A stretch of DNA of 64,000 nucleotides from contig CAILHY010000022.1 in the NCBI GenBank assembly GCA_903834145.1, forward strand, positions 62,001-126,000, read 5' to 3'. The number at the start of each line of letters is the position of its first letter. Within the stretch, counting starts at the first letter, position 1. Source of the DNA: an uncultured Actinomycetes bacterium. GTDB lineage: Bacteria; Actinomycetota; Actinomycetes; Nanopelagicales; Nanopelagicaceae. The notes under the pieces are model-generated. The model was given only the letters and a program-made list of their open reading frames with translations, did not search any database and was not told the DNA's origin. Below, piece after piece: positions 1 through 64,000 of this stretch. A program made the translations under genes and the position numbers.

Positions 1-412
1 GACGGCCTAGACCTGCGGCTGCGGCACGCTCTTTGACAGTGGCAACGAAATCTTCGCGATCAGATTCCTCAGATCGAAACTCGTGACGCTCTGCGATGAC
101 CTCTTCATCAGGCATCAGAGTTTTAGCCCAATGGACCGCTCCAAGACCCATGAACAAGAGAGCAAGTGCAAGCCCTAATCCAAGAAAGAGTTCATGGGCG
201 TTGGTTGTTCCCATGACAGGCAGGAATATAAATTCAGTAGTTGGAATGAAAATGTATGAGGCAATAAAAAGAATAGTTCCTACTGCACTCAGGAGAAAGA
301 GGATGGCAACTTGACGTTCTGCCTTCTTTTCGGCAACAGGGTTTGTATCTGTGGCGCGATGGACGTGATCAGGCAATCCTGGATCAGAGATCGGCTCGAT
401 TTCGTGTGACAT
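1..412 (-). CDS. qcrA: Cytochrome bc1 complex Rieske iron-sulfur subunit, N-terminal part
   Basis: Rieske subunit of the actinobacterial menaquinol:cytochrome c reductase, which passes electrons from menaquinol to the dihaem cytochrome QcrC. Only the first 137 codons lie in the window. They show a soluble N-terminus (MSHEIEPISDPGLPDHV), hydrophobic segments with short loops, then a charged stretch rich in Glu and Asp, as in the extended N-terminal part of actinobacterial QcrA. The Rieske cluster ligands would lie beyond the edge. The ATG is 3 nt after the qcrC stop, so the two are probably translated together. Identity rests on the membrane profile and the qcrC-qcrA order, without the cluster motifs. 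Confidence 0.85.
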   Translation of the reverse strand, partial: MSHEIEPISDPGLPDHVHRATDTNPVAEKKAERQVAILFLLSAVGTILFIASYIFIPTTEFIFLPVMGTTNAHELFLGLGLALALLFMGLGAVHWAKTLMPDEEVIAERHEFRSEESDREDFVATVKERAAAAGLGR

Positions 413-415
413 TAC

Positions 416-1207
416 TTATCTCGCTTTCGTTGCTAGCCAGACCGCAATGCCAATAAGCAATCCGAGTCCTAGTGTCCATATAAGTAAACCTTCTGTAACC
501 GGCCCTACGCGCCCAAGCGATGCTCCGCCATGGGCAGGTTCTGCTTGAGCAGCTTTAATCCATTTAATGATGGAAAGTTTTTCAGTAGGAGTGAGAATTT
601 TGTCGGAAAAAACCGGCATGGACTGTGGTCCCAAAACTAACGCTTCATAAATTTGGGTGGGAGTTGCCTGCATCAAAGATGGTGCAAATTTTCCTTGGCT
701 AAGCGCCCCGCCTTGTCCGGCAAAGTTATGGCACATGGCGCAGTTCGTGCGAAAGAGTTCGCCGCCTTGCGCAGTGTTTCCATCGCGCTCGTAATTGATG
801 ACATCTGCTGATGGAATAGCAGGTCCTGGGGAAAGGGATGCAACGTAGGCTGCGAGTGCTGCTACTTGATCAGGTGTGTAGGCAGGCTTCTTTCGCATTG
901 CCTGAACAGTCATGTCAGCCATCGGCATGCGCCCAGTACCAACTTGGAAGTCCACATCTGCTGCGCCTACGCCAATTAGGGATGGCGCGATCGCACCGCC
1001 TTCAGCGTTGAGCCCGTGACATGACGAGCAACCTTTAAGGAAAATCTGTCGGCCTTCATCAACTGCTGCAGATCGAGCAAGTGTTGTTGCACTTTGACGA
1101 GTTGTTGCATTAGCGACCGAGAAAGTTGTTCCGATCATAAAGAGTGCAAAGACCATAAGCACTGGCCCTGCAAAGCGGTGACGTCTGTAACGCGAGAGGC
1201 GCTTCAC
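416..1207 (-). CDS. qcrC: Dihaem cytochrome c subunit of the bc1 complex
   Basis: Membrane-anchored dihaem cytochrome c that links the bc1 complex directly to the aa3 oxidase in Actinobacteria, replacing soluble cytochrome c. It has 263 residues: an N-terminal hydrophobic anchor (about 14-34), haem site 1 CSSCH at 60-64, haem site 2 CAMCH at 157-161, a possible axial Met in GRMPM near 94-98, another in GPQSMPVF, and a C-terminal membrane helix (about 240-260). The start is GTG, with a purine-rich GGAAGGA about 12 nt upstream. It lies between ctaE and qcrA on the same strand, the usual actinobacterial order ctaE-qcrC-qcrA-qcrB. Confidence 0.96.
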   Translation of the reverse strand: MKRLSRYRRHRFAGPVLMVFALFMIGTTFSVANATTRQSATTLARSAAVDEGRQIFLKGCSSCHGLNAEGGAIAPSLIGVGAADVDFQVGTGRMPMADMTVQAMRKKPAYTPDQVAALAAYVASLSPGPAIPSADVINYERDGNTAQGGELFRTNCAMCHNFAGQGGALSQGKFAPSLMQATPTQIYEALVLGPQSMPVFSDKILTPTEKLSIIKWIKAAQAEPAHGGASLGRVGPVTEGLLIWTLGLGLLIGIAVWLATKAR

Positions 1208-1228
1208 TGTGTTGTTAGTTCCTTCCGA

Positions 1229-1855
1229 TTACTTAATAAGGTAAATAGCTGAAAAGAGCGCGATCCATACAACATCAACAAAGTGCCAGTAGTACGAAAC
1301 AACAATCGCAGTCGTCGCTTGTTTGTGGGAGAAACCGCCTGCTTTACTGACGCGAACCATCACAAGTAAGAATGCAACAAGTCCGCCCGTTACGTGCAAA
1401 CCATGGAAACCTGTCGCAAAATAAAAGACAGAACCGTAGGCCCGCGATGAGAGACTCAAACCTTCTTGAACTAAATTCGCATACTCATAAATCTGACCTC
1501 CCACGAAGAAGGAACCCATCAAGAATGTCAGTGCAAACCATTCGCGCATTCCCCACTTTGAGAATTTCCAGAGAGCAGCAGTGCGGCGAGGTTGTAAACG
1601 CTCTGCCGCAAAAACTCCGAACTGACAGGTAACGGATGAGAGCACGAGAACCGTTGTATTCACTGCGGCGAAAGGAACGTTAAGAATTTTCGTCGAGGCA
1701 AGCCACACTGCTGGGCCTTGTACTGCACGCGTGGTGAAGTACATGGCGAAGAGGGCTGCAAAGAACATGAGTTCACTGGAGAGCCAGACGATTGTGCCTA
1801 CGGCAACAATGTTGGGTCTATTGATCTTGGGCGTGGTGAGGCTGGCGCTAGGCAT
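1229..1855 (-). CDS. ctaE: Cytochrome c oxidase subunit III
   Basis: Subunit III of the aa3-type cytochrome c oxidase. With the start at 1855 it has 208 residues, close to mycobacterial CtaE, and begins [15 protein letters not shown]. Family landmarks are [43 protein letters not shown] and the closing [14 protein letters not shown]. Five membrane helices are expected. The frame stays open to 2038 and an ATG at 1894 would add 13 residues, but homologues begin just before the NRPN segment. An insertion of roughly 15 residues ([15 protein letters not shown]) precedes the third helix relative to the M. tuberculosis protein as I remember it. It is followed by qcrC. Confidence 0.95.
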
Positions 1856-1979
1856 GGGGTGATTATTCCTGTATTTGGGAGAGTTTCGCGCCATATGAGG
1901 CCTCTGGCAGAAGAATTTACCGCCAACCTTGGGGTGAAAAGAGTCACGACAATTCTGGGCGAGTGGGCTTGTGGCGGGG

Positions 1980-2008
1980 TGACGGGATTGGCCGGCGTTG
2001 ATTACACT
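1980..2008 (+). promoter_or_regulatory. Candidate promoter for the receiver-like gene
   Basis: A TACACT -10 box at 2003-2008 ends 7 nt before the ATG at 2016, and TGACGG at 1980-1985 is a loose -35. A transcript starting at the usual distance would begin at or next to the A of the start codon, so the message would be leaderless. No Shine-Dalgarno sequence is present. Confidence 0.5.
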
Positions 2009-2015
2009 TGCCGAC

Positions 2016-2447
2016 ATGTCCAATCTTCGCCCTACCATCGTGATTTATTCGGACGATTCCAGCGTTCGCCAGACTCTTATTGCTGCCCTGGGCGCACGAG
2101 TGGCAGCGGACCTTCCAGAGCACGAGATTAAGGAATTTGCCACCGGCAAAGCACTTCGCATGTTCTTGGATAAGAAGGGAACTGCCGATCTCTTCATCGT
2201 TGATGGAGAGGCGACCCCCGAGGGCGGAATGGGGATCTCGCGCCAGCTCAAAGACGAGGTATTCCAATGCCCACCCGTACTCCTGGTTACTGCCCGGCCA
2301 GATGATGCTTGGCTTGCCGCTTGGTCTCGTGCGGACGCCGTGATTGTTCATCCCATCGATCCATTCACAGTCGCTGATCGTGTTGCAACTCTTTTACGGC
2401 AACACATCCTTGCCACATCCTTGCTAGTGCGCACTAGTACTCACTAG
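2016..2447 (+). CDS. Atypical response-regulator receiver-like protein next to trpD
   Basis: Single-domain protein of 143 residues with the receiver fold pattern and no output domain. The acidic pair is Asp13-Asp14 (IVIYSDD), a phosphoacceptor Asp sits in LFIVDGEA, and the switch Thr in LLVTARPDD. The conserved Lys of the VKP motif is replaced by His (VIVHPIDPF), so phosphorylation chemistry may be altered or lost. No partner kinase is visible. Start chosen at the ATG at 2016 rather than the TTG at 1998, because the receiver strand begins right after it and a -10 box sits 7 nt before it. Similar proteins occur between ctaE and trpD in other Actinobacteria (recalled, unchecked). Its role is unknown. 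Confidence 0.8.
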
Positions 2448-2448
2448 C
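2423..2448. promoter_or_regulatory. Palindrome upstream of trpD
   Basis: CTAGTGCGCACTAG at 2424-2437 is a perfect 14-bp palindrome. A third half-site, CACTAG at 2442-2447, also pairs with the first (GCTAGTG at 2423-2429 with CACTAGC at 2442-2448). It covers the last codons of the receiver-like gene and ends 26 nt before trpD. It could be an operator or an RNA hairpin affecting trpD. Function is inferred from position only. Confidence 0.4.
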
Positions 2449-2474
2449 GCTCAAGAAATTATTCACGACACCCA

Positions 2475-3536
2475 ATGAGTGTGCTCGATCATTCATGGTC
2501 GCAGAATCTGTCGATCCTTGGAAATTTGCAAGATCTCACCCGAGACCAAGCCCAATGGGCAATGCGCGAGATCCTCGGCGGCACGGCAAGTAATGAAGAA
2601 ATCAAAACATTTCTACTCGCCTTAAAGGCCAAGGGCGAATCTGCCGACGAGGTTGGAGCGCTCATCGATGAGATGTATCGCCATTCTGCTCCCATCTCTA
2701 TTGCCCATCGAGCTGTTGACACGGTGGGAACGGGGGGCGATGGCGCACACACGATAAACATTTCTACAACCTCAGCAATCGTGGCCGCGGCGGCAGGAGC
2801 CAAGGTAATGAAGCATGGCAATCGCGCCGCCTCTTCAAAATCTGGATCGGCCGATTTGCTCGAAGCACTCGGCGTTACCATCACCCTAGATGGGGCTGGT
2901 GTGGCACGAACATTCGAGGAAATCGGAATTGGATTTTGCTTCGCTCCTGTGTTCCACCCGGCCATGCGATTTGCCGCATCTTCAAGAAAAGAACTTGGAG
3001 TCCCAACTGTTTTTAATATTTTAGGACCACTTGCTAATCCTGCTCGCCCACAAGCTGCGGCAATTGGTGTAGCAAATCCCGCGATGCATTTATTAATGGC
3101 AGAAGTTCTCTCAGAACGAGGCGTAGATGGTTTTGTTTTTAGGGGAGATGACGGTCTTGATGAAATTACTCTGGCGACGACAACGTCAGTTTTAACCATC
3201 GGTCATGATGAGATTCGATCCGACAGAATTGACCCAGCAGATTATGGAATTTCTTATGCCCCTATCAGCGCTCTTGTCGGAGGAGATGCCTCCGAAAATG
3301 CTCAAGTGACGTTGGCAATTTTTGCTGGCGAACACGGAGCGCCACGGGATGCTGTTTTGCTCAACGCTGGCGCGGCTATCGCGGCCTACCTAGGCGACAT
3401 GGAAAAGTCAGTTGCAGAGCGATTAACCTTAGGCGTTTCTGCTGCAAAAGAAGCTATTGATACCGGGCGTGCATCTGCTCTGCTACAACAATGGGCGCAG
3501 TTGACCCAAAGATTGGCAGCGCCCACTGCCCTTTAA
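2475..3536 (+). CDS. trpD: Anthranilate phosphoribosyltransferase
   Basis: Transfers the phosphoribosyl group of PRPP to anthranilate, the second step of tryptophan synthesis, in the cytosol. It has 353 residues, normal for the family. The glycine-rich PRPP loop GTGGDG is at 85-90, followed by NIST; KHGNRAASSKSGSADLLEALG and the anthranilate-side region FAPVFHPAMR are also present. It stands apart from other trp genes, as is common in Actinobacteria. There is no clear Shine-Dalgarno sequence. Its last 83 bases overlap the end of the convergent exonuclease gene. Confidence 0.97.
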   Translation: MSVLDHSWSQNLSILGNLQDLTRDQAQWAMREILGGTASNEEIKTFLLALKAKGESADEVGALIDEMYRHSAPISIAHRAVDTVGTGGDGAHTINISTTSAIVAAAAGAKVMKHGNRAASSKSGSADLLEALGVTITLDGAGVARTFEEIGIGFCFAPVFHPAMRFAASSRKELGVPTVFNILGPLANPARPQAAAIGVANPAMHLLMAEVLSERGVDGFVFRGDDGLDEITLATTTSVLTIGHDEIRSDRIDPADYGISYAPISALVGGDASENAQVTLAIFAGEHGAPRDAVLLNAGAAIAAYLGDMEKSVAERLTLGVSAAKEAIDTGRASALLQQWAQLTQRLAAPTAL

Positions 3537-5052
3537 TGGAAACGATTCGAACGCCTTCTGAATCTATAAATGTGAGTAGTTTCTCTACCTCTTCGTGACT
3601 TGATGCAGGCAATATGGATCCATCATCTATGACCACTTCCGAAGTTAAAACCAAAGATTCAATTGTGTGCTGGACATCAATGCCTGGCATAGAAATGGCG
3701 CTACCTGCCAAACGACCATATCGAATGCAGGCAAATTCCCATTGGCCTTCTCCGTGAGCAGGTTTAGCAACGATGATCTCTGGCAGGCAAGTTAAAGCAC
3801 GGATGTGATGACCACGTGAGACGCCACGAGTGAGTGCAGAAATTTGGTTACGCACGGATACAGCCTCTTCAAAAAGTTCCTGATCGCTCAAGCTATTCAT
3901 TTTCATTGTTAAACTTTGCGTTATATCTCGCAGGTCACTCGGTGAAAAACTAGAAACATCCAGAAAGTGATGGTGGATTGCATTCATCGCTGATTGAGCT
4001 TCATCTCGACCAGCAAAAGGGCCACACCAAATTTCATGCTCGGCAATCGATTTGTTTCCTTGAACTACGTAGAAGCGCACCATTGGTTTTTGACGTAGTT
4101 TGAGCCACAAGGCTTTCTCTTGAAATCTGGAACGCTTGTTGTAATGAGGTTTGTGTTCATTGATCATTCGCAATTCTCTAACTTGGGCTTCAAGGATTGT
4201 TGCGCAAACAACTGTGTCCACGTGATCAGTGAGCGCAATCATTTCGTGAATGCGCTTGCGAGTTTCTGCGGCAGTGAAATACGAACGGACTCTAGTCTTG
4301 AGATTTCGAGAAGTACCAACGTACAGAGGCTCGTTTTTAGCTCCTCGAAATATATAGACGCCAGGAGCCTGCGGGATACTCGAAGCAAGATATTTCTTAT
4401 CACGTTGCGCATTGGTAATCCGAGTACTAAAACTTTTGAGCTCCTCGAGCGTCGTCACCCCAAAGGAACCTAGGCGATCAAAGATTCCATGGAGAACATC
4501 AACGGTTGCTCGCGCATCATCCAAAGCTCGGTGAGTTGGGGATGTTTGAGCATCGAAGAAAACGGCTAGCGTTCCAAGTTTGCAATTAGGTACTTCGTCC
4601 TTGGTTAAGACTTGACGCGCTAATCGTGCGGTGTCCACGACGGGAAAATTAGGCCATTCGTATTGGTTGTTCTTGGCCGCTCCTTTGAGAAATCCCAAAT
4701 CAAATGGGGCATTGTGAGCGACGATCACCGTTTCGGCGGGAGATCCAAGGAATTCAAGAAGGGCTGGGAAAGTTTCCTGGATGGAAGGGGCCTTAATCAC
4801 CATCGCATTCGTGATTCCCGTCAATACGGTGATGAATGCGGGGATATTTTCCCCGGGATTGATCAGCGTTTGAAATTCTCCAATGATCTCGCCACCGCGC
4901 ACTTTCACAGCGCCAATCTCGGTAATCCCAGCCATTGCGGGAGAACCACCTGAGGTTTCTAAGTCGATCACTACGAAAGTGGTCTGAGCAAGGTTCCTAC
5001 CGAGATCATCAAAAGTCCCCTGCCAAGGTTGATCTTTCTGGCCGGGAATCAT
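3454..5052 (-). CDS. DEDDh exonuclease with GIY-YIG (UvrC-like) domain
   Basis: Two-domain nuclease of 532 residues, an architecture frequent in Actinobacteria. Residues about 25-195 form a DnaQ-type 3'-5' exonuclease: Asp30 and Glu32 in VVIDLETSG, Asp118 in HNAPFDLGFL, and His174/Asp179 in HRALDDA, so all DEDDh residues are present. A GIY-YIG domain follows (about 226-300; APGVYIF, EPLYVGTSRNLKTRV), then a UvrC-like region. A repair or proofreading role is likely, but the biological substrate is not known to me. TATCGT at 5060-5065 (minus) is 7 nt before the ATG, suggesting a leaderless message. The 3' end overlaps trpD by 83 bases. Confidence 0.9.
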   Translation of the reverse strand: MIPGQKDQPWQGTFDDLGRNLAQTTFVVIDLETSGGSPAMAGITEIGAVKVRGGEIIGEFQTLINPGENIPAFITVLTGITNAMVIKAPSIQETFPALLEFLGSPAETVIVAHNAPFDLGFLKGAAKNNQYEWPNFPVVDTARLARQVLTKDEVPNCKLGTLAVFFDAQTSPTHRALDDARATVDVLHGIFDRLGSFGVTTLEELKSFSTRITNAQRDKKYLASSIPQAPGVYIFRGAKNEPLYVGTSRNLKTRVRSYFTAAETRKRIHEMIALTDHVDTVVCATILEAQVRELRMINEHKPHYNKRSRFQEKALWLKLRQKPMVRFYVVQGNKSIAEHEIWCGPFAGRDEAQSAMNAIHHHFLDVSSFSPSDLRDITQSLTMKMNSLSDQELFEEAVSVRNQISALTRGVSRGHHIRALTCLPEIIVAKPAHGEGQWEFACIRYGRLAGSAISMPGIDVQHTIESLVLTSEVVIDDGSILPASSHEEVEKLLTFIDSEGVRIVSIKGQWALPIFGSTAPIVVAEQMHARYQ

Positions 5053-5059
5053 GCCCTCA

Positions 5060-5065
5060 ACGATA
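5060..5065 (-). promoter_or_regulatory. Candidate -10 box of the exonuclease gene
   Basis: On the minus strand this reads TATCGT and ends 7 nt before the ATG at 5052, consistent with leaderless transcription. No good -35 is visible. Confidence 0.4.
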
Positions 5066-5070
5066 AGTCA

Positions 5071-5099
5071 TTGATGTGACAAAAGACCTGGTCTACGCT
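5071..5099 (+). promoter_or_regulatory. Promoter of the alpha/beta hydrolase gene
   Basis: TTGATG (-35) at 5071-5076, a 17-nt spacer and TACGCT (-10) at 5094-5099, then 7 nt to the ATG at 5107. The geometry is that of a sigma-A type promoter driving a leaderless message. Confidence 0.55.
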
Positions 5100-5106
5100 G
5101 ATAGGC

Positions 5107-5883
5107 ATGGCTACCGAGGGCGCACCAGCAGGAATACTTGAGGATTTCGCAGTTCGTGGAAGTGGAAGTCATGAACGAATCGGAATTCTCCTTGTACATG
5201 GTTTCACCGGATCGCCATCATCTATGCGCCCATGGGCCGAATTCTTTGCAGCGCGCGGATATAGCGTTCGCGTTCCTCGCTTGCCGGGCCATGGCACCGT
5301 TTGGCCGGATCTCAACAAAGTTCAATGGCAAGAATGGCCAGCGCGCGTTGAAGAAGAATTAGACGAATTACTGAAGTCCTGCGATCACGTATTTATTTTC
5401 GGTTTATCTATGGGCGGTGGAACAACTCTTTATGTTGCTGCGAGACATAGTGATCATGTTTCAGGAATTGTCTTGGTAAATCCAATGATCCACATGCCAG
5501 GAGGGCAACCTAAACTTCTCCCATTGATTTCAAAGTTCCGGTCCCATTTGCCATCAGTGGGCAATGACATTAAACGTCCTAATGTTTCTGAATACGGATA
5601 TGACGCGCTACCGCTGAAAGGCTTGGTGCAGTTGGCGAAGATGCTAAAAATAACTCGCTCGACTCTTGGATTAGTTAGAACACCCATGATGCTCTTTCAT
5701 AGCACTGAAGATCATGTACTTCCTGTCTCCAATACCGAGATTATTATGAGCGAAGTTGGCTCCGAAGAAAAGCAGCGCATCGAATTAGTGAACAGTTATC
5801 ACGTTGCGACTTTAGATTATGACTCAGACATTATTTTCGAAAACTCTTTGATCTTCGTTCAGGAGCGTTCTAAAACTCTCTGA
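5107..5883 (+). CDS. Alpha/beta hydrolase, carboxylesterase or monoacylglycerol lipase type
   Basis: Cytosolic serine hydrolase of 258 residues. The oxyanion-hole region is LVHGFTGSP (30-37), the nucleophile Ser101 sits in GLSMGG, the acid is probably the Asp of STEDHVLP, and the His is in NSYHVATLDYD. The form resembles bacterial carboxylesterases and monoacylglycerol lipases acting on short acyl esters; the true substrate cannot be read from the sequence. The start is supported by the promoter 7 nt upstream and the absence of a Shine-Dalgarno sequence. Its 3' end overlaps the convergent EamA gene by 25 bases. Confidence 0.88.
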   Translation: MATEGAPAGILEDFAVRGSGSHERIGILLVHGFTGSPSSMRPWAEFFAARGYSVRVPRLPGHGTVWPDLNKVQWQEWPARVEEELDELLKSCDHVFIFGLSMGGGTTLYVAARHSDHVSGIVLVNPMIHMPGGQPKLLPLISKFRSHLPSVGNDIKRPNVSEYGYDALPLKGLVQLAKMLKITRSTLGLVRTPMMLFHSTEDHVLPVSNTEIIMSEVGSEEKQRIELVNSYHVATLDYDSDIIFENSLIFVQERSKTL

Positions 5884-6761
5884 CGTGTCGAGAGCGCCCA
5901 AAGAACCGAAGCTACGACTCCAAGTGCAATAAGTACCATTACGGCGGTAACTTTTTCATGCAGGATGAGCGCCGCCCATCCAAGTGTCATGATCGCTTGC
6001 AATTGTTGTACCTGAGAACCATGGGTTGTGCCCGCATCACGAAGTCCGCGAAACCATGCAAAGAATCCGATGTACATTGAGAAAACACCGATCATCGTCA
6101 TGCCCGCAACACCGTGAAAGGTGAGTGGATGAGCATTGTGCGTGTGTAGCCAGATGAATACTGATGCGGGAATGCATACAGGAAGAGCAAAGATCACTAC
6201 CCAGGAAATTACCTGCCAACCGGGCATTGCTTTTGAAAGCTCGGCACCTTCGACGTAGCAGTATGCAGAGGCGATTACCGCGATCACTGTGAATAGATCT
6301 GCTTGAAGATCGCGCCCTGTTCCGCCCCCACGCGAAATAGCAAAGAGTATGAGCAAAATGGTTCCACATGATGACGCAAACCAAAACTGAAGAGAGACCG
6401 CAGTATCGTTTTTCATTACTGAGAAGATGGCGGTGACCAACGGCATGATTGCCGCGATCACTGCTACGTGTGCGGATGTTGTTCGCGCCAGGGCAAGAGC
6501 AATGAATACTGGCCAAATGATTCCGGTACCCAAAGTTACATAGATAATGGATCTGAAATATTGACGGGGGATTCGGGGTACCCGAAAAAGAATGAGAAAA
6601 GGAATCGCGATTGCGCTAGCAATCACGGGCCTAAAAGTTGCAGTGAAAAATGGATCAAAGCTCTCCAGCGCCCATTTGGTCATCGGAAGAGATAATGAGA
6701 AGAAAAACACCCCAAGAAATGCGAAAGCCAAACCAGATGTTTCTAGTCTGGTAAGGCGCAT
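5859..6761 (-). CDS. EamA/DMT-superfamily transporter
   Basis: Integral membrane protein of 300 residues with ten predicted hydrophobic helices in two EamA repeats (about 10-140 and 150-290). Segments such as FAFLGVFFFSLSLPMTKWAL, ARTTSAHVAVIAAIMPLVTAI and LQAIMTLGWAALILHEKVTAV are typical of drug/metabolite exporters. The C-terminal STRQRVLERS is cytosolic. Substrate is unknown; amino acids, metabolites or drugs are all possible. It is convergent with the hydrolase (25-base overlap) and divergent from the VOC protein. Confidence 0.88.
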   Translation of the reverse strand: MRLTRLETSGLAFAFLGVFFFSLSLPMTKWALESFDPFFTATFRPVIASAIAIPFLILFRVPRIPRQYFRSIIYVTLGTGIIWPVFIALALARTTSAHVAVIAAIMPLVTAIFSVMKNDTAVSLQFWFASSCGTILLILFAISRGGGTGRDLQADLFTVIAVIASAYCYVEGAELSKAMPGWQVISWVVIFALPVCIPASVFIWLHTHNAHPLTFHGVAGMTMIGVFSMYIGFFAWFRGLRDAGTTHGSQVQQLQAIMTLGWAALILHEKVTAVMVLIALGVVASVLWALSTRQRVLERS

Positions 6762-6819
6762 TACGGAAGTGTGTCACATGAGTTGCGTGTTTGTGACTGA
6801 GATACCAAACTTAGTTCTT

Positions 6820-7272
6820 ATGAATCAACCATCCACTTTGAAGACTTTCCTCTGGTTTAACAACAATTTGGAAGAGGCTTTAGGTTTCTACAAGGCAACC
6901 TTCCACGACGTAGTTGTTCATTCATCAGGTCGCCCCGAGGCCGATGGCAAGTTAATGACTGCTGAATTCTCGATTTTCGGTCAGGAATTCATTGGAATGG
7001 GTTGGCCCGGAGGTCCCGAATTCAATTCTGCAATCTCCTTGATGGTCCTTTGCGATGGACAAGATGAAACAGATCGCCTCTGGGAGGCAATCACCAAGGA
7101 AGGCGCCGAAGGCCAATGTGGCTGGTGTACCGACCAATTCGGTTTGTCGTGGCAAATCATTCCTAAGCAGATGGGGGAGCACACGGGAAATGCGGATCCG
7201 GAGAAATCTGCATACGCCTGGCAAGCAATGCGTGGCATGAAGAAAATAGTGATTGCCGACCTCTACCCTTAA
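6820..7272 (+). CDS. PhnB-like VOC (glyoxalase-fold) protein
   Basis: Protein of 150 residues of the VOC superfamily, the PhnB or 3-demethylubiquinone methyltransferase-like branch: TFLWFNNNLEEALGFY at the N-terminus, EFSIFGQEFIGMGWPGGPEF in the middle, and GWCTDQFGLSWQIIP near the end. Two beta-alpha-beta-beta-beta modules are expected. No enzymatic function can be assigned, and these proteins are often mislabelled as methyltransferases. Start at the ATG at 6820, since homologues begin a few residues before the first strand and the longer frame runs into the divergent gene. The aquaporin gene follows 31 nt later. Confidence 0.8.
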   Translation: MNQPSTLKTFLWFNNNLEEALGFYKATFHDVVVHSSGRPEADGKLMTAEFSIFGQEFIGMGWPGGPEFNSAISLMVLCDGQDETDRLWEAITKEGAEGQCGWCTDQFGLSWQIIPKQMGEHTGNADPEKSAYAWQAMRGMKKIVIADLYP

Positions 7273-7303
7273 GCAAAACATTAGTTCCTAAGGAGAGATG
7301 GTT

Positions 7304-7963
7304 ATGACGAGGAAACTTGCGGCTGAATTTATCGGAACATTCACCTTGATCTTTATCGGTGCTGGTTCAATTATGAACGGTAAAGCAGATCTATTGGGAG
7401 TCGCGCTAGCTCATGGACTTGCCATCGCAATCATGGTCAGCGCTTTCGCTGCAATTTCAGGGGCTCATTTCAATCCTGCGGTTTCCCTGGGCATGCTAGT
7501 CACGCGCCGTATTGATGGAAAGACTTTCCTTTCTTATGTAGTTGCTCAGCTTGCAGGTGCAAGCGTTGCAGCCCTGATTCTTCGTTACATCTTTGGTTGG
7601 AGTACCGATGCGGGTAAATCTCTGGGAAGCGCTGCCGTAGCAGCGGGATTGAGTCCAACGAAAGCAATGATCGCTGAAGCCATCGGAACACTTCTGTTAG
7701 TTGCAGTGATTTTTGGTGTTGCAGTGGATAAGCGCGGTACATTCAACGCCGTCGCGGGTTTCCCAATTGGTTTAATGATTTCACTGGACATACTTTTGAT
7801 GGGACCGCTTACGGGAGCAACTGTTAATCCTGCTCGATGGTTTGGACCGGCTTTGGTTTCTGGTTCATGGGCCAATAGTTGGGTTTGGATCGTTGGTCCG
7901 CTACTTGGTGGTGCGGTCGCTGCACTTTCTTACGACAAAATATTCGCACCAGAGAAGCAATAG
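7304..7963 (+). CDS. Aquaporin-type MIP channel
   Basis: Water or small-solute channel of the major intrinsic protein family, 219 residues and six membrane helices. Both half-helix motifs are intact: FNPAVS in loop B and VNPARWFGPALVSG in loop E. The residue after the second NPAR is Trp, and glycerol-channel hallmarks (Asp in NPARD) are absent, so a water or other neutral-solute pore is more likely than a glycerol facilitator. An ATG at 7298 is also in frame, but AGGAG at 7291-7295 is 2 nt from it and 8 nt from 7304, so 7304 is preferred. Convergent with marC. Confidence 0.92.
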   Translation: MTRKLAAEFIGTFTLIFIGAGSIMNGKADLLGVALAHGLAIAIMVSAFAAISGAHFNPAVSLGMLVTRRIDGKTFLSYVVAQLAGASVAALILRYIFGWSTDAGKSLGSAAVAAGLSPTKAMIAEAIGTLLLVAVIFGVAVDKRGTFNAVAGFPIGLMISLDILLMGPLTGATVNPARWFGPALVSGSWANSWVWIVGPLLGGAVAALSYDKIFAPEKQ

Positions 7964-7985
7964 ATTTCTTTGAATAGTTGTAATT

Positions 7986-8597
7986 TTATAAACCAGGGAA
8001 TGAGTTGTGCACGGCTTCCATAACCGTGGACACGGCAATGGCCAAGAGAAGAAGGCCGAAGATTCTGGTTAACACCATCAGTCCTTGATCGCCAAGGATG
8101 CGTTCGATTGGCGCCGCTGCAAGTAATAAGACAAAGGTCATTGCAGCCAGCACGAGAATGATCATGACGTCGGCTATACGGACTGCACCTGAATCGGAGT
8201 TTCCAATTGCGATAACAGTGGCGATGGCGCCAGGACCTGCCATAAGAGGTATCGCAAGCGGCACGACCATGGCGCCACCCGGCGAAGGCTGGAGAACATC
8301 GGCTTTGCGGCCCATGACCATCGACCAACCAATTGCACCGATGACAAGTGCACCTGCAATCCTGAAGGCATCCATCTCGATGCTCAGTAGTTTAAGAATT
8401 ACGTCGCCGATGAAGTACGCGATGAAGAGAGTCAGACCAGAGACCATCGCCGTTTGAAGGGCAATCATCCGTCGCCTCTTTTGCGAGGCACCGGAAGTGA
8501 GCGAAAGAAAAACGGGGATGGAAGTAATCGGACTGACGATGGCAAAGAGAGCAATGAGGGTTGTGATGTCGTTGCTGAGCTTCATGTTCTTTAGCAT
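7986..8597 (-). CDS. MarC-family integral membrane protein
   Basis: Six-helix membrane protein of 203 residues of the MarC/UPF0056 family: LIALFAIVSPITSIPVFLSLT at the start, SPGGAMVVPLAIPLMAGPGAIATVI in the middle, and RIFGLLLLAIAVSTVMEAV at the end. The family was once linked to multiple antibiotic resistance, but that role is not supported and the substrate is unknown. Start chosen at the ATG at 8597, because TATCTT on the minus strand ends 7 nt before it. An ATG at 8585 also fits homology, giving 199 residues. Divergent from the PaiB-like gene with overlapping -10 boxes. Confidence 0.9.
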   Translation of the reverse strand: MLKNMKLSNDITTLIALFAIVSPITSIPVFLSLTSGASQKRRRMIALQTAMVSGLTLFIAYFIGDVILKLLSIEMDAFRIAGALVIGAIGWSMVMGRKADVLQPSPGGAMVVPLAIPLMAGPGAIATVIAIGNSDSGAVRIADVMIILVLAAMTFVLLLAAAPIERILGDQGLMVLTRIFGLLLLAIAVSTVMEAVHNSFPGL

Positions 8598-8603
8598 CCC
8601 ACC

Positions 8604-8610
8604 TAAGATA
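8604..8610. promoter_or_regulatory. Shared bidirectional -10 region of marC-like and paiB-like genes
   Basis: The seven bases TAAGATA contain TAAGAT (8604-8609, plus), 6 nt before the ATG at 8616, and TATCTT (8605-8610, minus), 7 nt before the ATG at 8597. A single sequence may act as the -10 for two divergent leaderless genes whose start codons are only 18 bp apart. Confidence 0.5.
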
Positions 8611-8615
8611 TCGGC

Positions 8616-9227
8616 ATGTACATTCCGAAGCATTTTGAGCCTAACGACGAGGCTTCGAAAAGGTTTCTGTCGAGCATTGATTCGGGTCACTTAGTGACTC
8701 ATACATCCGAAGGACTGAAATCTACCTTTCTCCCAGTTCTATTCAGAGATGACGCTCAATGTATGGTCGGACACCTTTCTCGCGGGAACAGTCAGTGGAA
8801 GTTGGAAAGCCAAGGGGAGGCTCTACTAATTGCATTGGTAGATGACTCATATGTATCCCCAAGTTGGTATGCCACGAAAGCGATCAATGGCAAAGTGGTT
8901 CCTACATGGGATTACATGATGGCGCACGTTTACGGTGATCTGGTTATTCATGATGATGCACAATGGTTGCGCGAGCAGGTAACTGCTCTTTCCAATAAAT
9001 TTGAATCACGGCGCGATTTGCCCTGGAAGGTTGAAGACGCACCTGAGGATTACATGGTTACTCAATTGCGGGGGATTGTCGGAGTTGAACTGAAGATTTC
9101 TCGCATCGAGGTTTCCTTTAAAATGAGCCAGAACAAAACCGAGGGTGACCTCAACGGAGTAATCGCAGGTCTTCGCGCCGACGAGAAAACTGATTTCGCG
9201 CAGAAGATTCACGAACTCAGGAGTTAA
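8616..9227 (+). CDS. PaiB-like FMN-binding protein
   Basis: Protein of 203 residues of the PaiB family (split-barrel FMN-binding fold), annotated in Bacillus as a negative regulator of sporulation and degradative enzymes. Features: MYIPKHFEPNDEASKRFL at the start, LVTHTSEGLKSTFLPVLFR, HLSRGNSQWK, SYVSPSWYATK, VPTWDYMMAHVYGDL, and LRGIVGVELKISRIEVSFKMSQNK near the end. No DNA-binding domain is visible, so regulation of genes is not established here; a flavin-dependent enzyme is equally possible. Leaderless start inferred from TAAGAT 6 nt upstream. Confidence 0.88.
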   Translation: MYIPKHFEPNDEASKRFLSSIDSGHLVTHTSEGLKSTFLPVLFRDDAQCMVGHLSRGNSQWKLESQGEALLIALVDDSYVSPSWYATKAINGKVVPTWDYMMAHVYGDLVIHDDAQWLREQVTALSNKFESRRDLPWKVEDAPEDYMVTQLRGIVGVELKISRIEVSFKMSQNKTEGDLNGVIAGLRADEKTDFAQKIHELRS

Positions 9228-9248
9228 ATCGCTTTAGCGTGGAATCAT

Positions 9249-9710
9249 CTACTTGATGCCAACGATCTCTTGACATTTTCTAAGCACTCGTTCTTCAATC
9301 TCTCTGACTGAATTTTCAGAAGGATGCATATGAGCTTTAAAGTGAGATATCGAATCAGCTTGGTCCAGGCAGGTGAAACAGAAATCGACACGCGCAACAA
9401 GTGCCGCCTGTAACAATTTTGCATCTGTCTCAATGATCGGAAAGAGCACAGCAAGTTCTTCGAGCGAATACCACGCTTCGTCGAGAACTGTTTCAATTAT
9501 TTCTGGTCGAATTCCTGGTTCCAGAACGGGGATAAGTTTTGCCGCCATCGCCTCAATTTTCCCAAGAGCGCGTTTGACATCTTTGCGGGCACTCGTAAGC
9601 GCCTTGAGCCGATCGGGATCCCATCTCTTTGATTCCGTCCGCGATGACTGCCAGATATTGAAAATCAGAGTTCCCGCGATAGAGATAATCGCTCCGATAA
9701 TGATGTCCAT
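9249..9710 (-). CDS. Hypothetical single-pass membrane protein
   Basis: Not recognised. It has 153 residues with one N-terminal membrane helix (IIIGAIISIAGTLIFNIW, about 3-20) followed by a basic stretch and a helical soluble domain (about 25-150) rich in Lys, Glu and Ala. A good ribosome-binding sequence (GAGGAAGGG, minus strand) precedes the ATG, which argues for a real gene even though nothing in it is diagnostic. It lies alone between the PaiB-like protein and the aldo/keto reductase. The N-terminus out, tail in the cytosol topology is the likely one by the positive-inside rule. Confidence 0.7.
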   Translation of the reverse strand: MDIIIGAIISIAGTLIFNIWQSSRTESKRWDPDRLKALTSARKDVKRALGKIEAMAAKLIPVLEPGIRPEIIETVLDEAWYSLEELAVLFPIIETDAKLLQAALVARVDFCFTCLDQADSISHFKAHMHPSENSVREIEERVLRKCQEIVGIK

Positions 9711-9789
9711 CTCTTGCCCTTCCTCAGAAGCGGATGTTCCCAGCGGCTAAGAGTTTCAGCCGATCCGCTTTTGGTCAATAAACACGGTG

Positions 9790-9795
9790 TAAGTT
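9790..9795 (+). promoter_or_regulatory. Candidate -10 box of the aldo/keto reductase gene
   Basis: TAAGTT ends 6 nt before the ATG at 9802 and no Shine-Dalgarno sequence is present, suggesting a leaderless message. Confidence 0.4.
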
Positions 9796-9801
9796 CTCCT
9801 C

Positions 9802-10740
9802 ATGATTACGATCCCAAATACCCAGCTGCTTGTGCATCCCTTATGTCTTGGTGGAAACGTTTTTGGCTGGAGCGCCAATGAGGCTGAATCTTTTGCCGTT
9901 TTAGATACTTATGTCGCCGCGGGTGGAAACTTTATTGATACCGCGGATGTTTATTCAGAATGGAAAGAAGGAAATGTCGGAGGCGAGTCTGAGATCATCA
10001 TCGGTAACTGGATGAAGTCGCGCGGAAACCGCCACGATCTAGTGATCGCCACAAAGGTCTCCAAACTCTCGACACGTCCTGGTTTATCGGCTTCCAATAT
10101 CAAAGCCGGTCTAGAAGATTCGCTTCGCCGTCTGCAAACAGATCACATTGATCTTTATTATTCTCACGCGGATGATCCAAGCACACCGCTAGAGGAAACA
10201 CTTTCGGCATTTACGCAAGAAGTGACGTCCGGAAAGATCCACTACATAGGCGCTTCGCAACATACGGCATCTCGATTGGCGTTGGCCCTTGAAATTTCCC
10301 AAGAGAACAGTTTTGCTAGGTATGTTGTACTTCAAGATCAATACAATTTAATGGAGCGCAATCCATTTGAATCAGAGCAGATGGAGGTGTTAAGAAAATA
10401 TGGAATATCGGCTCTTCCTTTCTTTGGTTTAGCGAGGGGATTTCTTACTGGAAAATACCGACCTGGAGTAAAAGTGGATTCCATCAGGGCGAGCGGGGTT
10501 AAGGAATATGAAAACGAACGCGGTTGGAAAGTGATCGAAACTCTTGAAGTCATTGCCAAAAACCATAATTCTTCGATTTCTGCAGTATCGCTGGCATGGC
10601 TTCGTTCAAATCCTGCGGTGAGTACACCAATTGCTAGTGCGCGCACAGTGGGTCAACTGAAAGAAATAATGCAAGAGGTTACTTTGAGCGCTGAAGAAGT
10701 TGCATCGCTGAACTCTGCGAGTGAAGTTACACAGGCTTAG
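9802..10740 (+). CDS. Aldo/keto reductase
   Basis: NAD(P)H-dependent oxidoreductase of 312 residues with the (beta/alpha)8 barrel of the aldo/keto reductase superfamily. The catalytic tetrad is visible: Asp and Tyr in NFIDTADVYSEW, Lys in VIATKVSKL, and His in LYYSHADDPS. The coenzyme-binding C-terminal part includes STPIASARTVGQLKEIM. It resembles the YajO/IolS group more than classical aldose reductases. Substrate is unknown. It is convergent with the first APC permease, 10 bp between stops. Confidence 0.93.
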   Translation: MITIPNTQLLVHPLCLGGNVFGWSANEAESFAVLDTYVAAGGNFIDTADVYSEWKEGNVGGESEIIIGNWMKSRGNRHDLVIATKVSKLSTRPGLSASNIKAGLEDSLRRLQTDHIDLYYSHADDPSTPLEETLSAFTQEVTSGKIHYIGASQHTASRLALALEISQENSFARYVVLQDQYNLMERNPFESEQMEVLRKYGISALPFFGLARGFLTGKYRPGVKVDSIRASGVKEYENERGWKVIETLEVIAKNHNSSISAVSLAWLRSNPAVSTPIASARTVGQLKEIMQEVTLSAEEVASLNSASEVTQA

Positions 10741-10750
10741 TTCGAAGGAG

Positions 10751-12250
10751 TCAGAGCTCGCTCTGTGCCGAAATGCTCTTTCGAACATTCTTCGCTAGAG
10801 CAAAGCCGACGAGAGCAACGACTAAATCGAATGCGATTGTTCCCAAAGTAAATCCTTCGACTTGTCCGCGGGATAAGCCCCACGTATCTTGGAAGTTATA
10901 TTCGATTCCAAGGACGCCTTCAACGGTGCCCGGGAAAAGCACCCCAAGTGAACCGAGAACGATGTAAATGAAGACGACAGAGCCCATAATTTGGAATCCT
11001 CGTTTCCCGCCTGGTGTAACGAAGGGTCTGTGTACTTCAGGAAAAGAGCGATTTAATTTCGTAACCGCTGGGATGATGATCAAGTAGGAAACCAAAAGAG
11101 TGGACACGGCGCAGGAAAGAACGACAGTGAAGATTGCTCCGGAATCACCTTTGACAAGTTTCATTCCGGCGATCAAGAAGATGGAAGCCATCCAACCAGA
11201 GAGAATGTTTACTCTCATCGGCGTACCAAACCTCTCGTTGAACTCTCCAAACCAACCATTCATGAAAGAGCCATCGGCTGCTGCCATTGCTTGAATACGG
11301 TCGGTGGCCATCATCCACGATGCACCTAGCCCGAGAAGTCCAAAGATAAATAGGACAGCTGCTACGCCCAGTAAGAATGTACTTGCTCGGCCGTAGATGC
11401 TGAAGATCGTTGCAACTGCGCCCATGAATCCACTTATCCCGCCCACGTCTTTTTTTGGCACGACAAGCAAAATAGCCAACACCGGTAGAACGTAAGCCAG
11501 AGCTGAAACCAAGGCGCCCACACGAATAGATGGAGCGGTGTCCTTTGCTGCGTCGTACATCTCGCCGGATGCGGCATTAGGTGCCTCAAAGCCCACGTAG
11601 GAAAAGAGAATGATCGGCGCCACGGCCATGAAACCCGAAATCGTTGGACTCATGCTTGCAAGAGTCAAGTGCTGGAAGCCATGTTTAAATCCGTAGATAG
11701 CAGTTGTGATGACCATCAAAAGCAGGAGGGTAATCTTTGCACCAGCCGCAAGATTGATGATCTGCTTACCTTTTTTTAGGCTAATGATCGCCAAGAAAAT
11801 CGCGATCCAAATGAATGCCAACTTAAAGATCCATTCGCCAGCAGAAGCTGGAACCACGTGATGCAGATAAGCGCTGAAGGCATCGAAGGCAATAAAACTA
11901 AGAGACCCACCAAGCCATAGGGGATTGGTGATCCAGTACAAGACCGAAGCGATGCCGGCGGGTAGGCGACCATAAGCAAATTTCACCCATTGATAAGGGC
12001 CGCCTTCTTCAGGAAATGCAGATCCCGTTTCTGCCATGATCAGTGCGTTTGGGATCATGAATGTGATGACGAGAAAGATTGCCCAGAATAAGGATTGTGA
12101 ACCACCCGACGCAATGCTGCCGATCGTGTCCAGAGATATAAAGGCAGCGATAATGAAGAGAATGATGTCCATGCGACCTAAGGACTTTACGAGTCGTTTT
12201 TCCTGCTTAGCCGCGAGGGATGTAAGATGCGTGTTTTCTTTGAAGGTCAT
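10751..12250 (-). CDS. APC-family amino acid permease
   Basis: Secondary transporter of 499 residues with 12 predicted helices and an N-terminal cytosolic tail. APC landmarks include GSIASGGSQSLFWAIFLVITFMIPNAL in the first helices, ETGSAFPEEGGPYQWVKFAYG in helix 3, and FSYVGFEAPNAASGEMYDA in helix 6. The EEGGPYQWVK segment and the C-terminal arrangement resemble glutamate/GABA-type and other amino acid antiporters, but the substrate is not certain. TAGCCT on the minus strand ends 6 nt before the ATG. It is next to a second APC permease on the same strand, but the 88-bp gap and separate promoter evidence argue for independent expression. Confidence 0.92.
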   Translation of the reverse strand: MTFKENTHLTSLAAKQEKRLVKSLGRMDIILFIIAAFISLDTIGSIASGGSQSLFWAIFLVITFMIPNALIMAETGSAFPEEGGPYQWVKFAYGRLPAGIASVLYWITNPLWLGGSLSFIAFDAFSAYLHHVVPASAGEWIFKLAFIWIAIFLAIISLKKGKQIINLAAGAKITLLLLMVITTAIYGFKHGFQHLTLASMSPTISGFMAVAPIILFSYVGFEAPNAASGEMYDAAKDTAPSIRVGALVSALAYVLPVLAILLVVPKKDVGGISGFMGAVATIFSIYGRASTFLLGVAAVLFIFGLLGLGASWMMATDRIQAMAAADGSFMNGWFGEFNERFGTPMRVNILSGWMASIFLIAGMKLVKGDSGAIFTVVLSCAVSTLLVSYLIIIPAVTKLNRSFPEVHRPFVTPGGKRGFQIMGSVVFIYIVLGSLGVLFPGTVEGVLGIEYNFQDTWGLSRGQVEGFTLGTIAFDLVVALVGFALAKNVRKSISAQSEL

Positions 12251-12256
12251 GTCGCG

Positions 12257-12262
12257 AGGCTA
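12257..12262 (-). promoter_or_regulatory. Candidate -10 box of the first APC permease
   Basis: Minus strand TAGCCT ends 6 nt before the ATG at 12250, consistent with a leaderless message. No convincing -35. Confidence 0.4.
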
Positions 12263-12338
12263 GTGCGAAGTTTCAGAAGATGGTACTAAAAAACGCAAAT
12301 TAGGTAACTATTTTGCGGTTTTCAGCAAAAAATTCGAA

Positions 12339-13844
12339 CTAGGGAAGTTGGGCGTGACGTTCTTCTGAAGTCGGTGTTTTAAAGTAAGCAGAACCTTGGG
12401 ACCAGTAAATAGTCATGGGAATGATTCCTATGGCAACAGTTCCTACTCCAACCCATAGGGCAAGATGGCTCAATGTTGGAATGACTTTAATCAGAACCGC
12501 AATTAGGAAGAGTCCCGACAAGGCTGGCCAAACACCGACCATAAAGAAAGTTTGGACATTGCGGAACAGGTGGCGCCTGTAGAGAACAATTACAGAGAGC
12601 GATGCAAGGGCGTAATAGAAACAGATTTGAATCCCAATAGCAGCAACGCCAGCTTGAGCGATGTCATTCACGGATTTGATGAATTGGGATCCAACGAAGA
12701 ATAATAAAACAAAAACAGTAGTAAATACTGTTGCGTTCCATGGGGTTTGGAATTTCTTATGGACGACTCCGAATGATGAAGGCATTGAGTAATCGCGGCC
12801 CATTGAGAAGAGTGTGCGCGTTACCTGAATCATTTGTGTTTCAATCGTTGCAACAGTAGAGAGCAACACAGAGACCACGATGAATTTACCAAACCAACCA
12901 GGAATCAAAACTGCCGCAAAGTCACTCAGAACGCTTCCGCTTGAGGAAAGGGTGGCATCGCTGAGAACCATGTTGATCGCAATTAATGTGAGAAGGAATG
13001 TGAAAAAAACAAAGAGAATTCCGAATATTCCACCTTTACCCGCAGTGGTTTCACCTTCTTTGGTTTCTTCATTGAGGTTCGCTGTGACATCCCAGCCCCA
13101 GTAGAAGAATGCGCCAGAAACAGCACCAATAAGCACTGCACTTAGGCCGGTTGCAACGACGTATTTGGAATCGAAACTGCTAGCCGTGCCGATCACGCTA
13201 TCTGGAATGGAATAGGACTTGATTTGGCTCAACGAGAACCAGTTCCAACTGAACTTATGAGTGTGAGGGTGGTGCAGTAAAGCGATGACATCAAATATCC
13301 ACAAGAGTCCAAGTTCCACGACCGTCATGATTACTTGAGCTTTGGCAGTGAATTTAATTCCGTAAGCGATGATGGCAACCATGAAAACGAAAATGCCAGC
13401 GCCTACCAAGGTCGTCCAGTGGACGTTGCTGATGATCTTGTCATTTGAGGTGAAGAGGGAGAGCAAACTTGTAGATGCTGGAACCGTAGACACAAGTCCG
13501 AAAATGATTGAGGCAGTTACGAGAGACCATCCGGCCAAGTAACCGAGAATCGGGTGCAGCGCATTGCGAACCCAAATGTATGTCGCGCCGGCATTCTGTC
13601 GAACCTGACCCATGTAATGGAATGCGATAACAACACCAAACATTGCAATTCCTGAGTAGAAAAGTTCACCGGGCCCAAAGAGACCGACAGTGACAGCCAA
13701 CGTGACCGTTGTTGCGGCGATCGAGTATGCCGGTGCAGATCCAGCAATGCCCATGATTGTGGATTCAAAAAGTCCTAAGACATTCGAGGCCAATTTTTGA
13801 TCGGGATTGGACTCTTTGACCTGCTTGCTCGACTTGCTGGCCAT
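12339..13844 (-). CDS. APC-family permease
   Basis: Secondary transporter of 501 residues with about 12 membrane helices. ESTIMGIAGSAPAYSIAATTVTLAV is the helix 1 region with its unwound glycines, and QNAGATYIWVRNALHP and FFYWGWDVTANLNEETKEGE mark helices 3 and 6. The last motif is typical of uncharacterised actinobacterial amino acid permeases. Substrate is unknown. Unlike many neighbours it has a strong ribosome-binding site (GGAGGA, 7 nt before the ATG on the minus strand) and a leader of roughly 50 nt. Its sequence differs clearly from the adjacent permease, so the two are not a recent duplication. Confidence 0.92.
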   Translation of the reverse strand: MASKSSKQVKESNPDQKLASNVLGLFESTIMGIAGSAPAYSIAATTVTLAVTVGLFGPGELFYSGIAMFGVVIAFHYMGQVRQNAGATYIWVRNALHPILGYLAGWSLVTASIIFGLVSTVPASTSLLSLFTSNDKIISNVHWTTLVGAGIFVFMVAIIAYGIKFTAKAQVIMTVVELGLLWIFDVIALLHHPHTHKFSWNWFSLSQIKSYSIPDSVIGTASSFDSKYVVATGLSAVLIGAVSGAFFYWGWDVTANLNEETKEGETTAGKGGIFGILFVFFTFLLTLIAINMVLSDATLSSSGSVLSDFAAVLIPGWFGKFIVVSVLLSTVATIETQMIQVTRTLFSMGRDYSMPSSFGVVHKKFQTPWNATVFTTVFVLLFFVGSQFIKSVNDIAQAGVAAIGIQICFYYALASLSVIVLYRRHLFRNVQTFFMVGVWPALSGLFLIAVLIKVIPTLSHLALWVGVGTVAIGIIPMTIYWSQGSAYFKTPTSEERHAQLP

Positions 13845-13901
13845 CTTTTATCCTCCGAGGTGGAGTAGGCATCACAGGATGCGTGGACATTTACAGCGGT
13901 T

Positions 13902-13930
13902 AAGGTATCAGTGACCCAATCTTTTGTTAA
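13902..13930 (-). promoter_or_regulatory. Promoter of the second APC permease
   Basis: On the minus strand TTAACA (13925-13930) is followed by a 17-nt spacer and TACCTT (13902-13907). It predicts a transcript of about 50 nt before the ATG, containing a small GCATC/GATGC hairpin (13869-13882) and the strong ribosome-binding site. It also covers the DUF-free gap before the DinB gene. Confidence 0.6.
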
Positions 13931-13933
13931 TAC

Positions 13934-14401
13934 CTAACTTGTGAAATGCCATAGATCGAGTACATCCAAGTCAATGTGGAGTCCGTTAGCCTTCAAGATG
14001 GTTGCAATTTGCCCTTTATGTTCTGCAGTGTGCATTATGGCTTGCGAGAGAATCATTGAACGATGCGCCAAAATCTTTTCATCTTCCACATTGATGGTGA
14101 GCAGTTCATCATCCATAGTTACTTGAGTGGAAAGGACTGCTCCCAGATCTCCAAGTTGGGATTTGAATTTTCGCACATCGGCCATGGTTTGAGCTGGAAG
14201 AAGGTCCGACCATGGAGTAGCAGTGAGGCAAAAGTTGAACCATTCTGCGCTTCCTACTAAATGCATTATTAAGTGTCCGACAGACCATTCCTCGGGAGCG
14301 GCTGATAAGGCCAGGGATCTATCGGGCAATTGCAGAATTTGGTCTAAGAATCTTGCGTCTGACCAGACCATATGGGCTATTGATGTTTCGAGAGTGATCA
14401 T
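13934..14401 (-). CDS. DinB-family protein
   Basis: Four-helix-bundle protein of 155 residues of the DinB/YfiT superfamily, usually metal-binding proteins of thiol-dependent or stress functions. Visible landmarks are EEWSVGHLIMHLVGSAEWF (potential His ligands) and IMHTAEHKGQIATILKANG, where HTAEH is the usual second metal site. Its enzymatic role, such as a bacillithiol- or mycothiol-S-transferase or maleylpyruvate isomerase-like activity, cannot be decided. Start supported by TAAGAT 6 nt upstream on the minus strand. Confidence 0.85.
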   Translation of the reverse strand: MITLETSIAHMVWSDARFLDQILQLPDRSLALSAAPEEWSVGHLIMHLVGSAEWFNFCLTATPWSDLLPAQTMADVRKFKSQLGDLGAVLSTQVTMDDELLTINVEDEKILAHRSMILSQAIMHTAEHKGQIATILKANGLHIDLDVLDLWHFTS

Positions 14402-14407
14402 GAGGAA

Positions 14408-14413
14408 ATCTTA
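14408..14413 (-). promoter_or_regulatory. Candidate -10 box of the DinB gene
   Basis: Minus strand TAAGAT ends 6 nt before the ATG at 14401, with no Shine-Dalgarno sequence between. Confidence 0.4.
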
Positions 14414-14483
14414 CGCAAATGTGTCCGCTTCGAAGGTAGTCGAAGGTCATGGGATCCAAGTTCTCGGGAGGTAAAGTTTAATT

Positions 14484-15020
14484 GTGAAGTCCTCATCTGC
14501 TGCATTTCAAGGCCGGCAATTGCGCCTGGTTCCGGCTACGGACGCCCCACATTTACTGGATGGGCCTTTAGCTTGGAGCCTAAAGATGTGGGGGGAGAGT
14601 AATGAAGAGTTTTCGCCTGAGGATTGGATTGCTTTTTATAAGAATGTTCTGAAATCCAATTACTCCATTTGGGATGAACAATTACCGGCAAAGGAATTAC
14701 TGTTTTTAGCAATACGAACTATTAATGGTGAAGATGAAGTTGTAGCCGCAATTGGTCTCAGTGATTTCGACGATCTGGAAGAGTTTCGACATTTTAAGCC
14801 GTGGTTCTGCGCCTTTATAGTTAAGGAAGAGGTACGTGGGTTAGGCATTGGCAATCATGTACTCAAGCTTATGGAGGATAGAGCCCGTCGTTATCGGATT
14901 GAAGAGATTTTCCTTTGGACCGAAGATCAGGAAGCTTTCTATCGAAAGCGGGGATATATAACAATCGAGCATTTAGAAAAGCCCGGAAGACTCTTGAATA
15001 TAATGAAGAAAAATCTTTAA
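14484..15020 (+). CDS. GNAT-family N-acetyltransferase
   Basis: Acetyl-CoA-dependent acyltransferase fold of 178 residues. The CoA-binding region is VKEEVRGLGIGNHVLKLMEDRAR (motif A, with R/Q-x-x-G-x-G/A present as RGLGIG), followed by IEEIFLWTEDQEAFYRKRGY, the usual motif B. The N-terminal third is family-specific and does not reveal the substrate. The start is GTG with GGGAGG about 12 nt upstream. It is divergent from the DinB gene. Confidence 0.88.
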   Translation: MKSSSAAFQGRQLRLVPATDAPHLLDGPLAWSLKMWGESNEEFSPEDWIAFYKNVLKSNYSIWDEQLPAKELLFLAIRTINGEDEVVAAIGLSDFDDLEEFRHFKPWFCAFIVKEEVRGLGIGNHVLKLMEDRARRYRIEEIFLWTEDQEAFYRKRGYITIEHLEKPGRLLNIMKKNL

Positions 15021-15021
15021 G

Positions 15022-15093
15022 TGGACCGTACTGGGATCGAACCAGTGACCCCCACAATGTCAATGTGGTGCTCTACCGCTGAGCCAACGATCC
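15022..15093 (-). tRNA. tRNA-Val (anticodon GAC)
   Basis: 72 nt that fold into a full cloverleaf: seven-pair acceptor stem (GGATCGT with ACGGTCC), D stem GCTC/GAGC, anticodon stem CCACA/TGTGG with loop TTGACAT, and T stem ACTGG/CCAGT with loop TTCGATC. The discriminator is A and CCA is not encoded. It is the last gene of the minus-strand tRNA group. Confidence 0.96.
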
Positions 15094-15145
15094 TTGCTGT
15101 GCGAGGAAGCATACCTCACGAAATCCGAACATTGAAAAGGCAGCG

Positions 15146-15490
15146 TTAGCGCCCGAAATCATCCTCAATTCTTTCTATATCGTCTTCGCCAAAATACGTG
15201 CCTGTTTGAACCTCTACGAAAACGACGTCATCGGTTCCTGCGTTGCTAATGCGATGAAGGTCGCCGATTCCAACCGTAATTGTGTTGCCAGTTGTTTGGC
15301 GGGAAGTGACGCCATTAAGAGTCACATCCGCAGTACCTTGAACGATGTACCAATGCTCGGCGCGGTGCTTGTGTCGCTGATAAGAAAGTCTTTTTCCCGG
15401 TGATACCCAAATACATTTCACTTTAAATGTTTCGCTCTCTTGCAAGACTTCATAGCGACCCCAGGGCCGTTCTGATTTCTCAAGTGTCAT
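15146..15490 (-). CDS. Stand-alone cupin, phosphomannose isomerase type II-like
   Basis: Protein of 114 residues made of one cupin barrel resembling the C-terminal domain of bifunctional mannose-6-phosphate isomerase/mannose-1-phosphate guanylyltransferase. It begins EKSERPWGRYEVL, the metal site is QRHKHRAEHW (Gln, His, Glu and His ligands in the usual spacing), and GTADVTLNG and GDLHRISN complete the fold. The guanylyltransferase domain is absent and no such gene is nearby. Isomerase activity on mannose-6-phosphate is plausible but unproven. It lies between tRNA-Cys and tRNA-Val on the same strand and may be part of the tRNA transcript. Confidence 0.87.
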   Translation of the reverse strand: MTLEKSERPWGRYEVLQESETFKVKCIWVSPGKRLSYQRHKHRAEHWYIVQGTADVTLNGVTSRQTTGNTITVGIGDLHRISNAGTDDVVFVEVQTGTYFGEDDIERIEDDFGR

Positions 15491-15545
15491 TGCGTCTTCC
15501 GTTCATCGATGGAGCCTGTAAGTCGTTGGTTATCCCGAAGATGTG

Positions 15546-15616
15546 AGGTGGAGACGGGATTTGAACCCGTGTAGCAGGATTTGCAGTCCTGTGCCTCGCC
15601 TCTCGGCCACTCCACC
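15546..15616 (-). tRNA. tRNA-Cys (anticodon GCA)
   Basis: 71 nt with acceptor stem GGTGGAG/CTCCACC, anticodon stem AGGAC..ATCCT region around the GCA triplet, and T arm ACGGGTTCAAATCCCGT. The discriminator base is U, the identity base expected of tRNA-Cys. CCA is not encoded. Confidence 0.95.
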
Positions 15617-15656
15617 ATGGATGTTGTCCCTGTCTATATGGCCCAGCGACTCTCAG

Positions 15657-15729
15657 AGCGGACGACGGGACTCGAACCCGCGACATCCACCTTGGCAAGG
15701 TGGTGCGCTACCAACTGCGCTACGTCCGC
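15657..15729 (-). tRNA. tRNA-Gly (anticodon GCC)
   Basis: 73 nt with acceptor stem GCGGACG/CGTCCGC, D stem GCGC/GCGC, anticodon stem CCACC/GGTGG with loop TTGCCAA, and T stem GCGGG/CCCGT. The discriminator is U. It is the first gene of the group transcribed from the candidate promoter upstream. Confidence 0.96.
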
Positions 15730-15762
15730 ACGCGCTCACGAGGTTCCGTAAGTGCTGTGCGA

Positions 15763-15792
15763 AATCTAGCGTAGGGCGGTGCGTTGCGCCAA
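15763..15792 (-). promoter_or_regulatory. Candidate promoter of the tRNA-Gly/Cys group
   Basis: Minus strand TTGGCG (15787-15792), an 18-nt spacer and TAGATT (15763-15768); a start near 15756 would give a leader of roughly 27 nt before tRNA-Gly. TACGCT, partly overlapping, is an alternative -10. Confidence 0.35.
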
Positions 15793-15819
15793 AGTGAGAC
15801 GAAACCCGACCGAGCGCCG

Positions 15820-15825
15820 TACCGT
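15820..15825 (+). promoter_or_regulatory. Candidate -10 box of pabB
   Basis: TACCGT ends 6 nt before the GTG at 15832, the spacing of the other proposed leaderless genes; it decides for this start over the ATG at 15838. Confidence 0.35.
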
Positions 15826-15831
15826 TACCGC

Positions 15832-16842
15832 GTGGAAATGACCAAGGCGACACCCTTCTTTTGGATGAATGGGATTTTGGCCCATGACTTATTGGAAATC
15901 AGCCACGATCCTGCCTCGTTGCAAGATGGGGGATTCTGGGCCGTTTCAACAAGTTTCGAAGGTGAATGGATTTGTGCTCGCTTTGGGACTGTTGTCGATG
16001 CTCGGCTACCGAGTCCAACCTTGATATGGGAGAAGATAGTTTCACCATGGGCGACATCAATTGACCGTGATGCCTATCTTGAATATGTGCAGGAAATTCA
16101 GCGCCAGATTGCCTCTGGTTGGGTGTATCAAGTGAACGCTTGTCGCCAATTGCAGACGCCAATCTCCAATGACGTAGGTCTATTGCCCCTGATGCATGAA
16201 ATGCTTGCTTCTAATCCTGCTCCTTATGCGAGTTTTATGCGATTGCCCGATCTGGAAATCGCTTCAGCATCTCCGGAATTGTTTCTCTCTCGAGTCGGAT
16301 TAGATGTTACTTCGGGCCCCATTAAAGGAACCAACGTCGCCAACGATCTTGTTTTCGGAGAAAAAGATAAAGCTGAAAACATCATGATCGTTGATCTGAT
16401 CCGTAATGATTTAGGCAAAATATGCCAACCAGGATCCGTGCACGTGCCCAGATTATTGGCGCCCGAGGTTCATCCCGGTCTGACCCACCTGGTCTCAGAT
16501 ATTGCTGGGACTTTGCGCCCAAATATCACGTGGGCGGAAATTGGTCGCGCCCTCCTACCTCCTGGGTCGGTGAGCGGTGCACCTAAGTCATCAGCACTGA
16601 AAGTGATTGAAAGGAATGAACATCACAAGCGAGGCCCTTATTGCGGCGGGCTTGGATGGGTGCATGGGGAAAAGGCGCGTTTGGCTGTGGCAATTCGAAC
16701 GTTTTGGAGGACAGGGGATGGCTTCTTACGTTTTGGAACGGGAGCCGGAATAACGTGGGCTTCTGATCCGATGAAAGAATGGGATGAAACAGTTCTAAAA
16801 GCTGCGCGACTCATTTCTATTGCTGGGGGTGAAATTTTATGA
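15832..16842 (+). CDS. pabB: Aminodeoxychorismate synthase component I
   Basis: Chorismate-binding enzyme that aminates chorismate to 4-amino-4-deoxychorismate for folate synthesis, using ammonia from a glutamine amidotransferase that is not in this window. The length is 336 residues, shorter than E. coli PabB, lacking much of the N-terminal domain. The catalytic Lys lies in SGPIKGT, the PIKGT form typical of PabB. Further landmarks are MIVDLIRNDLGKIC, PPGSVSGAPK and FGTGAGITWASDP. The start could be GTG 15832 or ATG 15838. The last codons overlap pabC by 4 bases (ATGA), linking the two folate enzymes. Confidence 0.93.
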   Translation: MEMTKATPFFWMNGILAHDLLEISHDPASLQDGGFWAVSTSFEGEWICARFGTVVDARLPSPTLIWEKIVSPWATSIDRDAYLEYVQEIQRQIASGWVYQVNACRQLQTPISNDVGLLPLMHEMLASNPAPYASFMRLPDLEIASASPELFLSRVGLDVTSGPIKGTNVANDLVFGEKDKAENIMIVDLIRNDLGKICQPGSVHVPRLLAPEVHPGLTHLVSDIAGTLRPNITWAEIGRALLPPGSVSGAPKSSALKVIERNEHHKRGPYCGGLGWVHGEKARLAVAIRTFWRTGDGFLRFGTGAGITWASDPMKEWDETVLKAARLISIAGGEIL

Positions 16843-17552
16843 ACGTTTTTCCTGAAGGCGATGGAGTATTTGAAACAATCAAAACCGTTGATGGTGTGCC
16901 ACAATTTCTTGCGCGACATCTAGAGAGAGCCATTAAAAGCTCTCGAACTCTGGGATTGCCAATATTTTCGCCAGAAGAAGTCGTGGAACTTATTCGAGCA
17001 GAAATAGAGCGCACGGGAATTTTTCCCTTCGGCCGCTTGAGGGTAACTTTTCCAACAGATGGGAGAGTGTTTGCGATTCACGAGCCATCTACACCGTGGA
17101 GCGTTCCAGCAAAATTAATGATCTTTCACGATCCAATAGATGAAGATTCCACTCTTGCCGGTCACAAGGCGCTACCGTATAAAGAAAATCTCGACCTATT
17201 GGCGCAGGCGCGAAGCGCCGGATTCGATGATGGAATACGGCTTAATTCGGCCAGCTTGATTTGCGAGAGTGCTGTGGCGAATGTGGTCATGAAAGTTGAT
17301 GGGAAGTGGATTACACCGACTTTGTCTAGCGGTTGTTTGCCGGGAATTACGCGCGCCATTGCCATCGAATGGTTTGGAATCAATGAAAAGGATCTGCCCG
17401 GGAGTGCGTTATCAGCCGTTCAATCCATGTTCCTTCTCTCTAGCCTTAAAAACCTGCAACCGGTGGAATTCTTGGATGGGCGAAAACTCGATATGTCCGA
17501 TGAATTGCTACAAGTGGCACGGGCGCAGACCGTGCAAGATTTAGTAGACTGA
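16839..17552 (+). CDS. pabC: Aminodeoxychorismate lyase
   Basis: PLP enzyme of fold-type IV, 237 residues, which releases pyruvate from aminodeoxychorismate to give 4-aminobenzoate. [13 protein letters not shown] at the start, FGRLRVTF, the probable PLP Lys in [22 protein letters not shown] and the phosphate-binding [11 protein letters not shown] all fit class IV aminotransferase-like proteins. A branched-chain or D-amino acid aminotransferase would look similar. The ATGA overlap with pabB makes the lyase reading strong. thrS follows 5 nt after the stop. Confidence 0.9.
17545..17550 (+). promoter_or_regulatory. Candidate -10 box of thrS
   Basis: TAGACT ends 7 nt before the thrS ATG (17558) inside the end of pabC, so thrS may have its own leaderless start in addition to read-through. 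Confidence 0.3.
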
Positions 17553-17557
17553 CGAGC

Positions 17558-19546
17558 ATGTCATTGATTGCCATCACCGTAAATGGATCGCCTCTTTCTG
17601 TTGAGGCAGACCAACGTCCGACCCACCTTTTTGCCGAACAAAAAGATGTGGTCGTGTGTTTCATAAACGGAACGGTTTCAGATCTTTGGACTGAGCTCAA
17701 AGATGGCGATGTGATCTTGCCGATTACAATTTCCTCCCCTGAGGGACTTAAAGTTTTGCGCCACTCCACTGCACACGTTTTAGCTCAGGCAGTGCAACAA
17801 GTCTTTCCGCAGACCCGCTTGGGTATTGGTCCGCCGATTATTGATGGCTTCTATTACGACTTTGATCCAGAGCGCCCCTTCACTCCCGATGATTTAACTG
17901 CGCTGGAAAGCGCTATGAAAAAGATCGTTAAGGATGGGCAAAGGTTTAGACGTCGCGTGATAACTGAAGCGGATGCACTTAAAGAGTTGGCGCATGAGCC
18001 TTACAAGTGCGAACTCGTCGGTTTGAAATCAGATCAAGGCGATGAATCCAGTGTTGAAGTTGGGGGCGCCGAACTTACTATTTATGACAACTTAGGCCGC
18101 GATGGTCAGCCTGTGTGGAGTGACCTTTGTCGAGGACCACATCTTCCTTCGACGAAAATGATTCCGGCATTTAAACTCATGCGAAGTGCGGGTGCTTATT
18201 GGCGTGGGTCTGAAAAGAATCCAATGTTGCAACGTATTTACGGAACAGCTTGGGCATCAACTGAAGACCTCGCTGGATACCTAGATTTTCTCGTTGAAGC
18301 CGAGAAGCGTGATCATCGACGCCTTGGCCAAGAATTAGATCTCTTCTCATTTCCGGAAGAGATTGGTTCAGGTTTGGCAGTCTTTCATCCCAAAGGCGGA
18401 ATCATTCGTCGCGCCATGGAGGATTACTCTCGCAAACGTCACGAAGAAGAAGGTTATGAATTTGTTTATTCGCCACATCTGACAAAGGCCGCCCTTTTTG
18501 AGAAATCCGGTCACTTGGATTGGTATTCCGAAGGCATGTACCCACCCATGATCTTGGATGAGGAACTTCATGCTGATGGAACCATCAAACGAGCCGGCCA
18601 GCAGTACTACATGAAACCTATGAACTGCCCGTTCCACAATTTGATTTATAGCTCCCGTGGTCGCTCATACAGAGAGCTTCCTTTGCGCCTCTTTGAATTT
18701 GGAACTGTTTATCGTTACGAAAAATCGGGTGTACTCCATGGCATTACGCGTGCACGTGGATTTACTCAAGATGATGCGCATATTTACTGCACAGCAGATC
18801 AAATGCTCGACGAGCTCGATTCTCTTCTCACGTTCGTACTGAATCTGCTTCGTGACTACGGTCTTTCTGATTTCTATCTGGAACTATCAACCCGCAACGA
18901 CGAAAAATATGTGGGAGAGGATGCCGAGTGGGAGAGAGCCACTGAAGCTCTTCGCATCTCGGCACAAAAGCAAAACCTCGAACTTGTACTAGACCCAGGC
19001 GGTGCAGCTTTCTATGGGCCTAAAGTCTCCGTGCAAGCAAAAGATGCTTTGGGACGCACTTGGCAGATGTCCACGATCCAAGTGGATTTCCAATTGCCCA
19101 ATCGCTTTGATCTTGAATATGTCGCCAACGATGGATCTCGTCAACGGCCGGTCATGATTCACCGTGCTCTTTTTGGTTCCATCGAACGCTTCTTTGGAGT
19201 TCTCACCGAACATTATGCAGGGGCTTTCCCACCGTGGCTTGCCCCTGTTCAAGTGATGGGTATTCCAGTTGCGGATACATTTTCTCCCTACCTTTCTGGT
19301 GTTGTTGCACAACTGAAGAAAGCTGGGATCCGCGCCGAACTCGATGCCTCTGATGATCGAATGCAGAAGAAAGTGCGAAATGCCCAGCTGCAGAAGATTC
19401 CGTACATGATGATCGCTGGTGAAGAAGATCAAAACGCTGGCGCAGTTTCCTTTAGATATCGCAATGGAGAACAGCGCAATGGAATACCGGTTGCACAAGC
19501 GATTGAAGAAATTCAATTAGCAATTCGCGAACGCAAACAAATCTAA
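17558..19546 (+). CDS. thrS: Threonyl-tRNA synthetase
   Basis: Class II aminoacyl-tRNA synthetase of 662 residues charging tRNA-Thr. Domains in order: TGS domain (about 1-60), editing domain with [10 protein letters not shown] (second catalytic His of HxxxH included) and a Cys-His zinc-like site in the [12 protein letters not shown] region, then the class II core with [12 protein letters not shown] (motif with zinc-binding Cys), [32 protein letters not shown] (motif 2), [12 protein letters not shown] and [17 protein letters not shown] (motif 3), and the anticodon-binding domain (about 555-655). Nothing looks odd in it. Confidence 0.98.
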
Positions 19547-19548
19547 CG

Positions 19549-20076
19549 ATGTCGCAATTATTTGGCGGTGCGGGAATGCCTGATTCCTGGCAACGTTTAT
19601 GGGCTCCGCATCGAATGGAGTACCTCAATGGCGAGAATCGTCCTCTTGAAGGAAACGATATTGAATGCCCGTTCTGCAGGATTCCATCGATGAACGATGA
19701 AGAGGGTCTCATCGTTCATCGCGGCGAGGATGCTTACGTTGTCATGAACTTGTATCCCTACAATGCGGGACATTTGCTCGTTTGCGCATTTAGACATGTT
19801 GCCGATCTCACTGAACTCACTGAAGCTGAACGCAATGAAATCTCATCCTTGACTGCGCATGCGATGACAACCCTGCGAAAAGTTTCCCATCCAGCGGGAT
19901 TCAATTTGGGAATGAATCAAGGCGCCGTTTCTGGTGCAGGCGTGGCTGAGCATATCCATCAGCACATTGTTCCTAGGTGGAGCGGAGACGCTAATTTCAT
20001 GCCGATTATTGGTCAGACAAAAGTTTTACCTCAGTTGCTTGCCCAGACGAGAAATGATTTAGCTGCGGCCTGGTAA
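19549..20076 (+). CDS. HIT-family hydrolase/phosphorylase
   Basis: Histidine-triad protein of 175 residues with the active motif HIHQHIVPRW and the N-terminal segment DIECPFCRIPS. Long N-terminal extension and context match the actinobacterial Ap4A phosphorylase-type proteins that follow thrS; cleavage of diadenosine polyphosphates made by aminoacyl-tRNA synthetases is the likely role. The ATG is 2 nt after the thrS stop, so they are co-transcribed. A triple repeat GGTAATT-GGTAATT-GGTAA lies over the stop codon. Confidence 0.9.
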   Translation: MSQLFGGAGMPDSWQRLWAPHRMEYLNGENRPLEGNDIECPFCRIPSMNDEEGLIVHRGEDAYVVMNLYPYNAGHLLVCAFRHVADLTELTEAERNEISSLTAHAMTTLRKVSHPAGFNLGMNQGAVSGAGVAEHIHQHIVPRWSGDANFMPIIGQTKVLPQLLAQTRNDLAAAW

Positions 20077-20093
20077 TTGGTAATTGGTAACTT

Positions 20094-20699
20094 TTATTTC
20101 AGCCGGGCAATGTAACTTTCGATAATGTCGCCTCCAATAGGACCATTCATGGTCAGAGGAATCGCAGGAAAAAGAACTCCCGCTTCAAAACCATCCTCAC
20201 CGTGAGTTTCAAGTACCTCTAGGTATTCATCGCGGAATTCGCTGACAAGAGTTTTATGTTCGCTTTCGCTATCAGAAATGGTCGGCGGGTGTGTTTCGTA
20301 ATCAATGATTTCAAGGCTTTTCAAATTGATGAGGGCGCAAGGCAGACCAACCTCGTCGTGCAAGACTAAGAATGGAGTTACAGTTTGATCGAAAACCCGG
20401 TTGCACAACATCACAGCATCATCAAAGTCCGCATCCGATTCTTGATCTAGAACGATGATGATAAGTCGCGGGACCATAGAGTCGTTGAGCGCTTCCCATG
20501 CCGAGATGGTGGGCCCATCAATTCCCGATGCCGGATTAACGACAAAGACGGCGAGATCGCATTCTGCGGTAGGGGATTGGTCGCTCAACCCGCCAAATCG
20601 GTGTGCAATTTCTGCCGGATGGGCGCTTTCATGACCAAAAAAATGGATACGGGGGCCGATTTCCCGATCTTCATTCGCGCTCAAACTAGGTATAGACAC
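20094..20699 (-). CDS. EF-G-like pseudo-GTPase domain protein
   Basis: Protein of 201 residues that reads as a decayed G domain of an elongation factor G-like protein. The string CDLAVFVVNPASGIDGPTISAWEAL (47-71) resembles the post-switch-II part of EF-G, IIIVLDQESDADFDDAV (80-96) resembles the NKMDRERADF region, and the end (VLFPAI.. GGDIIESYIARL) resembles the end of the G domain and G' insertion. The P-loop is gone (HFFGHESAHPAEI replaces GHxxxGKT), switch II DTPGH is absent and NKMD reads IVLD. Domains II-V of EF-G are missing. Nucleotide binding is therefore unlikely. GTG start. Lies beside pgsA. Confidence 0.7.
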   Translation of the reverse strand: MSIPSLSANEDREIGPRIHFFGHESAHPAEIAHRFGGLSDQSPTAECDLAVFVVNPASGIDGPTISAWEALNDSMVPRLIIIVLDQESDADFDDAVMLCNRVFDQTVTPFLVLHDEVGLPCALINLKSLEIIDYETHPPTISDSESEHKTLVSEFRDEYLEVLETHGEDGFEAGVLFPAIPLTMNGPIGGDIIESYIARLK

Positions 20700-20705
20700 G
20701 TGCTC

Positions 20706-20715
20706 AGCCTACGAT
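20706..20715. promoter_or_regulatory. Overlapping divergent -10 boxes of EF-G-like gene and pgsA
   Basis: Minus strand TAGGCT (20706-20711) is 6 nt before the GTG at 20699; plus strand TACGAT (20710-20715) is 7 nt before the ATG at 20723. The two boxes share two base pairs, so only one polymerase could occupy the site at a time. Confidence 0.45.
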
Positions 20716-20722
20716 GGTGGCG

Positions 20723-21322
20723 ATGATTAGCGACGTAATAAAGCCTGCGGTAACGCGAGTCATTTCACCTACCGCCAAGGCAATGCTGAAGATGGGTCTG
20801 ACCCCGAACTCGGTCACCTTCGTCGGAGCCCTTGGGGCGATAGTGAGTGCTCTAATCTTTTACCCCACGGGACATCTTTTTGCCGGCACACTCTTGATTG
20901 CGCTCTTTGCTCTGAGCGATCTCTTTGATGGCACTATGGCTCGAATCTCCCATAAAGGTTCCAGCCCTTGGGGATCCTTCTTGGATTCCACGGTCGATCG
21001 GATTACGGATTCAATGATCTTCGTGGGGCTCTTGCTCTGGCTCAACAAGACTTCAGATCTGCTTGTTCCGGTAGTACTTGTTGCTTTGGTTTCCGGAATT
21101 CTCGTTTCCTACGTTCGCGCAAAGGCGGAGTCACTCGATATCGAATGCAGTGGGGGTATCGCAGAACGTACTGAGCGAATTGTGGTTGCTCTATGTGCAA
21201 TAGGTTTTCACGGTCTGGGTATTTCTTATGTGCTCTCTGTTGGAATGTGGATTTTGGCCGTGCTTTCCGTGGTGACGGTTTTACAAAGAATGTGGATCGT
21301 TCGGAAAGCAGTTTCTCTGTGA
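20723..21322 (+). CDS. pgsA: CDP-alcohol phosphatidyltransferase, phosphatidylinositol phosphate synthase type
   Basis: Integral membrane enzyme of 199 residues with about six helices. The CDP-alcohol phosphotransferase signature is complete: DLFDGTMARISHKGSS followed by WGSFLDSTVDRITD (D-x2-DG-x2-AR-x8/9-G-x3-D-x3-D). With patA and pimA immediately downstream, it is best read as phosphatidylinositol-phosphate synthase making the lipid base of phosphatidylinositol mannosides from CDP-diacylglycerol and inositol-3-phosphate. The ATG at 20714 is also in frame, but 20723 sits 7 nt after TACGAT. It overlaps patA by 4 bases (GTGA). Confidence 0.93.
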   Translation: MISDVIKPAVTRVISPTAKAMLKMGLTPNSVTFVGALGAIVSALIFYPTGHLFAGTLLIALFALSDLFDGTMARISHKGSSPWGSFLDSTVDRITDSMIFVGLLLWLNKTSDLLVPVVLVALVSGILVSYVRAKAESLDIECSGGIAERTERIVVALCAIGFHGLGISYVLSVGMWILAVLSVVTVLQRMWIVRKAVSL

Positions 21323-22218
21323 AAAAATTGGTAGATGCGATTACAGCGCAGTTGTACTTCATTGGTTGGAGAATTGTTCGCTGGCTTCCAGAAAAAACTG
21401 CCTACAAATTGTTCTCTCGCGGTGCGGATTTTCTCGTAGCGCGAAACGGCAAAAGTGTTCGCAGACTTCGTTCAAATCTGATTCGTGTGAAACCAGGCTA
21501 TTCGGTGCAGGCTATGGATGCATTGGTGACTCAAGCGATGCGGTCCTACATGCGCTACTGGTGTGACACCTTTAGATTTCCCGATTGGTCAAATGAACGG
21601 ATGACATCGACCGTTCAGGTTCATAACGAACATTTACTCATGGAAGCTATTGCTGCGAAGACGGGTGTGATCGTTGCTCTACCGCATGCTGGAAATTGGG
21701 ATCATGCGGGTGCGTTCTTCTGTAACAAAGGAGTCAAACTTGTCACTGTTGTCGAACGCTTAAAACCAGAACGGCTCTTCAACAAATTTCTCGAATACCG
21801 CCAAGCTATTGGAATGGAGGCGTTGCCAGTCGATGGTCGCGTGATAGCAACTCTGGCCAGTCGATTGCGATCTGGACAACTTGTCGCACTTGTTGCCGAT
21901 CGCGACTTATCGCGAACAGGCATTAGCGTGAAATTCTTTGACGGAATCGCCCGGATGCCGGCAGGGCCTGCAGTCTTGGCGTTGAACACAGGTGCTCCAT
22001 TGCTGAGTGCCTATGTTTCCTATACTGATACAGGAATTCACATCGATTTTCAGGCAGTTGAGGTTCCCCTTGATGGCGACAAAGAAGCGCGCGTGCGCTC
22101 CCTTGTTCAGCAATGTGCCGATCACTTTGCGAGTGGAATCGCGCGTGCACCGCAGGACTGGCACATGCTTCAGAGAATTTGGGTAGATGGCGATTTCAAG
22201 GAACGTTCTGATGTCTGA
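21319..22218 (+). CDS. patA: Phosphatidylinositol mannoside acyltransferase
   Basis: Membrane-associated acyltransferase of the LpxL/HtrB-like family, 299 residues, adding a fatty acyl chain to the mannose of phosphatidylinositol mannoside. Motif HAGNWD (HxxxxD), ERLKPERLFNKFLEYRQAIGMEALP and LVALVADRDLSRTG match the family. An N-terminal hydrophobic segment lies near LYFIGWRIVRWLP. The start is the GTG in the GTGA overlap with pgsA. Its end overlaps pimA by 8 bases. Confidence 0.9.
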   Translation: MKKLVDAITAQLYFIGWRIVRWLPEKTAYKLFSRGADFLVARNGKSVRRLRSNLIRVKPGYSVQAMDALVTQAMRSYMRYWCDTFRFPDWSNERMTSTVQVHNEHLLMEAIAAKTGVIVALPHAGNWDHAGAFFCNKGVKLVTVVERLKPERLFNKFLEYRQAIGMEALPVDGRVIATLASRLRSGQLVALVADRDLSRTGISVKFFDGIARMPAGPAVLALNTGAPLLSAYVSYTDTGIHIDFQAVEVPLDGDKEARVRSLVQQCADHFASGIARAPQDWHMLQRIWVDGDFKERSDV

Positions 22219-23398
22219 TCTAAAACCCCTCAAGATTGGCCTTGTCTGCCCGTATGGGTGGGATGCGCCTGGGGGAGTGCAAAATCATGTGCGAGATCTA
22301 GCCGAATATCTGATTGCACATGGTCATGATGTTTCAGTACTTGCGCCAGCCGTTGATGAAAGCGCCCTTCCTTCCTATGTCGTCAGCGCTGGTAAGCCAA
22401 TTGCAATTCCGTACAACGGAGCTGTTGCTCGTATTCTTTTTGGTCCCATCGTTTTCTCTCGTGTTCGTCAATGGATTGCTCAGGGAGATTTTGATTTACT
22501 CCATTTGCATGAACCAGCAATTCCATCTTTATCGTTACTTGCTTGTTGGGCAGCAGAGGGGCCGATGGTTGGAACCTTTCACGCAGCTGCCAAACGGCAA
22601 CGAGCCATTTTCGCCATTGGTCCGATTCTGGAGCCCGTGATTGAAAAGCTTTCTGTACGTATCGCGGTCAGTGAGGCTGCTCGCCTGACTTTGACGGAAC
22701 ATCTGGAGACCGATGCGATCGTTATTCCTAATGGTATTTATGCTGAGCGATTTCGAAATGGAAGCGCGCAACCTCAGTGGAGTGGCAACACGATTGGATT
22801 CATAGGTCGTTTTGAAGAACCGCGTAAAGGTCTCTCAATCTTGCTCGAAGCACTTCCCATAGTTTCGCGATTTATTCCTAATGTAAGAATTCTCGTTGCT
22901 GGACCAGGTGAGAGCGAAGAAACCCTCAAGGTGATTGATCCACAATTGCGTAGCCGGATATCGTTCTTAGGACGCCTCAGCGATGAAGAGAAAGCAGACT
23001 TCTTAAGTTCGGTCTCTCTCTACGTTGCACCGAATACCGGCGGCGAATCTTTTGGAATTATCCTGGCTGAAGCGATGGCATCAGGGGCGCCATGTATTGC
23101 AAGTGATATACCTGCATTTGCTTCCTTGCTAGGGGACGGGCAGTTTGGCTCTCTATTTGCATCCGAAGATCCCGCAGATTTGGCCAAAGTGATGATCGAG
23201 TTATTGCGCGATGACGAAAAACGCACTCAGTTATCTATAGCTGGGCAAGAGCACGCAAAGATTTTCAATTGGGATACCGTTGCTGAACAAATCTTTTCTG
23301 TTTACGAAATGGCAAAGGTCGGTAGCGAAAAAGTTGGATTAGCATCCGACAACAGAAGTTGGTCTCGACTGCTCAACCGCGAAGGAAATGGTGCATGA
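22211..23398 (+). CDS. pimA: Phosphatidylinositol alpha-mannosyltransferase
   Basis: GT4-family (GT-B fold) glycosyltransferase of 395 residues transferring mannose from GDP-mannose to the inositol ring of phosphatidylinositol, the first step of PIM synthesis at the inner membrane face. The PI-binding N-terminus has CPYGWDAPGGVQNHV, the middle has GTFHAAAKRQRA, and the nucleotide-sugar motif is GGESFGIILAEAMASGAP. The start is the ATG at 22211; upstream codons belong to patA. The stop overlaps the LemA-like gene (ATGA). Confidence 0.94.
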   Translation: MSDLKPLKIGLVCPYGWDAPGGVQNHVRDLAEYLIAHGHDVSVLAPAVDESALPSYVVSAGKPIAIPYNGAVARILFGPIVFSRVRQWIAQGDFDLLHLHEPAIPSLSLLACWAAEGPMVGTFHAAAKRQRAIFAIGPILEPVIEKLSVRIAVSEAARLTLTEHLETDAIVIPNGIYAERFRNGSAQPQWSGNTIGFIGRFEEPRKGLSILLEALPIVSRFIPNVRILVAGPGESEETLKVIDPQLRSRISFLGRLSDEEKADFLSSVSLYVAPNTGGESFGIILAEAMASGAPCIASDIPAFASLLGDGQFGSLFASEDPADLAKVMIELLRDDEKRTQLSIAGQEHAKIFNWDTVAEQIFSVYEMAKVGSEKVGLASDNRSWSRLLNREGNGA

Positions 23399-23898
23399 AA
23401 ACTGGTCTGACTTTTGGCATCGTGTTATTGGCCTTCCTTTGGTATTTGAGCTTTTCGGCCACTCGATTAGATCGTCTGCATCATCGCGTAGAAACGAGTT
23501 GGGCCAATCTTGATGGACTCCTGCAGCGCAGAGCTGCAGTCGCGTTAGAACTTGCTCACAGTACTTTTGCTGATCCTGCCTCATCTTTGCTTCTCACCGC
23601 TGCGGCCTACCAAGCTCGAGCTGCGAGTATTAAAGATCGATCATTTGCCGAGAGCGGACTATCCGGCGCACTTTCCCTATTACAAAACGAACTTGCTTTG
23701 GAGACTAATCCAGCAGAGAAAGCGCTGCTCGCTGAGCTAGCGGAGTTAACAGCGAAAATACGAGTCGCAATCGCTATTCATGTCGATGCTGTGACGAGCA
23801 CTCGATCAGTCAGGGCCAAATTGATATTTAAGTTCTTTAAACTTGCCGGAACAGCGCCCCTACCTATGACTTATGATTTTGAAGATGATGCGCTTTAG
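23395..23898 (+). CDS. LemA-like membrane protein
   Basis: Protein of 167 residues with an N-terminal membrane helix (TFGIVLLAFLWYLSF, about 5-20), then a helical domain resembling LemA: RVETSWANLDGLLQRRAAVALELA. The LemA family has no established biochemical function. Position within the PIM operon, with ATGA overlap at 23395-23398, hints at a cell-envelope role. It overlaps the next lipoprotein gene by 14 bases. C-terminal residues (LAGTAPLPMTYDFEDDAL) are acidic and soluble. Confidence 0.8.
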   Translation: MKTGLTFGIVLLAFLWYLSFSATRLDRLHHRVETSWANLDGLLQRRAAVALELAHSTFADPASSLLLTAAAYQARAASIKDRSFAESGLSGALSLLQNELALETNPAEKALLAELAELTAKIRVAIAIHVDAVTSTRSVRAKLIFKFFKLAGTAPLPMTYDFEDDAL

Positions 23899-24910
23899 CA
23901 AATATTTAATTGTTCTGGCTTTGGCGAGCACCCTTGGATTGAGCAGTTGCTCATCAGTTAAAAGGATAATTCCAGGTTCGACTCCTGCTGTTGTCGAGCA
24001 CAATCTCATGAGCGGTCGGGTGGGAGGTAACGGTCCAATACTTGTAACGAAAATTGATGACACCGGACCTGCCCATCCACAAATTGGTTTGGATTCAGCA
24101 GACATCGTATATATAGAAGAAGTCGAAGGCGGACTTACTCGACTCGCTGCGCTCTTCTCATCAGTAATCCCAGATCGAGTGGGCCCAGTGCGAAGTGCGC
24201 GTATCAGTGATATCGATTTGTTGGCACAGTTTGGTCGCGTTGCATTCACGTATAGCGGTGCGCAATCCAAAATGTTGCCGGTAATTTCAGCTGCGAATCT
24301 GCTGGACCTTGGTGCGCAACACGAATCCCCAGAGATCTACACACGCGATTCCGCGCGTACTGCGCCGGTCAATATGATTTTGCAGGCCAAATTGTTAATG
24401 AGCAAGCTTGCTTCACAAAACGCTTCCATTGATTCATCGAAATCTCCAGGCTGGACTTTTGGTAACGCGCCCGCTGGAGGCTCGCCGGTAATTTCAGTCA
24501 AGATGAAGTGGCCAGCTAATTCATACTCAGCAGCGTGGTCAGCAACTGATTCTCGTTGGTTGCTCAACCATTCCGACCTACCTGACCTAGCCGATGACGG
24601 AAAGCAGCTTGGACCGACTACCTTGGTGATTCAGATGGTTTCCATTACACCATCGATTTATCACGACAAAGTTGGGGGAGTGACACCGTTCTCTGCCACC
24701 GTTGGAAGCGGAAGTGGATACATCCTTCGTGATGGCAAATCATTTGCAGGTACGTGGTCGCGCCCTAGCTCTGATAGCCCAACAAAGTGGACCCTGGCTG
24801 ATGGCACTCCTATCGCATTCGCGCCAGGGCAAATTTGGGTTGCCTTGACTGACACGCCCCCGGTTTTTACCCGTCCCGCTCCGTCTGCGAGTCCTTCTCC
24901 GACAAAGTAG
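23885..24910 (+). CDS. DUF3048-family lipoprotein
   Basis: Exported lipoprotein of 341 residues. Signal peptide with lipobox LGLSSC (about 15-20 of the chosen start), then the DUF3048 domain: ILVTKIDDTGPAHPQIGLDSADIVYIEEVEGGLTRLAALF, GPVRSARISDID, and RWLLNHSDLP, VIQMVSITPS further on. The C-terminus ends in a Pro/Ser tail (TRPAPSASPSPTK). Function of the domain is not established. Start chosen among 23873, 23885 and 23888 by the length of the signal peptide n-region. Last gene of the pgsA-patA-pimA-lemA run. Confidence 0.85.
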   Translation: MMRFSKYLIVLALASTLGLSSCSSVKRIIPGSTPAVVEHNLMSGRVGGNGPILVTKIDDTGPAHPQIGLDSADIVYIEEVEGGLTRLAALFSSVIPDRVGPVRSARISDIDLLAQFGRVAFTYSGAQSKMLPVISAANLLDLGAQHESPEIYTRDSARTAPVNMILQAKLLMSKLASQNASIDSSKSPGWTFGNAPAGGSPVISVKMKWPANSYSAAWSATDSRWLLNHSDLPDLADDGKQLGPTTLVIQMVSITPSIYHDKVGGVTPFSATVGSGSGYILRDGKSFAGTWSRPSSDSPTKWTLADGTPIAFAPGQIWVALTDTPPVFTRPAPSASPSPTK

Positions 24911-24950
24911 GATAGGCACTTCACTCGTAGATAGTTTTTAGGGAGTTTTC

Positions 24951-25838
24951 ATGACCGATGTAAAAGGCACAGCACGAGTCAAGCGCGGAATGGCAGAGAT
25001 GCTCAAGGGTGGCGTCATCATGGATGTCGTTAATGCCGAGCAAGCCAAGATCGCCCAAGATGCTGGCGCAGTTGCTGTCATGGCCCTTGAGCGTGTGCCT
25101 GCTGACATTCGCGCCCAAGGTGGGGTTGCACGTATGTCTGATCCAGACATGATCGAAAAAATAAAAGCCGTCGTCACTATTCCTGTTATGGCTAAAGCTC
25201 GGATTGGACATTTCGTCGAAGCCCAAATTTTGCAATCTCTCGGCGTTGATTACATCGATGAGTCCGAAGTTTTAACCCCTGCCGATTACGCCAACCACAT
25301 TGATAAGTGGGGATTCACAGTTCCCTTCGTGTGCGGGGCAACAAATCTTGGGGAAGCGCTTCGTCGTATCAACGAAGGTGCTGCAATGATCCGATCAAAG
25401 GGTGAAGCAGGCACCGGAGACGTTTCGAATGCAGTTACTCACATGCGCGAAATTGGTGGAGCAATACGTCGTTTGACATCAATGCGAGAAGACGAACTTT
25501 ATGTAGCCGCTAAGGAGATGCAAGCACCTTACGAACTCGTAAAAGAAGTTGCACTCACAGGCAAACTTCCTGTTGTGCTTTTCACAGCGGGTGGTATCGC
25601 GACACCTGCGGATGCCGCGATGATGATGCAGATGGGCGCCGATGGCGTATTTATTGGTTCGGGGATTTTCAAGTCTGGGGATCCAGCAAGTCGTGCGGTC
25701 GCTTGTGTTAAGGCGACGACTTTCTTTGATGATCCTAAAGTGATTGCTGATGCATCTCGCGGTTTGGGAGATGCAATGGTCGGAATTAACGTGGCAGATA
25801 TTCCCGCACCTCATCGTCTTGCTGAGCGCGGTTGGTAG
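24951..25838 (+). CDS. pdxS: Pyridoxal 5'-phosphate synthase, lyase subunit
   Basis: Synthesises pyridoxal phosphate from ribose-5-phosphate, glyceraldehyde-3-phosphate and ammonia provided by PdxT. 295 residues, very conserved: [31 protein letters not shown] region, [17 protein letters not shown] with the catalytic Lys, and [27 protein letters not shown] near the end. A purine-rich TAGGGAG sits 10 nt before the ATG. pdxT follows 12 nt later. Confidence 0.98.
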
Positions 25839-25850
25839 CGACAGGCAATT

Positions 25851-26459
25851 ATGAAAGTTGGGGTACTCGCACTTCAAGGTGATGTGCGGGAGCATTTTCG
25901 TGCTCTCGCAGATTGTGGAGTTGACGCAATTTCAGTACGTCGCCCTAGCGAACTTGCCGATGTCGACGCCCTCATCCTGCCCGGTGGTGAATCAACAACG
26001 ATTGCGCAACTTGCTCAGACTTTCGGTGTTTTTGACCTTATTCAAAAGCGCATTGCGGCAGGCATGCCTGTTTACGGTTCGTGCGCAGGAATGATTTTGC
26101 TTGCTGATCGAGTCTTAGATGCAGCTCCCACGCAACGTACATTTGGTGGGATAGATGTCACTGTTCGTCGGAATGCATTTGGACGACAAGTGGATTCATT
26201 TGAGACCAACGTCGAGGTATCACATATTGCCGGCGGCCCGGTAAAAGCAATTTTCATCAGGGCGCCTTGGGTTGAGATTCTCGGCGAGTCTGTAGAAGTA
26301 CTGGCGAGCCTCACGAGTCCCGATGGAGCAGTCCACCCCGTAGCCATTGCGCAAGGTTCCTTACTGGCCACCTCTTTTCACCCAGAATTGACCAGCGATA
26401 GCCGAATTCATCGCTACTTCGTAGAAGAAGTGTGTAAGAACGCCACCGCAATCAGATAA
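25851..26459 (+). CDS. pdxT: Pyridoxal 5'-phosphate synthase, glutaminase subunit
   Basis: Glutamine amidotransferase class I, 202 residues, supplying ammonia to PdxS. The catalytic Cys is in YGSCAGMILLA, His and Glu are in SFHPELTSDSRIHRYF, and the GGESTT motif that contacts PdxS is intact (PGGESTTIAQL). No oddities. Confidence 0.97.
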   Translation: MKVGVLALQGDVREHFRALADCGVDAISVRRPSELADVDALILPGGESTTIAQLAQTFGVFDLIQKRIAAGMPVYGSCAGMILLADRVLDAAPTQRTFGGIDVTVRRNAFGRQVDSFETNVEVSHIAGGPVKAIFIRAPWVEILGESVEVLASLTSPDGAVHPVAIAQGSLLATSFHPELTSDSRIHRYFVEEVCKNATAIR

Positions 26460-26506
26460 AGTTTCCAACCTAGATAACCAGTTCTCGAGTTTTTGATGGG
26501 GTGTAT

Positions 26507-27259
26507 ATGTCCGGCCATTCCAAATGGGCGACGACCAAGCACAAGAAAGCGATCATCGATGGTCGTCGTGCAAAGTCATTTGTTAAATTAGTTAAAGCGA
26601 TCGAAGTGGCTGCTCGAAGTGGCGGCGCGGATATGGTCGGAAATCCAACACTTTTCGATGCCGTTGCCAAAGCAAAAAAGAATTCTATGCCTTCTGACAA
26701 TATTGAACGCGCGATAAAACGTGGCGCGGGACTTGAATCCGGTGGCGCAGACTGGCAGACAATTATGTACGAAGGATACGGCCCTGGTGGTGTGGCGATC
26801 TTGATCGAATGTTTATCTGATAATCGAAATCGAGCAGCCTCTGAAGTTCGGGTGGCCGTGACTCGAAATGGTGGAACCATGGGAGACCCTGGCTCTGTTG
26901 CCTATCTTTTTAGTCGCAAAGGTGTTGTTCTGGCCAATAAGACGTCCACCGTTAATGAAGAGAAAATTCTCGAAGCGGTATTGGAAGCAGGAGCTGAAGA
27001 GGTTAATGACCTCGGAGATTCATTTGAAATTGTCAGCGAAGCGAGTGATTTAGTAGCAGTTCGCACCGCGCTGCAAAGCGCTGGAATTGAATATGAATCT
27101 GCGGAATCTTCCTTCCTGCCATCTATGTCGATTCCACTTGACGCAGAACAGGCAACAAAAGTCTTTTCATTGATCGAAGCAATCGAAGAACTCGATGACG
27201 TTCAAAATGTCTACGGCAATTTCGATATCTCCGATGAAGTTATGGCGAGCCTGGGCTAA
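26507..27259 (+). CDS. yebC: YebC/PmpR-family protein (TACO1 family)
   Basis: Protein of 250 residues with the family start [14 protein letters not shown], followed by the [39 protein letters not shown] segment. It was long called a transcriptional regulator; members act in translation of difficult sequences. Start at the ATG 26507, which gives the family N-terminus; a GTG at 26501 is also in frame. Located just before ruvCAB, the common order in bacteria. Confidence 0.95.
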
Positions 27260-27277
27260 TTCATTCCACCTGCAACC

Positions 27278-27283
27278 TAGGCT
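27278..27283 (+). promoter_or_regulatory. Candidate -10 box of the ruvCAB operon
   Basis: TAGGCT, the same hexamer seen before rel and pyrR, about 30 nt before the ruvC GTG. A start near 27290 would leave a short leader with GGAGAG (27301-27306). No clear -35. Confidence 0.35.
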
Positions 27284-27312
27284 AGATGGGTGCGCATTAT
27301 GGAGAGTATTTC

Positions 27313-27852
27313 GTGAGGGTCCTAGGAGTTGACCCTGGACTCACTAGATGTGGTGTTGGGGTTATCGAAGGCGAAGTTGGTTCACCCATATCGATGATTG
27401 CAGTTGGAGTGATACTCACTCCGGCAGAATTTCCTTTAGAGCAGCGACTCTTACAGTTGCATGACCAATTGCAGGAATGGGTTGACCTGCATCGACCTGA
27501 TGTCATCGCAGTCGAGCGTGTTTTTTCCCAACATAATGTGCGGACAGTTATGGGAACCGGACAAGCCGCAGGAATCGCACTTCTGATCGCTGCGCGAGCC
27601 GGCATTCCCGTTGTTTTGCATACTCCCAGCGAAGTAAAGGCAGCAGTGACTGGTACGGGTCGAGCAAATAAAGTTCAAGTGGCAGAAATGGTTCGTAGAA
27701 TTCTTTCTTTAGAATCCATTCCCAAACCAGTTGATGCGACTGACGCATTAGCCCTGGCAATTTGTCATCTGTGGCGCGGCGGCGCAACAAACCGCATTGC
27801 TAACGCCGTAACCGCGGAGAAGGCGCGACTCAAAGGGCTGCGCACCTCATGA
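27313..27852 (+). CDS. ruvC: Holliday junction resolvase
   Basis: Endonuclease of 179 residues that cuts Holliday junctions together with RuvAB. Catalytic acids: Asp in [10 protein letters not shown], Glu in VERVFS, and Asp residues in [11 protein letters not shown]. Start taken at GTG 27313, with GGAGAG 6-7 nt upstream; the frame opens upstream at 27286 but the family begins at RVLGVDPG. The stop overlaps ruvA by 4 bases (ATGA). Confidence 0.96.
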
Positions 27853-28496
27853 TCTCTTCACTTTTTGGACGAGTCCTTCATCTCTCTCTTGATAGGGCCG
27901 TGATCGATATTTCTGGCGTTGGATTCTCTGTCGTCATTACACCTGCCACGAGCGCTCGATTAAGTGTTGGCAATAGTGCTCAGCTGTTCACATCGCTAGT
28001 AGTCAGAGAAGATTCCCTCACGCTCTTTGGATTCCTTGATGAATCTTCACGATCGCTCTTTGAACTTGTGCAGACAGTTTCTGGCATTGGTCCCAAGGTT
28101 GCTATGGCAATTCTTGCTGTGATGACACCTGATGATTTGAATTCTGCTATCGCGCAGGAAAATGTTGCTGCGATAGAACGTGTTCCGGGAATTGGTCGCA
28201 AAGGCGCACAACGAATGATTTTGGAATTGAAAGGAAAGCTGTCAGATCTTTCCTTGGGCGGGCAGCCACTTACTCACGTCGCCCCATGGCGTGAGCAACT
28301 TACGAGCGCACTGATGGGATTGGGTTACTCGGCTAAGGAAGCAGATTCAGGAATCGCAAGTTTTGTTGTGCACTTACAGGAAGAGGGAAGAGATCCAGCG
28401 ACTTTGCAATTGAGCGAATTACTCAAAGGCGCTCTGCAAGGCGGCCAACGCGGCCAGAGCGGCCAGAGCGGCCAAAGCGGTAGAGGATCCCTATGA
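27849..28496 (+). CDS. ruvA: Holliday junction DNA helicase subunit A
   Basis: DNA-binding subunit of the branch-migration complex, 215 residues. OB-fold with [23 protein letters not shown], HhH motifs [13 protein letters not shown] and [20 protein letters not shown], and a domain III that binds RuvB. The protein ends with a repeat-derived tail [18 protein letters not shown] beyond the normal end of the family (see repeat at 28443). Overlaps ruvC and ruvB by 4 bases each. Confidence 0.96.
28443..28478 (+). repeat. Tandem 9-nt repeat at the end of ruvA
   Basis: Four consecutive 9-nt units: GGCCAACGC, GGCCAGAGC, GGCCAGAGC and GGCCAAAGC. The units are in frame and encode [12 protein letters not shown], extending the RuvA C-terminus. 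Tandem array of this kind can change copy number by slippage without a frameshift. Confidence 0.9.
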
Positions 28497-29551
28497 CAGA
28501 GAAAGATGATGAACGTTTAGTGGCACCGGCAGGTAAGAGTGAGGAATCCTCTATTGAAAGTGCGTTGCGTCCCAAAGATCTTTCTGAATTCATCGGTCAA
28601 GAGCGCGTTCGTCAACAGATAGACGTACTTTTGTCGGCCGCGCGCCATCGAAAATCCTCGGCCGACCACATACTTCTTTCAGGCCCTCCCGGCCTTGGAA
28701 AAACTACGTTGGCGCTGATACTTGCCAGTGAAATGGATACACCGATTCGCATAACAAGTGGACCCGCTATTACCCATGCTGGTGATCTTGCAGCAATTCT
28801 CTCTTCACTCATGGAAGGAGAGATTCTTTTCTTGGATGAGATTCATCGTCTACCAAGGCCCGCTGAAGAGTTGCTGTACTTAGCGATGGAGGATTTTCGA
28901 GTAGATGTTGTCGTAGGCAAGGGTCCGGGAGCGACGGCAATCCCTCTGCAACTTCCACATTTCACATTGGTCGGAGCGACTACTCGAGCAGGATTGTTGC
29001 CTAGCCCTCTTCGTGACCGTTTTGGTTTTACGGCTCATTTAGATTTTTACAATGAAGATGAAATTGCTCGGGTACTAGAGCGAAGTGCCAGATTGCTTAA
29101 TCTTTCCATTGATATTGCAGCGATCGCTGAGATTGCAGGTCGATCTCGCGGTACACCTCGCATCGCCAATAGGCTTTTACGGCGAGTACGTGATTATGCC
29201 CAGGTTCGTGAGGCCGAAGGGCTTTCACACGAGGATGCAAAGGCCGCTTTGGAGATGTACGAGGTTGATGAAATGGGACTCGATCGCCTCGATCGGGCTG
29301 TCCTGTTGGCCCTAGTGGAGCGTTTTAATGGGGGACCGGTCGGTCTTTCGACCTTAGCTATTGCGGTGGGAGAAGAAACTGAGACCGTAGAGTCAGTGGC
29401 GGAGCCATTTCTCGTTCGAAATGGATTTATGGCTCGAACCCCGCGTGGTCGAATTGCCACCCCTCAAGGGTGGCGCCATGTAGGGCATGAACCACCTGCA
29501 TCGACTCTTTCGGGCGCGACCCTTTTCGACACGCCAGCCTCTGATGCCTAG
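28493..29551 (+). CDS. ruvB: Holliday junction branch migration ATPase
   Basis: AAA+ motor of 352 residues: Walker [11 protein letters not shown], Walker [11 protein letters not shown], sensor and arginine-finger regions [17 protein letters not shown], and a winged-helix C-terminal domain ([17 protein letters not shown]-like ending). Works as hexameric rings with RuvA. Overlaps ruvA by 4 bases (ATGA). Confidence 0.98.
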
Positions 29552-29554
29552 ACT
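29526..29554 (+). promoter_or_regulatory. Promoter of secDF
   Basis: TCGACA (29526-29531), a 17-nt spacer and TAGACT (29549-29554), 8 nt before the secD ATG at 29563. It lies inside the end of ruvB and would give a leaderless or nearly leaderless secD message. Confidence 0.5.
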
Positions 29555-29562
29555 CTGCTCTC

Positions 29563-31113
29563 ATGTCCTCCTCTTATTCTGGTTCTTCTCGAACTCCTAA
29601 AACAGCCACCCGCCCAGGTCGTACTCTTGCGATTTTGGCCCTGGTTTTGGTTGCCCTTCTTGCCGCGGTCTTTATCCAAGGTGCTACTTCAGTGAAGCTT
29701 GGTTTGGATCTACGAGGCGGGACAAGCGTCACGCTTCAACCGCGACTTGCGGCAGGTGAAAGTGGCGCTGTGACAAACGCGGCGATTGATCAGGCAGTAT
29801 CGATCATTCGTCAACGCGTGAACTCACTTGGAGTTGCAGAGAGTGAAGTAACAGCGCAAGGAAGTGGCGTGAATCGTCAGATTGTTATTTCTGTTCCAGG
29901 TGATACTGGTCGGCGCGTTGTTGATCTTGTCGGACAAACGGCCGAACTTCGTTTCCGCCAGGTTCTCGTTTCCGGAGCGCCTGCTGCAACTGCTGTAACA
30001 GCGGCGAATGCAACACCACCTGCTGGAGTGAGCGCTGCGACGAATGCGCAATACGCCGCCCTTGATTGTACAAAGGCTGCCAATCGTCAGGGAACTGGCA
30101 CCGATAAAGCCACTGATGTCATTGTTGGTTGCGATCGCAATGGATCAAGTAAATATATTTTGGCACCCGCTGAAGTTTTGGGTCGCCAAGTTTCAAAGGC
30201 ATCAGCGGCCATCAATCAAACTACAGGTAGCGGTTGGTATGTCCTTCTTACATTTGATGACTCAGGAACTAAATCATTTGGAGCTCTGACAACTCGTGTA
30301 ACTACTTTGCCAGCTCCTACAAATGAAGTTGCTATTGTTCTTGATGGCCTTGTTGTATCTGCCCCTCGCATTAACGAAGCAATCACTTCTGGAAGTGCAC
30401 AGATCACTGGAAGCTTCACACAGATTGAAGCTGAAGATCTAGCCAATGTTCTTAAGTACGGCGCGCTACCTTTAGCTTTTGACCGTGGCGAAGTACAACA
30501 AATTTCTCCAACACTTGGTGCGGATCAACTTCACGCAGGGCTTCTGGCAGGGTTCCTTGGTCTCTTCCTTGTTGTTCTGTATTCCCTTCTTTATTACAAG
30601 GGTTTAGGAGTTGTATCGGTAGGCTCATTGCTCATCGCTGGTTCACTTACTTACATGCTCTTCTTGCTTCTGGGTAAGTGGCTTGGTTTCACATTAACTC
30701 TTGCTGGTATCGCTGGTGCGATCGTGGCAATTGGTATTACGGCCGACTCGTTCATTGTTTACTTTGAGAGGGTCCGTGATGAAGTGCGAGAGGGTAGATC
30801 CCTGCGCTCTGCCGTTGAATCCGGTTGGCTCAGAGCACGCCGAACAATCATTGTTGCCGATTTTGTATCGATGATTGCTGCTGCTTTGCTCTATTTCTTC
30901 GCGGTGGGTGGCGTTCGTGGGTTTGCGTTCACTCTCGGATTAACAACCTTGATCGATCTTTTTGTAGTTTTCTTGTTCACGAAACCAATTCTTACGATCC
31001 TTGCTCGCATGCATTTCTACAGTTCAGGGCATCCTCTTTCGGGGCTGTCAGCTAAGGCGCTCGGGATACTTCCTGCTTCTGGCGCTCTTCCATCCTCAGT
31101 TAAGGAGGCATAA
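29563..31113 (+). CDS. secD: Protein translocase subunit SecD
   Basis: Membrane component of the Sec system using the proton gradient for translocation. 516 residues: N-terminal helix (TLAILALVLVALLAAVFI), signature KLGLDLRGGTSVTLQP, periplasmic P1 domain with an insertion rich in Ala/Thr (about 145-180), and the C-terminal RND-type membrane domain ending with FAFTLGLTTLIDLFVVFLFTKP. Six helices expected. The next gene, secF, starts 2 nt after the stop. Confidence 0.97.
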   Translation: MSSSYSGSSRTPKTATRPGRTLAILALVLVALLAAVFIQGATSVKLGLDLRGGTSVTLQPRLAAGESGAVTNAAIDQAVSIIRQRVNSLGVAESEVTAQGSGVNRQIVISVPGDTGRRVVDLVGQTAELRFRQVLVSGAPAATAVTAANATPPAGVSAATNAQYAALDCTKAANRQGTGTDKATDVIVGCDRNGSSKYILAPAEVLGRQVSKASAAINQTTGSGWYVLLTFDDSGTKSFGALTTRVTTLPAPTNEVAIVLDGLVVSAPRINEAITSGSAQITGSFTQIEAEDLANVLKYGALPLAFDRGEVQQISPTLGADQLHAGLLAGFLGLFLVVLYSLLYYKGLGVVSVGSLLIAGSLTYMLFLLLGKWLGFTLTLAGIAGAIVAIGITADSFIVYFERVRDEVREGRSLRSAVESGWLRARRTIIVADFVSMIAAALLYFFAVGGVRGFAFTLGLTTLIDLFVVFLFTKPILTILARMHFYSSGHPLSGLSAKALGILPASGALPSSVKEA

Positions 31114-31115
31114 AG

Positions 31116-32192
31116 ATGTCTAAACTTTCTGGCTTGGGAGGCCGTCTCTATCGTGGAGACACATCGGTGGATTTCATTGGTATGCGCCGTCGCTGGTATG
31201 CATTTTCCGGTGTTTTGGTTCTTGCATCAGCGATTGCATTATCAGTTTCGGGTCTACACCTGGGTATTGAGTTCAAAGGTGGATCTTCATTCACTGTTAC
31301 TCAGACAAATATTTCCGTGACAGATGCGCAATCTGCCGTCACGGCTTCAGGAGTTGCAGGCGAAACAATTATTCAAAAGATTGGTACCAATAAGGTCCGC
31401 GTCCAAACGGGTGCACTCTCCGTTGCCCAATCCAACGCTATTCAAGATGCCCTTGCAAAGAAGTTTGGGATTACCACCGACACGATTGACACGCAGATTG
31501 TTGGTCCTTCCTGGGGTAAGGAAATTACTCGGAAAGCACTTTATGGTTTATTTGGATTCTTGATCGTGGTTCTCCTCTATCTAGCGATGGCATTTGAACC
31601 AAAAATGGCAATCGCTGCGATCATCGCGGTTATCCATGACGTCTTCATCACCGTCGGAATCTATGCTCTGGTGGGATTTGACGTCACCCCCGCGACGGTC
31701 ATTGGTTTCCTCACAATCTTGGGATATTCGCTCTATGACACCGTCGTTGTTTTCGACAAGGTGCGAGAGAACACCCGAACTATCACGAGTACGAGCAAGA
31801 TGACCTACTCACAGGCCGCCAACTTGGCAGTAAATCAGACTCTTGTTCGTTCATTCAACACCTCTTTGATTGCTCTCTTGCCAGTAGGTTCGATTCTTTT
31901 TGTTGGAGCAGGCCTGCTAGGTGCAGGAACTCTGAAGGACCTTTCGCTCGCTCTCTTTATAGGTCTTGCAACCGGAACCTACTCATCAATCTTTATTGCC
32001 ACGCCAATTCTTGCCAGATTGCGCGAACGTGAGCCCGCCATGATGGCACTTGCAAAGCGTGTTGCAGTTCGTGGAAGCGCCACAGCTGTTGCTGCGGTAA
32101 AGAGTGCCGAAGGTTCCTCCGCCGTTGCCACTGCACAAAAACAAGAGAAGCGCGGCCCACGAAATCAACCAAAACGCGATCGTCGTCGCTAA
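31116..32192 (+). CDS. secF: Protein translocase subunit SecF
   Basis: Partner of SecD, 358 residues. Landmarks: LGIEFKGGSSFTVTQ in the first periplasmic segment, and AIIAVIHDVFITVGIYALVGFDV and FLTILGYSLYDTVVVFDKVREN in the membrane. The C-terminal tail is Lys/Arg rich (KRGPRNQPKRDRRR), typical of actinobacterial SecF. The usual actinobacterial apt gene between secF and rel is not present; rel follows directly. Confidence 0.97.
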   Translation: MSKLSGLGGRLYRGDTSVDFIGMRRRWYAFSGVLVLASAIALSVSGLHLGIEFKGGSSFTVTQTNISVTDAQSAVTASGVAGETIIQKIGTNKVRVQTGALSVAQSNAIQDALAKKFGITTDTIDTQIVGPSWGKEITRKALYGLFGFLIVVLLYLAMAFEPKMAIAAIIAVIHDVFITVGIYALVGFDVTPATVIGFLTILGYSLYDTVVVFDKVRENTRTITSTSKMTYSQAANLAVNQTLVRSFNTSLIALLPVGSILFVGAGLLGAGTLKDLSLALFIGLATGTYSSIFIATPILARLREREPAMMALAKRVAVRGSATAVAAVKSAEGSSAVATAQKQEKRGPRNQPKRDRRR

Positions 32193-32233
32193 TTACATAC
32201 AAGGTTAATTCGGTGGTAGTGCGGAGCCTTTAG

Positions 32234-32239
32234 TAGGCT
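32234..32239 (+). promoter_or_regulatory. Candidate -10 box of rel
   Basis: TAGGCT ends 7 nt before the ATG at 32247 and no Shine-Dalgarno sequence lies between, so rel may be translated from a leaderless message. Confidence 0.45.
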
Positions 32240-32246
32240 CACTGAT

Positions 32247-34415
32247 ATGGATACCTTGCTCGAACCATTGGTGGCGTCGCTTCGGCTTCATCACCCATCC
32301 ACAAAGATGGATGATGTTGAGCGAGCTTACGATGTAGCAAAACTTGCCCATGCTGGGCAGTTGCGAAAATCTGGCGATGAGTACATCACGCATCCTGTTG
32401 CAGTGGCAGAGATTCTCTCAGAACTTGGTCTGAACGCCGAGACCATCATCGCGGCACTTTTACATGACACCGTGGAAGATACTGAGTATTCATTGGCTCA
32501 ATTGAGGGTTGATTTTGGCGAAAAGATTGCCAATCTTGTCGATGGTGTCACCAAGCTAGATAAATTGATTTACGGACCAACGGCAGAAGCTGAAACGGTA
32601 CGCAAGATGGTTATCGCGATGTCTCGAGATATACGAGTGCTGGTCATCAAACTTGCAGACCGTTTACATAATGCACGCACGTGGGGCTATGTTTCCCAGG
32701 AAAGCTCAGAGCGCAAGGCACGCGAAACCCTGGATATTTATGCCCCGCTTGCCCATCGCCTGGGCATGAATGCGATCAAATGGGAATTGGAAGACCTCTC
32801 TTTTCAAGTGCTTGAGCCAAAGAAGTTTGAAGAAATTGCACGTTTAGTGACTGAGCGTTCCACTTCCCGAGAGGCGCTGAGTTCGGATGTAATCGCCGTC
32901 GTTCAAGATGATTTAGCAAAAGATGGAATACAAGCCACGGTCACAGGTCGCCAAAAACATTATTACAGCGTGTATCAAAAGATGGTGGTTCGTGGACGAG
33001 ATTTCAACGACATTTATGACCTCGTTGGCATTCGAGTATTAGTCAACGATGTGAGAGATTGTTACGCAGTGCTGGGTTCTATCCACGCGCGTTGGAGTCC
33101 AATTCCAGGACGATTCAAAGATTATATTGCCATGCCTAAATTCAACCTTTATCAATCGCTACACACGACGGTTATTGGCCCAAACGGCAAAGCGATCGAA
33201 ATTCAAATCCGAACGTATGACATGCACAACCGTGCAGAGTTCGGTATTGCAGCACATTGGAAATATAAGCAAGGTACTGATGCAAATGATAATTCCAATT
33301 CTCCTGAAATGCTCTGGCTTCGCCAATTACACGAATGGCAAAAGGAGACTGAAGACCCAAGTGAATTCCTTGAGGCACTTCGATTCGATTTAGGGAGCCC
33401 AGAGGTCTTTGTATTCACCCCAAAGGGGAATGTCATTGCACTTCCTGGCGGTTCCACACCCGTTGACTTTGCCTATGCCGTACACACTGAAGTTGGTAAT
33501 CGATGTGTTGGAGCGAAAGTAAATGGACGCCTTGTCGCACTTGAATCGGCTTTAGTAAATGGTGATGTCGTAGAAGTTGTGACGAATAAAGGTGAGAACG
33601 CCAGCCCAAGTAGAGATTGGCTCAATTTTGTTAAAAGTCCGCGTGCACGTTCAAAAATAAGGGCTTGGTTTAGCAAGGAGCGCAGAGAAGAGGCAGTTGA
33701 TGCAGGACGTGAATCAATTGCCCGCCAAATGCGCAAGGCGGGTCTGCCTTTACAAAAGATTTTCGGTGGCCATTCACTGTTGGAACTTGCCCATGAGCTT
33801 CGGTATCCCGATATCTCCGCTCTCTATGCCGCAGTAGGGGATGGACATGTTTCTGCTGCCTCCATCGTTGAGAAGTTAGTAGCAACCATGGCGGTGGAGG
33901 ATTCACATCCCGAGCCGACAATGGTTTCACCGATTCTTGGGGCGCCGACAGCCAGAAGAAGTAGCAATGCGATTGAAGTTTCTGGCATCGATGATGTTTT
34001 GGTTAAATTAGCGCGCTGTTGCACACCAGTGCCAGGGGACGAGATCACAGGATTTATCACTCGCGGAAATGGTGTGTCCGTTCATCGAGCCGATTGTGTC
34101 AATGCAGCGGATTTGAAGGAACACCAAGGAGATCGAATCGTCGCAGTCACATGGCTTACGGGTGCTGGAAGTATTTTCTTAGTAAATATTCAAATCGAAG
34201 CGCTAGATCGCAACCGCCTGCTCTCGGATGTTACGCGCACGCTCTCGGATCAACACGTCAATATTCTTAGCGCCGCAGTAAGCACAAGCAAGGATCGAAC
34301 TGCCATTTCACGATTTACTTTTGAAATGGCTGATGCAACGCATTTGGATGCGGTGCTCTCAGCGGTACGTCAAATTGAAGGTGTTTACGATGTTTATCGA
34401 ACAACAAATAACTAA
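32247..34415 (+). CDS. rel: Bifunctional (p)ppGpp synthetase/hydrolase
   Basis: Stringent-response enzyme of 722 residues. N-terminal hydrolase domain with the HD motif (AALLHDTVEDTEY; His73-Asp74), synthetase domain with RFKDYIAMPKFNLYQSLHTTVIGP, TGS domain (about 395-460, VFVFTPKGNVIALPGGSTPVDFAYAVH), and C-terminal zinc-finger region (LARCCTPVPGDEITGFI) and ACT domain. The RFKD sequence is the RxKD form of bifunctional Rel rather than the ExDD of monofunctional RelA. It likely provides both synthesis and hydrolysis in this organism, since no other homologue is in the window. Confidence 0.97.
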   Translation: MDTLLEPLVASLRLHHPSTKMDDVERAYDVAKLAHAGQLRKSGDEYITHPVAVAEILSELGLNAETIIAALLHDTVEDTEYSLAQLRVDFGEKIANLVDGVTKLDKLIYGPTAEAETVRKMVIAMSRDIRVLVIKLADRLHNARTWGYVSQESSERKARETLDIYAPLAHRLGMNAIKWELEDLSFQVLEPKKFEEIARLVTERSTSREALSSDVIAVVQDDLAKDGIQATVTGRQKHYYSVYQKMVVRGRDFNDIYDLVGIRVLVNDVRDCYAVLGSIHARWSPIPGRFKDYIAMPKFNLYQSLHTTVIGPNGKAIEIQIRTYDMHNRAEFGIAAHWKYKQGTDANDNSNSPEMLWLRQLHEWQKETEDPSEFLEALRFDLGSPEVFVFTPKGNVIALPGGSTPVDFAYAVHTEVGNRCVGAKVNGRLVALESALVNGDVVEVVTNKGENASPSRDWLNFVKSPRARSKIRAWFSKERREEAVDAGRESIARQMRKAGLPLQKIFGGHSLLELAHELRYPDISALYAAVGDGHVSAASIVEKLVATMAVEDSHPEPTMVSPILGAPTARRSSNAIEVSGIDDVLVKLARCCTPVPGDEITGFITRGNGVSVHRADCVNAADLKEHQGDRIVAVTWLTGAGSIFLVNIQIEALDRNRLLSDVTRTLSDQHVNILSAAVSTSKDRTAISRFTFEMADATHLDAVLSAVRQIEGVYDVYRTTNN

Positions 34416-34424
34416 ATCTATTTG

Positions 34425-35717
34425 TTAAGCGAAATCAGCGAGACCTTTTTCAGCATCAGCTAGCCAGAGGCGACGAGCTGCAGCAGCTTCTGTTGCCTCT
34501 TTTGCCTTTTTTACATTGCCAGCTGCTTGCGCCTTGGCTGCTTGTTTTTCATAGTTGGCGACAGCTTCTGCTAGTTGGCGAACAACATCCAAAGCGCGGG
34601 CTTTTGCCGCAGGATCTGTTTTACGCCAGCGATCCTCTTCAGCGCCTTTGATCGCAACTTCAACGGCATTGAATCGTGCATCAAAAGCGGCGCGCTTATC
34701 GCGTTGAGTCATCCCGATTCGCTCCCACTGGCGAGCCAATTCACGGAAATTCTTTTTGGACTCTTCTAAATTGGTTATCGGCACAAGGGCTTCGATAGCA
34801 ACAATCATTTCCTCGCGCTTGGCTAAATTGACGCTCATGAGTTCATCGCGCTTGGCCAGATCAGCATTTTTTGCCGTGAAGAATTGATCCTGCGCCAATT
34901 TAAAGCGATTCCAAAGTTTTGCATCATCGCCCTTCTTGCCGCGCCCAGTTGCCTTCCATAGATACATAAGGGCTTTGAAACGACGTGCGGTGGCAACCCA
35001 GTCCGTGGATGTCGCAAGTTTCTCGGCTTCGGCAACAAGTTCGTTCTTAGCGTCAGCAACTTTTCCTTGTTCGGCATCCAGGGCAGCGAAGTGTGTTCGT
35101 CGACGCTTATCAAATTTATTTCGTGAGGAAGAAAAACGCTTCCATAGATCTGCATCTATCTTTTTCTCTAATCGCGGAGCAGCCTTCCATTCATCAAGGA
35201 GTACTTTGAGACGATCGCCCGTGACTTTCCAACTTTCAGAAAGCGCGAGTGATTCGGCTTCAACAACAATTTTTTCCTTAACGAGAACTGCTTCGGCATT
35301 CTTTGCCGCTTTAAGAGCTGCTTCCTCTGCCTTCTTGGCTTCGTACGCTCCACGAGTATCTTCAATGAGCGGAGAAATTAGGTCAACAGAAACCGCAAGG
35401 GCGGCAAGATCGCCCACTCCGTTGAGTTCTTTGACTTGATGGCGTAAACGGTTGACCGCGATTGCTGCATCAGAGGGCACCATGGCGCCACTTCGTACAC
35501 GAGCGGCAAGGAGTGCAACTTCCGATGCTGCTGCTTCAAATTTTCTGACGAAATAGGCGAGCGCCTCTTCGTGTGTCTTACCAGGGTAGCTACCCACGGC
35601 TTTATCGCCTTCAGGAGTGATGACATATACCGTTCCGTCTTCGCCTACTCGTCCAAATTTTGCTGGATCTCCGATAAGTGCAGATGCGGCGGAGGGTGTT
35701 GGGTGAATCTCAGTCAT
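34425..35717 (-). CDS. DUF349-domain coiled-coil protein
   Basis: Cytosolic protein of 430 residues with several DUF349 repeats, recognisable by W..TGDRLKVLLDEWKAAPRLEKKIDADLWKRFSSSRNKFDKRR and W..TARRFKALMYLWKATGRGKKGDDAKLWNRFK-like blocks. Long charged helices suggest a coiled coil. Family members are common beside rel or the histidyl-tRNA synthetase in Actinobacteria, and their function is not known to me. It has a purine-rich AAAGGA before the ATG (minus strand). Convergent with rel, 9 bp apart. Confidence 0.9.
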   Translation of the reverse strand: MTEIHPTPSAASALIGDPAKFGRVGEDGTVYVITPEGDKAVGSYPGKTHEEALAYFVRKFEAAASEVALLAARVRSGAMVPSDAAIAVNRLRHQVKELNGVGDLAALAVSVDLISPLIEDTRGAYEAKKAEEAALKAAKNAEAVLVKEKIVVEAESLALSESWKVTGDRLKVLLDEWKAAPRLEKKIDADLWKRFSSSRNKFDKRRRTHFAALDAEQGKVADAKNELVAEAEKLATSTDWVATARRFKALMYLWKATGRGKKGDDAKLWNRFKLAQDQFFTAKNADLAKRDELMSVNLAKREEMIVAIEALVPITNLEESKKNFRELARQWERIGMTQRDKRAAFDARFNAVEVAIKGAEEDRWRKTDPAAKARALDVVRQLAEAVANYEKQAAKAQAAGNVKKAKEATEAAAARRLWLADAEKGLADFA

Positions 35718-35864
35718 GTCTATTCCTTTCAGCGCGGTTGGTCTTCATCGACCGTCGCTATCGGCGTGCGTTGAATGAGCCGGCGGGCCCATCCGTGAAG
35801 GGTGGTTATGCAGGAGTAAAGGTACCCTGTACCCCTACGCGGGCGGAAATGGGAGTGGAAATTA

Positions 35865-36524
35865 ATGCTGGTTGCTACCTTTGCCGCACCGGCTTTTGCC
35901 ACAAATTGCTGGATTTTGGCCTCTGGCCCCGGTCAAGAATGCGTCATAGTTGATCCAGGCATGCCGGATGTCTCCTTGCAAGTGGAGGATTTAGTCCATC
36001 ATCATGATCTCAAGCCTGTGGCCGCCATTTTTACCCATGGCCACCTCGATCACACCTTCTCTATCGTGCCGATTGCAGATGGTTACGGCATTCCCGCCTA
36101 CATTCATGCAGAAGACCGAGGGTTGTTGAAACATCCCGAGAAAGCGCTCAGTTCGCAATTTGCGCAACAAGTTGCCGGCATGGATTTTGCAGAACCCAAA
36201 GATGTCCGTGAATTAAGAAATGGCGATGAGATCGAGATTGTCGGTGTGAAGCTCACCGCAATTCATGCCCCGGGGCACACTCGTGGTTCGCTCATCTTTA
36301 GTATCAGTGATGAAATAATTATCACCGGCGATGTGCTCTTTGCCGGTTCGATAGGACGTACGGATCTTCCTTCAGGTTCGGCGAAAGATATGGAGAACAC
36401 TTTGCGCAAAAAGATTTGGCCGCTGGCTGATTCGCTCCGTGTTCTTCCTGGCCATGGACCAGAAACAACGATTGGTCGCGAACGGGCGCACAATCCATAT
36501 TTAAAGAATGTGATGCGCCCATGA
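35865..36524 (+). CDS. Metallo-beta-lactamase fold hydrolase, glyoxalase II-like
   Basis: Zn-dependent hydrolase of 219 residues. The metal-binding motif THGHLDH is complete, with further ligands in HAPGHTRGS, TGDVLF and PGHGPET. Small family size and the FATNCWILASG start match hydroxyacylglutathione hydrolase-like proteins found before hisS in Actinobacteria; as Actinobacteria use mycothiol, the natural thiol ester is unknown. The start is the ATG 35865. It overlaps hisS by 4 bases (ATGA). The 147-bp gap upstream (35718-35864) shows no clear promoter. Confidence 0.9.
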   Translation: MLVATFAAPAFATNCWILASGPGQECVIVDPGMPDVSLQVEDLVHHHDLKPVAAIFTHGHLDHTFSIVPIADGYGIPAYIHAEDRGLLKHPEKALSSQFAQQVAGMDFAEPKDVRELRNGDEIEIVGVKLTAIHAPGHTRGSLIFSISDEIIITGDVLFAGSIGRTDLPSGSAKDMENTLRKKIWPLADSLRVLPGHGPETTIGRERAHNPYLKNVMRP

Positions 36525-37783
36525 AATTCCAAGCCCCCAAAGGTGTCAGCGAATATGTCCCACCTCGCTCTCGTGCATTCGAATGGACTCGCGATACCTT
36601 ATTGAGGTCCATCAAACATTCGGGTTACCAATTGGTGGAACTACCAGTCTTTGAAGACACAGAACTCTTCACTCGTGGCGTTGGTGCATCGACGGATGTT
36701 GTTTCCAAGGAGATGTACACCTTTGAAGATCGCGGTGGACGATCTATTACCCTGCGCCCAGAGGGAACTGTTGGTGCCCTTCGGGCAGTCATTGAACACG
36801 GACTAGATCGTGGCGTATTACCAGCGAAAGTTTTCTATGTGGGGCAATTCTTCCGAGCAGAAAGACCACAAGCGGGTCGTTATCGACAGTTTTACTCAGT
36901 AGGAATTGAGGCAGTGGGCGTGGATGATCCTGCCTTGGATGCTGAAGTAATCTCAATCGCCTACGCGGGATTTCGCGCCCTCGGTTTAAAGCAATTTCAT
37001 TTGGATATTACATCTCTAGGTGATGGCCAATCTCGAGCAGCGCATAAAGTAGATCTCGTCGCCTTCATTAAAACTCTAGATTTGGATGAGGCAACTATTG
37101 TTCGGGCACAACTCAATCCTCTTCGCCTCTTTGATGATAAGCGAGAAGAAGTTCGGGCAATGATGGCTACTGCTCCCATCCTTTTGGATTACTTGTCGGA
37201 ATCATCACGTGCACATTTTCTTGCAGTGCAGTCTCATTTGAAAGCGTTGGAGATTCCATTTTCCATCAATCCAAGGATGGTCAGAGGATTGGATTACTAC
37301 ACAGGCACCACTTTTGAATTTGTTCACGATCTATTGGGAGCTCAATCAGGAATAGGTGGCGGAGGCGGTTACGCCGGACTCATGGAGGAGATTGGTGGCC
37401 AATCACTTCCTGGGATTGGTTTCGGCTTGGGAATTGATCGGGCGCTTTTGGCCGCGGAAGCCGAGAATGTCGTCCCCACTGCCGAATTTGCCAGCGACCT
37501 TTACCTCATCCCATTGGGTGCTGCTGCGAAATCAACCGCGCTAATAATCTCTGAATCCCTCCGCGATTCCAACATTTCTTGCGAAATTGCATTCGGTGAT
37601 CGCTCCTTGAAAGGCGCGATGAAGGCAGCAGATAAATCACGTGCCCGATATGTGATTGTGCTGGGGGAGAGCGAGCTTGCCTCCGGGGAATTCGAGTTAA
37701 AACATATGGCCTCCGGGAGTACTTCCTCCGTTACGCTGACCTCCTTGGTCCAAACGCTCCAACAAGCGTTATCAGTTATATAA
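36521..37783 (+). CDS. hisS: Histidyl-tRNA synthetase
   Basis: Class II synthetase of 420 residues. Motifs: [13 protein letters not shown] start, [38 protein letters not shown] (motif 2), [14 protein letters not shown] (HisRS signature), [13 protein letters not shown] (motif 3), and a C-terminal anticodon-binding domain (about 325-415). Overlaps the hydrolase gene by ATGA. aspS follows with a short gap and a purine-rich GGAGAG. Confidence 0.98.
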
Positions 37784-37821
37784 GTGCGAAAGAGATTTCG
37801 CGAGAATATGTGGAGAGTGCA

Positions 37822-39567
37822 ATGTTAAGAACTCACGGTGCCGGAACAATCCGCTCAACCGACGTGGGAACAACGGTCTCATTAGCGGGCTGGGTCTCTC
37901 GTCGACGTGATCATGGTGGCGTGGCATTCATTGATTTGCGAGATTCCACGGGATCTGTGCAGGTAGTTATTAGAGATGAAAAATTGGCAGGAGCCCTTCG
38001 AGCCGAATGGTGTTTGAAGATTGTTGGAGAAGTAGTTGCGCGCCCCGAAGGAAATGCCAATCCGGGACTTCCAACGGGTGAGATTGAAATTATGGGAGAT
38101 GAAGTAACAATTCTCAGTGAGGCAGCGGCGCTGCCGTTCCCCATAGATAGCGGTGATGACGCGGATATAAATGAAGAAGTTCGTCTGCGATATCGCTACC
38201 TTGATTTACGCAGAGAAAAACCTGCTGCAAATCTACGATTGCGCTCAAAGGTCACCTCTTTGATCCGTTCCGTGATGGATGAGCAGGAGTTTCTGGATAT
38301 CGAAACTCCCTATCTCACGCGTTCAACGCCTGAAGGTGCTCGCGACTTTTTAGTTCCTGTTCGATTGCAACCTGGAAGCTGGTATGCCCTTCCTCAGTCC
38401 CCTCAACTTTTCAAGCAGTTGTTGATGGTTGCTGGAATGGAAAAGTATTATCAAATCGCGCGCTGCTTCCGTGACGAAGATTTCCGCGCTGATCGTCAAC
38501 CCGAATTCACTCAACTTGATATCGAGATGTCATTTATTGACCAAGAAGATATTTTGGCAGTAGCAGAAAAAATTCTGGTCAAGGTGTGGAAAGAGGTTGC
38601 TGATTTTGATATTCAACTCCCCATTAAACGTATGACCTATAAAGATGCGATGGATAATTACGGATCCGACAAGCCAGATCTACGATTTGGACTTCCATTG
38701 TCAGATCTCACCTCTTTCTTCTCTGAAACTTCATTTCGAGTTTTTCAAGCTCCTTACGTTGGAGCAGTTGTTATGCCTGGGGGAGCAGATTCACCACGTC
38801 GTGAGTTGGATGGTTGGCAGGATTGGGCAAAGGCCAGAGGAGCAAAAGGTCTCGCCTACATTCTCGTTAATGAAGATGGAACCCTTGGTGGTCCCGTAGC
38901 AAAGAATCTTTCAGAGAAGGAATTGGAAGGTGTTGCAATTGCCGCAAAGGCGCAAGCGGGCGATGCAATCTTCTTTGCCGCCGGAGAGAAGTCTGCCTCT
39001 CAGAATTTACTGGGTGGAGTGCGATTAGAGATCGGCAAAAGACGAAATTTGATTCCAGCCAATCAATGGGAATTTCTTTGGGTAGTGGATGCACCCATGT
39101 TTGAACCAACCGATGATGGTGGGTGGACAGCAGTGCACCACCCATTCACTGGTCCCAAACCCGAATTTGCAAGTACTTTTGCAAGTGATCCCGCATCTGC
39201 TCTTGCCTATGCCTACGACATTGTTCTCAACGGCTCCGAGCTCGGCGGGGGATCCATTCGTATTCACGATCGCATCATGCAAAAGAAGGTTTTTGATGTC
39301 ATCGGACTCAGCGATGAGGAGGCGGTCTCTAAGTTTGGATTTCTATTGGAGGCTTTTAATTACGGCCCACCTCCTCATGGCGGAATTGCCTTGGGACTGG
39401 ATCGAGTGTGTCAACTTCTCACGGGCTCGGATTCAATTCGAGAAGTAATCGCATTCCCAAAGACTGCCAGTGGCGGAGATCCACTTACTGGAGCGCCCAC
39501 ACCTATTACTCCCGCTCAACGACGCGAAAGCGGGATAGACGCTTCGGCACAAAAGAGTGAGAAATAG
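37822..39567 (+). CDS. aspS: Aspartyl-tRNA synthetase, probably non-discriminating
   Basis: Class II synthetase of 581 residues with the bacterial GAD insertion. Motif 2 is in [23 protein letters not shown] and the ending [16 protein letters not shown] is motif 3. In the anticodon-binding domain the sequence [15 protein letters not shown] has His where discriminating E. coli AspRS has Leu (RRRDLG), the pattern found in non-discriminating enzymes that also aspartylate tRNA-Asn for GatCAB. Start ATG 37822 by comparison with MLRTHGAG-like starts of homologues; a GTG at 37810 is in frame. The stop overlaps the lipoprotein gene by 11 bases. Confidence 0.95.
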
Positions 39568-40219
39568 ATACGTGGGTCGTCAGCCTAAGTTCGTCATCTT
39601 TGCATCCCTCCTTGCTCTTTTAGCATCATGCGGTACGCCTTCCCAGAAATACGCAGCCTCTAAGTCAGAGGGGGTTTATTTCACCGTGCCCGTAAGTTGG
39701 CATGAAATCACTGGTGCATCCTTAAACGCACAAGAGGCACGCTCTACGGCAGTAGGCGCTGCCGAGAAGTTGGCATTGGTTAAATGGCAGGACGCATTTT
39801 CGGTGGATCCAAAATATGGCGCCAAAGATGTATTCAGTTTTAAGGTGACCAGCCAACCTGTTGTCTTTGCACGAGTTCGTGTGCTTTTCCCGGACGAAGT
39901 AAATGCAGTTTCGTATAATTCCCTGCGTAATGTGATTGTTCCATTGACAGACTGGGTGAACTATCCCACTAAGACAACTCCTGCTTTCAATATTATTGAT
40001 GATCGAGAAATCATCGAGAAAGGTGCCCGGGGAGTGCGAACTATTTATTCTTTGACACAATCGGGAGAGGAGCAAACGGTGGATCAAACTGCCCTGGTCT
40101 CTGCTGATAGACAAAAGATTTATGTCTTTGTTGTCCGATGTTCAACGGTTTGTTATGAAAAGTATAAAAGCGCAATCACCAAGATTGCAGATTCATTTAC
40201 CGTGAGGGGTACTCGATGA
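39557..40219 (+). CDS. Putative lipoprotein coupled to the FtsH-like gene
   Basis: Not recognised beyond the signal peptide. 220 residues: basic n-region ([10 protein letters not shown]), hydrophobic [12 protein letters not shown], lipobox LLASC with Cys about residue 25, and a secreted domain of about 190 residues with no familiar motif ([14 protein letters not shown] and SFTVRGTR at its ends). The GTG start overlaps the end of aspS; GTG 39572 is an alternative. The stop overlaps the downstream ATPase start (ATGA, 40216-40219), so translation of the two is coupled. A role in the outer face of the membrane with that ATPase is inference. Confidence 0.75.
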
Positions 40220-42498
40220 CAATGGAAAATTTGGAGTCCCGAGGAAGCCGCACGCGCGATTCTGATCGAAAGACTCGCATCCACCTCTCGCTCTATGACC
40301 GCCTTAAGTTCTTGATTCTTTTTGCAATTGTTTTTGCAATTTTGACCTGGGCATCGTTGGCTGGTAACCCCTTGTTAAATATTAGTGATGCAGCCAACGA
40401 GCAGTTTAAATCCAGAAGCTGGCTTTTAATTTTGGCGGGAATAGAAGCGGTGCGCCAGTTACATTTTCTCATCTCAGAGCTTGCCGCCCCCTATCACGGC
40501 ATTTGGCAGAAATACTTCGGTTTTGTTGATGCATTGCTTCATAAATTTAGTGATTGGACTCGTTATCGTTTATCGCGAGTGATTAAGGCGATATTGATGG
40601 TCGCTCTTTTGGCAGTTGTCCTTGGGGCAATCTATAAGGAGACACCTGTCAGAGCTCTCTTCTTAGCTCCAAAAGCCCTGTGGTCAGCCCTTCCGATGTT
40701 GGGACAACTTCTTTTTGCGGTCTTTTTTATCATCATTCAATTCGGAGCGATGTTTTGGTTTCTCAGTCGCGGTGGGGTAGATACGTATTTTCCAGACGAT
40801 ATCCGAACTCGATTTACTGACGTGTGGGGTCAAGATCATGTGCTCAATCGCATTCGCGAAAACTTGCTCTTTTTGGAGAAGCCCGAAGAGATTGAAAAAC
40901 ATGGAGGATATGTTCCCGGTGGGATTTTGTTATGGGGCCCTCCTGGCACGGGTAAAACACTCATGGCTGAATCCATGGCTGGAGAGACAGGAAAGCCCTT
41001 CGTTTTTGTAGATCCAGGTGCTTTCACCAATATGTTCTTCGGCGTTGGAGTTCTTAAAGTTAAATCGCTCTTTAGAAAATTGCGCAAATTGGCACTTCGC
41101 TATGGTGGTGTTGTTGTCTTTTTCGATGAAGCGGACTCATTAGGTAACCGCGGCAATATTTCATCAGGTGGACCACAACGTCATTCTGGTTCCCCGGCGG
41201 TATTTGAGGATGGTTGTCATGGTGGAGCGTATTTATCCGCATCGGCTGCATCGGTTATTGTCCGAGAAAGTTTTGTCGTTGGCGGGGCAGCAGGTGGTGG
41301 TGGCGGTGGTGGTGGAATGGGAACTTTGCAAGCTCTTCTTACAGAGCTCTCAGGACTGAAGAAGCCTCGAGGGTTTTTCAATCGAATTGTTCGTCGCACG
41401 CTAGGAATGCGCCCAAAGAATCCGCCGAAATATCGAATTTTGGTTGTGATGGCAACGAATATGCCTGAGGCCCTTGATGAGGCTTTGCTTCGCCCCGGTC
41501 GAATTGACCGTATGTATCGGGTTGGTTATCCCAGCAAGGCCGGGCGTGTTCGTACCTATGAAGGGTATCTTGCGAAAGTTTCACATTCGTTATCTGCCGA
41601 TGAGATCGATAAATTGGCAACGATTACGCCATACGCAACTGGCGCGACTATTAAAGACACCATAAACGAAGCGCTAATCACCGCCATTAGAAATGGTCGT
41701 ACCTCGATTACCTGGCCAGATGTTGTCAAGGCGAAACAGCTCAAGGAACTCGGACCCTCCGAGGACGTTGAATACATCGAACGCGAACGTCATGCCGTAG
41801 CAGTACATGAGGCTTGCCATGCGGTTATGGCTCACCGTGTTCGCCAACATATGGCCATCGATCTTGCAACTATCGAAAAAGGTTCAGACTATTTGGGAAT
41901 GGTTGCAAGCATTCCGCCTGATGATCAATTCACTCGTTGGCGCAGCGAGTATGAATCCGACATTCTTGTATCGCTGGCATCACTTGCGGGGGAACGAATG
42001 TTTTTTGATGGCGATAATTCCTCGGGAGTTTCCGGGGACCTAGAAAGCGCAACCACCATCGCGAGTTTAATGGAGGGGCATTGGGGGATGGGTTCGACGA
42101 TTTCCTCTCATGCCTCCAACCGCCGATTTGAGGTAGGGGCTCCCGGAGGACCTAAGGGAGGCGATGATTCGGCAAAGGAAATTCGCAGGGCACTCGGGGA
42201 TCGAATCGAAGATAAGTTGAGTGGACTTCTAGCAAAGGCGCAGACCCTGCTTATCGAGAATCGGTCGGAGGTGCTTTCACTTGCGCACGCCCTTGAAACA
42301 CATAAAACTCTTTCGGGGGATGACGTATCAGCTGTTATTGAAGGCATTCCGGGAACCATTCTCGATGGGCGCCCATACAAGAACCCTGCTTTGATCGCCA
42401 AGATTGAGGAATATCACGAGGCTTCCTTAGTCGCTCATAGAAACCACGAACGTCCCAACGTACAAATTCCGCTGATTGATGAGCCCACTCTCGGGTAG
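40216..42498 (+). CDS. Divergent FtsH-like membrane AAA+ metalloprotease
   Basis: Membrane protein of 760 residues. The N-terminal 190 residues have about four hydrophobic segments (near 31-50, 66-90, 122-140 and 154-183). An AAA+ module follows: Walker A GPPGTGKT (241-248), pore motif MFFGVGVLKVKSLF, Walker B VVFFDEAD, RPGRIDR arginine finger. Then an M41 peptidase domain with HEACH (531-535) and third ligand Asp608 in SGVSGDLE. Compared with FtsH it lacks the periplasmic domain, has HEACH for HEAGH, and carries a 55-residue insertion (about 313-367, with nine Gly in a row) between Walker B and the next helix. Start ATG 40216; ATG 40222 possible. Confidence 0.88.
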   Translation: MTMENLESRGSRTRDSDRKTRIHLSLYDRLKFLILFAIVFAILTWASLAGNPLLNISDAANEQFKSRSWLLILAGIEAVRQLHFLISELAAPYHGIWQKYFGFVDALLHKFSDWTRYRLSRVIKAILMVALLAVVLGAIYKETPVRALFLAPKALWSALPMLGQLLFAVFFIIIQFGAMFWFLSRGGVDTYFPDDIRTRFTDVWGQDHVLNRIRENLLFLEKPEEIEKHGGYVPGGILLWGPPGTGKTLMAESMAGETGKPFVFVDPGAFTNMFFGVGVLKVKSLFRKLRKLALRYGGVVVFFDEADSLGNRGNISSGGPQRHSGSPAVFEDGCHGGAYLSASAASVIVRESFVVGGAAGGGGGGGGMGTLQALLTELSGLKKPRGFFNRIVRRTLGMRPKNPPKYRILVVMATNMPEALDEALLRPGRIDRMYRVGYPSKAGRVRTYEGYLAKVSHSLSADEIDKLATITPYATGATIKDTINEALITAIRNGRTSITWPDVVKAKQLKELGPSEDVEYIERERHAVAVHEACHAVMAHRVRQHMAIDLATIEKGSDYLGMVASIPPDDQFTRWRSEYESDILVSLASLAGERMFFDGDNSSGVSGDLESATTIASLMEGHWGMGSTISSHASNRRFEVGAPGGPKGGDDSAKEIRRALGDRIEDKLSGLLAKAQTLLIENRSEVLSLAHALETHKTLSGDDVSAVIEGIPGTILDGRPYKNPALIAKIEEYHEASLVAHRNHERPNVQIPLIDEPTLG

Positions 42499-42551
42499 GC
42501 TTGGGGTTGTACAAGCTCTTTTGGTGAGTGCATGAATGGGAGGAAATGACC

Positions 42552-42914
42552 ATGGGCCCTGGAGGTATAGCAACGATTATTGCTGCATGTTCGCTCCTTG
42601 TTATCGCAGTAGCGATCAGTTATGCAGTCGTCCGGTTCGGAAGACTCATTGACGAAGCGAAGGCATCTCTCAAGACGATGACAGATGACGCAAGCCCGCT
42701 TATCGAGGAAGTGACGACAACCGTGACACTCGTAAATGGTCCTTTAAAGAGCCTCAACCGCATCACGAAGAATGCCGAAGAAGTGAGCGCAAAAGCTACG
42801 GATATTGCCTCAACCTTCTTAGATAAGGGTGGCCCTGCAGTGAAAGCCATCGGCATGATTTTGAGCGCGGCTCAAATGAGCAAATCTCGTACTCGCAAGA
42901 AAAGGGCTGAGTGA
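42552..42914 (+). CDS. DUF948-domain membrane protein
   Basis: Protein of 120 residues with an N-terminal membrane helix (IATIIAACSLLVIAVAISYAVV) and a helical tail, resembling DUF948 general stress-like proteins. C-terminal RTRKKRAE is basic. Start chosen at ATG 42552, because GGGAGG at 42538-42543 is 8 nt from it and only 2 nt from the ATG at 42546. Function unknown; it lies between the FtsH-like gene and alaS and is likely co-transcribed. Confidence 0.82.
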   Translation: MGPGGIATIIAACSLLVIAVAISYAVVRFGRLIDEAKASLKTMTDDASPLIEEVTTTVTLVNGPLKSLNRITKNAEEVSAKATDIASTFLDKGGPAVKAIGMILSAAQMSKSRTRKKRAE

Positions 42915-42923
42915 TTCGAACTC

Positions 42924-45599
42924 GTGGATTCCGCAGAGGTACGTTCGCGCTGGCTTAATTTCTTTGAATCTGGCAACCGACAAGGTTTAAACCATACGGT
43001 TGTTCCATCGGCTTCATTGATTGCCGATGATCCAAATTTGCTTCTTGTAAACGCAGGCATGGTTCCTTTTAAGCCCTTCTTTCTTGGTGAAGTAAAACCT
43101 CCTTACAAGCGCGCAACATCGGTGCAAAAATGTGTTCGCACATTAGATATTGATGAGGTGGGAAAAACCACGCGCCACGCATCGTTTTTCCAAATGTGTG
43201 GAAATTTTTCATTTGGAGATTATTTCAAAGAGGGCGCGATTGCCCTTGCTTGGGAATTACTCACACGTCCAGTGAATGAGGGCGGCTACGGATTTCCGGA
43301 AGAGCGCCTGTGGGTAACGGTCTACTTAGATGATGACGAAGCTGCCGACATTTGGCATCACAAGATTGGTGTACCGCGCGAGCGAATCCAACGTCGCGGT
43401 ATGGCTGATAATTTTTGGTCAATGGGCGTACCTGGTCCGTGTGGTCCATGTTCTGAGATTTATTATGATCGCGGACCTGCCTACGGAATCGAAGGCGGTC
43501 CTATCGCTGACGAAGATCGCTACATGGAGGTATGGAACCTCGTCTTCATGCAAAACGAACGAGGTGAAGGGGGAGGCAAAGACGGTTTCCCAATTCTCGG
43601 AGAACTTCCCGCAAAGAGCATTGATACTGGTTTGGGACTTGAACGCACCGCTGCGCTATTGCAAGGTGTCGAAAACATTTATGAGATTGATACCACGAAG
43701 CAAATTTTGGATCGTGCATCAGCCCTCACGGGAGTTGCCTACGGAAAAGATTTGAAATCGGATATCTCCCTGCGTGTAATTGCTGACCATGCCCGCACCA
43801 CTGCAATGCTCATTGGTGATGGCGTAACGCCGGGCAATGAGGGCCGCGGGTATGTACTGCGCAGAATGATGCGCCGAACAATTCGCAATATGCGCATTCT
43901 GGGCTCACATGATCCAATCATGTCTGAACTTGTGAGCGCGTCGATCGCTGCCATGGGAGCTCAATACCCCGAACTGCATGTAGAGAAGAGCCGCATTCTG
44001 AGCGTGAGTGTTTCAGAGGAAGAAACATTCCTTCAAACACTCAAAAGCGGAACGCAGATTTTTGATATGGCTAGCGCTCAGGTCAAAGCCCTTAAAGGCA
44101 ACTCTCTTTCAGGGGATGCGGTTTTTAAATTGCACGACACATATGGTTTTCCTTTTGATCTCACCCTTGAAATGGCGCAAGAAGAAGGCCTAGAAGTTGA
44201 TGGCGATGGTTTCCGTCGCCTTATGAAAGAGCAACGCGATAGGGCAAAGGCCGATGCGCGCGCAAAGAAGAGCGGGCATACAGATCTCACCGAGTATCGC
44301 AAGATTGCAGATGCTTTCGGACGTACCGATTTCATTGGGTACGAGAATCTGACTTCTGAATCTAAAGTTTCCGCAATACTTGTTGATGGCATTGGTTCAA
44401 CTCATGCAATGGCTGGCGATGAAGTTGAAATCGTTCTTGACCGCACACCGTTTTATGCTGAAGGCGGGGGTCAACTCGCAGATGGCGGAACAATCACTCT
44501 TGCCAGTGGCGCCGTCATTGAAATTGATGATGTACAAGTTCCCGTTCCAGGTGTGAGCGTTCACCGAGGGCGTGTCATTTCTGGTGGAGTAGAAATCGGC
44601 AACCTTGGGTTAGCAAGTATCGATATTGAGCGTAGGTATGCAATATCGCGAGCCCACACCGCCACGCATATGGTTCACAAAGCTTTCCGTGAAGTTCTGG
44701 GCGAAACTGCAACGCAGGCGGGCTCTGAGAATGCTCCTGGTCGTTTTCGCTTTGACTTTCCAGCCACTGGCGCCGTTTCGCAATCTTCACTCAATGAAGT
44801 GGAAGCGCGGGTAAACACGCTCCTATTGGAGAACTGGGAGGTTACCGCGGAGGTGATGTCTCAAGCTGATGCAAAGAAGATCGGCGCGATGGCTCTCTTC
44901 GGCGAGAAATATGGAGATCGGGTTAGGGTTGTCAGCGTTGGCGACTGGGCACGCGAACTTTGCGGAGGTACTCACGTAACTCGCTCTGGAGAACTCGGTG
45001 TTATTAAATTACTTAGTGAGTCTTCCATCGGTGCAGGTGTTCGTCGTGTTGAAGCACTCGTTGGCGTAGATGCATACAAATTCCTAGCGCGCGAACATTT
45101 GTTATTGGATTCATTAACCGAACTCATCAAAGGTGCAAAAGTAGAAGAATTGCCAGAGCGTATCTCTGACCTGATCGCCAAGATGAAAGAGATTGAAAAA
45201 GAGTTGGCCTCACTTCGGTCGGCGCAGGCACTTGCACAGGTTTCAACAATCGCCGAATCGGCAATAGTGATCAATGGTATTTCTGTGATTGCGGCCAAAC
45301 TCGCCGACGGCATAACGGGTGATGATTTGCGAGCTATTTCCTTGGATCTTCGCAATCGTTTCGCCAATAGCGTGGTTGCTTTGATCAGCTCAACGGCAGG
45401 AAAACCTATTCTTGTTGTTGCGTGTAGCAATGAGGCCAGAGATGCCGGAATGAAAGCTGGAGCACTGGTGAAGATTGGTTCGACCGTTCTTGGTGGCGGT
45501 GGCGGTGGTAAAGATGATTTTGCTCAAGGTGGTGGGGTAAATCCTGCGCAAACAGAATCTGCACTTGCAGCGATTGTTGCCACAATCTCTGGTCAATAA
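42924..45599 (+). CDS. alaS: Alanyl-tRNA synthetase
   Basis: Class II synthetase of 891 residues. Catalytic domain with [14 protein letters not shown] and [16 protein letters not shown], anticodon-stem recognition domain, editing domain with HTATH (first metal motif) and CGGTHV (second), and C-Ala domain ending [14 protein letters not shown]. The start is GTG at 42924 ([18 protein letters not shown]). ruvX follows 2 nt after the stop. Confidence 0.98.
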
Positions 45600-45601
45600 A
45601 C

Positions 45602-46036
45602 ATGCCCAATGTGATCAAGGGACGAAGAATGGCTTTTGATTTTGGGGATGTTCGCATTGGGGTAGCTATTAGCGATGTTGACGGAATTCTGGCAGTTCCC
45701 CTGACCACTTTGATCAATATAGAGGACACCCTTTTTCTTCAGATTGCCGAACTTTTCGATGAATATCAACCTATTCACCTTTACGTTGGAAAACCGTTAC
45801 ATCTTTCTGGAAAAGAGAGCGAATCCACGATTAAGGCGATGAATTTTGCTGAAAAATTGCGACAGATGAGTCCGACTCCCGTGTCATTGATTGATGAAAG
45901 ACTCTCCACGGTATCAGCGGCCCGTCAACTGCAAGAAGCAGGTAAGAACGCTAAACAGGCTCGAAAAGTGATTGATGAAGCCGCGGCGGTTGGCATATTG
46001 GAAGCCGCACTAAACGCGCAAAAGAGTCGCCCATGA
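45602..46036 (+). CDS. ruvX: Putative pre-16S rRNA nuclease RuvX/YqgF
   Basis: RNase H-fold protein of 144 residues: FDFGDVRIGVAISD, VGKPLHLSGKESES and SLIDERLSTVSAARQL, with the Asp/Glu triad residues of the family. In E. coli YqgF processes pre-16S rRNA; a resolvase role is not supported. ATG start 2 nt after alaS, and ATGA overlap with mltG. Confidence 0.94.
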   Translation: MPNVIKGRRMAFDFGDVRIGVAISDVDGILAVPLTTLINIEDTLFLQIAELFDEYQPIHLYVGKPLHLSGKESESTIKAMNFAEKLRQMSPTPVSLIDERLSTVSAARQLQEAGKNAKQARKVIDEAAAVGILEAALNAQKSRP

Positions 46037-47058
46037 AAAGACAATTCTATTTTCGTTTAGCGGCTGCTCTTAGCGCAGTCGTTCTTATTACTGGAGGCGT
46101 TTATTTCAGTCGCTCACATGTAAGTGCGTCGCCGGATTTTGTTGCCTTGACTTCAACCCAAGAAATTTCCATTGAGATTCCGCAAGGGGCAACGGGTTCA
46201 GATATCGCCCAACTCTTGGCACAGGCTGGAGTAGTGAAATCTTTCAGCGCTTTCTTTAAAGTGGCGGTCAGTGATTCACGTTCGGCTCAAGTGGCACCTG
46301 GAGTACACAGATTAGATGTAGGTATTTCAGCAAGAAGCGCTCTGAACCAACTTCTGGACAGTAAACGAATTCCCAATCTTGTAAAGATTACCGAAGGAGA
46401 GTGGACCTCTGAAATATTGGCCCAATTAGCTAAGAGCGGTCTATCGCAAAGTGCCTTGAAGCAGGGGCTTGGGGAGATCACGCTTCCCGCGGGATTTAGC
46501 GGAACTGAAGGAATCTTCTTCCCAGCGCAATACAGTTTTCCTACCGGTACCTTGGCGAAAAATGCTTTGCAATCGATGGTGGATCGCTTTGCGACGCAGG
46601 CGCAAGCGTCAGGGATTTCAGCAGGAGATTCGGATTTCACTCCGATGCAACTACTCACAATTGCTTCCATCATCCAAGCCGAAGGGGATACTCAAGATTT
46701 TGCGAAAATCTCGAGAGTGATTCGCAATCGCCTAAAAGTAGGAATGCAACTTCAGATGGATACGACTGTTCATTATGTTTTGAAATCGCGCGGACATGTT
46801 TTCTTGAGTTCGGCATCAACACAGATTGCTTCCCCATATAACACGTACCGACATTTTGGATTACCGCCTGGACCGATCGGCAATCCGGGTGCCGACGCAA
46901 TGGTGGCAGCGTTACATCCTGCCGCAGGAGACTGGCTTTACTTCATAACAGTCAAACCCGGTGATACCCGATTTACTTCGTCGGATAAAGAATTTTTGGC
47001 GTGGAAAAGTGAATACGAGAAGAACCTTCGCGCAGGTGCTTTTGGAGCCACACAATGA
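46033..47058 (+). CDS. mltG: Endolytic murein transglycosylase MltG
   Basis: Membrane-anchored lytic transglycosylase of 341 residues cleaving nascent glycan strands at the septum or pole. N-terminal helix (LAAALSAVVLITGGVYF), a LysM-like domain (EISIEIPQGATGSDIAQLLAQAG), then the YceG domain with catalytic Glu in ASIIQAEGD, GMQLQMDTTVHYVL and PYNTYRHFGLPPGPIGNPG. ATGA overlaps on both sides tie it to ruvX and aroE. Confidence 0.95.
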   Translation: MKRQFYFRLAAALSAVVLITGGVYFSRSHVSASPDFVALTSTQEISIEIPQGATGSDIAQLLAQAGVVKSFSAFFKVAVSDSRSAQVAPGVHRLDVGISARSALNQLLDSKRIPNLVKITEGEWTSEILAQLAKSGLSQSALKQGLGEITLPAGFSGTEGIFFPAQYSFPTGTLAKNALQSMVDRFATQAQASGISAGDSDFTPMQLLTIASIIQAEGDTQDFAKISRVIRNRLKVGMQLQMDTTVHYVLKSRGHVFLSSASTQIASPYNTYRHFGLPPGPIGNPGADAMVAALHPAAGDWLYFITVKPGDTRFTSSDKEFLAWKSEYEKNLRAGAFGATQ

Positions 47059-47861
47059 TTCGCGCGGCAGTTTTAGGGTCCCCGATTAATCATTCTCTTT
47101 CTCCAATTTTGCACAGTGTTGCGTACAAGCACTTAGGAATCATGGGCGAATACCTAGCGATTGAAGTCCAACCGGATGCATTGGCGAAATTTATTGCAAC
47201 GTGCGATATTTCTTGGACAGGTTTTTCTTTGACAATGCCTTTGAAGGAAGAAGTGATTGTGGTAGCCGATGAGGTAGATCCTCTTGCCATGCAGATTGAA
47301 AGTGCCAATACCTTGCTCCGACACGAAAAGGGTTGGAAAGCGCTCACTACTGATGTCAATGGTTTTCGAATGGCGCTAAATTTTCACAAAGTTACGACTT
47401 GGCACAGCGCTGTTGTAATTGGATCAGGGGCTACGGCACGTGCAGCAATGGCAGCCCTTGACGGGACCGGGCGAGTTATCACAGTCATCCATCGCAACCC
47501 TAAGAGGTGCCCGGCAATGCTCAAGGCTGCTCCATTGAGCGCAGTGAATTTTCTGGATTGGGCCGCTCCTTTGCCCCAGGCGGACATCACTATCAACACA
47601 ACTCCCGCTGGTGCTGCTGATTCATTGGCGCAATCCTTGGCCTCAAGAGTCGATGGAGTGCTATTTGAAGCGCTCTACAATCCCTGGCCCACTCTTTTGT
47701 TGGAGAAGTGGCGAGAATCCGGTGGTCAGGTGATAGATGGTCTGGATCTTCTTGTACATCAAGGCATCGATCAGATTGCTTTAATGACCGGCCTAGAAAT
47801 TGAGCGTGAGGAATTCGCACCTTTGTTAAGAAAAGCAGGTTTAGCGGCTCTTCGCAGGTAA
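47055..47861 (+). CDS. aroE: Shikimate dehydrogenase
   Basis: NADP-dependent oxidoreductase of 268 residues that reduces 3-dehydroshikimate. Shikimate site SLSPILHS, catalytic Lys in MPLKEE, Asp in DVNGFR, and nucleotide-binding region VVIGSGATARAAMAAL with GSGATA in place of GAGGA. Head of the aro cluster; a 57-bp gap follows before aroC. Confidence 0.94.
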   Translation: MIRAAVLGSPINHSLSPILHSVAYKHLGIMGEYLAIEVQPDALAKFIATCDISWTGFSLTMPLKEEVIVVADEVDPLAMQIESANTLLRHEKGWKALTTDVNGFRMALNFHKVTTWHSAVVIGSGATARAAMAALDGTGRVITVIHRNPKRCPAMLKAAPLSAVNFLDWAAPLPQADITINTTPAGAADSLAQSLASRVDGVLFEALYNPWPTLLLEKWRESGGQVIDGLDLLVHQGIDQIALMTGLEIEREEFAPLLRKAGLAALRR

Positions 47862-47924
47862 ATATTTTGTCAGAGCGGTCATATTTGAGAACGAGTAAGT
47901 CTCCTTCTCTGACAGAATATGCCA

Positions 47925-49106
47925 ATGCGTTGGTTAACTGCAGGTGAATCTCATGGACAAGCTCTTTCGGCGATTATCGAAGGGCTCCCAGCCGGCATTG
48001 AGATCACCTCTGAAGAGATTGACCGCCACTTAGCCAGACGACGCCTGGGAGCAGGACGTGGGGCACGACAAAGTTTTGAGGCTGACAAAATCACCATCCT
48101 TGGTGGGGTCCGATTAGGAGTAACTCAAGGTGGCCCAATCTCCATTCAAGTGGGAAATTCTGAATGGCCCAAATGGGAAAAGGTTATGTCGCCAGATCCA
48201 GTGCCTGCCGAGCAATTAGAAGGTTTGGCCCGCAACGCACCTCTCACGCGTCCGCGACCAGGACATGCAGATTTAGCGGGGATGCAGAAGTACGACTTTG
48301 ATGATGCCAGGCCGATCCTTGAACGTGCAAGCGCACGCGAAACCGCCGCACGAGTGGCGTTGGGCGCCGTGGCACGAGCATTTCTTGAACAAGCCGTTGG
48401 AGTAACAATTCTCAGCCACGTTCTCTCCATTGGTTCGATCAGAGTTCCTGAAGATTGCGAACTACCCAAGAGCGATGACCTACTTCGCATTGATATGGAT
48501 GCAGTGAGGTGTGCACATCCACAGACGAGTGTCGCGATGCTCGCTGAAATTGAAGGCGCTCATCGAGATGGTGACACATTAGGCGGAGTAGTCGAGGTTT
48601 TGGCATTTAATCTTCCACCGGGGCTTGGTTCTCACGTTCACGGCGATCGTCGATTAGATTCTCAATTGGCTGGCGCAATCATGGGGATTCAAGCGATTAA
48701 AGGTGTAGAGATTGGTGATGGATTCCTCTCCGCCACCAGAAGAGGTTCTCTCGCTCACGATGAAATTGAGCGGGGCTCAGATGGCTCAATCCGGCGCCGG
48801 ACCGATCGCGCAGGCGGCACCGAAGGCGGAATGAGTAATGGTGAAATTCTAAGAGTGCGTGCAGCCATGAAACCTATTTCAACAATTCCGAAAGCACTTG
48901 ACACCATTGATGTAGCCACTGGCGAACCTGCGAAGGCGATCAACCAACGATCGGATGTTTGTGCAGTTCCAGCAGCAGGAGTTGTTGCTGAAGCAATGGT
49001 GGCTTTGGTTTTGGCGCAATCGGTGTTGGAGAAATTCGGCGGGGATAGCGTGCGAGAAACTCGAAGAAATTTCGAATCCTATATGGCCAATTTGCGTTTT
49101 AAGTAG
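47925..49106 (+). CDS. aroC: Chorismate synthase
   Basis: FMN-dependent lyase of 393 residues making chorismate from 5-enolpyruvylshikimate-3-phosphate. Signature [18 protein letters not shown] and [17 protein letters not shown], with flavin-binding [19 protein letters not shown]. The start is the ATG 47925, giving the family start [14 protein letters not shown] 47919 is also possible. No Shine-Dalgarno sequence. aroK follows 5 nt after the stop. Confidence 0.97.
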
Positions 49107-49111
49107 GAACG

Positions 49112-49624
49112 ATGACTTCTGGAATTATCTTGATCGGTCCACCTGGCGCAGGAAAGACGAGCATCGGTAACGCTTTGGCTAAAAAGTTGTCGTTGGACTT
49201 CTCAGACACAGACGCCCTCATTGAGAAGGAATGCAAAAAGACGATTTCCGAGATCTTCGTTGAAGATGGAGAGCCTTTTTTTCGGACAACAGAGGAGCGA
49301 GTGTGTTGCACCGCGATAGCCACTATTAACGGGGTTCTTTCCCTAGGGGGTGGGGCCATTTTGTCTGCACTCACACAAAGTGCTCTACGTACGTGTGCAC
49401 TCCCGGTTGTATTTCTCGATGTGTCCTTGACTGTCGCGGCTCCTCGAGTTGGTTTCAATCGTGATCGCCCGCTTTTGATGAACAATCCTCGTCAACAGTG
49501 GCAGAGCCTTATGGAGAAACGCCGTCCAATTTACGAAAATCTTGCAACGCTCACCATCCTTGTGGATGAAAAATCAGTGCTATCGATCGTCGATGAGATT
49601 TCACACGGGGTGGCGAATTCATGA
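49112..49624 (+). CDS. aroK: Shikimate kinase
   Basis: P-loop kinase of 170 residues phosphorylating shikimate. Walker A GPPGAGKTS, shikimate-binding DTDALIEKE, and RDRPLL lid Arg region. Overlaps aroB by ATGA at 49621-49624. Confidence 0.96.
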   Translation: MTSGIILIGPPGAGKTSIGNALAKKLSLDFSDTDALIEKECKKTISEIFVEDGEPFFRTTEERVCCTAIATINGVLSLGGGAILSALTQSALRTCALPVVFLDVSLTVAAPRVGFNRDRPLLMNNPRQQWQSLMEKRRPIYENLATLTILVDEKSVLSIVDEISHGVANS

Positions 49625-50676
49625 AGACGATTCGCGTAATCTCCGAAAGAGAATATGACGTAAAGATTGACTGTAATTGGAGAAGCGAACTAGGAAAACT
49701 CGCCATTGGGCGAGCACGCGTGGGAGTAGTAGTCGCTGCCTCTCTCGCCGATCGTGTGGGCGATCTTTCTTTAGAGGATGTTGATCTTCATATTTTTGAA
49801 ATTTCCGATGGCGAAGAAGCAAAGAGCGCCGATAATCTGCAATTGCTCTGGCAATGGCTCGGCGCTGGTGGCTTTACACGTAGTGACCTTCTTGTTGCAA
49901 TTGGAGGAGGAGCCACCACCGATATTTCTGGTTTCGCTGCTGCCACGTGGTTGCGGGGAATCGATTGGATTGCCGTACCGACCACCGTTGCGGGGATGGT
50001 CGATGCAGCCGTTGGCGGCAAGACCGGGATGAATTCCTCTTTTGGAAAAAATCTTATTGGCGCCTTTCATTCGCCGATCGCGGTCCTTACCGATCTTTCA
50101 TGGCTCACAACGTTATCTGATCGCGATTTTTCTGCAGGACTTGCTGAAGTGGTTAAGTGTGGATTCATCTCCGATGAAACTATTTTGGAGACCATTGAAT
50201 CGCGTTCCCTGTCTGAACTTCGTTCCTCATCCACGGTGATGTCTGATTTGATTTACAAAGCGGTATCGGTGAAAGCTTCGGCGGTATCCTCTGACTTTAA
50301 AGAAAGTTTCACAAGAGAGATTCTCAATTACGGCCACACTCTCGCCCACGCGATAGAGATCGACAGTGATTTCACTCTGCGCCATGGGGAAGCCGTTGCT
50401 ATTGGCATGGTTTTTGCCGCTGAACTTGCTGGTGAAAAAGGAGTCCTTCATGCCGATCTCATACAACGACACCGTGAGATCTTGATTCACCTTAACTTAC
50501 CCATTTCCTATCCGGCGTCATCGTGGTCTCGACTCTTGCCTTTGCTGGCTCTGGATAAGAAGAGTCGTGGAAGGCAGATTCGTTTTGTGGCGATCTCTCA
50601 CATTGGTAAAACGCTCCGGCTCGAAGATTGTTCGTTGGCGCAAATGTCTATCGCTTATGAGAGGATTTCTTCATGA
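49621..50676 (+). CDS. aroB: 3-Dehydroquinate synthase
   Basis: NAD- and Zn-dependent enzyme of 351 residues. Landmarks: GGGATTDISGFAAATWLRGI, AAVGGKTGMNSSFGKNLIGAFH, and zinc ligands in GLAEVVKCG and ILNYGHTLAHAIE. Overlaps aroK and aroQ by 4 bases each. Confidence 0.97.
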   Translation: MKTIRVISEREYDVKIDCNWRSELGKLAIGRARVGVVVAASLADRVGDLSLEDVDLHIFEISDGEEAKSADNLQLLWQWLGAGGFTRSDLLVAIGGGATTDISGFAAATWLRGIDWIAVPTTVAGMVDAAVGGKTGMNSSFGKNLIGAFHSPIAVLTDLSWLTTLSDRDFSAGLAEVVKCGFISDETILETIESRSLSELRSSSTVMSDLIYKAVSVKASAVSSDFKESFTREILNYGHTLAHAIEIDSDFTLRHGEAVAIGMVFAAELAGEKGVLHADLIQRHREILIHLNLPISYPASSWSRLLPLLALDKKSRGRQIRFVAISHIGKTLRLEDCSLAQMSIAYERISS

Positions 50677-51107
50677 AGATACTTGTACTGAACGGTCCGA
50701 ATCTCGCTCGTTTAGATATACGTGATTCCTCTATATATGGTGATTTTACTTACCCTGAATTAGTTGCTTTCATCGAAGCATCAGCAGAAGCTCTTGGGTT
50801 TATTGCTGATGTGCGCCAAAGCAATGAAGAAGCTCAAATCATCGGATGGTTACATGAGGCAGCCGATGCCTCTCTTCCCGTCATCATTAATCCCGCCGCC
50901 TTTACGCACTATTCGTACGCGATTCGTGACGCCGCGGAATTGCTAAAATCGCCGTTGATTGAAGTTCATCTATCTAATCCTTTGTCCCGCGAAGAATTTC
51001 GCCATACTTCAGTGATTTCAGGGGTGGCCACGGGAACGATTGCTGGTTTCGGCCCAAATTCCTACATTTTGGCCTTAGAGGCGCTGAAAAAGTTGCTGCA
51101 TAAGTAA
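50673..51107 (+). CDS. aroQ: 3-Dehydroquinate dehydratase, type II
   Basis: Small dodecameric dehydratase of 144 residues. The N-terminal motif LNGPNLARLDIRDSSIYG keeps the key Arg and Tyr, but departs from the consensus GPNLNLLGxREPxxYG at four places. The catalytic His (NPAAFTHYSYAIRDA) and the EVHLSNPLSREEFRHTS block are intact, so activity is expected. Last gene of the aro run; efp is 87 bp downstream. Confidence 0.94.
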   Translation: MKILVLNGPNLARLDIRDSSIYGDFTYPELVAFIEASAEALGFIADVRQSNEEAQIIGWLHEAADASLPVIINPAAFTHYSYAIRDAAELLKSPLIEVHLSNPLSREEFRHTSVISGVATGTIAGFGPNSYILALEALKKLLHK

Positions 51108-51193
51108 GGCTTCAATTGCGGGTATCCTGTGCCACTGGACTTGGTGGCTAAGAACGCAGCACCTCAATGGAACGCATAGGGATGGGATTGATC

Positions 51194-51754
51194 GTGGCTA
51201 CAACAAATGACCTGAAGAATGGCATGACTTTAGACATTGAAGGACAATTGTGGACTGTCGTGGAGTTTCAACACGTGAAGCCAGGTAAGGGCCCCGCCTT
51301 CGTTCGAACTAAGTTGAAATCGGTAATGAGCGGCAAAGTTATTGATCGCACTCTCAACGCCGGAGTCAAGATTGATATCGCAATTCTCGAGAAACGCGAT
51401 ATGCAATACCTGTACAAAGATGGCGATGATTTTGTATTCATGGATGCAAAGACCTACGATCAAATGGCGATTTCAGCTGAAACTGTGGGCGATGCTGTTA
51501 ATTACATGTTGGAAAACACTGATGCAGTGGTTGCTGTACATGAAGGCAATCCTCTTTATATTGAATTAGCGGCGTCGGTTCCTTTAACCATCACCTACAC
51601 CGAACCAGGGCTACAAGGGGATCGCTCCTCTGGCGGAACAAAACCGGCAACACTAGAGACAGGACTTGAGATTCAAGTTCCTCTCTTTATCAAACAAGAC
51701 GAAAAGGTTCTTGTAGATACACGCGATGGTTCATACCAGGGCCGCGCTAACTAG
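51194..51754 (+). CDS. efp: Elongation factor P
   Basis: Translation factor of 186 residues that relieves stalling at polyproline. The loop reads PGKGPAF, with Lys32 at the tip, the PGKGP type of Actinobacteria thought to work without modification. The start is GTG 51194, giving the family N-terminus [10 protein letters not shown]; upstream in-frame codons are not part of the family. Three OB-like domains are complete ([21 protein letters not shown]). The stop overlaps nusB by 1 base (TAGTG). Confidence 0.97.
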
Positions 51755-52176
51755 TGTCCGCTCGAAGTAAAGCCCGAAAGCACGCTCTAGATATTTTGTT
51801 TGAAGCTGACATTCGAAACACTTCTGCTTCGGAAATTCTAACAACTCGGCTTGTGGTTGAAGAAGGTCCCGATGCTCGGCCGGTGCGCGATTACACGCAA
51901 AGTTTGATCGCCGGAGTTGCCGAGCATCGTCGAAAGATTGATGAATTGATTTCTACTTACGCTAAAGGGTGGGATATGGACCGCCTACCTGCGGTGGATC
52001 GAACAGTCTTACGGATTGCCATCTATGAAATTTTATGGGCGCAAGATATTCCTGATGCGGTGGCGATCGATGAGGCGTTAACTCTTGCTAAGGATCTTTC
52101 TACCGAGGAATCTGCGGCGTATATCCATGGTGTCCTGGGGCGAATCTCCTCCATTAAGGATGATTTAGCGCTGTAA
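51754..52176 (+). CDS. nusB: Transcription antitermination protein NusB
   Basis: RNA-binding protein of 140 residues acting with NusE in antitermination at rRNA operons: RKHALDILFEADIR start, DRLPAVDRTVLRIAIYEILW, and DEALTLAKDLSTEESAAYIHGVLGRI at the end. GTG start in the TAGTG overlap with efp. Its end overlaps the convergent bldD by 23 bases. Confidence 0.96.
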   Translation: MSARSKARKHALDILFEADIRNTSASEILTTRLVVEEGPDARPVRDYTQSLIAGVAEHRRKIDELISTYAKGWDMDRLPAVDRTVLRIAIYEILWAQDIPDAVAIDEALTLAKDLSTEESAAYIHGVLGRISSIKDDLAL

Positions 52177-52687
52177 TAAGAAATTTCTTCCTGCCGAGCC
52201 ACTGGGCGATTTCACCTTCGGTAGCGAAAGTAATCAAAGCTAGATTACTCAAGTCGGCTTTTCTCAGACTAAGAATTTCGCCGTTCCAATCAGAGCGTTG
52301 GCCAATGATCCATGCTAAAAATGTTCTGAGTTGGTTGAGTCGCGCATCGATTGGCCCTGCCTTGACCATGGCAACGGCCCGAAGGTCGATGACTATGCGA
52401 AATCCATCTTCCCCAGGAGCCGGTGAATTTTTCGGGGCGCAGAGCAGGTGAGAAAGCGGAACGTGATAAAGAGTGGCCAGTTCAATCGCTCTCTTTACGC
52501 TCAAGGTGCGATCACTCCTTTCGTAAGAGCCTAGAACTACAGCTTTGATTCGGCCACGAGTGAGACGTTCAACATCCCCAAGACTCCATCCATGCGATTT
52601 GCGAGTGAGTCGAAGACGTAAGGCAACATCGGTAATTGTTGTTTGTTCATAGAGTGGTTCTTCTGGTGTGAGAGCCTCTGGAGTCAT
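52154..52687 (-). CDS. bldD: BldD-like transcriptional regulator
   Basis: Helix-turn-helix regulator of 177 residues. The N-terminal Xre-type HTH (about 20-82) reads RKSHGWSLGDVERLTRGRIKA, then VLGSYERSDRTLSVKRAIELATLYHV, very close to Streptomyces BldD. The C-terminal part contains RSDWNGEILSLRKAD (131-145), which satisfies the c-di-GMP-binding signature RxD-x8-RxxD of BldD. It thus may respond to c-di-GMP, though no diguanylate cyclase gene is in this window. Position between nusB and pyrR is the one seen in other Actinobacteria. Leaderless start suggested by TAGAGT 6 nt upstream. Confidence 0.88.
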   Translation of the reverse strand: MTPEALTPEEPLYEQTTITDVALRLRLTRKSHGWSLGDVERLTRGRIKAVVLGSYERSDRTLSVKRAIELATLYHVPLSHLLCAPKNSPAPGEDGFRIVIDLRAVAMVKAGPIDARLNQLRTFLAWIIGQRSDWNGEILSLRKADLSNLALITFATEGEIAQWLGRKKFLITALNHP

Positions 52688-52693
52688 AAAGGG

Positions 52694-52699
52694 ACTCTA
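52694..52699 (-). promoter_or_regulatory. Candidate -10 box of bldD
   Basis: Minus strand TAGAGT ends 6 nt before the ATG at 52687; no Shine-Dalgarno sequence present. Confidence 0.4.
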
Positions 52700-52768
52700 A
52701 GGAAAAATCGAGCGCGCCACGATCTTCTATCCACAGCCAGGGATTCTCCCCATCGAAAAGCATCGTGA

Positions 52769-52774
52769 TAGGCT
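52769..52774 (+). promoter_or_regulatory. Candidate -10 box of the pyr operon
   Basis: TAGGCT, placing a start near 52781 and a leader of about 46 nt that contains the PyrR hairpin. No convincing -35. Confidence 0.4.
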
Positions 52775-52796
52775 CACGCCTGAAAATCCTTTAAGA

Positions 52797-52814
52797 CCCG
52801 TCCTGCGAGGCGGG
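52797..52814 (+). promoter_or_regulatory. PyrR-binding RNA hairpin in the pyr leader
   Basis: Stem CCCG (52797-52800) with CGGG (52811-52814) around the loop TCCTGCGAGG, which fits the PyrR-binding consensus (GTCCNGNGAGGYT-like). The Shine-Dalgarno AAGGAG (52816-52821) lies immediately after the stem, so PyrR bound with UMP could block ribosome access. This is the translation-repression arrangement, with no terminator seen. Confidence 0.8.
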
Positions 52815-52826
52815 GAAGGAGCGTCA

Positions 52827-53372
52827 ATGAGCGTTGCTATGCCTGCGGTGGATATCTCCCGCGCCCTTACTCGCATTGCCCATGAAATTCTTGAACGCAA
52901 TGGCGGTGCACAATCAATCACTTTGCTGGGAATTCCCACGCGCGGGGCCCATTTGGCAAGAAGGCTGGCCCAATCAATCGCGACTATTGAAGGCGTTCCT
53001 ACAACGGATATTGCCTCTGGGACACTAGATATCACGATGCATCGTGATGATCTTCGAATGCGAGCTCCCCGAGCCCTTATGCCTACCGTCATTCCGCCTG
53101 CAGGGATTCAGGGTCGTCATGTCATCTTGGTTGACGATGTTTTCTTTTCAGGACGCACAATTCGGGCTGCTCTTGATGCACTCGGAGAATTGGGCAGACC
53201 CAAAAGCGTCCAACTAGCTGTTCTGGTGGATCGCGGTCACAGAGAACTTCCCATCCGAGCGGATTTCGTCGGCAAGAATTTGCCAACCTCACGTACTCAA
53301 TCCGTCAAAGTTCATTTAATGGAACTCGATGGCGTGGATGAAGTAATCATCGAGGAAGAGGTGCAGGGATGA
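52827..53372 (+). CDS. pyrR: Bifunctional pyrimidine operon regulator / uracil phosphoribosyltransferase
   Basis: RNA-binding regulator of 181 residues with phosphoribosyltransferase fold. PRPP motif [21 protein letters not shown], and [13 protein letters not shown]. It likely represses its own operon through the leader hairpin when UMP is high. AAGGAG precedes the ATG by 6 nt. Overlaps pyrB (ATGA). Confidence 0.96.
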
Positions 53373-54322
53373 TGCGCCACCTACTGTCGATCTCTGATCT
53401 AGATAAGACTCAAGCGCTTTCAATTCTCGATACTGCACTCGAACTCGCAAGAATTTCCGACGCCCCTGTCAAAAAGTTACCGACACTTCGTGGCCGCACA
53501 ATTGTGAATCTCTTCTATGAGGATTCCACCCGTACTCGGATCTCGTTTGAAGCGGCAGCCAAACGATTGTCAGCAGATGTGATTAATTTTTCTGCTAAAG
53601 GTTCCAGTGTTAGCAAAGGCGAATCATTGAAGGATACAGCGCAAACACTGCAAGCCATGGGCGCGGATGCTGTGATCATCAGACACTCTGCTTCTGGTGC
53701 ACCGCGTTGGTTGGCTGATTCAGAATGGATTTCTGGAAGTGTGATCAATGCAGGCGATGGAACACATGAACATCCTACGCAGGCGCTGCTTGATGCGTTC
53801 ACGATTCGTAAACATTTGGGATCAAGCACCGGAGATCTTCAAGGGCTGCACATAGGAATAGTCGGCGACATTTTGCACTCTCGAGTGGCCCGTTCCAATG
53901 TTTTACTTTTATCTCTGCTTGGCGCCCAAGTTTCCCTTATCGCTCCGCCCACTTTACTTCCGGTGGGCGTTGAAAGTTGGCCGGCAAAAATCTCATATGA
54001 TTTTGATTCAGTTCTGCCACATCTAGATGCGGTCATGATGCTACGTGTCCAGCAAGAACGCATGCAGGATCTTTTCTTTCCAACTGCTCGAGAGTATTCC
54101 CATTTCTTTGGTCTCAATAGAGACCGAATGGCTCTGATGAAGAAATCGGCGATCATCATGCACCCAGGGCCCATGAATCGTGGACTCGAAATCACGGCCG
54201 AATGCGCCGATAGTGCCCGCTCAGTGATTGTTGAACAAGTGGCCAACGGTGTGAGTGTTCGGATGGCCGTGCTTTATCTCTTACTTGCAGGATCAACCCA
54301 AGAACAAGGAGTGCTCCAATGA
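53369..54322 (+). CDS. pyrB: Aspartate carbamoyltransferase, catalytic subunit
   Basis: Catalytic subunit of 317 residues: carbamoyl phosphate motif [39 protein letters not shown] and [11 protein letters not shown]. No pyrI regulatory subunit is present. Overlaps pyrR and pyrC by 4 bases. ATG 53372 is an alternative. Confidence 0.97.
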
Positions 54323-55641
54323 AGAACGCCTATCTTCTTTCAGGGGGAACACTCGCTGATGGCAAAAGAGCTGATGTTTTTATTGCTGACGGTGTCATTG
54401 TTGAAGTAGCAGATGTTCTCAAACATCCAGAAGTCGCTCTCGCTAAGAAAATTGATGTAACTGGCTGCAAAGTTTTGCCCGGACTCGTTGATCTACATAC
54501 TCACTTGCGCGAACCAGGCCGCGAAGAGTCTGAAACAGTGCTCTCAGCTTCTCGCGCAGCAGCAAAAGGTGGATATACCGCAGTTTCTGCCATGGCTAAT
54601 ACCTTTCCCGTCGCAGACACTGCCGGGGTAGTCGAGCAAGTTTACAGATTGGGCCAATCAGCCGGGATATGCGATGTATTTCCCATTGGTGCCGTTACCC
54701 AAGGGCTCGCTGGAAAACAGTTAGCAGAACTCGGAGCTATGGCTCAGTCATCTGCTCGCGTTCGCATCTTTAGTGATGATGGAAATTGCGTGTTTGATCC
54801 GATGGTCATGCGACGCGCTCTTGAATATGTCAAACAATTTGATGGCGTTATTGCACAGCACGCACAGGAACCTACCCTCACGCAAGGTTCCCAAATGAAT
54901 GAAGGTGTGGTCTCTTCAAAGCTAGGCCTCAAAGGTTGGCCAGCGGTAGCTGAAGAAGCCATTATCGCCCGCGATGTTTTATTGGCCGATCATGTTAAAT
55001 CGCGTTTGCATGTCTGTCATGTGACTACCGCAGGAGGAGTAGAAATCATTCGTTGGGCTAAGGCACGTGGAATAAATGTTAGTGCGGAGGTAACTCCCCA
55101 TCATTTGTTGCTGACCGATGAGATGGCTCAGACATACAATCCAGTCTTTAAGGTGAATCCGCCGCTTCGCACCCAGGGCGATGTTGAGGCGCTTCGAGAG
55201 GGCCTGGCAGATGGAACGATTGACATCGTTGCAACAGATCATGCCCCCCACCCGGCCGAAGATAAAGAGTGCGAATGGCAAAATGCTGCATTCGGGATGA
55301 TTGGTTTGGAGAGCGCCTTGTCCATCGTTCAAAAAACTATGATCGATTCTTCTTTGATGACGTGGGAAACATTGGTTGAACGTATGTCTATTGCCCCAGC
55401 CCGCATCGCAGGCTATTTTGATCACGGAAGGGCGATTGCCGCAGGAGTCAGTGCACATATCACAGTCATCGATCCATCACGAAACTGGCGAGTAGATCGC
55501 GATCTCGTTGCCTCTAGAAGTAAGAACACCCCCTTTCATGGAATGGAACTTCCGGGTTGCGTTGTTGCAACCTTTTTTCGTGGGATTCCTACCGTTGTAG
55601 ATTCGAAACTTGTCCAACTCTCTGGGAGTGGGTCCGAATGA
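54319..55641 (+). CDS. pyrC: Dihydroorotase
   Basis: Amidohydrolase of 440 residues catalysing ring closure of carbamoyl aspartate. Zinc ligands in [18 protein letters not shown], and [14 protein letters not shown] with [11 protein letters not shown] late. Class I-type dihydroorotase by length and motifs. Overlaps pyrB and carA by 4 bases. Confidence 0.97.
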
Positions 55642-56756
55642 GTAAGGCGTACTTGGTTCTTGATGATGGCCGAATTTTTGAGGGCAAAAGCTGGGCCGCT
55701 ACCGGTAAAACTTTTGGTGAGGCTGTATTCGCTACGGGAATGACGGGATATCAAGAAACTCTTACGGATCCTTCGTATCACAAACAAGTTGTAGTAATGA
55801 CCGCTCCGCATATCGGAAATACAGGGATGAACAAGCAAGATAATGAATCCTCAAAGATTTGGGTTTCTGGTTTCGCCGTTCGAAATCCTTCCACTGTGAC
55901 GAGTAATTGGCGCAGTGAGAATTCACTTGAAGAGGAACTTATTAGTCAAGGTATCGTCTGTATCCAGGGAGTTGATACAAGAGCCATCACGCGCCACCTT
56001 CGAGATCGAGGTGCAATGCGAGTAGGCATTTTTTCAGATTGCGAAATGACTCGTGAAGAAATGGTCATCGAGGTGCGAAAGAGTCCGGCCATGTCAGGAG
56101 CATTTCTTGTTGCAGATGTTTCAACGTCTGCGCCTTACGTTGTCAAAGCGCAGGGAGAAAAGCGATTCACTGTTGCGGCTCTGGACTTGGGAATCAAGGC
56201 TGCAACACCTCGCTCACTTTCTATGCGCGGAGTAGAGGTTCACGTTCTGCCCTTTAACTCAACGTATGATCAAATCATGGCAGTCAATCCAGATGGAGTT
56301 TTTCTTTCCAACGGCCCTGGCGATCCATCCGTTATGGACGATGTAGTGGAGACCGTTAGAGCGCTACTTAATGCCCAAGTTCCGCTATTTGGTATCTGTT
56401 TTGGCCATCAGATCTTAGGGAGAGCACTTGGCTTTAATACCTATAAATTGCAATATGGTCATCGAGGGATCAATCAACCAGTGATGGATAAAACCACTCG
56501 CAAGGTTGAAATCACGGCCCATAATCATGGTTTTGCACTCCAAGCACCGATCGAAGGGGTTTTCTCGACCGTGTACGGTCGCGGAGAAGTTACGCATTTT
56601 AGTTTGAATGACAATGTAATTGAAGGCTTGCAACTTTTGGATGCACCAGCTTTTAGCGTTCAATATCACCCAGAAGCTGGAGCAGGCCCGCATGATGCGA
56701 CCTATCTCTTCGATCGCTTCGTGGCTCTCATGGAGAAGAATGCGGTGATCGCCTGA
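55638..56756 (+). CDS. carA: Carbamoyl-phosphate synthase small subunit
   Basis: Glutaminase subunit of 372 residues. The nucleophile Cys is in [11 protein letters not shown] (usual form GICLGHQ), and His/Glu are in [12 protein letters not shown]. Start ATG 55638 in the ATGA overlap with pyrC; the frame is open further upstream inside pyrC, but homologues begin [16 protein letters not shown]. The TGATG overlap joins it to carB. Confidence 0.97.
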
Positions 56757-59700
56757 TGCCTCGCGATGAATCTATTAAAAGCGTCTTAGTTATTGGTAGC
56801 GGCCCTATTGTTATCGGTCAAGCATGCGAATTCGATTACTCCGGTACTCAGGCATGCAGAGTTCTTCGCGCTGAAGGTATTCGAGTCATCCTTGTAAATT
56901 CAAACCCAGCAACGATCATGACTGACCCAGAATTTGCGGATGCGACATATATAGAACCGATTACTCCAGAGTTTCTAGAACGTGTGATTGAAAAAGAACG
57001 CCCTGATGCAGTTCTCGCAACACTGGGTGGACAAACTGCTCTTAATGCAGCAATCGGTCTGCATGAGCGTGGCACCCTAATTCGGTATGGCGTGCGATTG
57101 ATTGGCGCAGATGTACAAGCAATCGAACGTGGTGAAAATCGTGAACTCTTTAGGGAGATTGTTACCAAAGTTGGCGGGGAGTCCTCACAATCCATCATCT
57201 GTCACACAATGCAGGACTGCTTAGCTGCTGCTGAGGTACTTCGTTACCCCGTTGTTGTGCGTCCCTCTTTCACGATGGGCGGACTTGGTTCCGGAATCGC
57301 TTTTAGCGCCTCCGAATTGGAACAGATCGCTGGAGCAGGTCTGCGTCACAGTCCAACTTCCGAGGTACTTCTTGAGGAGTCGATCATCGGATGGAAAGAG
57401 TATGAACTTGAAGTAATGCGAGATCGAAGTGATAACGTCGTAATAGTTTGCAGTATTGAAAATATAGATCCTATGGGAGTGCACACGGGGGACTCGATTA
57501 CTGTGGCGCCGGCCATGACTCTCACTGATGTTGAATATCAGAGATTGCGCGATCTCTCGCTTTTGATTATTCGTGAAGTTGGGGTGGATACGGGCGGCTG
57601 CAATATTCAATTCGCGGTAAATCCGGATACTGGGCGCGTCATTGTTATTGAAATGAATCCACGTGTTTCGCGCTCCAGCGCTTTGGCTTCGAAAGCTACC
57701 GGTTTTCCCATCGCCAAGATCGCAACGAAATTGGCGATCGGTTACACCCTTGACGAGATTCAAAACGATATCACCAAGGTGACACCTGCTTCATTTGAGC
57801 CAACGTTGGACTACGTCGTGGTGAAAATGCCACGTTTTACTTTCGAGAAATTTCCAGATGCAGATCCTCGATTGACGACAACAATGAAGAGCGTAGGAGA
57901 GGCAATGGCAATTGGCCGTTCCTTCCCAGAAGCTCTTCAAAAAGCAATGAGATCCTTGGAGCGTAAGGAAGCTCCCTTCGCATTTCCAAGTGACGTTTCT
58001 GATATTTCCAAGTCAGAATTGCTACGTTCAATGGCAGTACCTACTGAGTATCGATTGAAGCAAGTTCAGCAAGGGTTATGGGTTGGAGCCACGATAGAGG
58101 AGGTCTATCAAGCTACTCGCATTGACCGTTGGTATTTAGCCCAGATTGAAGCAATTAATCAGGCGGCCCGTGATCTTGCGTTGGTGATTGAACTCGATCA
58201 TGAACATTTGAAGTCAGCCAAATCTTTAGGTTTTTCCGACCTCCAAATTTCCCAGATTCGTGGAATCTCGCAAGAGGATGTTCGGAAATTGCGACACCGA
58301 CTCAATCTTCGTCCCGTCTACAAAACTGTGGATACATGCGCTGCTGAATTTGAGGCGTTTACTCCCTATCACTATTCCAGTTACGAAGAAGAGACAGAGG
58401 TTCGACCTCGAACTAAACCTGCCGTGATAATTTTGGGAAGCGGTCCTAATCGAATCGGACAGGGAATTGAATTCGACTATTCATGCGTTCATGCTTCCTT
58501 TGAATTGCGAAGGATGGATTTTGAAACAGTAATGATCAATTGCAACCCCGAAACAGTTTCCACTGATTACGACACATCTGATCGACTCTACTTTGAGCCT
58601 TTGACCCTCGAAGATGTACTGGAAGTTATTCATGCTGAGATGCAGGCTGGCCCGGTCTTGGGTGTCATTACGCAGTTGGGGGGCCAAACACCTATGTCCC
58701 TTGCTGCTGGTTTGAAGGATGCTGGTATCACGATTTTGGGGACGAGTCCGGAAGCGATAAATATGGCGGAAGAACGTGGAGCATTCGGAAGGATGCTTAC
58801 CGAGAAAGGATTAACTGCGCCTTCTTATGGAATGGCTTCAACACATCAAGAGGCGTTAGATATCGCCCATCGTATTGGATATCCCGTTTTGGTTCGTCCC
58901 TCGTTTGTTCTGGGTGGACGAGGAATGGAAATTGTTTATGATGACGGCGCATTGGGTGGATTTATTTCCCGAGCAACGGATATAACACCAGATCATCCTG
59001 TGCTTGTAGATCGCTTTCTTGATTCGGCGATCGAGATTGATGTCGATGCTCTTTTTGATGGCGAAGAACTTTTTCTAGGCGGAGTCATGGAACACATCGA
59101 AGAGGCCGGGATTCACTCGGGCGACAGCGCTTGTGTCATCCCTTCCATGACTTTGACACGTGAACAGCACGAAGAGATTCGTGTGGCCACATTAAAAATC
59201 GCACAAGGTGTCGATGTGCGCGGACTCATTAATATTCAATTTGCAATGGCAGAAGGCGTTCTCTATGTACTGGAGGCAAATCCTCGAGCTTCACGGACCG
59301 TTCCTTTCGTTAGTAAGGCAACGGGTGTGCAGTTGGCCAAAGCCGCTGCACGTATTGCTACCGGGACATCTATCGAGGAATTGAGAACCGAAGGGGTTTT
59401 GCCCGATGAGCAGGAGGCAACTCCTCATGGCGTGTGCGTCAAGGAAGCCGTTTTGCCGTGGAATCGCTTCAGAAGAAGCGATGGCCGAGGAGTCGATGCG
59501 GTTCTTGGGCCCGAAATGCGTTCAACTGGCGAAGTTATGGGGATCGCCGCAACATTTGGTGAGAGTTATGCAAAGAGTCAAATTAGCGCATTTGGGCCAT
59601 TGCCTTCTTCAGGAAAGGTTTTTATTTCCCTGGCTTCCAAAGATAAGAAGTACGGAGTCGCACCCGCGCGTGCTTTACAGGCACTGGGCTTTCATCTCAT

Positions 59701-60019
59701 TTGCACTGCAGGGACAGCGGCCTATTTTGCTGAACACGGTATTACGACCGCCATCGTCCGAAAGAATTCGGAAGGTCCTGGACTTTTCGGCGAAAGAACA
59801 GCTGTGGAACTTATTAATTCGGGAGAACTTAATCTGATTATCAATACACCAGTCGGACGAGGAACGCGTCAAGATGGTTGGTTGATTCGGACAGCAGCGG
59901 TGCAACGTTCAATTCCTTGTATAACTACAACTGCCGGCTTCAGCGCAGCAGTTGAAGGTATCGCCGCGCTACAACGAGGCGATCTAACCGTGAAGTCAAT
60001 TCAAGAATGGTTGCTCTAA
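56756..60019 (+). CDS. carB: Carbamoyl-phosphate synthase large subunit
   Basis: Synthetase subunit of 1087 residues with two ATP-grasp halves: first [22 protein letters not shown] at the start, second [24 protein letters not shown] near residue 560, plus an MGS-like C-terminal allosteric domain (about 940-1080). Each half has its VRPSF motif. Supplies carbamoyl phosphate for pyrimidines and arginine. pyrK starts 1 nt after the stop. Confidence 0.98.
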
Positions 60020-60020
60020 A

Positions 60021-60869
60021 ATGAGCACGATCAACCGCTACGCGCAACAGATTTCTGCGCAAGTATTGAGCAATAAACGTGTGGGTCAGTACCATCAAAT
60101 TCTGATCAGCGTGGGGGATGTAGTGAAGTATTGCCGTCCCGGCAATTTCATTGCGATCGCAGTAGGTGGCGATAACTCTTCAATGGTTCTGCGCCGAGCA
60201 TTCGCTCTTTCACGAGTATCAGATCGTGGCGAGTTTGGTGGCACTCTCGAACTTATTGTCGCTCCACATGGTTCCGGAAGCCGATGGCTCTGTTCTCAGG
60301 GCGAAGGAGCTCTTTTAGATGTGGTGACACCTCTTGGAGTTGCCTTCGGTATCCCAACAGAGCCAGTTACTGCTTTGCTCATCGGTGGTGGTTACGGTTC
60401 CGCTCCATTATTTGGGTTGGCAGAAGTTCTCAAATCACGAGGTTGTCATGTCGATATGATTTTGGGAGCCAGCTCATCTTCCAAGATTTATGCACCGCTT
60501 GAAGGAAAACGTTCCGTGAATTCGCTTAAGATTTACACGGAAGATTCAAGTTCGGGAATACCCGGAAGAGTCACTGACTCACTGGAAGAGATTATTTCCG
60601 AAGGTGCAATTGATGTCATTTATTCATGTGGTCCCATGGCCATGCTTTCAGCAATTTCAACAATTGCTCAATCTTGCGAGGTTGTTCATCAATGTGCAGT
60701 CGAGGAATCCATGGCCTGCGGAATTGGTGTTTGCATGACATGTGTTCTACCGGTGAGGCAAGACGATGGTTCTATAGCGATGAAACGATCATGCATTGAT
60801 GGTCCAGTTATGGATGGTGCCAACGTTGCTTGGGAAGTTGTAGGCAAAATTCAGGAGACCAAGGAATGA
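60021..60869 (+). CDS. pyrK: Dihydroorotate dehydrogenase B, electron-transfer subunit
   Basis: FAD- and 2Fe-2S-containing partner of class 1B PyrD, 282 residues. The FAD segment is MVLRRAFALS, the NAD-binding region LLIGGGYGSAPLFGLAEVL, and the 2Fe-2S cysteines are in CAVEESMACGIGVCMTC with a fourth in KRSCIDG. Overlaps pyrD by ATGA. Shows electrons go to NAD+ rather than quinone. Confidence 0.95.
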   Translation: MSTINRYAQQISAQVLSNKRVGQYHQILISVGDVVKYCRPGNFIAIAVGGDNSSMVLRRAFALSRVSDRGEFGGTLELIVAPHGSGSRWLCSQGEGALLDVVTPLGVAFGIPTEPVTALLIGGGYGSAPLFGLAEVLKSRGCHVDMILGASSSSKIYAPLEGKRSVNSLKIYTEDSSSGIPGRVTDSLEEIISEGAIDVIYSCGPMAMLSAISTIAQSCEVVHQCAVEESMACGIGVCMTCVLPVRQDDGSIAMKRSCIDGPVMDGANVAWEVVGKIQETKE

Positions 60870-61834
60870 GCATCGATCTCTCAACGACTCTTGGACCAGC
60901 CTGGTTTCCGACTCCAATTTTCACCGCAAGCGGTTGCGCTAGTTCCGGTCGCGAACTCGCACAGTTTTTCCCGTTGAAGAATATTGGCGCCGTGGTTACG
61001 AAATCCATCATGGTGAAAGCACGTCCGGGTCGCCCCACCCCGCGCATGGCAGAGACGCCAAGTGGCATGCTCAATTCGATCGGCTTACAAGGTCCCGGTA
61101 TTGATTCCTTCATTGCCAACGACATCCCCTGGTTGGTAGAACAAGGTGCTCGAATCATTGTTTCCATCGCGGGAGAAACGGTGGATGAGTACGCCACGCT
61201 TGCGCGAAGATTGCGATCCGTTCCCGGCATTTCTGCACTAGAAGTTAATATCTCTTGTCCAAATGTAGAGAACCGCGGAATGGTTTTCGCATGCGATCCT
61301 GTGAGCTCGCGCGCAGTGATAGATGGAGTTCGTCGAATAATAGGTGGAGATTTGCCTATCATCGCAAAACTTTCGCCCGATGTAACCGACATTGTCGCCA
61401 TCGCACGAGAGGTAGTAAATGCGGGAGCAGATGGTGTTGCTCTTATAAATACCCTCTTGGGTATGGTGATTAATACCGAAACGATGCGACCTCATCTGGG
61501 CGGTAAAACCGGTGGCCTCTCTGGTCCCGCGATTCGCCCTGTTGCTGTTCGTGCAATTTATCAAGTGCACCAGGCATTTCCCAAAGTGCCGATTTTAGGT
61601 ATGGGAGGTGTTCGTAGCGGGAGAGATGCCTTCGAAATGATTTTGGCGGGCGCAAGTGGCGTGAGCGTCGGTACGGCGACTTTCGGAAATCCTCGTGCCA
61701 CGTTGGATGTGCAAGAGGAACTCGAAGTAATTCTTACCGAAAAGGGATTTACAACGTTACGTTCGGCAGTGGGATTTGCCCATCGGCAAGATCGGCAAGA
61801 TCGGCAGGATAGTCCAGAGATGTCAGGGGAGTAG
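60866..61834 (+). CDS. pyrD: Dihydroorotate dehydrogenase, class 1B catalytic subunit
   Basis: FMN enzyme of 322 residues oxidising dihydroorotate. The class 1 Cys is in LEVNISCPN, FMN binding in IIAKLSPDVTD and ALINTLLGMV, and GMGGVRSGRDAFEMI. Paired with PyrK. Starts at ATG 60866 in the ATGA overlap. The C-terminus carries a repeat-encoded tail HRQDRQDRQDSPEMSGE (see 61782) not expected for the family. Confidence 0.95.
   Translation: MSIDLSTTLGPAWFPTPIFTASGCASSGRELAQFFPLKNIGAVVTKSIMVKARPGRPTPRMAETPSGMLNSIGLQGPGIDSFIANDIPWLVEQGARIIVSIAGETVDEYATLARRLRSVPGISALEVNISCPNVENRGMVFACDPVSSRAVIDGVRRIIGGDLPIIAKLSPDVTDIVAIAREVVNAGADGVALINTLLGMVINTETMRPHLGGKTGGLSGPAIRPVAVRAIYQVHQAFPKVPILGMGGVRSGRDAFEMILAGASGVSVGTATFGNPRATLDVQEELEVILTEKGFTTLRSAVGFAHRQDRQDRQDSPEMSGE
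61782..61808 (+). repeat. Tandem 9-nt repeat at the end of pyrD
   Basis: Three in-frame 9-nt units, ATCGGCAAG, ATCGGCAAG and ATCGGCAGG, encoding a (RQD)-type repeat in the C-terminal tail of PyrD. The design resembles the array that ends ruvA: 9-nt units, in frame, at the last codons. Confidence 0.9.
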
Positions 61835-61836
61835 CC

Positions 61837-62541
61837 ATGTTATTCAAAAAAAGAATCATTCTCGCCGTGGATACTCCAGATTTTGATGTAGCACGTAGTT
61901 GGGTTGAAGCGACACAGGATTCAATAGCTGCTTACAAGATTGGCCTGGAGTTTTTTGCAACTTTCGGTTACGAAGGCGTTGCGCGGCTTCGTGAAATCAG
62001 TGATGCCGAACTTTTTCTAGATCTTAAATTGCATGACATTCCTAACACAGTTGCTGGAGCGGCCCAACAAGTCAGAAAGTTGTCACCAAAGTTTCTGACC
62101 GTGCATGCTTGCGGCGGGCGGGCGATGATAAGAGCTGCGGTGGAGAATGCACCTTTAGTGGATATTACTGCCGTAACAATTCTTACTTCGTTGAATACAA
62201 CTGATCTCCAAGAGATTGGTTTTGCGCAGCCGCCTCTAGATGCTGCAGTGAAATTAGCTGTTTTGGCACAGGAATCAGGCGCGCGTGCGATTGTTTGTTC
62301 TCCCCTTGAGATCCAAGGGATTCGAAGGGCGGTTGGCCCAGACATTTCCATCATTACTCCAGGAGTTCGCCCTGCTGATGAAGCCGGCGGGGATGATCAA
62401 GCCCGAGTGATGACTCCAGAATTAGCAGTCGCCGCGGGAGCGGATTTTCTTGTGATTGGACGTCCGATAACGCGTTTTTGGGTGCACGGTGCTCACGCGA
62501 TCGCCGAGCGAGCGCGAGCACTTGCCGCCTCGGTTAACTAA
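61837..62541 (+). CDS. pyrF: Orotidine 5'-phosphate decarboxylase, type I
   Basis: Decarboxylase of 234 residues producing UMP. The catalytic DxKxxD motif is in FLDLKLHDIPNT, the start RIILAVDTPD supplies the first Asp, and VVRPADEAGGDDQ-like phosphate-binding region GVRPADEAGGDDQARVMTP follows. This is the short type I form; mycobacteria and streptomycetes use the long type II form. 2 nt after pyrD. Confidence 0.96.
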   Translation: MLFKKRIILAVDTPDFDVARSWVEATQDSIAAYKIGLEFFATFGYEGVARLREISDAELFLDLKLHDIPNTVAGAAQQVRKLSPKFLTVHACGGRAMIRAAVENAPLVDITAVTILTSLNTTDLQEIGFAQPPLDAAVKLAVLAQESGARAIVCSPLEIQGIRRAVGPDISIITPGVRPADEAGGDDQARVMTPELAVAAGADFLVIGRPITRFWVHGAHAIAERARALAASVN

Positions 62542-62568
62542 AGAGTTTTTGCGAGATAGGTTTTGCCC

Positions 62569-63438
62569 ATGGCTCATCCACCGCAACTCACCCCAGAGCA
62601 GCGATCCGCGGCACTAGCGCAAGCGACGCTCTCTCGTCGAGCAAGAGCGGAAGTCAAAGGAGGCGTACGCGAGGGTTCACTCACAATTGCTGCAGTACTC
62701 GAGCGCGCGAAGAGCGAACCGGCCATTGCAAAAATGAGGGTTCTGGAATTGCTTGAATCAGTTCCGGGTGTAGGCCGCATCCGTGCCTTGGCAATCCTTG
62801 AACGGTTAGGAATATCTGTTCCTAGAAAAATCCAAGGTTTGGGGATTCATCAGAAAGCATCGCTTTTGCAAGAATTCACCACGGAGGTTCTAGGAAGAGG
62901 CCGCCTGATTGTGCTCTCTGGTCCAGGCGGGGTTGGTAAAAGTACCGTCGCCCAGGCACTGCGGAAGAGTTCAGATTTCTGGGTGAGTATCTCTGCAACT
63001 ACGAGAGAACCCCGTGCAAATGAGGTGAATGGGGTTGATTATTACTTCTTGTCGCAAGAAGAATTTGACCAGATGATTGCTCAGGATGAATTTCTCGAAT
63101 GGGCCTCATTTGCTGGCGCCCGCTACGGAACCCCCGCTAAGGCAGTCGAGAAAGCGCTGGCGCAGGGTAGGAATGTCCTTTTGGAAATTGAGATCGAAGG
63201 TGCACGTCAGGTGCGTTCACATAGCGCTGAAGCCATTTTGGTTTTCCTTGAGCCACCTAGCTGGGAGGACCTAGTTTCGCGCCTAGAAGGGCGCGGTTCT
63301 GATAGCCCGGAAAGGCGTGCACACCGCTTGGAATTGGCGCAAAGCGAACTCGCTGCAGCTAAAGAGTTCGACATCATCATCGTTAACGACCAGGTCGAGA
63401 AGGTAGTGTCAGCACTGCTATCCTTAGCGCGCTCATAA
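62569..63438 (+). CDS. mIHF (actinobacterial integration host factor) fused to guanylate kinase
   Basis: A single frame of 289 residues with two complete proteins. Residues 1-105 match m[32 protein letters not shown], and helix-two-turn-helix [21 protein letters not shown] (62-82). Residues 107-289 match guanylate kinase: P-loop GPGGVGKST (118-126), GMP-binding [19 protein letters not shown] and REPR lid, and DIIIVNDQ at the end. In most Actinobacteria these are adjacent genes. No stop and no plausible internal start for a free kinase: the only ATG/GTG near the junction (GTG 62910) falls inside the first strand. Start ATG 62569; TTG 62563 less likely. Confidence 0.9.
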
Positions 63439-63476
63439 AGCAGATCATTCTTGTTTTCAACCATTTAAGGGGCTCC

Positions 63477-63725
63477 ATGGACGGCATTACAAATCCACCG
63501 ATTGACGAACTTTTGGATAAGAGTGGCTCGAAGTACAGCCTCGTCCTTTATGCGGCTAAGCGTGCCCGCCAAATCAACGCTTATTACTCTCAACTAGGAG
63601 AGGGCTTACTTGAATATGTTGGACCACTTGTGGAGACACATGTTCACGAAAAGCCTCTGTCGATTGCTCTTCGTGAGATAAATGAAGGTCTTTTGACGAT
63701 CGAAAATCTTGAACCAACGGCTTAG
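63477..63725 (+). CDS. rpoZ: RNA polymerase omega subunit
   Basis: Small subunit of 82 residues assisting beta' folding: [33 protein letters not shown], and [22 protein letters not shown] preceded by AAGGGG. Position after gmk is conserved widely. Confidence 0.95.
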
Positions 63726-63754
63726 TCTCTTTAATCATTTTCGGTAATTCATCA

Positions 63755-64000
63755 ATGCCACGTTCGGGTCGAGAAGTAATTCTCGGCATCGGAGGTGGCA
63801 TTGCTGCATACAAGGCTTGCGATCTTCTTCGTAGATTGCAAGATGCCGGATTTCTAGTAACCGTTGTTCCGACACCGGCCGCTCTTAATTTTGTTGGAAG
63901 TGCAACATGGGAAGCGCTCTCGGGGCGTCGCGTGTACTCGCAAGTGTGGGAAAACGTCCCAGATGTAGCACACGTTGCTCTTGCTGAGAAAGCAAACTAC
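63755..64000 (+). CDS. coaBC: Bifunctional CoaBC, N-terminal part
   Basis: Start of the flavoprotein making phosphopantothenoylcysteine and decarboxylating it in CoA synthesis. 82 codons are inside the window: VILGIGGGIAAYKACDLLRRLQDAG (flavin-binding start), VPTPAALNFVG, and PDVAHVALAEKANY, which carries the His of the CoaC domain. The rest, with the CoaB domain, lies beyond the edge. ATG 63755, 29 nt after rpoZ. Confidence 0.93.
   Translation, partial: MPRSGREVILGIGGGIAAYKACDLLRRLQDAGFLVTVVPTPAALNFVGSATWEALSGRRVYSQVWENVPDVAHVALAEKANY

Follow-up and report, generated by a model that had tools for sequence, protein, structure and literature searches.

mIHF and guanylate kinase encoded as one protein in Nanopelagicaceae, with further fusions in Microbacteriaceae and other lineages

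The gene presented here corresponds to two separate, adjacent genes in Mycobacterium and most Actinobacteria. In Mycobacterium tuberculosis, the essential protein mIHF, which ranks among the ten most abundant proteins of this organism, is encoded in an operon mihF-gmk-rpoZ, and deletion of mihF is polar on gmk and rpoZ (PMC6155035). In Mycobacterium smegmatis, the essential mIHF was shown to be functional when fused to EGFP, PAmCherry or HaloTag (PMC10028186), and thus a large partner is tolerated. The second protein, guanylate kinase (Gmk), is a dimer and a target of (p)ppGpp in several phyla outside Proteobacteria (PMC6783271).

Here, we analyzed a gene from an uncultured actinomycete of the family Nanopelagicaceae in which both proteins are encoded in a single reading frame. 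The gene lies in a window of 64,000 nucleotides, the whole stretch of DNA that was analyzed, and the source genome is a draft of 33 contigs (1.75 Mb, 98.6% complete). A nucleoid protein and the sole GMP kinase, normally separate and essential, are thereby tied to each other in bacteria that rank among the most abundant of fresh water. A search of an open-access literature library returned no paper joining mIHF and guanylate kinase. Both domains belong to known families, and the fused proteins are presumably already present in the databases as guanylate kinases.

The fused gene, its two domains and its surroundings

Positions 62569-63438 of the forward strand form one open frame of 289 codons, which runs from the ATG at 62569 to the TAA at 63436-63438 without an internal stop; an in-frame TTG is found ahead of this start at 62563. 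Pfam assigned H2TH_5 to residues 34-103 (E 5e-22) and Guanylate_kin to residues 111-285 (E 1e-49). Both halves passed the curated cut-offs of their NCBIfam models with the scores given in Table 1, namely NF041260 (actino_IHF; residues 5-103, cut-off 60 bits) and TIGR03263 (guanyl_kin; residues 111-287, cut-off 160 bits), and the kinase domain is complete. NF041260 is typed 'equivalog_domain' by NCBI, a type that permits the match to be a domain of a longer protein. When the PDB was searched by sequence, the best solved relative of the C-terminal part was M. tuberculosis Gmk, and the N-terminal part matched S. coelicolor sIHF (4itq) and mIHF (6tob). An earlier note on this DNA, made from the letters alone, had read the frame as one continuous protein with mIHF at residues 1-105 and guanylate kinase at residues 107-289. 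This reading was confirmed, and the proposed boundaries deviate by no more than a few residues.

Table 1. Features of the fused gene and its neighbors (window positions)
Feature	Position	Strand	Remarks
pyrF, preceding gene	61837..62541	+	name read from translation
mIHF/sIHF domain, N-terminal	62569..62880	+	residues 1-104; NF041260 116 bits, PF22525 78 bits, PDB 4itq/6tob sequence matches
GLGIHQ motif of mIHF	62836..62853	+	residues 90-95
inter-domain linker	62881..62898	+	~residues 105-110; lowest model confidence
guanylate kinase domain	62899..63435	+	residues 111-289; TIGR03263 225 bits
P-loop GPGGVGKST	62920..62946	+	residues 118-126; G118 P119 V122 G123 K124 invariant
rpoZ (RNA polymerase omega), next gene	63477..63725	+	

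Upstream of the fused gene, a run of pyrR-pyrB-pyrC-carA-carB-pyrK-pyrD-pyrF (names read from translations) ends with pyrF, and rpoZ, coaBC and metK follow downstream. The order mihF-gmk-rpoZ-coaBC is conserved and is also found at the Microbacteriaceae-type locus L100; the fused gene occupies the usual actinobacterial place of mihF and gmk. A scan of the region for promoters and terminators found none and was uninformative. Within the window, the reverse strand at 52154-52687 encodes a small protein of the helix-turn-helix type, similar to BldD as far as its translation can be read, beside nusB and the pyr operon. No second copy of mIHF or gmk was found across the 98.6%-complete source genome, so that each is present only once, as part of the fused gene. 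HU is encoded elsewhere in this genome and was present in nine of nine genomes tested.

Occurrence, origins and loss

Searching related genomes for the same architecture, as the earlier note had proposed, showed that the fusion is not peculiar to the source genome; it has become fixed across most of the Nanopelagicaceae and in almost all Microbacteriaceae, and it has further origins. All 21 genomes of the source genus, which are independent assemblies, carry it uninterrupted. In the Nanopelagicaceae, it is full length and free of stops in at least 144 of 221 genomes (144 of 150 among the matches listed), including Ca. Planktophila lacus (L055) and Ca. P. versatilis (L093), whose complete genomes come from cultures; separate mihF and gmk genes were found in six of the 17 genera seen. 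The fusion is real.

A second fusion, very different in sequence from that of the Nanopelagicaceae, was encountered at locus L100 and belongs with the Microbacteriaceae (family f36). In this family, 110 of the 118 matched genomes encode both halves in one frame, among them Pontimonas salivibrio and a genome of only 927,303 bp, and the fusion spans about 80 genera. A third fusion occurs in family f34, where genus g103 (L151, L152) carries it; the sister genera of g103 keep the two genes apart or lack mIHF. The fourth comes from a single MAG of f50, a family that lies outside the class (L256). In the rest of the phylum mihF and gmk are for the most part two neighboring genes, in many cases sharing a frame and parted by a single stop, which agrees with the arrangement that the earlier note had given for Mycobacterium and other Actinobacteria. 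No relative was detected on viral contigs. Two further observations were made during this survey. Neither domain was matched in one 97%-complete Actinomycetes genome (G041), and in two genomes of about 7 Mb (G310 and G402; family f37, genus g77) a normal mIHF is found beside a short, divergent guanylate kinase match (L172, L173; 37-45% identity, open frame of 169-180 amino acids).

A tree of six markers (carA, carB, pyrD, rpoZ, coaBC, metK) placed the fused Nanopelagicaceae, the Microbacteriaceae and genus g103 of f34 apart from each other, with separate-gene lineages between them. At least three independent fusions took place, and probably four or more. In the tree of the Nanopelagicaceae, the genera g5, g14, g9 and g12, all with separate genes, branch first, and the fused genera are united in a single group with support of 99/95. 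Since two genera with separate genes, g10 and g17, lie inside this group, one fusion followed by re-splitting is the simplest history, while several fusions are possible.

In four species of g17 (L250-L253), the TAG of mihF directly abuts the ATG of gmk in frame (e.g. RELKGR-TAG-ATG-QGRLLVLSG), a state that is a single substitution away from the fused one. This junction, nested in the fused clade, is likely either a re-split gene or a frozen intermediate. As the g17 arrangement is just one substitution from fusion, loss of the stop codon is the likely mode of fusion, and gain of a stop codon the likely mode of fission. A tolerated lost stop codon, which the earlier note had offered as the simple alternative to a functional link, thus fits the origin of the gene best.

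The mIHF part can also be missing. In Rhodoluna and other Microbacteriaceae with small genomes as well as in genera of f34, f5, f39 and f33 (L233-L239, L207-L211, L246), mIHF was not detected anywhere in the genome while gmk is kept; among these genomes, G502 gave only a 20-bit mIHF match, far under the family cut-off. Rhodoluna lacicola has dropped the mIHF half and kept Gmk alone. Thus, mIHF is not universal, and Gmk works without it.

Conservation, selection and predicted structure

Among 52 fused proteins, mIHF residues R23, R26 and G69 are invariant. The mIHF columns R22, R25, K29, G68, R/K85, G89 and Q94 (M. tuberculosis-like numbering) are for the most part retained in separate and fused lineages alike, and the mean net charge of the domain is about +7 to +10. 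The kept basic residues and the HhH and RGLG-type motifs are thought to serve DNA binding. In the kinase half, the conserved columns of the P-loop, the GMP site and the catalytic positions are kept as in separate Gmk. For closely related fused Nanopelagicaceae, dN/dS was 0.054 in the mIHF half, 0.035 in Gmk and 0.064 in the linker; both halves are under purifying selection. NG86 estimates for the high-GC Microbacteriaceae were saturated and were discarded.

The ratio of mIHF to Gmk divergence is 1.5-1.7 in fused lineages as compared to about 1.07 in separate ones. This faster divergence suggests that the DNA-binding role of the mIHF half may be weakened, yet it is not clearly due to the fusion, since separate Nanopelagicaceae also reach about 1.4. 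A similar caution applies to mIHF alignment position 88, which is Arg in 47 of 52 separate proteins and another residue in 113 of 114 fused proteins (Gln89 in the source protein, window positions 62833-62835). As some separate f34 genes lack Arg88 too, a link between its loss and the fusion is unproven. A seemingly convergent, fusion-specific mIHF signature (acidic residue at 59, Ser at 82, non-Arg at 88) was dropped, because separate proteins of Micrococcales-type relatives likewise have an acidic residue 59, and those of f34 a non-Arg residue 88. The linker of about six residues varies between species in length and sequence; from the GLG motif to the P-loop, 26-33 residues were counted in 81 Nanopelagicaceae, with one outlier of 42.

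AlphaFold2 models were calculated for the source protein together with 52 fused sequences and for a Microbacteriaceae protein together with 38. Mean pLDDT values were 94.9 and 91.7 and pTM values 0.72 and 0.67, respectively. In both models the linker block is a clear interior low point (pLDDT 73 in the source protein, block 101-110, and 65 in the Microbacteriaceae protein). Helices of the mIHF half were predicted at residues 9-35, 40-47, 51-54, 58-63, 70-79 and 93-104. With the kinase half as query, the top Foldseek matches were the M. tuberculosis Gmk structures 1z8f, 1s4q and 1znw (47% identity, TM (target) 0.86-0.88). We read the models as two rigid domains connected by a flexible linker, whose mutual orientation would not be fixed.

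Interpretation and relation to known systems

In our judgment, this fixed gene fusion probably gives rise to one bifunctional protein of about 31 kDa, built like two beads and born by loss of a stop codon. That M. smegmatis mIHF puts up with large fusion partners makes such a protein biochemically plausible. The tightly spaced and co-transcribed genes mihF and gmk would have lost the stop codon between them, and both activities would persist in the single polypeptide, with nucleoid DNA binding by the N-terminal mIHF and conversion of GMP + ATP to GDP + ADP by the C-terminal kinase. Joined by a short flexible linker, the halves would act as independent beads and not as one regulated machine; the main consequences would be that the two are held at a 1:1 ratio and that the nucleoid carries the kinase.

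Before such a protein can be assumed, the frame itself and its product have to be considered. A stop or frameshift hidden by a sequencing or assembly error is conceivable in a 33-contig draft, and the earlier note had asked about such an error. The same unbroken frame, however, occurs in hundreds of independent assemblies, complete genomes included. A base-calling accident can therefore be dismissed, and we rejected this explanation as having next to no probability. The frame might also yield two products, through an internal start or through proteolytic cutting of the linker, so that no fusion protein would act. We looked for in-frame ATG, GTG or TTG codons lying between 22 and 7 codons ahead of the P-loop. 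A subclade close to the Planktophila matches keeps an ATG at -16 from the P-loop, and the sole candidate in the source gene is a TTG at -18 that lacks an SD; a GTG three codons before the P-loop does have an SD-like sequence there, and its use would remove most of the first kinase strand. These codons mostly lack an SD, however, and in relatives they become TTG or are missing. A usable start is entirely absent from many fused genes: no in-frame start codon was found in this range in 23 of 31 distinct fused genes of the Microbacteriaceae and in 18 of 81 of the Nanopelagicaceae. In the Nanopelagicaceae genes with a candidate, its position, codon and SD vary, and SD-like 5-mers are present at 32% of the junctions as compared to 25% of windows drawn at random from these genes. 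As a general feature, a conserved internal start of gmk or a hidden ribosome-binding site was thus rejected, and a kinase made on its own by internal initiation, which had been considered earlier, finds no conserved start or SD to rely on. Because internal starts and SDs are missing or shift, the fused polypeptide is the only product consistently compatible with the sequences. Two products in place of a fusion protein are very unlikely in our view; cleavage in vivo or a minor product of internal initiation may occur.

If the fused protein is made, the question is what its mIHF half does. It could be a decaying N-terminal passenger whose DNA-binding role is lost or minor, with HU sufficing and only the kinase being of importance. 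The higher divergence that mIHF shows relative to Gmk where the two are fused, the changed residues R85/R86 in Pontimonas-type genomes, the small-genome relatives devoid of mIHF and the HU found in every genome tested would agree with this. Against it stand the dN/dS of about 0.05 and the key basic and glycine residues that are invariant from Nanopelagicaceae to Microbacteriaceae; furthermore, a useless domain of 100 residues should vanish from streamlined genomes. In view of the kept residues and the low dN/dS we do not favor mIHF as dead weight, and regard it as improbable. At the other extreme, the tether or dimerization of Gmk might link DNA binding with guanylate or (p)ppGpp metabolism, for instance in a bivalent DNA bridger that reports GMP, ATP or ppGpp. 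Independent recurrence of the fusion and its persistence across about 80 Microbacteriaceae genera speak for such coupling, as do the dimeric state of Gmk and its role as a (p)ppGpp target, since a dimeric Gmk would turn a monomeric DNA binder into a bivalent one. On the other hand, nothing in the sequence calls for such a link, which the earlier note had raised; the linker is variable in length and sequence, its low confidence and the modest pTM do not point to any fixed interface between the domains in the models, split genes occur inside the fused clade, Microbacteriaceae such as Rhodoluna lacicola do without the mIHF half, and adjacent operon genes can fuse without a functional reason. Functional coupling in this general form is slightly less improbable than the passenger, but still unlikely. 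A shade below it we place the specific version of a metabolic nucleoid protein that evolved repeatedly because it is useful, in which Gmk oligomerization makes mIHF bivalent and binding of nucleotides or (p)ppGpp alters DNA bridging, or DNA alters the kinase. The variable linker together with the apparent re-splitting and the losses of the mIHF half argues that coupling of mIHF and Gmk is not obligatory; the halves may be coupled facultatively.

In taxa with the fusion, proteins annotated simply as guanylate kinase may hold the only mIHF of an organism, and calls of mIHF absence can be wrong there. If the halves stay joined, a nucleoid protein and a metabolic enzyme would be present at 1:1 and the kinase would be carried on DNA; if coupling were true, chromosome packing would be linked to the guanylate pool. 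The fusion arose independently several times, was likely re-split at least once, and several lineages have lost the mIHF half; together these events constitute a natural replicated experiment, which makes it directly testable whether the tether matters. Nearly all surveyed Microbacteriaceae carry the fusion, and many of them are easily grown. The recurrence and the natural controls give the case an interest beyond that of a single lost stop codon.

Overall, when compared with the actinobacterial IHF proteins (mIHF of Mycobacterium, sIHF of Streptomyces; NF041260, PF22525; 6tob, 4itq), the N-terminal half retains the whole domain, the basic residues and the HhH and GLG motifs as well as the operon position before gmk and rpoZ. 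Unlike these proteins, it is not a free protein of about 105 residues, since its C-terminus runs into Gmk, and it has Gln in place of Arg88. The C-terminal half corresponds to bacterial Gmk (TIGR03263; M. tuberculosis Rv1389, 1znw, 1s4q) as a complete kinase with 47% identity in which the substrate and P-loop positions are kept, but it has no start codon of its own and carries an N-terminal DNA-binding domain. A further parallel is the mIHF-Gmk protein of the Microbacteriaceae, which shares the domain order, the operon, the single-copy state and a similarly short linker. It differs in being an independent fusion according to the tree, in its far more diverged mIHF half and in a P-loop that typically reads GPTAVGKGT.
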